Shown: one piece after another, positions 1-34,766 of the stretch
How the letters are laid out: every line of letters begins with the position of its first letter
How positions within the stretch are numbered: position 1 is the stretch's first letter
Source: a virus
Reading direction: 5' to 3' (one strand)
Length of the DNA stretch: 34,766 bases
Virus record (IMG/VR): IMGVR_UViG_3300020596_000074
Location: 1 to 34,766 of that record
The notes under the pieces: generated by a model
Databases searched by the model: none
Told to the model about the DNA's origin: nothing
The model's input: the letters and a program-made list of their open reading frames with translations, nothing else
Program-made: the position numbers and the translations under genes

Positions 1-86
1 CGAGAGGTAAGGTCCCGAAAACGCGCTAGTTTTTCGCAGGGCATGGGGTAGCGACACAGGGTCGCAATAGCACTCTCAGGGTAGCG
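1..86. other. Left genome end, candidate cos/cosB region
   Basis: Non-coding stretch before the small terminase gene. It holds an inverted repeat, CGAAAA at 16-21 and TTTTCG at 31-36, and two copies of GGGTAGCGA at 46-54 and 79-87; the second runs into the terS start codon. In lambda-like phages the cohesive end and terminase-binding sites lie here. The cos assignment is inferred from position; the cut site itself cannot be read from the sequence. Confidence 0.4.
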
Positions 87-704
87 ATGATCGACAAGAC
101 CGGGCGGATGACCGTGACTCAGTTTGCGGCGCACCTGGGCGTCCATCATTCGGCGGTGCAGAAGGCGATCCAGACGAAGCGGATCACGTCGTGGGAGCGC
201 GACGGGAAGGGCCGGACCTGGATCGACCAAAAAGCAGCTGCCGCTGAATGGGCGCGGAACACCGACCCAGTCGAGGCAGCGAAAAATGGAAAATTCTGGC
301 TGGTGCCACCGGCGGGTGTAGCAGCTGCTGCCGCCGCAGCAAATGAAACGGCACGCGGACCAATCTCCGCGCAAGTGCCGCTGGATGCCCCCGAGCCGGA
401 AGCTGCGGGCCGGCTGGCTGGTGATGAAACCGACTACCAGGCCGCTCGCACCAAGCGCGAGCAGGCTAATGCGCAGCTCGCGCAGCTCGAGCTGCTGCGG
501 GAACTGGGCGTGCTAGTCCCGCGCGCCGATGTCGCAAAAGCGGCCGCGCTGGCCGCTCGCGTCGTGCGCGATGCAATCCTCAGCGTGCCGGACCGCATCG
601 CACCGTTGCTCGCCGCCGAGACTGACGCAACCCGCATCTACGCCCACCTCGACCAGGAACTGCGCCAAGCCCTCCATGGGATCGCTGACCGATCTTTCGC
701 TTGA
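87..704 (+). CDS. Terminase small subunit (Nu1-like)
   Basis: Predicted 205-residue DNA-packaging protein that would recognise the cos region and recruit the large subunit. The N-terminus (about residues 7-45: TVTQFAAHLGVHHSAVQKAI) reads as a winged helix-turn-helix of the Nu1/terminase small-subunit type. An Ala-rich linker follows (about 75-90), then a helical region (115-200) rich in Ala, Arg and Glu that probably oligomerises and contacts the large subunit. The ATG is preceded only by a weak GGG ribosome site. The 3' end overlaps the large-subunit gene by 29 bases, the usual coupling of this pair. The order fits lambda Nu1-A. Confidence 0.85.
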   Translation: MIDKTGRMTVTQFAAHLGVHHSAVQKAIQTKRITSWERDGKGRTWIDQKAAAAEWARNTDPVEAAKNGKFWLVPPAGVAAAAAAANETARGPISAQVPLDAPEPEAAGRLAGDETDYQAARTKREQANAQLAQLELLRELGVLVPRADVAKAAALAARVVRDAILSVPDRIAPLLAAETDATRIYAHLDQELRQALHGIADRSFA

Positions 705-2766
705 GCGGCCGGCCGGCCTGGCCGACGGCGCTGTGGTCTATCGCGAAGCGTTCGCGGCCGCACTGCGTCCGGACCGCGTCTACACCGTGAGCGAATGGGC
801 GGATGAGCATCGCCTGCTATCGGCTAAGTCCGCATCGGAGCATGGCCGGTGGCGCACCGCGCGCACGCCGTACCTGCGCGAGATCATGGACCACCTGTCG
901 CCGAGCCACCCGGCGACCGAGCTCACGTTCGTCAAGGGCACGCAGCTCGGCGGATCAGAGGCCGGATACAACTGGATCGGCGCCGTGATCGATCTCTGGC
1001 CCGCCCCGACGATGCTGGTTATGCCAACCGTAGACACCGCCAAACGCATCAGCAAGCAGCGCATCGCGCCGATGATCGAGGAGACGCCAGCTCTCGCTGT
1101 CAAGGTGACCGAAGCCAAGTCGCGCGACTCCGGCAACACGTTGTTAATGAAAGACTTTCCCGGCGGCGTCCTGGTGCTCACCGGCGCCAACAGCGCGCCA
1201 GGCCTGCGCTCGATGCCGGTGCGCTTCTTGTTCATGGACGAGGTCGACGCCTACCCGCTCGACGCCGACCAGGAAGGCGACCCGTGCGTGCTGGCCGAGA
1301 AGCGCACGCAAACGTTCTCGCGGCGCAAGATCTTCCGCGTCAGCTCGCCCAAGCTGCGCATCAACTCGCGCATCGAGCGCTACTACGACGCCAGCGATCA
1401 GCGCCGCTATCACGTGCCGTGCCCGCACTGTACGCATGAACAGTGGTTGCGCTGGGATCATGTGCGGTGGGAGACGCGCAAGATCTGGGAGATCACGCGC
1501 TCCGACGACGGCGAGACCATCGAGGTGCCGGCCGACACCGAGGGCGCCACCGAGCGCGACACGCGCGACCCGATCGACGTGTGGTACGAATGCGAGGCCT
1601 GCGAAGGCCGCGTCGACAACCACCAGAAAACCGAAATGCTCGCCGCCGGCCGCTGGATCCCGCTGCGCTCCGGCTCCGGCCGTCATCCCGGCTGGCATCT
1701 GTCTTCGCTGTACAGCCCGGTCGGATGGTTCTCGTGGTTCGACGCCGTGCGTCAATTCCTCCTGGCCGAGGCCGACATCTCCGGCGAGGCTATGCAGGGA
1801 TTCCAAAACACCGTGCTCGGCATCAGCTACGACCAGGCCGGCGACCAGCCCGACGAGAGCGAGCTCAAGAAGCACGTCGGCACGCACCGTCTGGGGGGCA
1901 AGGTGCCACGCAGCGCGCTCCTGCTCACCTGCGGTGTGGATGTGCAGGGCGATCGCCTGGAGGCCCGCGTATGGGGTTTCGGCCGGGGTGAGGAATCTTG
2001 GCTTATCGCGCGCGAGATCGTCTTCGGCTCGTATGCCGATGAGAACACGTGGCTCGCGCTCGAAGAGCTCCTGTTCCGCGCCTGGCCTCACGAAGGCGGC
2101 TCCACCCTGAAAATCACCGCCACGGCGGTGGATGCATCTGACGGAAATTCGACCCACTTCGTCCGCAATTTCGCGCGGAAGTGGTCGCATTGCCACGTGA
2201 TCGCGGTCAAAGGCCAGGCAATCGCCGGCAAGCCTATCTTGGGCCGTCCCACCGACCAGGACGTGACCCACCACGGCAAGATCATGCGCGGCGCCGTCAA
2301 GCTCTGGCCTATGGGATCCGACACAGCCAAGGCGCTGATCTACGCGCGCTACCGCGTCGCCGAGCACGGCTCCGGCTATGTCCACCTGCCGCAGGGATTA
2401 CCCGAAGACGAGTTCGCGCAGATGACCGCAGAAAAGGTCGTTACGCGCTACGTCAAGGGATTCCTGCGGCGCGAATGGACCAAGCAGCCCTCGGCCCGCA
2501 ACGAGGCTCTCGACTGCTTCGTCATGGCCCTTGCCGCCGCCCACTACGCCGGCATCGGCCGCGTCAACTGGGACCGCCTCGAGGCGCTGCTGATCCAGCC
2601 CGACATGTTCATCGCATCTGCGCCGGCGGCCGAGGCCGAGGCCGGGCCACCGCGCGAAGATGGCGGCCCGCCGCCCGAGCAGATCACCACACCGCAACCC
2701 GCCCTGCGCGGGTTTTTTGTTGCCCCGCCTCCGCGTCGCGGCGGCTCGTGGGCGACTCGCTATTAG
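676..2766 (+). CDS. Terminase large subunit (gpA family)
   Basis: Packaging ATPase and nuclease of 696 residues, a normal length for the lambda gpA family. The frame is open further upstream, but ATG at 676 is chosen because it gives a typical gpA N-terminus (VYTVSEWADEHRLL) and a short overlap with terS. A Walker-A-like segment KGTQLGGSE lies near residues 87-95, and Walker B FLFMDE at about 184-189. Paired cysteines near residues 250 and 310 resemble a metal knuckle. The C-terminal nuclease region carries Asp-containing motifs (CGVDVQGDRLE, TAVDASDGN, EALDCFVMALA). It translocates DNA into the prohead through the portal encoded downstream. Confidence 0.95.
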   Translation: MGSLTDLSLERPAGLADGAVVYREAFAAALRPDRVYTVSEWADEHRLLSAKSASEHGRWRTARTPYLREIMDHLSPSHPATELTFVKGTQLGGSEAGYNWIGAVIDLWPAPTMLVMPTVDTAKRISKQRIAPMIEETPALAVKVTEAKSRDSGNTLLMKDFPGGVLVLTGANSAPGLRSMPVRFLFMDEVDAYPLDADQEGDPCVLAEKRTQTFSRRKIFRVSSPKLRINSRIERYYDASDQRRYHVPCPHCTHEQWLRWDHVRWETRKIWEITRSDDGETIEVPADTEGATERDTRDPIDVWYECEACEGRVDNHQKTEMLAAGRWIPLRSGSGRHPGWHLSSLYSPVGWFSWFDAVRQFLLAEADISGEAMQGFQNTVLGISYDQAGDQPDESELKKHVGTHRLGGKVPRSALLLTCGVDVQGDRLEARVWGFGRGEESWLIAREIVFGSYADENTWLALEELLFRAWPHEGGSTLKITATAVDASDGNSTHFVRNFARKWSHCHVIAVKGQAIAGKPILGRPTDQDVTHHGKIMRGAVKLWPMGSDTAKALIYARYRVAEHGSGYVHLPQGLPEDEFAQMTAEKVVTRYVKGFLRREWTKQPSARNEALDCFVMALAAAHYAGIGRVNWDRLEALLIQPDMFIASAPAAEAEAGPPREDGGPPPEQITTPQPALRGFFVAPPPRRGGSWATRY

Positions 2767-2831
2767 CGTGCTTGCCGTCAAACTCTCCGGCGATGCCTCG
2801 CTCGTCGTTTCAAAAATAGAGGCGGTCCTAA

Positions 2832-2957
2832 ATGCCGGGTAATAACCTCGACGCATCGCGGGCGTTTGATATCGGCTTCGAATCCCGCACGCTGAGCGTC
2901 GTCGAATCGCGCGCGCTGTCCGTCGCCGCCGAAAACCGCGTCGTTACGCTGCATTGA
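2832..2957 (+). CDS. Small head-region protein, 41 residues
   Basis: A 41-codon frame between terminase and the adaptor gene, with GAGGCGG a few bases before the ATG and stopping three bases before the next gene. The product contains two related stretches, FESRTLSVVES and SRALSVAAENRVVTL, a short beta-type repeat. Tiny proteins with this Ser/Arg/Val repeat character are common at this place in lambda-like head modules. The exact role is unknown; capsid or connector assembly is a guess from position. Confidence 0.6.
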   Translation: MPGNNLDASRAFDIGFESRTLSVVESRALSVAAENRVVTLH

Positions 2958-2960
2958 TCA

Positions 2961-3311
2961 ATGTCCAGTGATTTCGCCACCGTCGGCGGCTACCCCTACA
3001 AAGTCATCTCGAAAGACCCGAATGCAACGCTCGACTACCACGTCATTCTGTCCGCCTGGCTCGGCGCCAACGCGCTCGCGTCGGCCGTGTGGGATGTCGA
3101 GGCGGGGCTGACCTTGGTCAGCTCCAGCATCAACAGCGGCTCGGTGACCATCGACGGCACCGCCTATGCCGCCAACACCGTCGCCACGGCCTGGCTCAGC
3201 GGCGGCACCGTCGGCGTCACTTACAAAGTGCGCTGCCGGTTCACCGACAACAACAGCCCGACGGCTCGGATCGATGACAGAACTTTTGCCGTCCGGGTAA
3301 TCGAGCGATGA
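2961..3311 (+). CDS. Phage structural protein, fiber-tail adaptor-like
   Basis: A 116-residue, mostly beta-sheet protein with no signal peptide or membrane segment. The pattern (N-terminal DYHVILSAWLGANALASAVWDVEAGLTL, then a Ser/Thr/Gly-rich middle and a C-terminal VGVTYKVRCRFTDNN strand) matches the small Ig-like adaptor proteins often found beside gpW and portal in lambda-like phages. It begins three bases after the preceding small gene, and its stop overlaps the gpW start by four bases, so it is cotranslated with the connector genes. Function is assigned by pattern and position. Confidence 0.55.
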   Translation: MSSDFATVGGYPYKVISKDPNATLDYHVILSAWLGANALASAVWDVEAGLTLVSSSINSGSVTIDGTAYAANTVATAWLSGGTVGVTYKVRCRFTDNNSPTARIDDRTFAVRVIER

Positions 3312-3559
3312 CCGAACTAGAATTCGCACGCGCCATGCTCGCTGCGCTGCAAACCGCGATGCTCGCGCACGTCAAGGGCCGGCCGATGCGCAAGAGCTAC
3401 GCTATCAACAATCGCAGCATCGAGTACAGCGACAATGCCGATGTCATCCGGGGCTATCAATTTTGGCAGGCCGAAGTGAAGCGCGCCGAGGCCGTTGAGG
3501 CCGTATCGGCAGGCCTGCCGAACCCGCGCCGCTCCTACGTGAGGTTCTCGCGCTCGTGA
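3308..3559 (+). CDS. gpW-like head-tail joining protein
   Basis: An 83-residue protein, close to the length of lambda gpW (68 aa). It has an N-terminal helix (ELEFARAMLAALQTAMLAH), the characteristic beta hairpin (YAINNRSIEYSDN) and a second helix (GYQFWQAEVKRAEAVE), the alpha-beta-alpha order of gpW. gpW completes the head and forms the platform where FII and the tail attach. It overlaps the neighbours by four bases on both sides; the stop overlaps the portal GTG. Confidence 0.75.
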   Translation: MTELEFARAMLAALQTAMLAHVKGRPMRKSYAINNRSIEYSDNADVIRGYQFWQAEVKRAEAVEAVSAGLPNPRRSYVRFSRS

Positions 3560-5178
3560 ACCTCATCGCCCGCTCCCGCGCCGCTCTGCGCATCCTGCTC
3601 GGCCGCTCGCCGGCCGCCCTCGCCAGCGCGCGAGGCCCGCAGGTGCGCATGTACCACGCCGCCAAAAATTCGCGTCTCACCAGCGGCTGGAACGCCACTC
3701 AATCTAGCTCCGATGCCGAGCTCCACTCCAGCCTGCGCACCCTGCGCGGCCGCAGCCGCTCGCTCATCCGCGACAACGCCTACGCCAAGCGCGCCAAAGC
3801 GATCGTCGTCAACAACGTCATCGGTACCGGCGTCGGCATCCAGGCGCAGGTGCAGAACAACCGCGGCCGCCTGCTCGACGACGTCAACAGTGGGATCGAA
3901 GACGTTTTCTACGCCTGGGGCCGCGCCGAGTACTGCCACACCGGCGGCGCGCTCGACTTCCAGGCGTTTGAACAAGCCTTGATGGGGCAGGTTTTCGAGG
4001 CCGGAGAGGTGTTCGTGCGGCGCCACCTGCGCAGCTTCGGCGACTCGCCTGTGCCCTACGCGCTCGAGATGATCGAGGCCGAGCGCATCGCCGACGAATA
4101 CGCCGTGCCGTTCGCCAATGGAGCGAACGAAATCCGCATGGGCATCGAGGTCGACAAATTCCAGCGCGCCGTCGCGTACTGGTTCCGCGAGCGCCACCCC
4201 GGCGACCTGCGCGCGGTCTCCACCGCCACCGACAACCTCATCCGCGTGCCGGCCGAGCAGATCTGGCACCTGCGCATCGTCACGCGCTGGCCGCAGGTGC
4301 GCGGCGAGCCGTGGATGCACGCCGTTATGCGCACGCTGAATGACATCGACGGCTATTCCGAGGCCGAGATCGTCGCCGCGCGCGCCGCCGCCTGCTACAT
4401 GGGATTCATCGAAACCCCGGACGGCAATAACCCTCTGGCCGATGCGCAGACCGACCCGGCCGCGCCGCGCGACTACAGCATGGAGGCCGGCACCGTCGAG
4501 GCGCTCGCCGCCGGCGAGAAATTTCAGGGCTATTCGCCGACCCGGCCGAACGCCGCCATGGCCGATTTCCTGCGCCACATGCTCCGCCAGGCCTCGTCTG
4601 GCATGCGTGGAGTTACGTATGAAACGCTCTCCGGCGACTATTCACAGAGCAACTACAGCTCATCGCGTTTGGGCGTGATCGATTCACGCGACGAACACCG
4701 CGTGCTGCAGCGCTGGTGGATTCGAAATTTCCGCGAGCTGCTGCACGCCGAGTGGCTGCGCCAGGCCGTCTATGCCGGTGCCATACCCGCGATCTCGATT
4801 GCAGAGTACGTCACCGATCCTATGAAATTCGCCCGCGCTAAATTCCAGCCGCGCGGCTGGACCTGGATCGATCCGTCCAAAGACGTCGACGCCTCGCTGG
4901 CGGCGATAAAGGGCGGCCTGACCACCATGACCGACGTCATCGACGCCACCAACGGCGGCGCCGATATCGAGGAAACACTCAAGACCCGCCGGCGCGAGCT
5001 GGATCTGATGGCAGACATCGATCTCGTGTTCGAGACCAGCCCCGAGGCCTACATGGCCAAGGCGGCGCCGCCGCCGGCGCCTGCGCCGAAAGAGCCCGCC
5101 GCACCGAAACCGGACGCAGCCGGCGACCAGGCCGCTGCCGACGATCCCGCGCGCGCGCGCGTTCACCAGCTGAGGTAA
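3556..5178 (+). CDS. Portal protein (lambda gpB family)
   Basis: A 540-residue portal protein, the usual size for the lambda family. It starts at a GTG that overlaps the gpW stop. Typical features are the N-terminal arm, the segment RSLIRDNAYAKRAKAIVVNN near residues 70-90 followed by VIGTGVGIQAQ, and the region EQIWHLRIVTRWPQVRGEPWM about 234-254. A Pro/Ala-rich tail of about 35 residues follows the last helices. Twelve copies would form the ring at the capsid vertex through which DNA passes and to which gpW binds. The next gene starts five bases after the stop. Confidence 0.93.
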   Translation: MNLIARSRAALRILLGRSPAALASARGPQVRMYHAAKNSRLTSGWNATQSSSDAELHSSLRTLRGRSRSLIRDNAYAKRAKAIVVNNVIGTGVGIQAQVQNNRGRLLDDVNSGIEDVFYAWGRAEYCHTGGALDFQAFEQALMGQVFEAGEVFVRRHLRSFGDSPVPYALEMIEAERIADEYAVPFANGANEIRMGIEVDKFQRAVAYWFRERHPGDLRAVSTATDNLIRVPAEQIWHLRIVTRWPQVRGEPWMHAVMRTLNDIDGYSEAEIVAARAAACYMGFIETPDGNNPLADAQTDPAAPRDYSMEAGTVEALAAGEKFQGYSPTRPNAAMADFLRHMLRQASSGMRGVTYETLSGDYSQSNYSSSRLGVIDSRDEHRVLQRWWIRNFRELLHAEWLRQAVYAGAIPAISIAEYVTDPMKFARAKFQPRGWTWIDPSKDVDASLAAIKGGLTTMTDVIDATNGGADIEETLKTRRRELDLMADIDLVFETSPEAYMAKAAPPPAPAPKEPAAPKPDAAGDQAAADDPARARVHQLR

Positions 5179-5182
5179 CACC

Positions 5183-7135
5183 ATGCCCGAAGCACCGCAA
5201 CGTCGCCGGCTCGAAGGCGACACGGTCCAGCTCGCCCCGCAGTTTCGCGATTTCACCGTCGATCGCGCCAAGGTCGACATCGACAAGCGCACCGTCGAGC
5301 TGACCTTCTCCAGCGAGTTGCCCTATGAGCGTTGGTGGGGTACCGAAGTGCTCGACCACTCGCCGGATTCAATCGACCTGACCCGGCTGAGCAACGGCGG
5401 CGCGCTGCTCATGGACCACGACACGCGCGACCAGGTCGGCGTGATCGAGCGCGCGTGGGTCGACAACAAAGTCGGCCGCGCGATTGTGCGCTTCAGCCGC
5501 AGTGCGCGCGGCGAGGAAATCCTGCGCGACGTGCAGGACGGCATCCGCTCGCTCGTCTCGGTCGGCTACCAGATCGACGAGATGCGCCTCGAAACCGTCG
5601 TGGACGACCACGAGACCTACCGCATCAGCCGCTGGACGCCGTTCGAGGTGTCCCTCGTGGCCGTGCCTGCCGACCCGAGCGTGGGCGTCGGGCGAGAGCA
5701 AGACCAACACGGGCCGCAGTACGCCGTACGCGTGCATCGGCCCGCAGGCAGCACCGAGCAGTCCCCGGCGAACCCCGCCACCACTACAGGAGTAACACCC
5801 ATGACCACCGTCACGGAAAACGCCCCGGCGGGCGCTGCCGCCGATCCGCACGCGCTGTCCCCCGACACGCAGCGCAAGCTAGAGCAGTCGCGCTGTGCCG
5901 CCCTGTCCTGCTTGGCCGAGCAGAACGCCATTCCGGCCGGAGTCGTGCGCGGCTGGATCGAATCCGGCAAGACCGTCGACATGGCCGCCGAAGACACCCT
6001 CAAACTGCTCGAGAAGCGCGCCAAAGACGGCGATCTCCAAGGCAAACTCGACATGCCGGCCAAGGACGTCAAAAACTACTCTTTGCTGCGCGCCATCCAT
6101 GCCGTGGTCGAGCGCAACTGGGACCAGGCCGGCCTGGAAAAAGAAGCGCACGACACCATGCAGCAGAAGCTGGGACGCATGCCGAAATCGGCGAACGCGT
6201 TCTTCGTGCCGATGGACGTACAGACGCGCCAGCTCGCTAACAATGACGACATCATGCGTCGGGTCAACGAGCGCGTCGCCCGGGTAACCGGCCGTCGCGA
6301 CCTGACCGTCGGCACGGCCAGCGCTGGCGGCTATCTGGTCTCCACTCAGAATATGGGTTTCATCGACCTGCTGCGCAATACCACCGTGCTCTACGCCATG
6401 GGCGCACGGCGCATGGGAGGTCTGACCGATTCCATCACCATCCCGCGCCAGACCTCCGGCGCGACCGCCTACTGGCTATCGACCGAGGCGACGCAGATCA
6501 CCGAGAGCCAAATGGTGCTGGGTCAAATCGCCATGACGCCCAAAACCGTCGGCGCTTATACCGAGATCAGCCGCCAGCTAGCGCTCCAGTCCAGTCCGGA
6601 TGCCGAGGCGCTCGTCATGGCCGACCTGGCCGCTCAGGTTGGCGTGGACATCGATGCAAAGGGCATCTCCGGTTCCGGTTCCTCGGGCCAGCCAACCGGC
6701 ATCACCAATGTCTCGGGCGTCGGTTCGGTGAGCGGCACCTCGCTCGCCTATGCCGGCGTCATAGAGTTCATGACCGATGTTTTCGGTGCCAATGTGCCGT
6801 TGGCCAATGCCGGCTACGTGACCACCGGCGCAGTGGCCGGGCTGCTCAAGGCGAGGGTCAAATTCAGCTCGACCGCCTCGCCCGTTTGGGACGGCCGGCT
6901 CGAATCCGCCAGCGTCGACGGGTACCCGGCAATGGCGTCGAACAACATGCCCGCTGCGACCATGATTTTCGGCGATTTTTCTCAGGTGATCATCGCCGAG
7001 TGGGGCGTGCTCGAAGTCGACGTGAATCCGTATGCGAATTTTCAAGCCGGCATCATCGGCGTGCGCGCGATTGCGTCGATCGACATTGCAGTGCGCTACC
7101 CCGGCGCATTCTCGATCGCGAGTTCGATCACCTGA
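5183..7135 (+). CDS. Fused prohead protease and HK97-type major capsid protein
   Basis: A single 650-codon frame joins two proteins that are separate genes in many phages. Residues about 15-180 are an HK97-type prohead protease (S78/U35): a His in LLMDHD (His79) and a Ser in SLVSVGY (probably Ser126) fit its catalytic pair, and FEVSLVAVPADPSVG is the family's C-terminal motif. A Gln/Ala/Pro linker follows. Residues about 207-650 contain a helical delta-like region and then the capsid fold, with the N-arm start RDLTVGTASAGGYLV and the ADLAAQVGVDIDAKGISG helix. An in-frame ATG at 5801 with a strong ribosome site could make capsid protein alone. The protease would clear the scaffold before expansion. 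Confidence 0.9.
   Translation: MPEAPQRRRLEGDTVQLAPQFRDFTVDRAKVDIDKRTVELTFSSELPYERWWGTEVLDHSPDSIDLTRLSNGGALLMDHDTRDQVGVIERAWVDNKVGRAIVRFSRSARGEEILRDVQDGIRSLVSVGYQIDEMRLETVVDDHETYRISRWTPFEVSLVAVPADPSVGVGREQDQHGPQYAVRVHRPAGSTEQSPANPATTTGVTPMTTVTENAPAGAAADPHALSPDTQRKLEQSRCAALSCLAEQNAIPAGVVRGWIESGKTVDMAAEDTLKLLEKRAKDGDLQGKLDMPAKDVKNYSLLRAIHAVVERNWDQAGLEKEAHDTMQQKLGRMPKSANAFFVPMDVQTRQLANNDDIMRRVNERVARVTGRRDLTVGTASAGGYLVSTQNMGFIDLLRNTTVLYAMGARRMGGLTDSITIPRQTSGATAYWLSTEATQITESQMVLGQIAMTPKTVGAYTEISRQLALQSSPDAEALVMADLAAQVGVDIDAKGISGSGSSGQPTGITNVSGVGSVSGTSLAYAGVIEFMTDVFGANVPLANAGYVTTGAVAGLLKARVKFSSTASPVWDGRLESASVDGYPAMASNNMPAATMIFGDFSQVIIAEWGVLEVDVNPYANFQAGIIGVRAIASIDIAVRYPGAFSIASSIT
5788..5803 (+). promoter_or_regulatory. 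Internal ribosome site and in-frame start for capsid protein
   Basis: AGGAG at 5788-5792 lies eight bases before ATG at 5801, in frame with the protease-capsid fusion (codon 207). Initiation here would give a 444-residue capsid protein without the protease. It falls exactly at the linker between the two domains, where an old separate start would be expected. Use of the start is inferred. Confidence 0.6.
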
Positions 7136-7142
7136 TCCACAT

Positions 7143-7183
7143 CGAGGGCACGCGCCGGTCTGGTGCGTGCCCTCGTTATTTTC
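7143..7183 (+). terminator. Rho-independent terminator after the capsid gene
   Basis: A perfect 11-bp stem (CGAGGGCACGC at 7143-7153 with GCGTGCCCTCG at 7165-7175) and an 11-base loop, followed by TTATTTT. It begins eight bases after the capsid stop. A partial terminator here would set high capsid expression against lower expression of the genes beyond. Confidence 0.8.
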
Positions 7184-7201
7184 CATCAAGAGGAAACCCT
7201 C

Positions 7202-7465
7202 ATGCTCAGCAATGCCGCCAATGACCGCACCCTGACCCTGGTCAAAGTCGAGTGCCTCATCCCGTTTCGCCTCCGCGAGAACAACGTGACCCGCATCGTG
7301 CGCGGTCGCGAGATTGACAAAACCGGTGCCGTCACAAAAAACGGCGAGCTGGTGGACGTCGAATTTTGGTTAGCTAACGCGCTGGCAAATCACAACCCGC
7401 CCAAAGTCGGGCCGGCCAGCGATATCGGCCGCAAGGCGCTTGAGCGCCAACAAGCCGCGGCCTGA
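7202..7465 (+). CDS. Small structural-module protein, unknown function
   Basis: An 87-residue protein starting at ATG 7202 with AGAGGA just upstream. The upstream codons of the same frame would run through the terminator stem, so this start is preferred. The product is soluble and mixed alpha/beta: TLTLVKVECLIPFRLRENNVTRIVRGREI followed by a short helix EFWLANALANHNPP. Nothing in it allows a firm function. Its place between capsid and connector genes suggests a head completion or decoration role. Confidence 0.6.
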   Translation: MLSNAANDRTLTLVKVECLIPFRLRENNVTRIVRGREIDKTGAVTKNGELVDVEFWLANALANHNPPKVGPASDIGRKALERQQAAA

Positions 7466-7564
7466 GCACACCCTCCGGGGGAGCCACCTCGCCCCCGGCC
7501 GAACCGATGACCACCGAAAACGCGGACGTGCTCGTAGCGGGCAGGCCACGCAAAGGAGAACGCG

Positions 7565-7939
7565 ATGTTGGGTAACCAGGCGCAGGCCGCCATAGCAACA
7601 ACTCTGCTCGATCCGATCAGTGCGGCTAATACCGCAGCGGCCACCAGCGGCTGGGCCGACGTACGCGATGCCGAAGGCGATCTCATGTTTACCGTGCAGG
7701 TCGGCACTCTCACCGGCTCCATCACCTGGACCATCCAGGACGCGACCGACAGCAGTGGCACCGGCGCTGCCGGCATCACGCCCAACGAGGGCGCGTTCGC
7801 CGCCGGCGCGGCCAACCAGATCCAGAAACGGACCATCAATGCGTCTGCCGTGCGCGGCTGGGTGCGCGTGGTCGGCACGATCGTCACCGGCCCGGCATTG
7901 GTCGCCGCGAACATAAAGCGGCACTCGAAATACGTCTGA
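7565..7939 (+). CDS. Putative head decoration or structural protein
   Basis: A 124-residue protein with a good ribosome site (AAAGGAG) before ATG 7565. The N-terminal part is helical and Ala-rich; the rest alternates strands (GDLMFTVQVGTLTGSITWTI) and loops rich in Gly, Thr and Ala, ending in VRVVGTIVTGPALVAANI. This beta pattern is common in phage decoration and minor capsid proteins. A 22-codon frame at 7507-7575 overlaps the start and could couple translation, but I see no independent support that it is a gene. Confidence 0.55.
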   Translation: MLGNQAQAAIATTLLDPISAANTAAATSGWADVRDAEGDLMFTVQVGTLTGSITWTIQDATDSSGTGAAGITPNEGAFAAGAANQIQKRTINASAVRGWVRVVGTIVTGPALVAANIKRHSKYV

Positions 7940-7990
7940 TACGTCTGATGATCCCGGGAATCGAAACAAACTTGTAGAGGGTGCACCATT

Positions 7991-10321
7991 ATGACGATTC
8001 GCTACCTGACGGTTTTCCGCAATGCTGGTCAGCTCACGACGATAGGTGAGCGCGCCGATTTCGCGCCAGAAAAAGAAGCGCAGTTTGTGGTCGAGGGCAA
8101 AGCGGAATACCTCTACGTCGACCCGCCACAAATCGGGTACAACGAAATCGCCGACCCATTGTCGCGGCTGACCCGGAGCTCCAACCTCGCCCACCAGCGG
8201 TGGGGCCGGCGCCCAATGGTGAACGGGCTGCACGGCAGCGAGACCGGCGCGCGCGAGTTCCGACGCCTGGGCGGCAAGATCGTCGCGTACTACTATAGCG
8301 AGTGGCGCCAGTACGGCAACACCTACAATCGGTGGCCGTGGAAGTGGTTCGTTAACTACTCCGACAGATTGCCGTTGTTGTCCACGCCACTGCCATCGAA
8401 GCAATTGTGGCCGCTGGAATACGCTACCGACGGATTCACCGTGGGCGGCGCCACCTGGGCGCTGGTCGGCTATAGCGCCTTTAGCGCCGACTATGCGGGC
8501 TGGAGCGCCACCAACGCGACGCTGTCGGTTTCCGCCGGTGTCGCGACGTTGACCGCGACCGGGTCGGGGCTCAATAACGCGATACTGGCCTCGCCGGTCT
8601 CGCCCACGCTCGACGTGCCGTGCGACGACATCTCGTTTATCAGGGTCCGTGTCGAGCTCACCACCGTCGTTGCGGGTACTACGTGGAAGGGGCGCATCTA
8701 CTACGCCACCGCGGCATCGACTTCTTTCGACGAGACCAAGACACTGCACATTGCCGAGCCCGTCAGCACCACCGGGATCCACGACATCATCGTCCCGATA
8801 CCGGCCGGCCAGCCTAATTGGCTCGGCGGTGTCCTGACCCGCCTGCGCATCGACCTGTGGAGCGGCGTAGGCACGGTCATGAAATTGCACGCGTGGCTCG
8901 GCTATCGCGGCTATGTGCGCGTGACCGCGACCGGAACCGACCCTATTCTCTACAGCCAGACCCCGCTGGGGATCGCTGCGGCCGACTACAAGACCGCGGT
9001 GATCGACGTGCGCAAGGTCGCAGGCACTACCTGGGAAGGCAAACTTTTCTGGATCACCGAAGCCGACACAACTTACAACGCCGGCAAATCCATGACGGTG
9101 AGCGAACCGTCGTGGGACGGCAAATGGAAAACGCTGACAGTCGATCTGAGTGCCAAAGCGGAATGGACCGGCACCATCCGTCAATTTCGATGGGATCTGG
9201 GCGGGTCCGCCGATTTTGTGATTGACGCGCGCAAAGCCGAACTGCGCCCGATCGCGGGCTCAGTGGTCGAGCTGGTTCAGAACCAAACCCTGGGCCTCGA
9301 CAGCGACGATCAGAACGGCGTCGACTGGGAGATCCGGACCGCATACGGCAACGGTATCGATGTTTTCACGCACAATTTTTACTGGAATTCCGCTATCGGA
9401 TTCGGCACCGGCAACCACCAGGAAAATGCGCTCGAACGCCACGCCTGCTCGCAGGCCGAGCCGAACATGAAATTTTGTTTGCAGTGGTCGAATCTCGACG
9501 CTACGAATCCGTTCTCGACCGCCGCCGATATCAATCCAATGCTCGACAAGTGGCACAGCTATTTCCGCTTCGGCCGGTACTGGAAGATCGGCGGCAAACC
9601 CGTGGTGTTCATTTTCAGCACCGCCAACCTCAAGGCGTGGGCCGCGACCCTCTGGAGCATCCCCGCCGACAACGACGCGGTGAAGCGATTTCTCGACGAG
9701 ATGGACGCGTACCTCGTGGCCCTCTCTGGCAGCTATGCGCCACAGGGCGTCTACTGGGTGACGCAGCAGCATAACGCTGACCCGGTTCTGACCGGGCGCG
9801 CGCTCGGGTACGTGGGGACGAACGAATATGCCGGATTCGACGCCGGCACGCGCTACAACTTCTTCGGCTACTCGCGCACGATCGTCCAGACTATATCTGG
9901 CGGCACCCTCGCCGACGGCTACCCGTCGAATATCGCGCCGCTCATGAGTTTCGCGCAACTGCGCGAGGCCTACCTCGGCGCGGCGCGGTGGATCGTGCGC
10001 GAGAGCGGCTCGCTGCTCCCCTACTGGTATCCCGTGCTCGCCGGGTGGGACCTGCGCGCATGGATGGGCTACAAGGGCGTCACCGCCCCGCCGCCAGCCT
10101 ACAACACCATATCGACGCCTGAGGAATTCGCCGCCGCGCTTCGCGACGCCAGGGACTACACGCTGGCCAACCTCGCTGCGATGCAGTCGCCGGAAGGGCC
10201 CGTGGTCACGATCTGCGCTTGGAACGAGTTTGGCGAAGGTTCGTTTATCGCGCCGTCGCGGCGCTATCATTTCCAAATGTGCGAGGCCGTGTTGCGCGTC
10301 TTCGGGCACGCCGAGGGCTGA
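7991..10321 (+). CDS. GH99/WbsX-like glycosidase-type protein with inserted beta-sandwich repeats
   Basis: A 776-residue protein. Residues 1-70 resemble a small virion-attachment domain. IVAYYYSEWRQYG (97-109) matches the first strand of GH99-like/WbsX domains. The fold appears to resume at about 445: GIDVFTHNFYWN, NMKFCLQWSNL (492-502), FGRYWKIGGKPVVFIF (527-542), and near the end ICAWNEFGEGSFIAPS (741-756), the family's terminal signature with acidic residues. Between them (about 140-420) lie two related modules, marked by AGTTWKGRIYYATA (228-241) and AGTTWEGKLFWITE (344-357), probably carbohydrate-binding sandwiches. The likely role is cleaving or binding host surface polysaccharide on the virion. 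The location among head genes rather than tail fibres is odd. Confidence 0.75.
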   Translation: MTIRYLTVFRNAGQLTTIGERADFAPEKEAQFVVEGKAEYLYVDPPQIGYNEIADPLSRLTRSSNLAHQRWGRRPMVNGLHGSETGAREFRRLGGKIVAYYYSEWRQYGNTYNRWPWKWFVNYSDRLPLLSTPLPSKQLWPLEYATDGFTVGGATWALVGYSAFSADYAGWSATNATLSVSAGVATLTATGSGLNNAILASPVSPTLDVPCDDISFIRVRVELTTVVAGTTWKGRIYYATAASTSFDETKTLHIAEPVSTTGIHDIIVPIPAGQPNWLGGVLTRLRIDLWSGVGTVMKLHAWLGYRGYVRVTATGTDPILYSQTPLGIAAADYKTAVIDVRKVAGTTWEGKLFWITEADTTYNAGKSMTVSEPSWDGKWKTLTVDLSAKAEWTGTIRQFRWDLGGSADFVIDARKAELRPIAGSVVELVQNQTLGLDSDDQNGVDWEIRTAYGNGIDVFTHNFYWNSAIGFGTGNHQENALERHACSQAEPNMKFCLQWSNLDATNPFSTAADINPMLDKWHSYFRFGRYWKIGGKPVVFIFSTANLKAWAATLWSIPADNDAVKRFLDEMDAYLVALSGSYAPQGVYWVTQQHNADPVLTGRALGYVGTNEYAGFDAGTRYNFFGYSRTIVQTISGGTLADGYPSNIAPLMSFAQLREAYLGAARWIVRESGSLLPYWYPVLAGWDLRAWMGYKGVTAPPPAYNTISTPEEFAAALRDARDYTLANLAAMQSPEGPVVTICAWNEFGEGSFIAPSRRYHFQMCEAVLRVFGHAEG

Positions 10322-10325
10322 CCGC

Positions 10326-10616
10326 GTGTTCGAGACCCTCGCCGATTTCACTGCCGCCGCAGACTTCGGCGTGGGCGCCGTCTGGTCTGTAGGCGCGGCC
10401 TCTGTCGACGGCATTTTCGATGCCGGCTACCAAGCGGCCGCGCAGGGCGCATTCGCCGGCGTCGAGAGCGCGCGCTTCACCTTCACGTGCGCCGCGGCTG
10501 ACGTTCCCACCGTCGCGCACGGCCAGACCATGACCATCAACAGCGTCGCCTACGTCATCCGCGGCGTACATCCCGACGGCACCGGCATGGTCCTGCTCGA
10601 CCTGCAGGAGCCCTGA
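10326..10616 (+). CDS. Head-tail joining protein (FII-like)
   Basis: A 96-residue protein from GTG at 10326, four bases after the previous stop. The frame is open further upstream but that part overlaps the GH99-like gene. The sequence ADFGVGAVWSVGAASVDGIFDAGY, then FTCAAADVPTVAHGQTMTINSVAYVIRGVHPDGTGMVLLDL is the usual beta-barrel pattern of lambda FII-type attachment proteins, including the HGQTMTINSVAYVI motif. It joins filled heads to tails. The stop overlaps the next ATG. Confidence 0.7.
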   Translation: MFETLADFTAAADFGVGAVWSVGAASVDGIFDAGYQAAAQGAFAGVESARFTFTCAAADVPTVAHGQTMTINSVAYVIRGVHPDGTGMVLLDLQEP

Positions 10617-11053
10617 TGGCCAACCACCTCCGCCAGCAACTGCGCGAAGCCGTCGCGACCCGGTTGATCGGGCTCACCACCACCAGCACGCGCGTGTTCC
10701 AGTCGCGCGTGTACGCGCTCGAATCCGGCGATCTGCCGGCGCTGCGGGTCTACGCGCTCAGCGACGAAGTGCAGGACGCCACTGTCGGCACGCTGATCGG
10801 GCGGCGCTGTGCGCTCGTCATCGAAGGCTGTGCCAAGGCGGCGGCCGATCTCGATGACGTCATCGACACCATTGCCAAAGAGGTTGAGGTCGCGCTCGCC
10901 ACCGCCGTCACTGTCAGCGGCCGATCCATCGGCGTGCTTTACGAGGGCTGCTCGATCGACTTCGACGCCGAGGCCGCCAAGCCGCACGGCCTCATCACCA
11001 TGAACTACAGCGCGACGCTCTACCACGACCGCGCCACACCGGACGCGCTGTAA
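10616..11053 (+). CDS. Tail terminator protein (gpU-like)
   Basis: A 145-residue alpha/beta protein overlapping the FII-like gene by one base. The N-terminal helix (LRQQLREAVATRLIGL), the LPALRVYALSDEV strand, helix AAADLDDVIDTIAKEVEVALA, and a closing strand GLITMNYSATLYHD match the tail terminator family of lambda U-like proteins. It would cap the tail tube and fix its length, and bind the FII face of the head. Order after FII and before the tube gene supports the call. Confidence 0.7.
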   Translation: MANHLRQQLREAVATRLIGLTTTSTRVFQSRVYALESGDLPALRVYALSDEVQDATVGTLIGRRCALVIEGCAKAAADLDDVIDTIAKEVEVALATAVTVSGRSIGVLYEGCSIDFDAEAAKPHGLITMNYSATLYHDRATPDAL

Positions 11054-11093
11054 CCACCGGTAACTACCTACCACCCACGCAGCACCGCGATGT

Positions 11094-11111
11094 CCGCTCA
11101 TCGATGAGCGG
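11094..11111. other. Perfect 18-bp palindrome before the tail tube gene
   Basis: CCGCTCATCGATGAGCGG is its own reverse complement. It lies in the 88-base gap between the tail terminator and tube genes. It could form a hairpin in mRNA and act as weak terminator or stabiliser, but no T-run follows (CCGTTTGCATTTC), so the role is open. Confidence 0.5.
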
Positions 11112-11141
11112 CCGTTTGCATTTCTAGAGGAGCAATCCAGC

Positions 11142-11783
11142 ATGGCAAATGTATCGATTTGGGCCGGCGTGGCGGTGGCGATTCAGTCCGCGCTCGCCGC
11201 CTCGAAGACCGTCACCGCGGTCACCAAGGCGAGCCCGGGCGCGGTCAGCAGCACCGCTCACGGCTACAGCGACGGCGACTACGTGCTCATCACCGCGCTC
11301 GGCATGAGCCAGATCAACGGCCGCGTGTTTCGCGTTTCCGGCTCCGCCACGAATTCATTCAACCTGGAGGCCGAAGACACCACGCTGTACGACACGTTCA
11401 CCAGCGGCGGCGCGCAGAAAATCACATTCGGCACGACCGTCTCAACGCTGACCACGGTAAACGCCTCCGGCGGAGACTTCGATTTCATCGACACCACCAC
11501 GATCCACGACCTGATCAAGTCGCAGATCCCGGGACAGGCGACGTCGTCCACGTATACCTTCGACTCCATCTGGGACGTGGCCGATGCCGGTTTGGTCGCC
11601 CTAAAAACCGCGTCCGATAACAAGGCGCAACGCTGCGTGCGCTTCACCTTCGCAAACGCGCAAAAACTTGTTTTCAACGGCTATATCGGCACCACGCTAT
11701 CGCCCACCGGCAGCGCCGGCGACAAGGTCACCACCCCCGTCACCATCACGGCATTCGGCCGTCCGACGGTCTACTCCACCTGA
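11142..11783 (+). CDS. Major tail tube protein (gpV-like)
   Basis: A 213-residue protein with AGAGG before ATG 11142. The N-terminus carries a small module (SSTAHGYSDGDYVLITALG, then SQINGRVFRVSGSATNSFNLE) seen as an inserted beta domain in many phage structural proteins, the E1 FCCH-like module. The remaining part, GGDFDFIDTTTIHDLIKSQ and a closing TTPVTITAFGRPTVYS, fits tail tube proteins. It would stack in hexameric rings around the tape measure. The stop overlaps the chaperone start by one base. Confidence 0.75.
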   Translation: MANVSIWAGVAVAIQSALAASKTVTAVTKASPGAVSSTAHGYSDGDYVLITALGMSQINGRVFRVSGSATNSFNLEAEDTTLYDTFTSGGAQKITFGTTVSTLTTVNASGGDFDFIDTTTIHDLIKSQIPGQATSSTYTFDSIWDVADAGLVALKTASDNKAQRCVRFTFANAQKLVFNGYIGTTLSPTGSAGDKVTTPVTITAFGRPTVYST

Positions 11784-12172
11784 TGCCGAGCCTGATCGAG
11801 CGCCGCATGGCCGGGCGCGAACAGTGGATCGAGGTAGACGGATTCGAACTGCGGATCCGCCGGCCGACGCGATTCCAGATGGCCGTCTGGAAGGCTCGCA
11901 GCGATGCCAACGACGCGCTCGCAACGCCCGACCCGGCCTACGGAATGTTGCAGAATCTCGAAGTGTTGCGCGAATGCGTGATCGACTGGCGCAAGGTCAC
12001 CGAGCTCACCCTGCAGGTGCCCGGCGGCGATGGTGCCGTTCTCCCGTTCGATGCCGCTCTGCTGCTCGACTACATGGCCGAGCAGATCACGCTCATGGTC
12101 GCGACCATCAACGCTATTTATGCGGCGGTGCAGGCCGACGAAGAGCGCAAGGCGGCCACCACAAAAAACTGA
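11783..12172 (+). CDS. Tail assembly chaperone G
   Basis: A 129-residue product of the unshifted frame. It has a small beta N-terminus (EQWIEVDGFELRIRRPTRFQMAVWKAR) and a helical rest (NLEVLRECVIDWRKV, LLLDYMAEQITLMVATINAIYAA). Its position between tube and tape measure, and the slippery site before its stop, identify it as the lambda G-type chaperone. It would coat the tape measure protein during tail assembly. It ends at TGA 12170-12172, immediately after the slippery heptamer. Confidence 0.85.
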   Translation: MPSLIERRMAGREQWIEVDGFELRIRRPTRFQMAVWKARSDANDALATPDPAYGMLQNLEVLRECVIDWRKVTELTLQVPGGDGAVLPFDAALLLDYMAEQITLMVATINAIYAAVQADEERKAATTKN

Positions 12173-12408
12173 AGGCGGCCCTCGAAGCCGCGCAGTTCTC
12201 TCGCGCGTTCGGTGCTCCGGGCGCGCAAGCAACTCACGACCCGGTCACCGAGTGCGTGATCGCCGCCTGGAACCTGATGGGCGGTGAGATCGCCTGGGCC
12301 GCCCTCGACCACATTGCCGACCTGGTGGGCCTGGAGCGCGACGCGCTCATCCACGGCCTGTCCCAGATCCGCGACCACTACCGCGAGCAGGAAGAGAGGA
12401 AGCGCTGA
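11783..12408 (+). CDS. Tail assembly chaperone G-T, made by -1 frameshift
   Basis: Reading continues in the -1 frame after the AAAAAAC heptamer at 12163-12169 and gives a 208-residue fusion. The 79-residue extension (LKAALEAAQFSRAF, then CVIAAWNLMGGEIAWAALDHIADLVGLERDALIHGLSQI) is a continuous helical reading frame ending at 12406-12408, with no start of its own needed. In lambda the T part binds the tube protein while G binds the tape measure, and the G to GT ratio is critical. The frame junction codons are AAA AAC then CTG after a one-base step back. Confidence 0.88.
12163..12169 (+). promoter_or_regulatory. -1 ribosomal frameshift site AAAAAAC
   Basis: The heptamer is read A AAA AAC in the zero frame and directly precedes the TGA stop. 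It fits the X XXY YYZ rule for simultaneous slippage, and the G and T coding parts meet here with the correct -1 offset. Confidence 0.88.
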
Positions 12409-12413
12409 CAACA

Positions 12414-12998
12414 ATGGCCGGCCTGGACATCAAGATAAGCGTCGATGCCGCCAGCATCCGCCTGCAGCTCGATCGCCTGCAGGGCAACGCCATTCCGCGC
12501 GCCACCGCGCGTGCGTTGAACCGCGCGGCCACCAGCGTGCGCGACGCGGCGGCGAAAGAGATTCGCAAGGTCTTCCCGCTGCTCAAAGCGAGGTCCGTCA
12601 AGGGCCGACTGCGGATCAAGCCGGCGCGAGCGAACTTCCTCGAAGCCCTGATCGCCGCCCGTGGCGACTACGACCCGCCGCTGTACCTGTTCGACCCGAA
12701 GTGGCGGCAGCGCCAGGCGGGCGGTGCGACGATCCGCAGCGGGCGCGGCGGCCGCCTGACCGTGGCCGGGGCGTTCACCGCGCGCACGCGCTACGGCCGG
12801 CTCGCGGTGTTCCGGCGCGAGGGCGCGAGCCGCAGGCCGCTGCAATTCCTGCGCGCCTCCGACGCCGGTCTGCCCACCCTCGCCGGCGTGCTGCTCCAGA
12901 GCGCTGTGCAGACATCACTCGCCAGCATCGGGCGCGCCCGCTTCGCCCAGGTGTTCGAACAAGAGGCGCGCTTCCGGCTCGCGAAAGTGATCAATTAA
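12414..12998 (+). CDS. Minor tail protein Z family
   Basis: A 194-residue basic protein. The start (MAGLDIKISVDAASIRLQLDRLQGNAIPRATARALNRAATSVRDAAAKEI) matches the minor tail Z family closely. The middle has VAGAFTARTRYGRLAVFRREG and the C-terminus a short helix. gpZ acts at the tail's head-proximal end in lambda, where its gene lies between FII and U. Here it is instead between the G-T and tape measure genes. GAGAGGA precedes the ATG; the stop TAA overlaps the tape measure ATG by one base. Confidence 0.8.
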   Translation: MAGLDIKISVDAASIRLQLDRLQGNAIPRATARALNRAATSVRDAAAKEIRKVFPLLKARSVKGRLRIKPARANFLEALIAARGDYDPPLYLFDPKWRQRQAGGATIRSGRGGRLTVAGAFTARTRYGRLAVFRREGASRRPLQFLRASDAGLPTLAGVLLQSAVQTSLASIGRARFAQVFEQEARFRLAKVIN

Positions 12999-14974
12999 TG
13001 GCTGAAGCCTCGATCCTCCTCACCGCGCGCGACGAGACGCGCGGTGCCTTCGATAGCGTCGGCCGCTCGCTCACCAGCCTGCAGGGCACCGCCAGGTCGC
13101 TCACCGGCGTGCTGGCCGGCCTGGGCGCGGGCGTGTCGATCGCTGGCCTTGTCGGGCTGGTGAAGGGCTCGATCGACGCCGCCGACAACCTCAACAAACT
13201 CTCCCAGCGTGTCGGCACGTCGGTCGAAAGTCTCAGCAAGCTGCAATATGCGGCCAAGCTCTCAGACATCAGCACCGAACAGCTCGGCGACGGACTCAAA
13301 AAACTCGCCGTCAATTTACAGGCGGCCGGGCGCGGTTCGGGCGACGCGGTCGAGGCGTTCAAGGCGCTCGGATTCCAGCAGAAAGAACTGCTAAGCCTGC
13401 GCCCTGATGAAGCGCTGGCACGGATCGCCACCGCATTCGCCGGCATCGAAGACGGCGCCGGCAAAATTGCGCTGCAGGCGCAGATTTTCGGGCGCTTCTC
13501 CGACCTGATTCCACTGCTGAACGCCGGCGCCGACGGACTCAAGCGCTACGGCGACGAAGCGCAGCGCCTGGGCGTTGTGATCGGGGCCGACGCCGCGCGG
13601 GCGGCCGAGGAATTCAACGACCAGCTCACGCGGCTGTCCGCGAGTTCGCAGGCGCTCGGCATCAGCCTCGCCAACGCCGCGTTGCCGACGCTCGCCAAGT
13701 TCACCGAGCAGCTGCTCGAATCCAAGCGCATCTTCGGCTCGTTCGCCTCGGCGCTGCTCAACATCGGTTTTGCGATCGACCCGTTTAAATCGCTGGGCGA
13801 GAACATCAAGGTGTACCGGGGCGAAGTCGAGCGCCTCGATGCAGCGCTGAAGAACCTGAGCGCCACCGGTGGCGCCAGCTCCAAGTTGTTCGGCACGCTG
13901 AGCGGGCAGCGCGACACCGCCGGCAAGCGGCTGGAGTTCCTTCAGCTCCAGCAGCGCCAGGACGCCAACGCGCTGATCAGCCCATCCAATTCCGACGCTC
14001 GCGATCTGGCCCTGGCCGGCAGCGGCAGCACGGCCAAGCGCAAAGCGCCGGGGCTACCCAGCAAGGGCGGCGGCAACGGCGGCGGCAACGGCGCCGCCGA
14101 ACGCGATCGCGCCCTGATCGACTCGGTGCGCGAGACCGGCCGGCTGACCGCCGCCGCCGCCAAGGACGCCGCCGAGATCGCCGAGGTCTATAACAAGATC
14201 GACCTTGAGGACCAGGCCAAGCGCGACAAGGCCGCGCTCGACGAGACCACAAAGTCCGCGCGCGATCTGCAGAGCATCCTGAGCCAGACCACCAGCGGTA
14301 AGTTGGGCGAGATCGAGCGCGAGCAGGGCGTGCTCAACGATGCGTTGGTGACCGGCAAGATCAACGCCGAACAGTTCACCGAGGCGTTCGACGCGCTCGA
14401 CGCCAAACGCAACGACGTACTCGGCCGTGGCGCGAACTCGTTTTCGAAAATCGCGAAGGACGGCATCGACGCATTCAAAGACCTCGAATTCGCTGTCCAG
14501 GGCTGGGGCCGCCAGTTCACCGACACGCTCGCCGATGCCGTGGTGACGGGCAAGCTCAATTTCCGCAGCCTCGCGCAGTCGATCGTCAGTGATCTGCTGC
14601 GCATGACTATCCAAGCGCAGATCACCGCGCCGCTGTTCAAAGCGATTTCCAGCTTCAGTTTCTTCTCCAACGGCGGCGTATTCGGTTCCGGCGGACTGAC
14701 CCCGTTCGCATCCGGCGGCGTGGTCACCCGCCCGACGCTATTTCCGTTCGCCAACGGGACGGGGCTGATGGGCGAGGCGGGCCCCGAGGCGATCATGCCG
14801 CTGCGCCGCGGCCCTGGTGGGCGCCTGGGCGTCGAGGCCGCCGGCGGCGGGGGAGCAGCGATCAACGTCTACATCGACTCGCGCTCCGACCGCGCCCTGG
14901 TGCAGCAAGAGGTCGACCGCGCGGTGCGCACCGCGCTCGCCCAACAGCGCGACAGCCAACGGCGCGGGGGCTGA
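12998..14974 (+). CDS. Tape measure protein
   Basis: A 658-residue protein starting at ATG 12998 (TAATG overlap with gpZ). The longer open frame upstream runs through other genes and is not used. The N-terminus MAEASILLTARDETRGAFDSV leads to coiled-coil helices, with a hydrophobic segment LTGVLAGLGAGVSIAGLVGLV at about residues 30-52. The Gly-rich C-terminus (NGGVFGSGGLTPFASGGVV, then GLMGEAGPEAIMPLRRG) is the hallmark of lambda-type tape measures. The protein sets tail length and is ejected with the DNA. At about 658 residues it predicts a fairly short tail compared with lambda (853). Confidence 0.9.
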   Translation: MAEASILLTARDETRGAFDSVGRSLTSLQGTARSLTGVLAGLGAGVSIAGLVGLVKGSIDAADNLNKLSQRVGTSVESLSKLQYAAKLSDISTEQLGDGLKKLAVNLQAAGRGSGDAVEAFKALGFQQKELLSLRPDEALARIATAFAGIEDGAGKIALQAQIFGRFSDLIPLLNAGADGLKRYGDEAQRLGVVIGADAARAAEEFNDQLTRLSASSQALGISLANAALPTLAKFTEQLLESKRIFGSFASALLNIGFAIDPFKSLGENIKVYRGEVERLDAALKNLSATGGASSKLFGTLSGQRDTAGKRLEFLQLQQRQDANALISPSNSDARDLALAGSGSTAKRKAPGLPSKGGGNGGGNGAAERDRALIDSVRETGRLTAAAAKDAAEIAEVYNKIDLEDQAKRDKAALDETTKSARDLQSILSQTTSGKLGEIEREQGVLNDALVTGKINAEQFTEAFDALDAKRNDVLGRGANSFSKIAKDGIDAFKDLEFAVQGWGRQFTDTLADAVVTGKLNFRSLAQSIVSDLLRMTIQAQITAPLFKAISSFSFFSNGGVFGSGGLTPFASGGVVTRPTLFPFANGTGLMGEAGPEAIMPLRRGPGGRLGVEAAGGGGAAINVYIDSRSDRALVQQEVDRAVRTALAQQRDSQRRGG

Positions 14975-14977
14975 TCG

Positions 14978-15583
14978 ATGGCCACCGTCATTACGTTCCC
15001 GACGCTGACCGCCACCGCGCCGGCGCGCATGCGCTGGGGGCAGGTCAGCAACACGCAGGTCAGCGTGTCGCCACTGAATGGCACTATCCAAACGCAGGAG
15101 CTACCCGGCGCGCGCTGGCAGATCTCGGTCGACTACCCGCCGCTGACCGATGCAGACGCCGCGCTCATGCGCGCGTTCCTCATCAAGATGCGCGGCCAGG
15201 CGTGCCGGGTCGATCTGTGGCCGTTCGATCGCGAGACCCCGCGCGGCACCGCCGGCGGCACGCCGCTGGTGAACGGCGCGAGCCAGACCGGCGCCTCCCT
15301 AATCACCGACGGCTGGACGGCGGGCGCAACCCTGCTAGTCGGCGACTTCTTCGCCGTCGGTACGCAGCTCTTTATGGTGGCCGCCGACGCAACGGCGAGC
15401 GGTGGCGGCGCGATGACCATCACGGTCGAACCGCCGATTCGCACCTCCCCGGCCGACAACGCCGCCCTGACAACCAGTAAGGCAAAAGCGCGATTCATGC
15501 TCGCCAACCCCGAGGTCGGCTGGGATGTCGCTCAGCGCGGCTTTGCGAATTTTTCGTTCGATCTGATCGAGGCATTCTCATGA
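14978..15583 (+). CDS. Tail tip protein (distal tail-like)
   Basis: A 201-residue beta-rich protein. An N-terminal strand set (ARMRWGQVSNTQVSVSPLNGTIQTQELPGARWQISVDYPPL) and LMRAFLIKMRGQACRVDLWPFDRETPRG are typical of proteins that follow the tape measure in lambda-like phages of this sort and correspond to lambda M or distal tail proteins. A Gly/Ala-rich insert at about 90-165 separates it from a C-terminal WDVAQRGFANFSFDLIEAF strand. It begins three bases after the tape measure stop. Confidence 0.65.
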   Translation: MATVITFPTLTATAPARMRWGQVSNTQVSVSPLNGTIQTQELPGARWQISVDYPPLTDADAALMRAFLIKMRGQACRVDLWPFDRETPRGTAGGTPLVNGASQTGASLITDGWTAGATLLVGDFFAVGTQLFMVAADATASGGGAMTITVEPPIRTSPADNAALTTSKAKARFMLANPEVGWDVAQRGFANFSFDLIEAFS

Positions 15584-15593
15584 CTCCTAGCCT

Positions 15594-16220
15594 ATGAGCC
15601 GCACCCTGACTGCCGCCGTCGACACCGCCCTGCAGGCCGACCACGTCGCCATCGTCGCTTTCGTCGAAATGAATTTCGGCAGCGGCTTCGTGCGCGTGTG
15701 CAGCGCCGGGTATTCGATCGACTGGGACGGCTACACCTGGACCGGCCTGGGCAATCTGGCGGCGATCGAGGCGATCGGCGAATCGGCCGACTTCTTCGCG
15801 CATGGGGTCGCTTTCAAGCTCTCGGGCATCCCGGCAGCAATGGTTACGACCGCGCGCACCGAGCACTACCAAGGCCGGCCGGTGAAGGTCTGGATCGCTC
15901 CGCTGACGGCGAACCACGCCGTCCTGGCGGATCCCTATCTCGCATGGATCGGCCGCATGGATGTGATGACGATTCAGGTCGGCAAAACCGCGACCATTTC
16001 GCTGTCGTCGGAGACGCGCTTCGCTGACTGGGACCGGCCGCGCACGCGGCTCTACAGCGACGCCGATCAGCAATCCGAATACTCCGGTGACACCGGTTTT
16101 CGCTGGCTCGAGCAGCTGGCCGAAAAAACGCTGAACTGGGGGCAGGCCGGCGGCGCAGTCCCGCCGCAACCGCCGCGCATCCCGCTCGGCGGAGTGTTGG
16201 GGTCGGCGATCTCCCGCTGA
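15594..16220 (+). CDS. Tail tip/baseplate hub protein (DUF2163-like, gpL position)
   Basis: A 208-residue protein. FVEMNFGSGFVRVCSAGYSIDWDGYTWTG at the N-terminus, KVWIAPLTANHAVLADPYLAWIGRMDVM in the middle, and SLSSETRFADWDRPRTRLYSDADQQSEY are typical of the small hub-type tail proteins encoded just before an NlpC/P60 gene. These build the tail tip onto which the J-like protein assembles. It is two bases ahead of the next start. The exact family name is by memory of the pattern. Confidence 0.6.
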   Translation: MSRTLTAAVDTALQADHVAIVAFVEMNFGSGFVRVCSAGYSIDWDGYTWTGLGNLAAIEAIGESADFFAHGVAFKLSGIPAAMVTTARTEHYQGRPVKVWIAPLTANHAVLADPYLAWIGRMDVMTIQVGKTATISLSSETRFADWDRPRTRLYSDADQQSEYSGDTGFRWLEQLAEKTLNWGQAGGAVPPQPPRIPLGGVLGSAISR

Positions 16221-16222
16221 AC

Positions 16223-16624
16223 ATGCGACTCGAACACTGGCCCGAGCTGCTCGACGCCTACGTGGCATCAGTAGCACGCACCCCGTTCGCGTGGGGCTCG
16301 CACGACTGTTGCACACTCGCAGCCGACTGGGTGCTCGCCTGCACCGGCGTCGACCCGATGGCACCCCTGCGCGGCACGTACCGCACGTCGACCGGCGCAC
16401 AGCGCATCTTGTTCTCCAACGGCGGCATCGAGGCGATGGCGGGCGCCGCGCTCGGCGGAGTGATCGCTACAGCGTTCGCGCAGCGCGGCGACGTCGTGCT
16501 GGCCGCGCGCAGCTTGGGTCCGACCCTGGGAGTTTGTATCGGAGTTGATGCGATTTTTCCCGGCATCGACGGCGCGGAGCGTCTGTTGATTATGCGGTGC
16601 ACGCGCGCGTGGCGAGTGAGCTGA
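16223..16624 (+). CDS. Tail-tip NlpC/P60-like protein (DUF6950-type, gpK position)
   Basis: A 133-residue protein with WGSHDCC at residues 24-30, where Cys29 fits the nucleophile of NlpC/P60-type cysteine peptidases; a His ligand later in the protein is not obvious. The pattern (LDAYVASVARTPFAWGSHDCCTLAADWV, then FAQRGDVVLAA and LGVCIGVDAIFPG) matches the small DUF6950-like proteins before J in many phages. It may open peptidoglycan at entry, like lambda K. Whether it keeps activity cannot be judged here. Confidence 0.65.
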   Translation: MRLEHWPELLDAYVASVARTPFAWGSHDCCTLAADWVLACTGVDPMAPLRGTYRTSTGAQRILFSNGGIEAMAGAALGGVIATAFAQRGDVVLAARSLGPTLGVCIGVDAIFPGIDGAERLLIMRCTRAWRVS

Positions 16625-16625
16625 G

Positions 16626-19600
16626 ATGCCGCCGCTGATCCCGATACTGATCGCGGCCGGACTGTCCGCGACCGCTGCGAGCGTGGTCGCGTTCGTCGTG
16701 CAGGTCGCTGTGTTCGCGCTGGTCGCCAAAGCGCTCGCGCCGAAGCAGAAGAGGCCCGGCGCCGGGCCTGAGGCGAGCCAGGATCGCAGCGTCGTGGTGC
16801 GCTCGACCACGGAGGCGCATCGCATCGTCTACGGCCGCGTGATCACCTCCGGCATGCTGGCCTACTTCGAGACCACCGGCGCATCGAAGGAGTACGCTCA
16901 CATGGTCGTCATCCTTGCCGCGCACGAGATCAAATCGATCAACCGCGTGTGGCTGGACGACACCGAGATCGGCGCCGTCGACGGCTCGGGCAACGTGACG
17001 TCGGGCCGCTACAGCGGCGTCGCGCGCGTGATCAAGGCAATGGGCAGCACGTCGCAGGCGGCCGATGCGACGCTTATCTCCGAATCCGGTGGCGTGTACA
17101 CCTCGACCGACAGGTGGCGCGGGCGGGCCTATCTGTACCTGCGCATCAAGCGCGACGACACGGCGTTTCCCAACGGCCTGCCGAATGTGCGCTGCGAGAT
17201 CGACGGACGTCTGTGCTACGACCCGCGCGACGCCGCCACGCGCTGGACCATGAACCCGATCCTGATCCAGCGCGATATCCTGACCTCCGCCTGGGGCCTG
17301 TCGGCCGACAGCACCGAGATCGACGACTCGCTCGCCAGCGCCAGCGCGAACGTGTGCGATGAGCGGGTAACCGTGTCCGCCTACACGTCCTCCGCGATAG
17401 CGGCGGATGCAACGGCCGAAACGCTGACCTTCGCCGCCATCGAGATCCGGTTCGGCGCCGGCGACGGCGTCACTATCGCGAGCACCGGCACGCTGCCGGG
17501 CAATCTCTCGGCCGCGACCACGTACTACGTGATCCGCCGCGGCGACAACGTCGTGCAGCTCGCCACCACATTTGCCGATGCGCTCGCGGGCACCGCGCGC
17601 AATATCACCAGCACCGGAACCGGCACGATCACGCTCGGGCACGTCGATCAGGTGCGTTACACGTGCAATGGAACGTTCACGCGCAGCACCGGCCCGAAAG
17701 AGATGCTCGATGCTGCCGGCATGACTCACGCCGGGCCGCCGCCGATTTTCCGCGAAGGGCTTTGGCGCCTGCATGCCGGCGCGTGGTCCGCGCCGGCGGT
17801 AACCCTGAGCGAATCCGATCTGCGTGACGACGTGACCGAGCAGGTGCGCCCGGCCCGGCAGTCCCTGTTCAACGCGGTGCGCGGCACTTACTCGCCGGGC
17901 TACAACTCGACCCAGGTCGATTTTTTTCCGGTGACCAACGCAACTTATGAGACGCAGGACGGCAGCGTCCAGATCTACAAAGACCTCGACTTTCCTATGG
18001 TCGACAACACCGTGCGCGCGCAACGGCTCGCCAAACTCGCGCTCGAATTGTCGCGCCGCGGCTCGATGCTCACTCTGCCGTGCAAGCTCACCGCACTGCG
18101 CGTCGCTACGTGGGACACGATCACGCTGAACCTCGCGGTGCTCGGCATCTCCGGCGTGACCTACCGCGTGAAGGGCTGGAGGCTCACGGCAGAGAACGGC
18201 GTGCTCGGCGTCGACCTGACCGTACAGGCTGAGGACTCAACCGCCTACGGCTGGAGCAGCAGCGACGCGACGGCGCCCACCGTGCCGCCGGATCTGGTGC
18301 TGCCGAATCCATCCGTGATCGCCCCGCCGACGTCGCTCGTGATGAGCAGCGGTACCGCAGATTTACTCAAGACCGGTGACGGCACAATTATCAGCCGCGT
18401 CAAGGTGAGCTTTGCCGGCGCGGCCGAGCCTAATTTGTGGCGCTACGAGTTGCAGTGGAAAAAAACCACCGAGACCGACTACAACACGGTCTACATGCCA
18501 TCGGATTCGACCGTCTACTACCTCGCGCCGGTCGAGGATGGCATCAACTACAACATCCAGGTGCGCACCCATGCCGTGCTCGGTCCGCGCTCGGCCTGGT
18601 TGACCGGCGTTCATACCGTCATCGGCAAGACCGCCGCGCCGACCGCCCCTTCGTCGCTCGGCGTGACCACCGCCACCGGCGGATTCGATCTCACGTGGTC
18701 CGCCTGCCCGGACGCCGACTATTTCGCCACTCAGGTTTACGAGTCGAGCACAAACGTGCGCAGCAGCGCCACGCAGATCGCCGAGATCTCCAGCACGCGC
18801 CTTGCGCGCAGCGGCCTGGCCGGCGGCCTGACACGCTTCTACTGGGTGCGGCACGTAGACACCACCGGCAATGTGTCGAGCTTCTACCCGGTCAGCGCCA
18901 CCGGCGGCGTCAGCGGGGTGACCGGCGGCACCGGCGACGAGCTGCACATCACGCACGATTTCACCGCCTATCTGGCCGGCGGCGCGAGCGGATACATGAC
19001 CGGCGCGGGCTATTGGCTAGGCTATAACGGCGGCTTCTACCGCATGCACCTGGGCAACCCGGACGGCAGTTACATGGCCTGGACCGGCCAGCACCTGAGC
19101 ATCGGCGGCAGCGGGCTCGGACTCGACATCAAAGGCGCGGCCCTGCGCAGCGGCGCTATCGGCATGCTGGCCGGCAGCGGATTCTTTGCCGGCTACACCC
19201 AGAACCTGTTGCAGCGGACCGAGGATTTCGCGCACGCGTTTTGGCTTAAGGCCAACGTCACCATCACTGCCGCTGGCGTGTCGCCGACGGGCACCACGGC
19301 CAATCAGTTGACTCTGTCCGGTGCGTCCGCCGGCAACCAGGTATACCCGTCTTTCACCCCGACCAGCACAGGCAACCGCTACGCGCAGAGCGTCTGGATG
19401 CGTGCCGGCAACGTCAGCACGGCCAAGCTCTATGTGTACGACTTCACCGCCGGCGCTTATGTGCCGGGCCACGGTGCCATCCTCGAGGGCCCCGGCTCGG
19501 TCGCTCTCGATGCACTGGGCGCCGTCGATGTGAGCGCGTTGTCGACTACTGTATGGACGCGGGTAGGGCTAGTGACCGATGCCGCGGTCCCGAGCGGTAA

Positions 19601-20405
19601 TTCCTTCACAATATTTTTTGCGCATCAGGGTAGCAACGGCTACGGCACGAGCACCATTGGCGATTATTTCTACGCCTGGGGCGCGCAGCTCAACGACGGA
19701 ACCGGCGCCTCCGCCTACCAGCAGGCCACCACCGCCTCCGTGGCCGGCGCCTGGCGCATGATGATCGGCAATTCGCTCGGCAACAACGCGCAGTGGGACG
19801 GGACGAATCTCACTGTTACTGGCGGTGTGCTGGCCAGCACAATCGTGGCCGGCGACGTGCAGGTAAATACTACCGGCAACGTGCGCGGCGGCCAGAGCGC
19901 CTACAACACCGGCGCGGGATTTTTCCTCGGCTACTCCGGCGGGGCCTACAAATTCTCGATCGGCAACCCGGCCGGGAATTACATGACCTGGGACGGCAGC
20001 AGCCTGTTGGCATCCGGCCAGATCATCGATACGCGCTCGTACCAGGCCGGCTCGCTCGCGATTGCCGCGAGCAGCAAACAGGTGTTCCCGGGCACCACCG
20101 GATATGTTAAATACATACAAATCACCGTCGCGCGCAGCGGCACGCTGACGGTCGATTTCACCATCGGTGGTGGAATTTTCGGCGGCACCACATACGGCAA
20201 AATCTACCGCAACGGCTCCGCGGTCGGCACCGAGCGATCCGTCGCCGGCACCGGCACCACCGGATTCTCAGAGGACATCGCGTCTATTTCCGCCGGCGAC
20301 ACGATCGAGCTCTGGGGCAAATTTGGGGGCAGTGGCGGCGGATGGATTCAGGACTACACCCTGAAAAACTCTTTCCGGATCGGCGAGTTCGTCTCGCTCC
20401 AATGA
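16626..20405 (+). CDS. Host specificity/tail tip protein (J-like) with sugar-binding-type modules
   Basis: A 1259-residue protein. A hydrophobic start (residues 1-40) is followed by the J-like hub: VVVRSTTEAHRIVYGRVITSG and KEYAHMVVILAAHEI at about 57-100. A small inserted module (TLPGNLSAATTYYVIRRG) lies at about 258-335. Two fibronectin-type domains lie at about 565-667 and 671-760. Two related repeats, GAGYWLGYNGGFYRMHLGNP (about 790) and GAGFFLGYSGGAYKFSIGNP (about 1095), flank a jelly-roll module that begins NLLQRTEDFAHAFW (859) and closes FYAWGAQLNDG. A Gly-rich beta domain ends the protein. It should determine receptor binding at the tail tip. The distal half is the probable host-range part. 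Confidence 0.88.
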   Translation: MPPLIPILIAAGLSATAASVVAFVVQVAVFALVAKALAPKQKRPGAGPEASQDRSVVVRSTTEAHRIVYGRVITSGMLAYFETTGASKEYAHMVVILAAHEIKSINRVWLDDTEIGAVDGSGNVTSGRYSGVARVIKAMGSTSQAADATLISESGGVYTSTDRWRGRAYLYLRIKRDDTAFPNGLPNVRCEIDGRLCYDPRDAATRWTMNPILIQRDILTSAWGLSADSTEIDDSLASASANVCDERVTVSAYTSSAIAADATAETLTFAAIEIRFGAGDGVTIASTGTLPGNLSAATTYYVIRRGDNVVQLATTFADALAGTARNITSTGTGTITLGHVDQVRYTCNGTFTRSTGPKEMLDAAGMTHAGPPPIFREGLWRLHAGAWSAPAVTLSESDLRDDVTEQVRPARQSLFNAVRGTYSPGYNSTQVDFFPVTNATYETQDGSVQIYKDLDFPMVDNTVRAQRLAKLALELSRRGSMLTLPCKLTALRVATWDTITLNLAVLGISGVTYRVKGWRLTAENGVLGVDLTVQAEDSTAYGWSSSDATAPTVPPDLVLPNPSVIAPPTSLVMSSGTADLLKTGDGTIISRVKVSFAGAAEPNLWRYELQWKKTTETDYNTVYMPSDSTVYYLAPVEDGINYNIQVRTHAVLGPRSAWLTGVHTVIGKTAAPTAPSSLGVTTATGGFDLTWSACPDADYFATQVYESSTNVRSSATQIAEISSTRLARSGLAGGLTRFYWVRHVDTTGNVSSFYPVSATGGVSGVTGGTGDELHITHDFTAYLAGGASGYMTGAGYWLGYNGGFYRMHLGNPDGSYMAWTGQHLSIGGSGLGLDIKGAALRSGAIGMLAGSGFFAGYTQNLLQRTEDFAHAFWLKANVTITAAGVSPTGTTANQLTLSGASAGNQVYPSFTPTSTGNRYAQSVWMRAGNVSTAKLYVYDFTAGAYVPGHGAILEGPGSVALDALGAVDVSALSTTVWTRVGLVTDAAVPSGNSFTIFFAHQGSNGYGTSTIGDYFYAWGAQLNDGTGASAYQQATTASVAGAWRMMIGNSLGNNAQWDGTNLTVTGGVLASTIVAGDVQVNTTGNVRGGQSAYNTGAGFFLGYSGGAYKFSIGNPAGNYMTWDGSSLLASGQIIDTRSYQAGSLAIAASSKQVFPGTTGYVKYIQITVARSGTLTVDFTIGGGIFGGTTYGKIYRNGSAVGTERSVAGTGTTGFSEDIASISAGDTIELWGKFGGSGGGWIQDYTLKNSFRIGEFVSLQ

Positions 20406-20418
20406 ACGAAATTCATTG

Positions 20419-20541
20419 ATGACGAGCCTGCCAGTCATCCCCGAGTGGGCTCTCTCCTGGTTCTGGGTTGGGCTCGGCGCGATCTCATTTGGGCTGTCAG
20501 TACTGTTTGTGATTCACCTGTGGTGTAGCACAAACAAATGA
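20419..20541 (+). CDS. Small single-span membrane protein, 40 residues
   Basis: Begins 13 bases after the J-like stop. The product has one hydrophobic stretch (WALSWFWVGLGAISFGLSVL) and a short polar tail ending STNK. The stop overlaps the next start as ATGA, which supports it being translated. Its place at the start of the lysis region suggests a holin accessory or antiholin, but no family is recognised. Confidence 0.5.
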   Translation: MTSLPVIPEWALSWFWVGLGAISFGLSVLFVIHLWCSTNK

Positions 20542-20741
20542 GCATCTGGCCCGAACAGGTTCTGCTTGTCGGAATCGGCGTTTTGCTGGTCGCGATTGCC
20601 GCTTTTTTCCGCTGCCGGCGCGCGCAGAAGGACCCCCGGCGTCGCGCTGACGACTACGAGGACACCATCATCGTAACGCGTCAAACGAGGGTAACGCGTC
20701 TTGCGACCGAGACGACCGAATCTATTGAGCGAGATCCGTAA
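20538..20741 (+). CDS. Small membrane protein, 67 residues
   Basis: One N-terminal membrane segment (VLLVGIGVLLVAIAAFF) followed by a basic CRRAQKDPRRR stretch and a polar Thr/Arg-rich tail, so N-out/C-in topology is likely. It overlaps the preceding gene by four bases and ends directly before the next ATG. No family recognised; a lysis-related role is inferred only from the neighbours. Confidence 0.5.
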   Translation: MSIWPEQVLLVGIGVLLVAIAAFFRCRRAQKDPRRRADDYEDTIIVTRQTRVTRLATETTESIERDP

Positions 20742-20948
20742 ATGATCACCGACGGCGAGCGCAGGGCGAAGGGCGTAGATCGGCGAAAACGCGCGCGCAA
20801 CGAGCGCATCGGCGCGGCTGTCGTGTGCGCGCTGAATGCAATCGGGCATCTGCCGCTGATCCTCAAATTGATGGCCGGCATATCGGCCGCATTCTGGCTC
20901 GGCATTTCGCTACTCGGCATGGCCGCAAAACAATTGGGATACCTGTAA
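20742..20948 (+). CDS. Small membrane protein, holin candidate
   Basis: A 68-residue protein with a very basic N-terminus (RRAKGVDRRKRARNERIG) and two possible hydrophobic segments, AAVVCALNAIGHLPLILKLM and ISAAFWLGISLLGMAA. Length, charge and membrane content fit a class II holin or its regulator. It is joined to the preceding stop without a gap, and its stop overlaps the next ATG by one base. Confidence 0.5.
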   Translation: MITDGERRAKGVDRRKRARNERIGAAVVCALNAIGHLPLILKLMAGISAAFWLGISLLGMAAKQLGYL

Positions 20949-21382
20949 TGCACCTGACCGTACAGCGATTTGCACTGAAGGACGACCGCACAATCGGCGA
21001 GATGATTATGGACGGAAAACATTTCGCATGGACGCTAGAGGACCGGATGCGAGAACTGCACGACGTGTCCGGATGGCACTGGATTGGCTCGCTAAAGGTG
21101 CCCAAGCTAACCGCAATTCCGGCGGGAGTATACGAGATCATTACGAGCTATTCGGAGCGATTCCAGCGCGTTTTGCCGATGATGTTAAGCGTCCCGAATT
21201 TCGAGGCAATCCGCATCCACGGCGGCAACGGGCCGGACAATACCGAGGGTTGCATTCTGGTAGGCGCAAACAAGGACGCCGAACGCATCTGGAATTGCGC
21301 CGGTGTAGTCGCAGAGCTGACGTATCGGATTCGAGACGCGACAGCAAGCGGCAAAGTTTTTTGTGAGGTACTTAACCCATGA
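20948..21382 (+). CDS. DUF5675-like protein, possible cell-wall enzyme
   Basis: A 144-residue soluble protein starting at ATG 20948. The second half, PAGVYEIITSYSERFQRVLPMMLSVPNFEAIRIHGGNGPDNTEGCILVG, is the signature of DUF5675 proteins found in phages. RIHGGN and GCILVG resemble the His/Cys arrangement of L,D-transpeptidase-like folds (IHG, GCI). It is the only candidate near the holins that looks like a wall-acting enzyme, but this activity is inference. The base composition is less GC-rich than in the tail genes. Confidence 0.65.
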   Translation: MHLTVQRFALKDDRTIGEMIMDGKHFAWTLEDRMRELHDVSGWHWIGSLKVPKLTAIPAGVYEIITSYSERFQRVLPMMLSVPNFEAIRIHGGNGPDNTEGCILVGANKDAERIWNCAGVVAELTYRIRDATASGKVFCEVLNP

Positions 21383-21389
21383 TCCGAAA

Positions 21390-21680
21390 ATGATAGAGCT
21401 AGGACTGCGGGAAATGTTGGCGCGAATCGCTCACGTAGCCGACGCGGATATCGTCTATCAGGTCCGCGCCGTGCCGATCTCGCACCTGGATGCACGCACG
21501 ATCATCTCGGCGCTAAATACGCTGACCGCTTTGCGACAGTTAGAAGCGGCCGGCGAGCTGTCGAATGAGCTGATCGCGAAATTGCTCGAAGAAAAACCGC
21601 TAGCGCCATTCCCGAAACCGAAAGAATCGAAACTCACGCCCATGTCGATGCACCAGGACGACGAGGACAAAAAGGGATGA
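21390..21680 (+). CDS. Hypothetical soluble protein
   Basis: A 96-residue product from ATG 21390; an alternative GTG at 21363 would add nine residues and overlap the previous gene by 20 bases. Neither start has a clear ribosome site. The product is helical (REMLARIAHVADADIVYQVRAVP, ARTIISALNTLTALRQLEAAG), with a Lys/Pro-rich, acidic tail. No family recognised. Its stop overlaps the holin-like gene start by four bases. Confidence 0.5.
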   Translation: MIELGLREMLARIAHVADADIVYQVRAVPISHLDARTIISALNTLTALRQLEAAGELSNELIAKLLEEKPLAPFPKPKESKLTPMSMHQDDEDKKG

Positions 21681-21913
21681 GCGAATCGGTGCGAAATCAA
21701 TACGTACCGCAGTACATTCTGGCCGCTATCGTTATCGTCGGGTTCTTCTCCGTTATGTCGTTGATGCTGCTAACGGACAAGCCGGGCGTCGACATCCTGA
21801 TCGGCGGGCTGGCGGCGGCATTCGGATCGGTGGTCGGATATTTCTACGGATCTTCCGCGAGCAGCGGGCGCAAGGACGAGATCATCGCGAACTCTGTCCC
21901 GATGGACAAATGA
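21677..21913 (+). CDS. Putative holin
   Basis: A 78-residue protein with two membrane segments (YILAAIVIVGFFSVMSLMLL and DILIGGLAAAFGSVVGYFYG) followed by SSASSGRKDEII, a frequent ending of phage holin-like proteins of this size. It sits directly before the spanin pair and overlaps it by four bases. It would form the inner-membrane lesion that triggers lysis. With three other small membrane proteins nearby the holin identity is not certain. Confidence 0.6.
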   Translation: MSESVRNQYVPQYILAAIVIVGFFSVMSLMLLTDKPGVDILIGGLAAAFGSVVGYFYGSSASSGRKDEIIANSVPMDK

Positions 21914-22374
21914 TTCCCGCGCTCAATTGGGGGCGCATCGGGATTTATGCCGCCCTTGTCGCCCTCATTTTTGGCGCGGGCTATTTTGGGGGATGGAAAG
22001 GACAGCATGACAAGATCATTTCAATGCAGGCTGTTGGGCAAGCGGAGGACGAGCGCTACAGAAAATTGGAAACGGAGACATCTGATGCGCAGACGATCGT
22101 TGTCAACCGCTTCCAGGAGATTCGCGCTGCTGATCGCGCTGGCTGGGATCGTATCCGGGTGCGCCTCCAATCCCGTGCCGGTGGAGTGCCCACGGTTCAC
22201 GCCGAGCCCGGCAGCGCTCCAGCCCCTGGGGGGGCCGGACTGGAAGGGACTTGCTTCGAGGCAGATCGAGGCCTTCCGGCAGATATCGTCACCGCCCTTG
22301 AGTCCGGCGAAACCATCGAGCGGACCTTGACGCTATGTCAATCAGAACTGCAAGCATGCGCGGCGCTGCGCTGA
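21910..22374 (+). CDS. Inner-membrane spanin (Rz-like)
   Basis: A 154-residue protein with one N-terminal membrane anchor (IGIYAALVALIFGAGYFGGW) and a periplasmic helical region (QAEDERYRKLETETSDAQTIVVNRFQEIR), the type II topology of i-spanins. A second, outer-membrane spanin is nested in another frame inside it, the classical Rz/Rz1 arrangement. The two would bridge the periplasm and disrupt the outer membrane. The 3' end also overlaps the next gene by 40 bases. Confidence 0.85.
   Translation: MIPALNWGRIGIYAALVALIFGAGYFGGWKGQHDKIISMQAVGQAEDERYRKLETETSDAQTIVVNRFQEIRAADRAGWDRIRVRLQSRAGGVPTVHAEPGSAPAPGGAGLEGTCFEADRGLPADIVTALESGETIERTLTLCQSELQACAALR
22085..22330 (+). CDS. Outer-membrane lipoprotein spanin (Rz1-like), nested in Rz
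   Basis: An 81-residue lipoprotein in the +1 frame of the Rz-like gene. ATG 22085 gives MRRRSLSTASRRFALLIALAGIVSGC: a basic start, a hydrophobic core and a lipobox ending VSGC, so acylation at that Cys is likely. The mature part is Pro-rich at both ends (NPVPVECPRFTPSPAALQP and SSPPLSPAKPS), as in Rz1. Being wholly embedded within the Rz frame is the same economy as in lambda. This also points to a Gram-negative host. Confidence 0.85.
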   Translation: MRRRSLSTASRRFALLIALAGIVSGCASNPVPVECPRFTPSPAALQPLGGPDWKGLASRQIEAFRQISSPPLSPAKPSSGP

Positions 22375-22775
22375 TCCTGCTGTTCGCGGTCAACGCGAGC
22401 GCGGTCGAGTTGACCGGGGATCAATCTGCAATGCTGTATCACATCGCCATCGGTCATATGGGGTACATCCCCGAGCACGCGCCAGAGGTCCGCATTACCG
22501 CTGACATGCCGTGCAGAGCCTGCAAGGGCTATCAGACCGAGGGCACGGTCTACGTGCTGGATACGCTGGATTTTGCGCAGCCGTATGACAGTTCCATTTT
22601 GCTGCACGAGTTCGTGCATTACGTGCAGTGGAGCCGGGACGGCACGGCGAAGGGGTGCTCGGACTGGCTGGCGCGCGAAGCCCAGGCGTATGGAATCCAG
22701 GCCCTTTCGTTAGAGAAAGCCGGCGAGGATTCGCAACGAGTCAGGCTCGCCGCGCGGATGGTCGGGTGCCGGTAG
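22335..22775 (+). CDS. Exported HExxH metallopeptidase-like protein
   Basis: A 146-residue protein with a signal peptide (RGAALILLFAVNASA, cleavage likely after ASA at residue 23). HEFVH at 91-95 is a zinc-metallopeptidase motif, and Glu115 in WLAREAQAYG could be the third ligand. Cys60, Cys63, Cys108 and Cys145 may form disulfides in the periplasm. This matches the DUF6647-type pattern. The start ATG 22335 lies inside the Rz 3' end; ATG 22356 is an alternative. It may help break the envelope at lysis or act in the lysogen; the substrate is unknown. Confidence 0.65.
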   Translation: MSIRTASMRGAALILLFAVNASAVELTGDQSAMLYHIAIGHMGYIPEHAPEVRITADMPCRACKGYQTEGTVYVLDTLDFAQPYDSSILLHEFVHYVQWSRDGTAKGCSDWLAREAQAYGIQALSLEKAGEDSQRVRLAARMVGCR

Positions 22776-22782
22776 ATAGCCT

Positions 22783-23064
22783 CTACAATTCCCGCGAAAG
22801 GGCAAGGTACAACGCGCGCGTTTCTATCGGTTCAGTGCTCCGCGTATTTCTCCATGCAAAACCGTATGCCAAATCTTCATAGTCGACCCACAATTTATAT
22901 TTGTACTGGTGGTGGATAGGCCGTGCACAGCACAGTCTCGCATCGCCTGATGCGAGGGAGCGGATGAGGTTACGGATGGTCGCGTATTCTGGTGTCGGCT
23001 CTGCTATATCGAGCAATCTGTGGAACCATTCATCGGCCGCCTTGTAGTCGTCGATTTCGCTCAC
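22783..23064 (-). CDS. Hypothetical protein at the end of the leftward accessory cassette
   Basis: A 93-residue protein starting at GTG 23064 with a very strong AAGGAGGG site nine bases ahead; the upstream gene's stop overlaps this start. The product is helical and acidic at first (SEIDDYKAADEWFHRLLDIAEPTPEYATIRNLIRSLASGD) with a Cys pair and a Tyr/Trp-rich middle (YKYKLWVDYEDLAYGFAWRN). No family recognised. It converges with the lysis genes, ending eight bases from them with no clear terminator between. Confidence 0.55.
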   Translation of the reverse strand: MSEIDDYKAADEWFHRLLDIAEPTPEYATIRNLIRSLASGDARLCCARPIHHQYKYKLWVDYEDLAYGFAWRNTRSTEPIETRALYLALSREL

Positions 23065-23210
23065 GTCATTCCCTCCTTATAGCAGCCGTATGCATCGCGC
23101 CGGTGGTCAATCGCGCAGCAAACCCAGCACGCTACTGCATCGCAGCGATTAGCGTAAACGGTTTCGCAAATCCCGCAGCGGAACCGCGCGACGATGTTAA
23201 TTTCGCTCAT
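23061..23210 (-). CDS. Small Cys-rich protein, paralogue of 25890-26144
   Basis: A 49-residue frame from ATG 23210. FRCGICETVYANRCDAVACW carries the same Cys spacing as FRCEICATVHADRCDAAACW in the gene at 25890-26144. The DNA is about 56 of 63 identical between 23125-23187 and 26068-26130. It may be a small zinc-binding protein. Compared with its paralogue it lacks the second CPDC segment. Its stop overlaps the start of the gene that follows. Confidence 0.55.
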   Translation of the reverse strand: MSEINIVARFRCGICETVYANRCDAVACWVCCAIDHRRDAYGCYKEGMT

Positions 23211-23216
23211 ATGCGA

Positions 23217-23744
23217 TCACGGGTCCAGCGGCATAGGGGCGCACAGCCGGAACAGATCCCACATCGCGGGGTGCATGCGCGTGACGCCGCTCTCCCATGC
23301 CGCCCATGAGGACCTCGAGCAGTGTAGTAGGGCAGCGGCGGCTGTCTGGGAGAGGCCAGAGGCCGCGCGCGCCTGGCGGATGGAGTCCGGGGAGGGAGAC
23401 CGGCCCGAGGGGCCGGGGGTGAGGTCAGGCTCCACCATGGGGCCATGGGGCATTACGTGTATTTTCCAGTCCGTGCCCGGCGATGCCGAGCCTGTCCAGC
23501 TATTGCCCGCCTCCGAATCGATCCAAGACGCATCTTGGCGAAGCGCGCTGGGAAATGCTGGCCAGATACGCGACAGCGCCCGACGGAGTGCCCGCAGGCC
23601 CGTATGGCGACGCTTTTGTGGCAGCGGGCCGGACGATTCATCGAGATAAGTGCCGTACTGGTCATAACTGCGGATGGAGTACGCCCATCCGATGTTAGCG
23701 GTGTCACTGTCGTCAAAATAGATGGTGATTTTATGAGTGTTTAT
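23217..23744 (-). CDS. HTH regulator fused to a cassette-specific domain, start codon ATA
   Basis: The frame holds two parts. The first (ITIYFDDSDTANIGWAYSI to about residue 110) is a paralogue of the whole neighbouring protein at 23741-24118 (shared LRALRR and Trp/Glu patterns). The second, from SIRQARAASGLSQTAAAALL to SRSSWAAWESGVTRMHPAMW, is a Cro/CI-type helix-turn-helix common in phages. The leader AACCAGGAGAAACAAAAT is identical to that of the gene at 24187-24429, but the start codon here reads ATA instead of ATG; no other start precedes the first domain. Either AUA is used weakly, the first part is dead, or only the HTH part is made from internal ATG/GTG codons near 23450. Possible autoregulator of this cassette. 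Confidence 0.5.
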   Translation of the reverse strand: MNTHKITIYFDDSDTANIGWAYSIRSYDQYGTYLDESSGPLPQKRRHTGLRALRRALSRIWPAFPSALRQDASWIDSEAGNSWTGSASPGTDWKIHVMPHGPMVEPDLTPGPSGRSPSPDSIRQARAASGLSQTAAAALLHCSRSSWAAWESGVTRMHPAMWDLFRLCAPMPLDP

Positions 23745-24118
23745 TTTGTTTCTCCTGGTTGGATCGCCGACGGCGCCCGAGATAGCCGCGCGACTGACGG
23801 AGCATCCGCAGGCCCGTATCGGCCATGGGCAATCGAGTATTCCCAGCCGTCGCCCTCTTCCGATGCGACCCAAGCTTCATCATGTCGGGCAGCCTGCGGG
23901 AGCACTGGCCAGCAGTCGTGCGGATTGCGCAGCACTGGCCAGTACCGTGCGAGCGATCGACGGAGCGCCCGCAGGCTTGTATCGCGGCATGTGTGCATCA
24001 GACTCCCGCGTGATCCCTCTGCCGTCAGACCCTCCGCATCAAGGGTTCGGACGTAGTACTCCCAAGCACCGACGTTGTACCAGATGCTGATTCGAAGTGC
24101 GCTGGGTTCGTTGTTCAT
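23741..24118 (-). CDS. Hypothetical cassette protein, paralogue of the HTH fusion's N-domain
   Basis: A 125-residue protein from ATG 24118 with AGGAG seven bases ahead. It begins with strands (LRISIWYNVGAWEYYVRTLDAEGL) and a helix (SLRALRRSLARYWPVL), then EAWVASEEGDGWEYSI. The same order occurs in the N-terminal part of the adjacent HTH fusion, so the two arose by duplication. The stop TAA overlaps the ATA start of that gene. No known family; perhaps a small binding domain. Confidence 0.55.
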   Translation of the reverse strand: MNNEPSALRISIWYNVGAWEYYVRTLDAEGLTAEGSRGSLMHTCRDTSLRALRRSLARYWPVLRNPHDCWPVLPQAARHDEAWVASEEGDGWEYSIAHGRYGPADAPSVARLSRAPSAIQPGETK

Positions 24119-24186
24119 GTCTGTTCTCCTGTGGTGGACTGCCGAAGGCAACCGAGATAGCCATGGGGCTATCCCTGGTGCCCTCC

Positions 24187-24429
24187 CTACAGCGGCCGGA
24201 ACCATCCGCCGTCGAGGTTGTAGCCCAGTGCGGTCAACTCAACTATCGGATTGGCGGCGATCCTGCGGGCCACCGCATCCGCATCCTCGGCAGGCAGATC
24301 ATCCAGTTCCCAGTAGCCGAGCCATCCCTCGCAGGATCCGGTTATGAACACGACACCGCCTTCTGACTCCACCATGACGGCGTTGCTGCCCGAGGGCATG
24401 GTTGCATCTGTGCCGATTTTGATTTTCAT
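24187..24429 (-). CDS. Hypothetical protein, first gene of the leftward accessory cassette
   Basis: An 80-residue acidic protein from ATG 24429 with AGGAG seven bases upstream. MKIKIGTDATMPSGSNAVMVESEGGVVFITGSCEGW is a beta-type start; LPAEDADAVARRIAANPIVELTALGYNL follows as helix and strand. No family recognised. It is the first gene behind the promoter/operator at 24477-24504, so it and the four genes after it may form one transcript. Confidence 0.55.
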   Translation of the reverse strand: MKIKIGTDATMPSGSNAVMVESEGGVVFITGSCEGWLGYWELDDLPAEDADAVARRIAANPIVELTALGYNLDGGWFRPL

Positions 24430-24476
24430 TTTGTTTCTCCTGGTTGGTGCTGCGTACTGCGTTGGTCGATGTCAGT

Positions 24477-24504
24477 ATTGTACAGAGTCCGTACACTCAT
24501 GCAA
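24477..24504 (-). promoter_or_regulatory. Leftward promoter with palindromic operator for the accessory cassette
   Basis: On the minus strand, TTGCAT (24504-24499) and TACAAT (24482-24477) are 16 bases apart and read as -35 and -10 boxes. A near-perfect 17-bp palindrome, TGTACAGAGTCCGTACA at 24479-24495 (plus strand), overlaps the -10 box and spacer, where a repressor would block RNA polymerase. The HTH protein of the cassette is a candidate ligand. Predicted from sequence only. Confidence 0.6.
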
Positions 24505-24522
24505 GAACTATATTTCCCGGAT

Positions 24523-24550
24523 TGTGGGCAGGAATCTGCCCACCTGTGCA
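24523..24550 (+). repeat. attP-flanking direct repeat, left copy (candidate integrase arm site)
   Basis: A 28-bp sequence starting TGTGGGCAGG and ending GTGCA, 22 of 28 identical to the copy at 24693-24720. It also contains an internal inverted repeat (GTGGGCA and TGCCCAC, 24524-24543). The two copies flank the tRNA-like core, as arm-type integrase sites do. Confidence 0.45.
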
Positions 24551-24606
24551 TCAAAACGGATGTTTCTTGCGACATCCTGCTCTAGCGCAGGATGTGCCGA
24601 TACGAA

Positions 24607-24651
24607 CTCATAATCCGTTGGTGCCGGGTTCGACTCCCGGGGGGCCCACCA
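24607..24651 (+). other. attP core: 3' part of a tRNA-Met gene
   Basis: The sequence begins at an anticodon loop CTCATAA (CAU anticodon), continues with the variable region, a T arm with stem CCGGG/CCCGG around TTCGACT (24624-24640), a 3' acceptor strand GGGGCCC, discriminator A and CCA (24649-24651). The bases before 24607 do not pair as an anticodon stem and no D arm or 5' acceptor is present, so it is not a tRNA gene. It would restore the 3' end of a host tRNA-Met when the phage integrates. It lies nine bases from the integrase stop. Confidence 0.8.
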
Positions 24652-24659
24652 TAGGGAAA

Positions 24660-25691
24660 TCAGGCCTTGGCGCGGTTGTTTCGCCGGCTCAATGTGGGCA
24701 GGTTTTTGACCACTCGTGCAACGGCCTGTGGGTAGAGGTGAGCGTACCGCTGCGTGCTCTGGTGGCTCTTGTGCCCTAGTGCTGCACCGACCTCGGCGAG
24801 CGTCGCGCCCTGGCTGATGAGGAAGCTCGCGAACGAGTGCCGAAGGTCATGCAGCACCAGGTCAGGCCGATCAATGGCCACGCGAGCGAGCTCAAAGCGC
24901 GCGTAGTACGTTCTCCAGTGGAGACCGAAGGGTAACCACTTGAGATCGGCGCGGCATCCCGGGTGCAGCCAGACCATGCGCGGCGCTTTGTTCTTTGTGC
25001 TCGAGGAGGGCACCTTGAGCCACCAGTCAGCGCCGTCCTTGACGATATCCTCGGGCTGGCGTGGCAGCAGCTCCGAGACCCATCGCAATCCAGTGTAGAA
25101 GATCAGCCTCACCAGCGCGCGGGTTTGCTTGTCCGTGATCGCGCGGAGCAGCTCGGCCACCTGGTCGGGCTCGAGGTAGATCTCGCGCGCGTTGTCCACG
25201 GCCGGCATGACCATGCGCGCCGACCAGTCCTGGCTGCCGATCTGGTGGTGCTTCCAGGCGTATTTCACGGCCGCGCGCAGGTAAGCCAGCCGGTTACGGA
25301 TGGTGGCCGGCGTGAGCTTCTCATCGTCATCCTGGTGGCGCCGTGCGTCGGTCGCATACTCGCGGCAGATCGCCGGCAGGTCGCTCAGCGGTTTGCTTTC
25401 ATACCACTCAAGCAGCAGCGCGAGTGTCTGCGTCGTCTGCTTGTGGCGCTTCAGCGCCGGGACGCGGTGCTTGAGATACGCGGCTACCGCCGCATCGATC
25501 AGCGGCTCCGAGTCGTCGACACCAGCCGCACGGGCGAGGAGTCGGGAGTCCGTCTTGCGTGCGTAGTTCTCGGCTTGATCGCGACTCCAGCCTGCCGGAA
25601 GCAGTCGCGAAGCACGGACGAGGCGCCCGTCGAGGATGCGGCGGAGTCGGTAACGCCAACGTCGTAAACGTCGATCGAAGTGCGCCGGCAT
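24660..25691 (-). CDS. int: Tyrosine recombinase integrase
   Basis: A 343-residue site-specific recombinase. The N-terminus (RRWRYRLRRILDGRLVRASRLLPAGWSRDQAENYA) is an arm-binding type domain, followed by a core-binding SAM-like region (about 65-165). The catalytic set is complete: Arg203 in TGLRWVSE, Lys near 233-235, His281 and Arg284 in HDLRH, His307 in LGHKS, and nucleophile Tyr316 in QRYAHLY. It would join attP to the tRNA-Met attB. Its 5' end overlaps the excisionase-like gene by 193 bases in another frame. It is the last gene of the leftward operon, directly beside attP. Confidence 0.93.
   Translation of the reverse strand: MPAHFDRRLRRWRYRLRRILDGRLVRASRLLPAGWSRDQAENYARKTDSRLLARAAGVDDSEPLIDAAVAAYLKHRVPALKRHKQTTQTLALLLEWYESKPLSDLPAICREYATDARRHQDDDEKLTPATIRNRLAYLRAAVKYAWKHHQIGSQDWSARMVMPAVDNAREIYLEPDQVAELLRAITDKQTRALVRLIFYTGLRWVSELLPRQPEDIVKDGADWWLKVPSSSTKNKAPRMVWLHPGCRADLKWLPFGLHWRTYYARFELARVAIDRPDLVLHDLRHSFASFLISQGATLAEVGAALGHKSHQSTQRYAHLYPQAVARVVKNLPTLSRRNNRAKA
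24693..24720 (+). repeat. attP-flanking direct repeat, right copy
   Basis: Second copy of the 28-bp repeat of 24523-24550, lying inside the 3' end of the integrase gene. Together the two copies bracket the tRNA-like core at 84 and 42 bases. Confidence 0.45.
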
Positions 25692-25840
25692 TTGGTCACC
25701 AATTGGTCGATGTCTTCGGGGCGGAATCGGTGCATTCTAGGCCCGAGCACGACAACGGGCAGACGCCCCTGCCGGACGAAACCGCGCACGGCGCCCGTGC
25801 TGATGCCGAGGCGCTGCGCGACTTGTGCCGCTGTCAGCAT
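25499..25840 (-). CDS. Excisionase-like HTH protein
   Basis: A 113-residue protein. Residues 1-55 (LTAAQVAQRLGISTGAVRGF, then VRQGRLPVVVLGPRMHRFRPEDIDQLV) form a MerR/excisionase-type winged helix-turn-helix. The tail is basic and Ser/Arg-rich. It overlaps the integrase 5' end by 193 bases, a layout seen in other phages with this int type. It would bend attP DNA and favour excision. Its ATG overlaps the stop of a tiny upstream frame (ATGCTGA), so translation may be coupled. The C-terminal extent is less certain than the HTH part. Confidence 0.75.
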   Translation of the reverse strand: MLTAAQVAQRLGISTGAVRGFVRQGRLPVVVLGPRMHRFRPEDIDQLVTKCRRTSIDVYDVGVTDSAASSTGASSVLRDCFRQAGVAIKPRTTHARRTPDSSPVRLVSTTRSR

Positions 25841-25878
25841 TTAACGTGGCGCTGCCATCTCGACCGCGCGCCCCTCAT
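25834..25878 (-). CDS. Possible 14-residue leader frame before the excisionase
   Basis: ATG 25878 follows a strong GAGGAGG site and reads MRGARSRWQRHVKC before TGA, which overlaps the excisionase ATG. The excisionase itself has no clear ribosome site, so this short frame could load ribosomes for it. The leader motif is shared with other genes of this operon. Whether the peptide matters is unknown. Confidence 0.3.
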   Translation of the reverse strand: MRGARSRWQRHVKC

Positions 25879-25889
25879 GTCATTCCTCC

Positions 25890-26144
25890 TCATAGCAGCC
25901 GTATCTGCCCGGCCGCTTCCAGCTCGGCGGCGCTCGGCAGGCGTGGCGGATCATTGCGATGCGCAGAACAGCAGTCCATTGCTTCTTCTTCGCTGATAAA
26001 TTCGTCGGCGCAATCCGGACATGTCCAGATTATTTGAATGTCAGGCTCGGCGTCGTTGCATTCCCGCCAGCACGCTGCTGCATCGCAGCGGTCAGCGTGA
26101 ACGGTTGCGCAAATCTCACAGCGGAACCGCTGTTGGTTGCTCAT
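25890..26144 (-). CDS. Cys-rich zinc-finger-like protein
   Basis: An 84-residue protein with two probable metal-binding pairs: FRCEICATVHADRCDAAACWREC and IIWTCPDCADEFISEEEAMDCC, then a polar tail. The Cys spacing suggests zinc binding. The N-terminal half is paralogous to the 49-residue protein at 23061-23210. Its ATG overlaps the stop of the pentapeptide gene as ATGA. Small proteins of this kind are common in phage early operons; function unknown. Confidence 0.65.
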   Translation of the reverse strand: MSNQQRFRCEICATVHADRCDAAACWRECNDAEPDIQIIWTCPDCADEFISEEEAMDCCSAHRNDPPRLPSAAELEAAGQIRLL

Positions 26145-26767
26145 GCTGCCTCCAGCTTTGTTGGTGCTACCAAGGGCCATTCGAGAATTGCCGCAACAGC
26201 CTCGGCATAGTCGAGCGCCGCCACCACTACGCGCCGGTCGTCTTTGCCTGCCCAATAAGCCCTGGCCTCGGGCAGCCGAAATTCGCGACAGCCGACGCGA
26301 ATCGACAGCCAGCCATCGCGCAGCCAAGCGTGGGCGTGCCAACCGTTCGGCGTTCCCATATGGATAATCCCTTTCGCGCCACAAAGATCCGCGCCATCGA
26401 AGTCCGCGCCACGGAGGTCCGCGTCACGGAGATCCGCCCCTTCGAGGTTCGCGCCACGAAAATTCGCGACTCCGAGGCTCGCGCCACGAAGGTTCGCGCC
26501 TTCGAGGTTCGCGTCGCGGAGGTTCACGCCTTCGAGGTTCGCGCCACGAAGGTTCGCGCCTTCGAGGTTCGCGTCGCCGAAGTTCGCGCCTTCGCAATTC
26601 GCGCCACGAAGGTTTGCGCCTTCGAGGTTCGCGCCTTCGAGGAACGCGCCACGGAGGTTCACGGACCTCCTAACCGCCTCCTGCACGCACAACCCCAGCC
26701 ATGCCGTTTCGAGGCTGAACAGAACCTCGTCGGAGTATCGGTGCCGGATTTCGAACAGCGAGGTCAC
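26141..26767 (-). CDS. Pentapeptide-repeat protein
   Basis: A 208-residue protein from GTG 26767 (GGAGG upstream). Residues about 36-130 are some 19 pentapeptides of the A(N/D)LxG type, which fold into a right-handed four-sided helix. A C-terminal domain follows (WHAHAWLRDGWLSIRVGCREFRLPEARAYWAG, then ALDYAEAVAAILEW). Some pentapeptide proteins mimic DNA and act on gyrase; others are scaffolds. Here it lies in the PL operon, so it would be made early or at low level in lysogens. The DNA of the repeat region shows a recent 60-bp duplication. Role not known. Confidence 0.85.
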   Translation of the reverse strand: MTSLFEIRHRYSDEVLFSLETAWLGLCVQEAVRRSVNLRGAFLEGANLEGANLRGANCEGANFGDANLEGANLRGANLEGVNLRDANLEGANLRGASLGVANFRGANLEGADLRDADLRGADFDGADLCGAKGIIHMGTPNGWHAHAWLRDGWLSIRVGCREFRLPEARAYWAGKDDRRVVVAALDYAEAVAAILEWPLVAPTKLEAA

Positions 26768-26768
26768 G

Positions 26769-26990
26769 TCATTCCTCCAGTTCGGCGACGCCCGCCAGCC
26801 GCGGCTTCAACGGAGACCCGCAAAAAACGCAGAACGAAAAATCATTGTCGGTCGGCGTGCCTCCGTCGCTAATCGAGAATGCGTGACCGCAGGCGGTTTC
26901 CCAATAATCTTCATCTTCGTCGTCTTGCGACCACGTACATTTCGCCTCCAGTTCGGCGACGCCCGCCAGCCGCTTCTCGGGCCGGCTCAT
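26769..26990 (-). CDS. Small zinc-ribbon-like protein with duplicated ends
   Basis: A 73-residue protein from ATG 26990. It has CTWSQDDEDEDYWETACGHAF and FCVFCGSPL, the layout of a small phage zinc ribbon (C...CGH...C..CG). The peptide RLAGVAELE occurs near both ends because a 29-bp DNA repeat lies at 26774-26802 and 26945-26973, 171 bases (57 codons) apart. The overall type resembles restriction-alleviation-like small proteins, but that role is not shown. GGAGG precedes the start. Confidence 0.65.
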   Translation of the reverse strand: MSRPEKRLAGVAELEAKCTWSQDDEDEDYWETACGHAFSISDGGTPTDNDFSFCVFCGSPLKPRLAGVAELEE

Positions 26991-27214
26991 GTCATTCCTC
27001 CGGTTCGGAGGCGCTGTGACGGCGTGGTAGCGCGAGGAAACCGATCGAGTTCGATCGCAAGGCCGCGCTTGAATATGCGGCTCAGCTGGATGCGCTTGTG
27101 CGCGTCAGCGTTGATGTGCACGCGGTTGGCCGCGAGTTCGGCGGTCCCGGCGGTGTACACGTGAATGAAATCATCGAGGTCGGTTTCGTCTATTTCAACT
27201 GTGATAGAGATCAT
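26987..27214 (-). CDS. Hypothetical small acidic/basic protein
   Basis: A 75-residue protein from ATG 27214, with GGAG about nine bases ahead. MISITVEIDETDLDDFIHVYTAGTAELAANRVHINADAHKRI is strand-helix-strand, then a basic IFKRGLAIELDRFPRA segment. Its start codon and ribosome site belong to the left copy of the 256-bp repeat (27209-27464). The stop overlaps the next start by four bases. No family recognised. Confidence 0.55.
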   Translation of the reverse strand: MISITVEIDETDLDDFIHVYTAGTAELAANRVHINADAHKRIQLSRIFKRGLAIELDRFPRATTPSQRLRTGGMT

Positions 27215-27464
27215 GCAATTATCTCCAATGATGTGACCGGCGAAACACGCTCATGCGCGCCAACGCGGGTCGAGACCCCAGTGAGTCCAGGCGTTGAACG
27301 CCCACACGACGGTGTACGCGCACGAGAGCGCGAACATGCCCCACTGCGCTTCCGTCGCGGTGGTGTACAACCACAGCGGCTGCCCCAAGAGGCCGAACCA
27401 GCAGGCGAAGCGCTGCCGTTCCTCGCGGCGGTCCAGGGCGAGGGTGATGGCGATGAGTCCGGTG
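27209..27464. repeat. 256-bp direct repeat, left copy
   Basis: Identical to 27848-28103 except at one position (C at 27310, A at 27949). On the minus strand it carries the 3' part of a membrane-protein gene, the intergenic leader with ribosome site, and the ATGATC start of the following gene. The copies are offset by 639 bases and flank a 383-bp unique segment. Confidence 0.93.
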
Positions 27465-27466
27465 CC
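27251..27466 (-). pseudogene. 5'-truncated copy of the membrane-protein gene
   Basis: Reads in frame from GGC ACC GGA CTC onward as the C-terminal 70 residues of the intact protein at 27890-28141 (TGLIAITLALDRREERQRF to WGLDPRWRA). The first 14 codons and the start are missing. The stop TAG of the upstream gene lies directly before it in the same frame, so only readthrough would express it. It is a by-product of the 256-bp duplication. Confidence 0.85.
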
Positions 27467-27826
27467 CTATCTCAACAATTCCCAGTGGTCGTGGGTGAAA
27501 CCTCCGCCCCTAACTTCTCCCTCTACCGCCGGGGACGCGACACTGACGGGGCAGAAGTAGCTCAAGCGTTGCGCGCCCCACTTCCCCTCATTCAGTTCGT
27601 CGATGCGTCTGACGAGATGTACCGCCACGTGGGCGGGCATCACGCCCGTGATCACGTAGCAGTGGTTTGTCTGCGCTGCGTCGCAGACCTGCTGGGCGGC
27701 GGATTTGCCGTCGTTCAAGAACGTCATGTTGATGGTTATTACATCGGCGTCGTTGCCAACGAGGGAGAACAAATCTGCTTGCTGCGCCGGCGTCATGCCG
27801 TGCCGGCTAAGCCAAAGGATATTCAT
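27467..27826 (-). CDS. Hypothetical protein on the inserted segment
   Basis: A 119-residue protein. ATG 27826 has AAAGGA ahead and gives MNILWLSRHGMTPAQQADLF; a second possible start, ATG 27853, lies in the right copy of the 256-bp repeat and would add nine residues using the duplicated ribosome site. The product alternates strands and helices (DADVITINMTFLNDGKSAAQQVCDAAQ, HCYVITGVMPAHVAVHLVRRIDEL), like a small Rossmann-type fold. The WLSRH start is familiar from other phage and plasmid proteins, without known role. It is the cargo between the repeats. Confidence 0.6.
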   Translation of the reverse strand: MNILWLSRHGMTPAQQADLFSLVGNDADVITINMTFLNDGKSAAQQVCDAAQTNHCYVITGVMPAHVAVHLVRRIDELNEGKWGAQRLSYFCPVSVASPAVEGEVRGGGFTHDHWELLR

Positions 27827-27847
27827 AACGCGAGTTCCTTTCGTTGG

Positions 27848-28103
27848 GATCATGCAATTATCTCCAATGATGTGACCGGCGAAACACGCTCATGCGCGCC
27901 AACGCGGGTCGAGACCCCAGTGAGTCCAGGCGTTGAACGCCCACACGAAGGTGTACGCGCACGAGAGCGCGAACATGCCCCACTGCGCTTCCGTCGCGGT
28001 GGTGTACAACCACAGCGGCTGCCCCAAGAGGCCGAACCAGCAGGCGAAGCGCTGCCGTTCCTCGCGGCGGTCCAGGGCGAGGGTGATGGCGATGAGTCCG
28101 GTG
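27848..28103. repeat. 256-bp direct repeat, right copy
   Basis: Right copy of the 27209-27464 repeat with one mismatch. It covers most of the intact membrane-protein gene and its downstream leader. Since the full gene lies here, this is probably the parental copy. Confidence 0.93.
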
Positions 28104-28141
28104 ACGGCGATGCCAATCTGGAGAATCAGTTCATGGATCAT
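27890..28141 (-). CDS. Small phage membrane protein
   Basis: An 83-residue protein with hydrophobic segments LILQIGIAVTGLIAITLAL, FACWFGLLGQPLWLYTTA and WGMFALSCAYTFVWAFNAW, probably three spans, and a short DRREERQR loop. This pattern (FGLxGQPxW and WGxFxL) recurs in phage early-region membrane proteins of unknown role. It overlaps the preceding gene by four bases (ATGA). Its 3' three-quarters were duplicated leftward. Confidence 0.7.
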   Translation of the reverse strand: MIHELILQIGIAVTGLIAITLALDRREERQRFACWFGLLGQPLWLYTTATEAQWGMFALSCAYTFVWAFNAWTHWGLDPRWRA

Positions 28142-28515
28142 GACAAGCCTTTTCGCGCCGACGATTGGCGCTCGATCCGCTGAATCTGGCTGATGTCGCG
28201 CGCGGCGTCCTTGAGCGGCTGGCAGTTCCACTGCTCGTCGAGAAACGCTGCGGTCCAGGAGTCGCCATTCGCGGCCACAGCGCGGCGGATGCTGCCAACG
28301 GGGAAGCGCCGGGGGTCGATCCGGTGAGTCTCCTCGTCCTGGTGGTACTGCTCGAGGTATGTGATGAGGTCCTTGGTGGAATCACGCTCGGGCCAGCGGG
28401 CCCGTGCTTCTGGGATCACGTCGACGATTGAACGGATGTACCCCGCGCGGTAGTGGGCGAGGACGTCGGGCGGGAGGGGGTACGCCTGCGTCCCGCGAAC
28501 CATTTGCTTGCTCAT
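28138..28515 (-). CDS. Hypothetical protein, first gene of the PL operon
   Basis: A 125-residue protein from ATG 28515 with GGGAGGG upstream. It is polar and helical (PPDVLAHYRAGYIRSIVDVIPEARARWPERDSTKDLITYLEQYHQDEETHRI) and rich in Arg, Asp and Gln. No family recognised. Being first behind PL, it would be among the earliest proteins made; in lambda-like phages this place often holds N or host-takeover proteins, but nothing in the sequence shows an N-type RNA-binding arm. Confidence 0.6.
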   Translation of the reverse strand: MSKQMVRGTQAYPLPPDVLAHYRAGYIRSIVDVIPEARARWPERDSTKDLITYLEQYHQDEETHRIDPRRFPVGSIRRAVAANGDSWTAAFLDEQWNCQPLKDAARDISQIQRIERQSSARKGLS

Positions 28516-28528
28516 CGTCTCGCCCTCC

Positions 28529-28567
28529 CGCCCCCGCCGCCTCCGGTGGAGGCTCGGCGCGGGGGCG
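28529..28567 (-). other. Strong nested hairpin in the PL leader
   Basis: CGCCCCCG (28529-28536) pairs with CGGGGGCG (28560-28567), and inside it GCCTCC (28539-28544) pairs with GGAGGC (28548-28553). It lies between the predicted PL start (about 28572) and the first gene. No T-run follows, so it is not a simple terminator. Its place at the very 5' end of the transcript recalls HK022-type antitermination RNA, as a speculation. Confidence 0.55.
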
Positions 28568-28578
28568 TCGATGAGCGA

Positions 28579-28607
28579 AAACTAGCAAACCGCTATTCTT
28601 ATGTCAA
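28579..28607 (-). promoter_or_regulatory. Leftward early promoter PL
   Basis: On the minus strand TTGACA (28607-28602) is a perfect -35 box, followed after 17 bases by TAGTTT (28584-28579) as -10. Operators at 28582-28596 and 28607-28621 overlap both boxes. It drives the operon from 28515 down to int. Confidence 0.7.
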
Positions 28608-28621
28608 TAGCAAGATGCTAT
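28582..28621. promoter_or_regulatory. Operators OL1 and OL2
   Basis: Two 15-bp sites: CTAGCAAACCGCTAT (28582-28596) and ATAGCAAGATGCTAT (28607-28621), the second a perfect palindrome around three central bases. Their centres are 25 bp apart. The same motif occurs three times near 29617-29682. They should bind the repressor and Cro. Confidence 0.8.
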
Positions 28622-28633
28622 ATCTTTGTTTGG

Positions 28634-28756
28634 ATGATGTATCCGGAGAAATGGCGCGCCCTGCAGCAATTCTTAGACACCGCCCGGAACCGGCCGAAAC
28701 TGCTGGAAATCGTCAGCGCGCTGATGTCGCGGTCCGCTGGGGTGACGATCGAGTGA
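28634..28756 (+). CDS. Possible 40-residue protein divergent from PL
   Basis: A small frame on the plus strand between the OL operators and the converging gene at 28770. It reads MMYPEKWRALQQFLDTARNR and continues with a helix (PKLLEIVSALMSRS). TATATC at 28619-28624 could serve as a -10 about ten bases upstream, but there is no clear -35 or ribosome site. Coding is plausible from its amphipathic content, but unproven. Confidence 0.35.
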   Translation: MMYPEKWRALQQFLDTARNRPKLLEIVSALMSRSAGVTIE

Positions 28757-28769
28757 CGGAATGAGGCGG

Positions 28770-29111
28770 CTACTTGAACAGCCCGGCCACTGTCCTACCG
28801 ACTTGCTCCGCGGTCGTTGGCGGCGGCGGTTCTGAGGTGAGATCGTATCTGCAGTGTATGCAGATTTTCGCCTCCCGGCGCACCGTCTCCGCACATTGAG
28901 GGCATACGCGATAGTCCCGTGAGCCGCGGTCGCGCGCCGGTTCCCGTTGCAGGGCATCCCCGCTCGAGGACAGCAGCACCACGATCAGCCCGATCAAGGG
29001 CGAGAGCACCAGCGCGATGAAGGCGAACCCCATGAATGAACGGCCACGCGCGGCCGCGATCGCGCCGACAGCGACCGTGAGAATGAGCCACCACACCATG
29101 ATCTCAGCCAT
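28770..29111 (-). CDS. Membrane protein with C-terminal zinc ribbon
   Basis: A 113-residue protein from ATG 29111 (GGAAGAGAG upstream). Two membrane spans (EIMVWWLILTVAVGAIAAA and FMGFAFIALVLSPLIGLIVVLL) are followed by a charged linker and a zinc ribbon VCPQCAETVRREAKICIHC. The frame is open further upstream but that part is inside the repressor gene. It is 25 bases downstream of the repressor and on its strand, so it should be expressed in the lysogen. A role in superinfection exclusion is an inference from this context. Confidence 0.7.
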   Translation of the reverse strand: MAEIMVWWLILTVAVGAIAAARGRSFMGFAFIALVLSPLIGLIVVLLSSSGDALQREPARDRGSRDYRVCPQCAETVRREAKICIHCRYDLTSEPPPPTTAEQVGRTVAGLFK

Positions 29112-29136
29112 CTTTTCTCTCTTCCGGGGTTTCTGT

Positions 29137-29604
29137 TCACGGGGTCTCCATCCGTGTTCGAGCACGAGCAGGGGAGGCCGGTTCCGGTGCGGCCGCTGAT
29201 GCGGTGACATCCGTGACGCGCAGTTCGCGCAAGACGGTTTCGTTCGCGCGAACTGCTGCCTGCAGCTCGGCAATGAAGCCGCGGCGCTGCTCCTGCGTGA
29301 GTCGCTCGAACAAAAGTAGCAACTGCCGCTTTTCGGCGGTGCCACCATAATATGCGCGCGGCTCCTCAATGGACAAAGGCAAGTCCGGCGTGGCGTCATC
29401 GTGGACGTTGTCCATCCATCCGAGGCCAAGGGCCAGATGGGTTTCAATGCGCCGCGCGACAGGGTCGCCCATCTCCCGGTTGCCGGTGTTGAGCTGACTG
29501 ACGTGAGCGACCGACAAAGCCGCCTTGTCCGCGAGCGCCCTCTGCGTGCGGAAACGCTTGATGAGCGCTTTGAGATTGCGCCGGCGAATGGCCTTGCTGT
29601 CCAT
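29137..29604 (-). CDS. CI-type repressor, short form without protease domain
   Basis: A 155-residue protein from ATG 29604; 20 more codons are open upstream but lie in the operator region. An HTH domain (NLKALIKRFRTQRALADKAALSVAHVSQLNTG, then REMGDPVARRIETHLALGLGWMD) occupies residues 10-65 and matches Cro/CI-type repressors. The rest (EKRQLLLLFERLTQEQRRGFIAEL) is helical and could dimerise. No S24/LexA-like cleavage site or Ser-Lys dyad is seen, so RecA-mediated self-cleavage is unlikely. It should bind the five 15-bp operators. It has little or no ribosome site, so it may be translated from a very short leader. Confidence 0.78.
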   Translation of the reverse strand: MDSKAIRRRNLKALIKRFRTQRALADKAALSVAHVSQLNTGNREMGDPVARRIETHLALGLGWMDNVHDDATPDLPLSIEEPRAYYGGTAEKRQLLLLFERLTQEQRRGFIAELQAAVRANETVLRELRVTDVTASAAAPEPASPARARTRMETP

Positions 29605-29616
29605 GTGCTTTGGACG

Positions 29617-29682
29617 ATAGCGAGTTGCTACTGACCCCGCGATGAGCACGTTGCTATTGACCATTCGTTAGCATGTTGCTAT
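29617..29682. promoter_or_regulatory. Operators OR1 to OR3
   Basis: Three 15-bp sites: ATAGCGAGTTGCTAC (29617-29631), TGAGCACGTTGCTAT (29643-29657) and TTAGCATGTTGCTAT (29668-29682). Centres are 26 and 25 bp apart. They fit the same consensus TAGCANNNTGCTA as the two OL sites. The rightmost overlaps the PR spacer and -10; the leftmost is next to the repressor start. Confidence 0.82.
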
Positions 29683-29685
29683 TTT
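29657..29685 (+). promoter_or_regulatory. Rightward early promoter PR
   Basis: TTGACC (29657-29662), 17 bases, then TATTTT (29680-29685). The expected start site is about 29692, one base before the Cro-like ATG at 29693, so the cro message may be leaderless. Two OR sites overlap it. Confidence 0.68.
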
Positions 29686-29692
29686 GCGCTCC

Positions 29693-29926
29693 ATGGATAT
29701 GCACACGTACTGGCGCGGCCTACCGACTGCGCAACGCGCCGCGCTTGCGGAGAGCTGCGACACCCAGGTGGTCTACCTCTCGCAAATCGCCCACGGCCAC
29801 CGAAAGGCGAGTGGTCGCCTGACGTTGCGGCTCGAGCAGGCCACCTCTGGAGTCGTCACCCGTCATGACCTCCGGCCGGATCTGTACCCGCCCGAAGTCG
29901 CGGCCAGCAGCGAGGCGGTCGCATGA
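29693..29926 (+). CDS. Cro-like regulator (YdaS/DicC-type HTH)
   Basis: A 77-residue protein. HTYWRGLPTAQRAALAESCDTQVVYLSQIAHGHRKASGRL is a small helix-turn-helix, and TSGVVTRHDLRPDLYPPEV is the usual ending of YdaS/Cro-type phage proteins. It is transcribed rightward from PR, divergent to the repressor, and would bind the same operators to turn off lysogeny. ATG 29693 is preferred over a TTG nine bases earlier. There is no ribosome site; see the PR entry. Confidence 0.82.
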   Translation: MDMHTYWRGLPTAQRAALAESCDTQVVYLSQIAHGHRKASGRLTLRLEQATSGVVTRHDLRPDLYPPEVAASSEAVA

Positions 29927-30117
29927 CCCCGCGCGCTCCCCGGTTCAACCGCTGCGCCGAGTGCGGCCACCTGCACGCGGCAACGATCTGCCATATCTGC
30001 AAAACGCCGACCCTGACCGCGTTGGTCTGGGCGGATGGCGTACTGGATGCAACGGCCCCCACCATGGGCTCCTCCCCCGCCCCGCAAGGGGCGGTTCCAA
30101 AAGCCCGGGCGGCGTAG
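29923..30117 (+). CDS. Small zinc-finger protein downstream of cro
   Basis: A 64-residue protein overlapping the cro-like stop by four bases. Residues 11-29, CAECGHLHAATICHICKTP, form a C-x2-C ... C-x2-C zinc ribbon. The C-terminal third is Ala/Pro-rich and its DNA contains a tetraloop hairpin and the left arm of a terminator, with the stop codon in the terminator loop. Analogous by position to lambda CII, but not similar to it. Function unknown. Confidence 0.6.
   Translation: MTPRAPRFNRCAECGHLHAATICHICKTPTLTALVWADGVLDATAPTMGSSPAPQGAVPKARAA
30077..30094 (+). other. GNRA tetraloop hairpin before the terminator
   Basis: CCGCCCC (30077-30083) pairs perfectly with GGGGCGG (30088-30094) around a GCAA loop, a very stable RNA fold. 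It stands four bases before the terminator stem. Confidence 0.6.
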
Positions 30118-30136
30118 GTCGCTCGGGCTTTTTTTT
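30099..30136 (+). terminator. Rho-independent terminator after the cro operon
   Basis: A perfect 9-bp stem AAAAGCCCG (30099-30107) with CGGGCTTTT (30124-30132), followed by T to 30136 (eight T in a row). It stands between the cro pair and the replication genes, like lambda tR1, so the downstream genes need readthrough or another promoter. Confidence 0.92.
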
Positions 30137-30160
30137 ACCTGCCTATGAGGCGCAGACAAC

Positions 30161-30346
30161 ATGCCGCCCAACGACGAGAAATACGTGGAGGAAGTCAAGC
30201 TGCGCCTCACCGAGCGCCTGTTTCTCGATTTGTCTCGGCTCGCCGAGGCGGACAACCGATCGATCTCCGACTATGTGCGTCACGTTTTGTTGCTCCACGC
30301 GTATGGGTCAGCTCGCAGTCTGCGCAGCGACGTGGACGCGCGATAG
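30161..30346 (+). CDS. Ribbon-helix-helix (Arc/CopG-like) DNA-binding protein
   Basis: A 61-residue protein whose core, VKLRLTERLFLDLSRLAEADNRSISDYVRHVLL, shows the strand-helix-helix pattern of Arc/CopG repressors: a KLRLTERL strand, then helices AxLSRLAEA and SISDYVRHVL. Such dimers bind operators with the strand in the major groove. It is the first gene beyond the terminator and could regulate the replication operon. Good size match to the family. Confidence 0.78.
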   Translation: MPPNDEKYVEEVKLRLTERLFLDLSRLAEADNRSISDYVRHVLLLHAYGSARSLRSDVDAR

Positions 30347-30389
30347 GCCCGAAACGGCCCGTTTGTGAACCACGAAATAAATCATCGAT

Positions 30390-30668
30390 ATGCCAATTGG
30401 TTACGCGATGCTGATGATCTCTCGGCCGATCACCGCGGCTGAACTGCTGGGGCGGGTGGGCGCGATCGTCCCGCGCAGTGCGGCGCGGACGGTTGCGCCG
30501 CAGACGCCACCACGGCCGGAGCCGGTCGAGTCTGATCGTCTGTGTCCCAGGTGCAAAGCGCGCGGGCGCGGGATGCCGCCCTCGAGGAATCTCTACACGT
30601 ACTGCGTGCCGTGCCAGCGCGCGGCAAATCGCGCGTCGTACCTGAAAACCAAGGCGGCGGCGCGCTAA
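30390..30668 (+). CDS. Small zinc-finger protein, related to 34012-34188
   Basis: A 92-residue protein (ATG 30390; ATG 30408 and 30414 are possible later starts, none with a clear ribosome site). The N-terminal ISRPITAAELLGRVG resembles MITAKELLD of the protein at 34012-34188. A Pro-rich linker leads to LCPRCKARGRGMPPSRNLYTYCVPCQRAANRASYLK, a C-x2-C...C-x2-C finger with a basic end, suggesting nucleic acid binding. Function unknown. Confidence 0.6.
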   Translation: MPIGYAMLMISRPITAAELLGRVGAIVPRSAARTVAPQTPPRPEPVESDRLCPRCKARGRGMPPSRNLYTYCVPCQRAANRASYLKTKAAAR

Positions 30669-30748
30669 ATGACATCTGCCCTTTTTTTGCCTCCCCTATG
30701 TGAGGTGCTGTACAGACAAGATCGCGCCGGCGCAGTCGAGGTGCATAG

Positions 30749-30937
30749 ATGATCCGCATTCAGGTCTTCAGCCCCGACGCCGAGGGCATGATCGAACGCC
30801 CGGACAATTCGGGCGAGCGCGAGTACGGCCCGGTCACGCTGGACATGCTCAACGGCGGTCGGTTGTACGTGCAGGGCGCAAAACGTTATCCGGATGCGCA
30901 CGAGATGATCCCGGCGCTCGGGGTCAGGCGACCCTGA
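30749..30937 (+). CDS. Hypothetical protein, 62 residues
   Basis: A short soluble protein (MIRIQVFSPDAEGMIERPDNSGEREYGPVTLDMLNGGRLYVQG) with beta character and a Pro/Arg end. Its stop overlaps the start of the next gene by one base, which supports it as part of the early operon. The 80 bases before it contain no gene. No family recognised. Confidence 0.5.
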   Translation: MIRIQVFSPDAEGMIERPDNSGEREYGPVTLDMLNGGRLYVQGAKRYPDAHEMIPALGVRRP

Positions 30938-31395
30938 TGCGCGCTCCGGCCTACAGCCAGCGCGTGCTGGCGCTGCGCAAGAACAGCGAGCCCGACCAGT
31001 TGATGGTGTTCTACGGTCGCGGTTGGCCGCGCCTGAATGCGACGCACGCGATGGTGGGCGTGGCGGATGACTGGGTGCCGTGGTCGCTCGACTGGAGCGT
31101 CGCCGCAGGGTTGAGCGTGCTGATCCACGAAACCGGCGAGGCCCCGCCGATGATCGAGGGCTGGCCCGCCGTGCTTTGGCTCGCCGCCGAGATCCAGGCG
31201 CGCGCGCTGTCGGTGATGATCCGCGACGGCGACCGGTGGTCGTCGATCATGATGGTGGCGCTGAGTTGGACGGAGGAGCTCGGCGAGTCTCCTCCGTGGT
31301 GGCCTGGCTCCATCGCGAGCGTCGCGTCACAGCGCTGGCGGCGGTACATGACCGCGCCGGAGTTCAGGGCGCGGGCGTGGTGGTTGCGGGGATGA
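30937..31395 (+). CDS. Hypothetical protein rich in tryptophan
   Basis: A 152-residue protein from ATG 30937. It contains many Trp residues (GRGWPRLNATHAM, DDWVPWSLDWSV, EGWPAVLWLAAEIQARAL, PPWWPG, RAWWLRG) and a central helical segment. No membrane span is clear. No family recognised; part of the block of small early genes before the helicase. The stop overlaps the next ATG by four bases. Confidence 0.55.
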   Translation: MRAPAYSQRVLALRKNSEPDQLMVFYGRGWPRLNATHAMVGVADDWVPWSLDWSVAAGLSVLIHETGEAPPMIEGWPAVLWLAAEIQARALSVMIRDGDRWSSIMMVALSWTEELGESPPWWPGSIASVASQRWRRYMTAPEFRARAWWLRG

Positions 31396-31679
31396 GCGGC
31401 ACGTGGCCAGACAATCCCGTCGTGACGGGCGATCCCGTCGTGGACAATTACCGGCCGCGCACCGAACTTGGCCGCGCGCTGATCAGCCTGCGTCGGGAAT
31501 ATGTCGCCGCAGGCGGTCAACTGGACGACGCGGATGCCGAGCGCGGGCACATCGCGTGGTCGGATGCGCAGTCGTTGATCGATCGTGGAGCGGATGCCGA
31601 GCGCGAGCGTATCTGCCTGCTGCTCGACCGGCACGGCTACGGCCATGCCGCGCACGCGATCCGCACGGGACGGGACTGA
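31392..31679 (+). CDS. Hypothetical early protein
   Basis: A 95-residue protein from ATG 31392; the frame is open further upstream but overlaps the preceding gene. RTELGRALISLRREYVAAGGQLDDADAERGHIAWSDAQSLIDRGADAERERICLLLDRHGYGHAAHAI is largely helical and acidic/basic alternating. No family recognised. The stop overlaps the next ATG by one base. Confidence 0.55.
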   Translation: MSGTWPDNPVVTGDPVVDNYRPRTELGRALISLRREYVAAGGQLDDADAERGHIAWSDAQSLIDRGADAERERICLLLDRHGYGHAAHAIRTGRD

Positions 31680-31822
31680 TGCGCCGCGTATTAGCTGACC
31701 AGGAAGATTACGGCATGAGCGTTGACGAGCTGATCTGGCTAACTGTCGAGTACCGGGCCCGAGTTGCAGGCGATTGTGAGAGGAAGAACAAAAACGAAAT
31801 GGTTTTCGCCGACGGACCCTAA
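31679..31822 (+). CDS. Hypothetical 47-residue early protein
   Basis: ATG 31679 overlaps the previous stop. The product MRRVLADQEDYGMSVDELIWLTVEYRARVAGDCERKNKNEMVFADGP is a short helical protein; the last 15 or so residues come from the other frame of the repeat-bearing gene that follows, so its true 3' end may have been altered when that repeat arose. Low-confidence gene. Confidence 0.4.
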   Translation: MRRVLADQEDYGMSVDELIWLTVEYRARVAGDCERKNKNEMVFADGP

Positions 31823-32279
31823 GCCGACTTTGCCGGGGATCTACGAGGTTCGATTGCCTAATGGCGTGCGGTCGCGCGTGCCTAATGGCGTGCGGGCGTT
31901 CGCTCGCTGGCGAGACGGCTATTGGACATCTGCGTTTACATCGATGGAGATAGAAGAGACGAGGGGGCCGGGATCGCAGGAAAAATACTGGCGCGGTCTA
32001 GCGCGCGACCCTTTTGGGCGAGCAATCGTGACTGCGAGAACAAAAACGAAATGGTTTTCGCCGACGGATCCAAAGCCGACCTTGCCGGGGGTTTACGAGG
32101 TTCGATTTTGCTGTGATCCGAATCGTGTGCGGTTTTTCGCTCGCTGGCATAACGGCTATTGGACGCCTGAGCAGACATCGACGGAGATAGAGACCACGAG
32201 GTACGGAGTGCAGGAAAAATACTGGCGCGGTCTGGCAAGCGACCCGAAGCAGGGCAATCAATCGTGCAGAACGGCATGA
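31764..32279 (+). CDS. Early protein made of two tandem repeats
   Basis: About 171 residues, starting at TTG 31764 or GTG 31776 (uncertain). It consists of two 84-residue units: each begins RTKTKWFSPTDPKPTLPG(I/V)YEVR, continues FARW..GYWT, and ends QEKYWRGLA.DP. Single-unit relatives with the WRGLA ending are common small phage proteins. The duplication is also visible at DNA level (252-base period from 31785). Role unknown; the 5' end overlaps the previous small gene. Confidence 0.6.
   Translation: MQAIVRGRTKTKWFSPTDPKPTLPGIYEVRLPNGVRSRVPNGVRAFARWRDGYWTSAFTSMEIEETRGPGSQEKYWRGLARDPFGRAIVTARTKTKWFSPTDPKPTLPGVYEVRFCCDPNRVRFFARWHNGYWTPEQTSTEIETTRYGVQEKYWRGLASDPKQGNQSCRTA
31785..32279. repeat. 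Tandem duplication with 252-bp period
   Basis: The segment from 31785 recurs from 32037 in frame, with the first 30 or so bases identical (AGAACAAAAACGAAATGG and beyond) and later parts diverged. The second unit is slightly short at its end. It created the two-unit protein of this region. Confidence 0.8.
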
Positions 32280-32342
32280 GCGTAGAGTGAGTCTCACGCT
32301 GTCGCGTCACCGGCACTCTCCGCGCTCGCGCGCTCGTGATCG

Positions 32343-33599
32343 ATGAGCTTTGCTGCAGACGAGCTCGCCGCTGCGCAGGCGGACGTCTTCGTCGAGCGCC
32401 TGCGCAGGCATCCGAAAACCTACAAAGTTTTTGCGACGCTCTACAACGTCGTGATGATCCTGACCGAGCATCCGCAGTGGGCCGGGGTGATCGGATGGGA
32501 CGAATTCTCTGGGCGGATAATGAAACTGCGCGCTCCGCCCTCCGGCGGCCGTGCGGGCGAGTGGGAGGACGAAGACGACAACCGCGCGGTGCTGTGGATG
32601 TCGCGAGCATTCGGGATCGAGCCGAAGCCGCAGCTCATGCTGCAGGCGGTCGACCTGGTGGCGCACGACGCGGGCTATCACGTGGTGCGCGATTACCTCA
32701 CGGCGCTCACGTGGGACGGCAATCCGCGCATCGAGAAAGTCGGCTGGCTGCAGGCCTACCTGGGCGCGGTAGATACCGACTACCACCGCATCGCGGGCAT
32801 GCGCTGGCTCGTCTCGGCCGTGGCGCGCGTGATGCGCCCGCCATGCAAAGCCGACCATGTGCTGATCCTCGAGGGCCTGCAAGGACTCGGCAAGTCGAGC
32901 TCGCTCAAGGTGCTGTTCGGCGATTGGTTTACCGATTCGCCGATCCGGATTGGCGACCGCGAGGCAATGATGCTGATTCGCGGCTGCTGGGGCGTGGAGA
33001 TGGGCGAACTCGATTCGTTGAACCGGGCCGAGAGCACGGCGAGCAAACAGTTTTTTTCGCAGCAGGACGACCGCTATCGCTCGCCCTGGGGCCGCCGGCC
33101 GCAGACGGTGCCACGCCAGTGCGTGTTCAGCGGCAGCACCAACCAGCGGGTGTATCTGAAGGACGAATCCGGCAATCGGCGCTATTGGCCGATCGCGTGC
33201 ACTCGCGCCGACCTGACCGAGCTGCGGGCCGACCGCGATCAGATCTGGGCGGAGGCGGTGGTGCTTTTTGAGCGCGGCGAGCCGTGGTATCCACTGCCGG
33301 ACGAGCGCGCGCTGTTCGAGGCCGAGCAGGAAAAACGCATGATCCGCGATGCATTCGACGAGCGCATTCGCGCCTGGCTTGAGGAGCCGGACGGCGGAGT
33401 ACGCCGCAAACGGGTGTCGATGTCGGCAATTCTCGGTGATGCGTTGAAACTCGACACGGGCCGCTGGACGAAAGTGGAGCAAACGCGCGTCGGCCAGGTG
33501 ATGAGTCGCATCGACGGATGGGTTCACCGGCAGGTAATGATCGATGACGGCACCAATAAGAGGCGCGTGTGGGTCTACGAGAGGCAGTCCGATGATTGA
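32343..33599 (+). CDS. VapE-family helicase/primase-type replication protein
   Basis: A 418-residue protein. Walker A LEGLQGLGKSS lies at residues 176-186, and Walker-B-like GVEMGELDSL at 217-226. KQFFSQQDDRYRSPWGR, CVFSGSTNQRVYLKDESGNRRYWPI and the C-terminal winged-helix part are typical of virulence-associated E proteins, a P-loop NTPase group related to D5-type replicative helicases. The N-terminal 90 residues lack a primase/polymerase domain. It is the only replication enzyme visible, and it stands beside an iteron-rich region, so it should act at the origin, with primase from the host. No clear ribosome site before ATG 32343. Confidence 0.9.
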   Translation: MSFAADELAAAQADVFVERLRRHPKTYKVFATLYNVVMILTEHPQWAGVIGWDEFSGRIMKLRAPPSGGRAGEWEDEDDNRAVLWMSRAFGIEPKPQLMLQAVDLVAHDAGYHVVRDYLTALTWDGNPRIEKVGWLQAYLGAVDTDYHRIAGMRWLVSAVARVMRPPCKADHVLILEGLQGLGKSSSLKVLFGDWFTDSPIRIGDREAMMLIRGCWGVEMGELDSLNRAESTASKQFFSQQDDRYRSPWGRRPQTVPRQCVFSGSTNQRVYLKDESGNRRYWPIACTRADLTELRADRDQIWAEAVVLFERGEPWYPLPDERALFEAEQEKRMIRDAFDERIRAWLEEPDGGVRRKRVSMSAILGDALKLDTGRWTKVEQTRVGQVMSRIDGWVHRQVMIDDGTNKRRVWVYERQSDD

Positions 33600-33759
33600 G
33601 GTTGTGCAGGTTGAGCATGGTTGTGCAGCCGAAACCCGCACCAGTGCTAGCGCTGCACAACCCTCAACCTCACGGACGCATCCACCTCACACATGCGCGC
33701 GCGCACACATGTGTGCGATCCCCCCTTATAGGTTGAGTAGGTTAAGTAATAGGTAAAGA
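33599..33759. other. Candidate replication origin with iterons
   Basis: No gene is accepted here. Repeats of AGGTTGWG type occur at 33599-33607, 33608-33616 and 33618-33626, inverted at 33655-33662 and 33663-33670, and again direct at 33730-33738 and 33739-33747 with a weaker copy at 33751. GGTTGTGCAGC (33619-33629) and GCTGCACAACC (33652-33662) form a perfect 11-bp inverted repeat. The last part (33726-33760) is AT-rich by local standards. It directly follows the helicase gene. Confidence 0.6.
33688..33717. repeat. 30-bp alternating purine-pyrimidine tract
   Basis: Strict pyrimidine-purine alternation over 30 bases, mostly CA, CG and TG steps with a (CG)4 centre. Such tracts can flip to Z-DNA under negative supercoiling. 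It lies between the iteron clusters. Confidence 0.75.
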
Positions 33760-33769
33760 AGGTGGCCGA

Positions 33770-34015
33770 ATGAATTTATGCATCGACTGCGTGCATATGC
33801 GCAAAGGGACCTATCCGATTTTCCTGTGCGCTCATCCGGAGGCTCTGAGCCTCGTCGACGGCAAGCCCGACCTCCATTGCCGCGATGCGCGCATCGAGCA
33901 AACGTATTGCGGGACAGAGGGGAAATGGTTCGAGGCGCGCAGCGCAGAGGCTATAGCGCTCGAACAGTCGACGATTGAGTATTTGGCCGCACTGGATGGA
34001 AGGGGGAACCAATGA
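33770..34015 (+). CDS. Small Cys-rich early protein
   Basis: An 81-residue protein with AAGAAGGTGG before ATG 33770. CIDCVHMRKGTYPIFLCAHPEA and LHCRDARIEQTYCG carry paired Cys/His residues typical of small zinc-binding phage proteins. The C-terminus is a helix (EAIALEQSTIEYLAAL). It follows the origin candidate and overlaps the next gene by four bases. Function unknown. Confidence 0.62.
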   Translation: MNLCIDCVHMRKGTYPIFLCAHPEALSLVDGKPDLHCRDARIEQTYCGTEGKWFEARSAEAIALEQSTIEYLAALDGRGNQ

Positions 34016-34188
34016 TCACAGCCAAGGAGCTGCTGGACGCGTCAGTGCCCATGCGCGGGCTTGCCGAGCGGGAGTACAAGCCGAGCCTCTGCATTGCGTG
34101 CAAGGTGCGCACGAGAGCGCGCATTGTGCGCAGCAATCGGCGGCACGATCGTTGCGCGCTGTGCATCGAGGAGGGGCGAACAGCATGA
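34012..34188 (+). CDS. Small zinc-finger protein before the antiterminator
   Basis: A 58-residue protein from ATG 34012. It begins MITAKELLDASVPMRG and contains LCIACKVRTRARIVRSNRRHDRCALCIEEG, a C-x2-C...C-x2-C finger with a basic middle. It resembles the protein at 30390-30668. Overlaps at both ends (ATGA) with its neighbours support it as a real gene of the operon. Could aid the Q-like protein or bind DNA; unknown. Confidence 0.6.
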   Translation: MITAKELLDASVPMRGLAEREYKPSLCIACKVRTRARIVRSNRRHDRCALCIEEGRTA

Positions 34189-34640
34189 TCGAGTACGTGC
34201 ATCGTCGCCTGGGCGCGTGGGGTGAGTGGAGCATGAGCCGTGTCGACGGCGGGGCTGGCATTTCCCTGTCGCAGTGTGCGTATGAGGAGTCTGTCCCGGG
34301 TGGGCATGACTCTCTGTCCGCAATCCTCGCGAATACCCCGTGTCTCGAAATCGAAATGGGTGTGGCGCATCTGTGCCAGCGCGAGCCGAGAATGGGCGAG
34401 ATCGTCTGCGGTCTCTATCGTGACTCCCCGAGGGCAACGGCCGAGGCCCTGGCCGACTCGCTGCGGCTGAGCCTGCGCACGTACTGGCGCTACCTCGATC
34501 GCTCACACTGGTTACTGCTCGACTGGCTCAACGGCCGTGCCATCGGGGAGTGCGACGAAGAAGTGCGTGAGGCATGGGCCTCATACGTGGCGCGCATGCC
34601 AAGGATTGTGGCATGCACCAAGGAATGCGAGGCCGCTTGA
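34185..34640 (+). CDS. Q-like late antiterminator
   Basis: A 151-residue protein from ATG 34185; the frame is open upstream but overlaps two genes. MIEYVHRRLGAWGEWSMSRVDGGAGISLSQCAYEES is the start pattern of small phage antitermination/late regulator proteins. MGEIVCGLYRDSPRATAEALADSLRLSLRTYWRYLDRSHWLLLDWLNG has the sigma-region-4-like HTH ending in a Tyr/Leu-rich helix with HxLLxxWL. It is the last early gene, with its target promoter and terminator starting at its own stop codon, as lambda Q has PR' and tR'. It would let RNA polymerase pass into the late genes. Confidence 0.78.
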   Translation: MIEYVHRRLGAWGEWSMSRVDGGAGISLSQCAYEESVPGGHDSLSAILANTPCLEIEMGVAHLCQREPRMGEIVCGLYRDSPRATAEALADSLRLSLRTYWRYLDRSHWLLLDWLNGRAIGECDEEVREAWASYVARMPRIVACTKECEAA

Positions 34641-34664
34641 CTACGTGGCACGATCATGTATGAT
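34637..34664 (+). promoter_or_regulatory. Late promoter PR'
   Basis: TTGACT (34637-34642), 16 bases, then TATGAT (34659-34664), a strong sigma70-type promoter overlapping the Q-like stop. Its only downstream genes are at the opposite end of the window, reached after circularisation. Confidence 0.8.
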
Positions 34665-34690
34665 TTATGCCAACGTTGCACCAGTCCGCA

Positions 34691-34723
34691 CAAGCCCCGC
34701 AGCCTCACCAGCTCCGGGGCTTG
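34691..34723 (+). terminator. Late terminator tR'
   Basis: A perfect 9-bp stem CAAGCCCCG (34691-34699) with CGGGGCTTG (34715-34723) and a 15-base loop, followed by TTGCATT. It stands some 20 bases after the expected PR' start, so transcripts would stop at once unless Q acts. The T-run is weak. Confidence 0.75.
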
Positions 34724-34766
34724 TTGCATTGGGGCAAAAGTTAACGGGTCCTTCCTGGGCTCGCTC
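34724..34766. other. Right genome end
   Basis: The last 43 bases hold no gene. They end CTTCCTGGGCTCGCTC and would join the window start CGAGAGGTAAGG if the genome is circular. Probably part of the cos region; the exact ends cannot be read here. Confidence 0.4.

Follow-up and report, generated by a model that had tools for sequence, protein, structure and literature searches.

Why would a phage carry a gene for a glycosidase-like protein among its head genes, when phage enzymes against capsule or O-antigen are usually sought among tail genes? The question is raised by a 34,766-base virus record from IMG/VR (the window), the left half of which is a lambda-like structural module. An initial annotation of this DNA had placed there a GH99/WbsX-like domain split by two modules. 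The open reading frame, its motifs, the match to PF14307 and a split-barrel model agree with that description, and the gene, encoding 776 amino acids, lies as described between a small head gene and an FII-like gene with a PF05354 match (Table 1). Upstream, the PF04586 protease and the PF05065 major capsid protein occupy a single 650-aa open reading frame. The small phrog_5707-type gene is a putative decoration gene, referred to here as decoration-type.

The arrangement is absent from the cultured phages of the collection, as might be expected if a bacterial WbsX gene had been joined to phage genes during assembly or if the reading frame had arisen by chance. However, a separate contig, L002, which is 99% identical, also carries this gene, and the FII, terminator, and tube genes behind it are those of the window. 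Because this order is repeated, an assembly chimera is very improbable, and would have to be one artefact common to both contigs.

Table 1. Features of the head module and of the 776-aa protein in the window. Residue numbers refer to the 776-aa protein.
Feature	Positions	Strand	Basis
Terminase	529-2766
Portal	3556-5178
Prohead protease and major capsid protein fusion	5183-7135	+	PF04586 + PF05065, phrog_617
87-aa gene in the place of the relatives' stand-alone slot-domain gene	7202-7465	+	Similarity too weak to call
phrog_5707-type small head gene, putative decoration, upstream of slot	7565-7939	+
776-aa slot-domain/GH99-like (WbsX) protein, ATG start	7991-10321	+
N-terminal head-slot domain, residues 1-45	7991-8125	+	Leave-one-out HMM 16.6 bits; stand-alone family HMM 12.2 bits
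First barrel strand (beta1) and beginning of beta1-alpha1 loop, residues 94-130	8270-8380	+	L063 alignment; strand model pLDDT ~94
~305-residue insertion in beta1-alpha1 loop, residues 131-435	8381-9295	+
Insert module 1, beta-sandwich, residues ~206-304	8606-8902	+
Insert module 2, beta-sandwich, residues ~319-420	8945-9250	+	Homologous to phage J tail-tip/tail-fibre modules
Remaining GH99/WbsX barrel, residues 436-774	9296-10312	+	PF14307; family HMM; GH99 Z 18-24
Predicted catalytic glutamates E746 and E749 (NEFGE, corresponding to GH99 NEWHE)	10226-10237	+
FII-like head-closure gene, downstream of slot	10326-10616	+	PF05354 4.2e-18
Tail terminator	10616-11053
Tail tube	11142-11783
Z, tape measure, and distal tail protein	Between tail tube and J
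J-type tail-tip protein	16626-20405

The GH99-like barrel and its insertion

The motif AYYYSEW is found at residue 99 of the protein and CAWNEFGEGSFIAPS at residue 742, with AGTTW at residues 228 and 344 between them. As the initial annotation had anticipated for the C-terminal part, residues 443-766 match the WbsX family PF14307 (E=1.4e-11, 44.9 bits against a Pfam cut-off of 25.1). The only other Pfam match was a sub-threshold one to GH71, and by structure the protein matches GH99 best. The alignment covers positions 58-349 of the 350 in the PF14307 profile, and the absent first 57 positions would fit a first strand displaced by the insertion. A family HMM built from 78 WbsX relatives, 77 from genomes and one from a viral contig, scored 115-119 bits against the protein, its alignment beginning no earlier than the second strand (residue 437). 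Residues 71-145 gave no match to the full-length WbsX HMM (-0.5 bits), nor did residues 1-440 to an HMM of the WbsX N-terminal part alone.

The first strand was located by comparison with the closest relative, L063, a WbsX protein of Geothrix terrae with 30% identity, whose gene adjoins a glycosyltransferase-type gene. Its RIGVYYYPGWKA...PWAKIKPYKEREPLL aligns with KIVAYYYSEWRQ...PWKWFVNYSDRLPLL at residues 96-130 of the window protein, with a Smith-Waterman (SW) score of 55 that was reached by 0 of 500 shuffles. Of six relatives compared, only L063 gave a significant N-terminal match; L133, L110, L128, L136, and L073 did not. A first structure model (from alignment A5), in which the relatives started at beta2, is uninformative on beta1, and five of its module sequences were misplaced by the aligner. 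Residues ~425-774 of this model already superposed on GH99 enzymes with Z 18-22. The family beta1 falls on residue 100 in alignments A9 and A11, and does not in A4, A8, A10, and A12. The second model was folded from A11, which was picked for its aligned beta1 and is thus not independent of the L063 comparison, so the placement of beta1 rests first on that independent comparison.

In the A11 model, residues 96-101 form a strand (pLDDT ~94), and residues ~94-776 superpose with Z 20.5-21.3 on GH99 enzymes and Z 24.4 on OpGH99A (5ngw), compared with Z 17-19 for GH71 and Z 17 and below for other barrels. Model confidence is low for residues 1-54 and 105-215. Because beta1 at residues 94-103 completes the barrel that superposes on GH99, the insertion of residues ~131-435 falls in the first beta-alpha loop. 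The model, the L063 comparison, and the superposition over residues 94-776 together give a complete barrel that includes beta1, in which residues ~94-130 and ~436-776 form one domain and the modules are an insertion, the architecture initially proposed. We consider a GH99/WbsX-type fold practically certain. A search of BFVD structures gave weak partial matches only.

The window protein resembles WbsX (PF14307) proteins in fold, signature motifs, and catalytic pair, and differs from them in its added N-terminal head-slot domain, its first-loop insertion of ~305 residues, and its setting among phage head genes. It superposes over residues 94-776 with Z 20-24 on the endo-alpha-mannosidases/mannanases BtGH99, BxGH99, and human MANEA, and on OpGH99A, with the E-x-x-E motif aligned. 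In contrast to the window protein, with which they share 10-15% identity, these enzymes are without a head-slot domain and have no comparable insertion in their aligned chains of 340-360 residues.

When the WbsX profile was compared with the PDB, GH99 structures were found by sequence (4ad1, 1.7e-8), and the alignment equates NEWHE of GH99 with NEW.E of the family and NEFGE of the window protein. The catalytic residues of GH99 are the E-x-x-E glutamates, E404 and E407 in MANEA (PMC11025385). Both glutamates, E746 and E749, are invariant in the aligned relatives. An alternative is that the barrel is a lectin that binds polysaccharide and has lost cleavage, which would suit the inserted binding-type modules and the low overall identity to characterized GH99 enzymes. 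We consider this unlikely, since the protein retains both glutamates of the catalytic pair together with the WNE..E..P residues around them, and judge that it is quite probably active. The substrates of characterized GH99 enzymes are alpha-mannosides. A limited search of open-licence papers found no characterized WbsX glycosidase.

The two inserted modules had been described as homologous, and they are 32% identical over 63 residues, with an SW score of 90 against 58 for the best of 1000 shuffles. Module 2 matches the tail protein family phrog_2589 (6e-8) and has homologs within the J and tail-fibre proteins of phages of Klebsiella and Stenotrophomonas, and similar stretches were found in 17 further viral loci. 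The 776-aa protein has no significant similarity to the phage's own J protein. Both modules were modeled with moderate confidence as beta-strand-rich sandwiches, with tandem CBM22 domains among their weak Foldseek matches. We infer that they bind polysaccharide or receptor.

A shared N-terminal domain and its slot in the head module

Relatives of the locus were gathered through the capsid protein and through the decoration-type protein. Window residues 1-45 align without gaps with the first 39-45 residues of proteins encoded in loci L192 (SW 59, 0 of 1000 shuffles) and L202 (SW 50, 1 of 1000). The L218 protein is tied to the group through L202 and L192 (0 of 1000 each), its direct tie to the window protein failing (111 of 1000). 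Leave-one-out HMMs of the four proteins scored 16.6 bits for the window, 24.1 for L202, 20.0 for L218, and 27.4 for L192, with 0 of 1000 shuffles reaching each score, and a weaker match was seen in L193/L194. Past this domain, the window, L192, L202, and L218 proteins differ in kind. From these alignments, there is little doubt that one N-terminal domain is shared among different cargo proteins.

In most relatives, a similar domain makes up a small gene of its own, located after the capsid gene and before the decoration-type gene. An HMM built from these stand-alone genes scored 12.2 bits with the window protein, 12.9 with L192, and 15.5 with L218, values reached by 0 of 500 shuffles, and only 0.2 bits with the L202 N terminus. 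Of its 165 matches, 164 lie in the head module, counted in 154 loci that were fetched around head genes, so that other genome regions are under-sampled, even though many of the loci reach the tail genes. The sole match far from capsid genes is at 16606-16720 of L014 (E 2e-9). In L006, whose capsid protein is 99% identical, a gene at 7728-8141 has two tandem copies of the domain and is flanked by the 87-aa gene on one side and by a divergent decoration-type gene on the other.

The N-terminal 70 residues had initially been proposed as a virion anchor. The anchor-like character stands, in that the domain is common to unrelated C-terminal domains, has the same gene position, and hardly occurs outside head modules; the length does not, being ~45 residues rather than 70. 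A PDB search with the domain profile gave no match. Lambda gpFI is not supported as a parent of the domain: the gene neighborhood (capsid, FI, FII) is alike and the last ~25 residues look similar, but the similarity falls short of significance (hhalign probability 10.6%, E 0.003; HMM score within the shuffle range), and "FI-like" is only a positional label.

The slot between the decoration-type gene and FII is empty in most relatives. Among 71 distinct pairs, in which some loci with two decoration-type genes are counted twice, the gap is <150 bases in 53, with nothing between the two genes, 150-600 bases in eight, and at least 600 bases in 10. In the window, the slot holds 2.4 kb of cargo. The L202 slot encodes a 545-aa protein with a GDSL esterase domain (PF13472 1.6e-21; phrog_6102 6e-47), and the L218 slot a 530-aa protein that is beta-helix by motif only, without Pfam or PHROG matches. 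The L192 protein (325+ aa) is beta-helix-type through a weak NosD match and motif, and L193/L194 encode a 120-aa protein and later a beta-helix (L194, PF13229 1.5e-14); FII is not reached in any of these three loci.

Other slots hold cargo of different kinds. L161 encodes an HslV-family-like peptidase (3493-4083; phrog_1040 4e-19) and L259 a similar reading frame (7538-8086), with no evidence of the N-terminal domain in either. In L040, found through its capsid gene, a 507-aa protein (11277-12800) between the small head gene and FII contains an N-terminal methyltransferase domain (PF08241 2e-9), and its C-terminal part resembles a GT9-type glycosyltransferase by eye only; a slot domain is not evident. 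Because of this methyltransferase and the L161/L259 peptidase, the slot appears to accept possibly intracellular cargo as well. The slot cargo of L208/L209 is weakly LamG-like: at L209 1726-5899, tandem decoration-type genes are followed by ~3.7 kb of cargo with the LamG-like part and a repeat-rich 321-aa protein. Downstream of the capsid relative in L032, positions 2460-5958 encode a pectate-lyase-type protein (phrog_27797 3e-32) and a match to podophage GP4 fibre I protein gp80 (PF23140).

Placement and function of the protein

The 776-aa protein could be a moron product, that is, an intracellular enzyme outside the particle that modifies host or virion glycans, as in serotype conversion or superinfection exclusion. 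The WbsX relatives L062 and L063 lie in glycan-gene surroundings, and the methyltransferase-containing L040 protein takes a comparable place between the small head gene and FII. In addition, wbsX has been reported as an O-antigen glycosyltransferase gene struck in phage-resistant mutants (PMC13391952), which also counts for this reading. However, the inserted modules are those of tail-tip and tail-fibre proteins, and the N-terminal domain is head-specific and common to esterase and beta-helix proteins, which suits virion display better. We regard the moron reading as improbable, and the protein as probably present in the virion.

Among other viral contigs, besides the near-identical L002, WbsX was found only in L062, in a glycan gene cluster, and a first scan of 80 decoration loci gave no second WbsX. 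Three records labeled as phage with WbsX (H1/H38, H39, and H40) are gut contigs that lack annotation; L003, at least, looks to be bacterial.

We lean toward a head- or neck-mounted GH99-like endo-glycosidase with two binding modules that cuts host surface polysaccharide. The first ~45 residues would dock the protein on the shell of the head or where head and tail join, a role suggested by the distribution of the domain. The C-terminal barrel would grip and cut host capsule, O-antigen, or slime, the two beta-sandwich modules in its loop would bind polysaccharide, and particles may thereby be helped to bind or cross this layer ahead of receptor recognition by the tail-tip J protein. Mounting at the neck, as a collar or whisker docked to FII or the terminator rather than on the capsid surface, is a sub-case of this explanation and is suggested by the position of the gene immediately upstream of the head-closure gene. 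We think it the less likely case, as the domain in most relatives is a separate gene between the major capsid and decoration-type genes, which points to the shell; for a protein present in the virion, we slightly favor the head shell over the neck.

In phage tailspikes, a small conserved N-terminal domain mounts C-terminal enzymes that are exchanged at one locus. The slot proteins of the window, L192, L202, and L218 are alike in having a conserved anchor-type N terminus and exchangeable C-terminal domains, and include beta-helix-type members, L192 weakly and L218 by motif only. Unlike tailspike depolymerases, the window protein has an N-terminal head-slot domain and a GH99-like barrel rather than a beta-helix, and its gene lies in the head module rather than the tail module. 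We see an even chance that an uncultured siphophage-like lineage has a dedicated head-module slot in which a docking domain of ~45 residues is joined to exchangeable carbohydrate-active proteins of GH99-like, GDSL, or beta-helix type, the head itself bearing enzymes directed at host polysaccharide.

Head structures that engage glycans have been described. The gene transfer agent RcGTA has head spikes, attached to its capsid pentamers, that enable it to bind the polysaccharide capsule of its host (PMC7296036), and Ig-like domains on the capsid and tail of mycobacteriophage Douge bind glycans (PMC13033339). If mounted on the head, the window protein would likewise engage host polysaccharide, but binding is the role described for the RcGTA spikes, which have a separate base protein, and we claim no sequence relation. 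A limited search of open-licence papers turned up no account of a comparable glycosidase mounted on the head. If the head does carry exchangeable enzymes through a small docking domain, host-range prediction must include the slot, the domain might act as a tag for enzyme display on capsids, and a role for the small, as yet unexplained genes downstream of the major capsid gene becomes directly testable.

Two observations concern the tail genes of the window and of L002. The tail tube protein has an E1_FCCH (PF16190) stretch that scores above the cut-off (31 vs 29.5 bits). The Z-type gene of L002 (3834-4442) clearly differs from that of the window (12414-12998), which suggests recombination in this near-identical phage downstream of its tube and chaperone genes.
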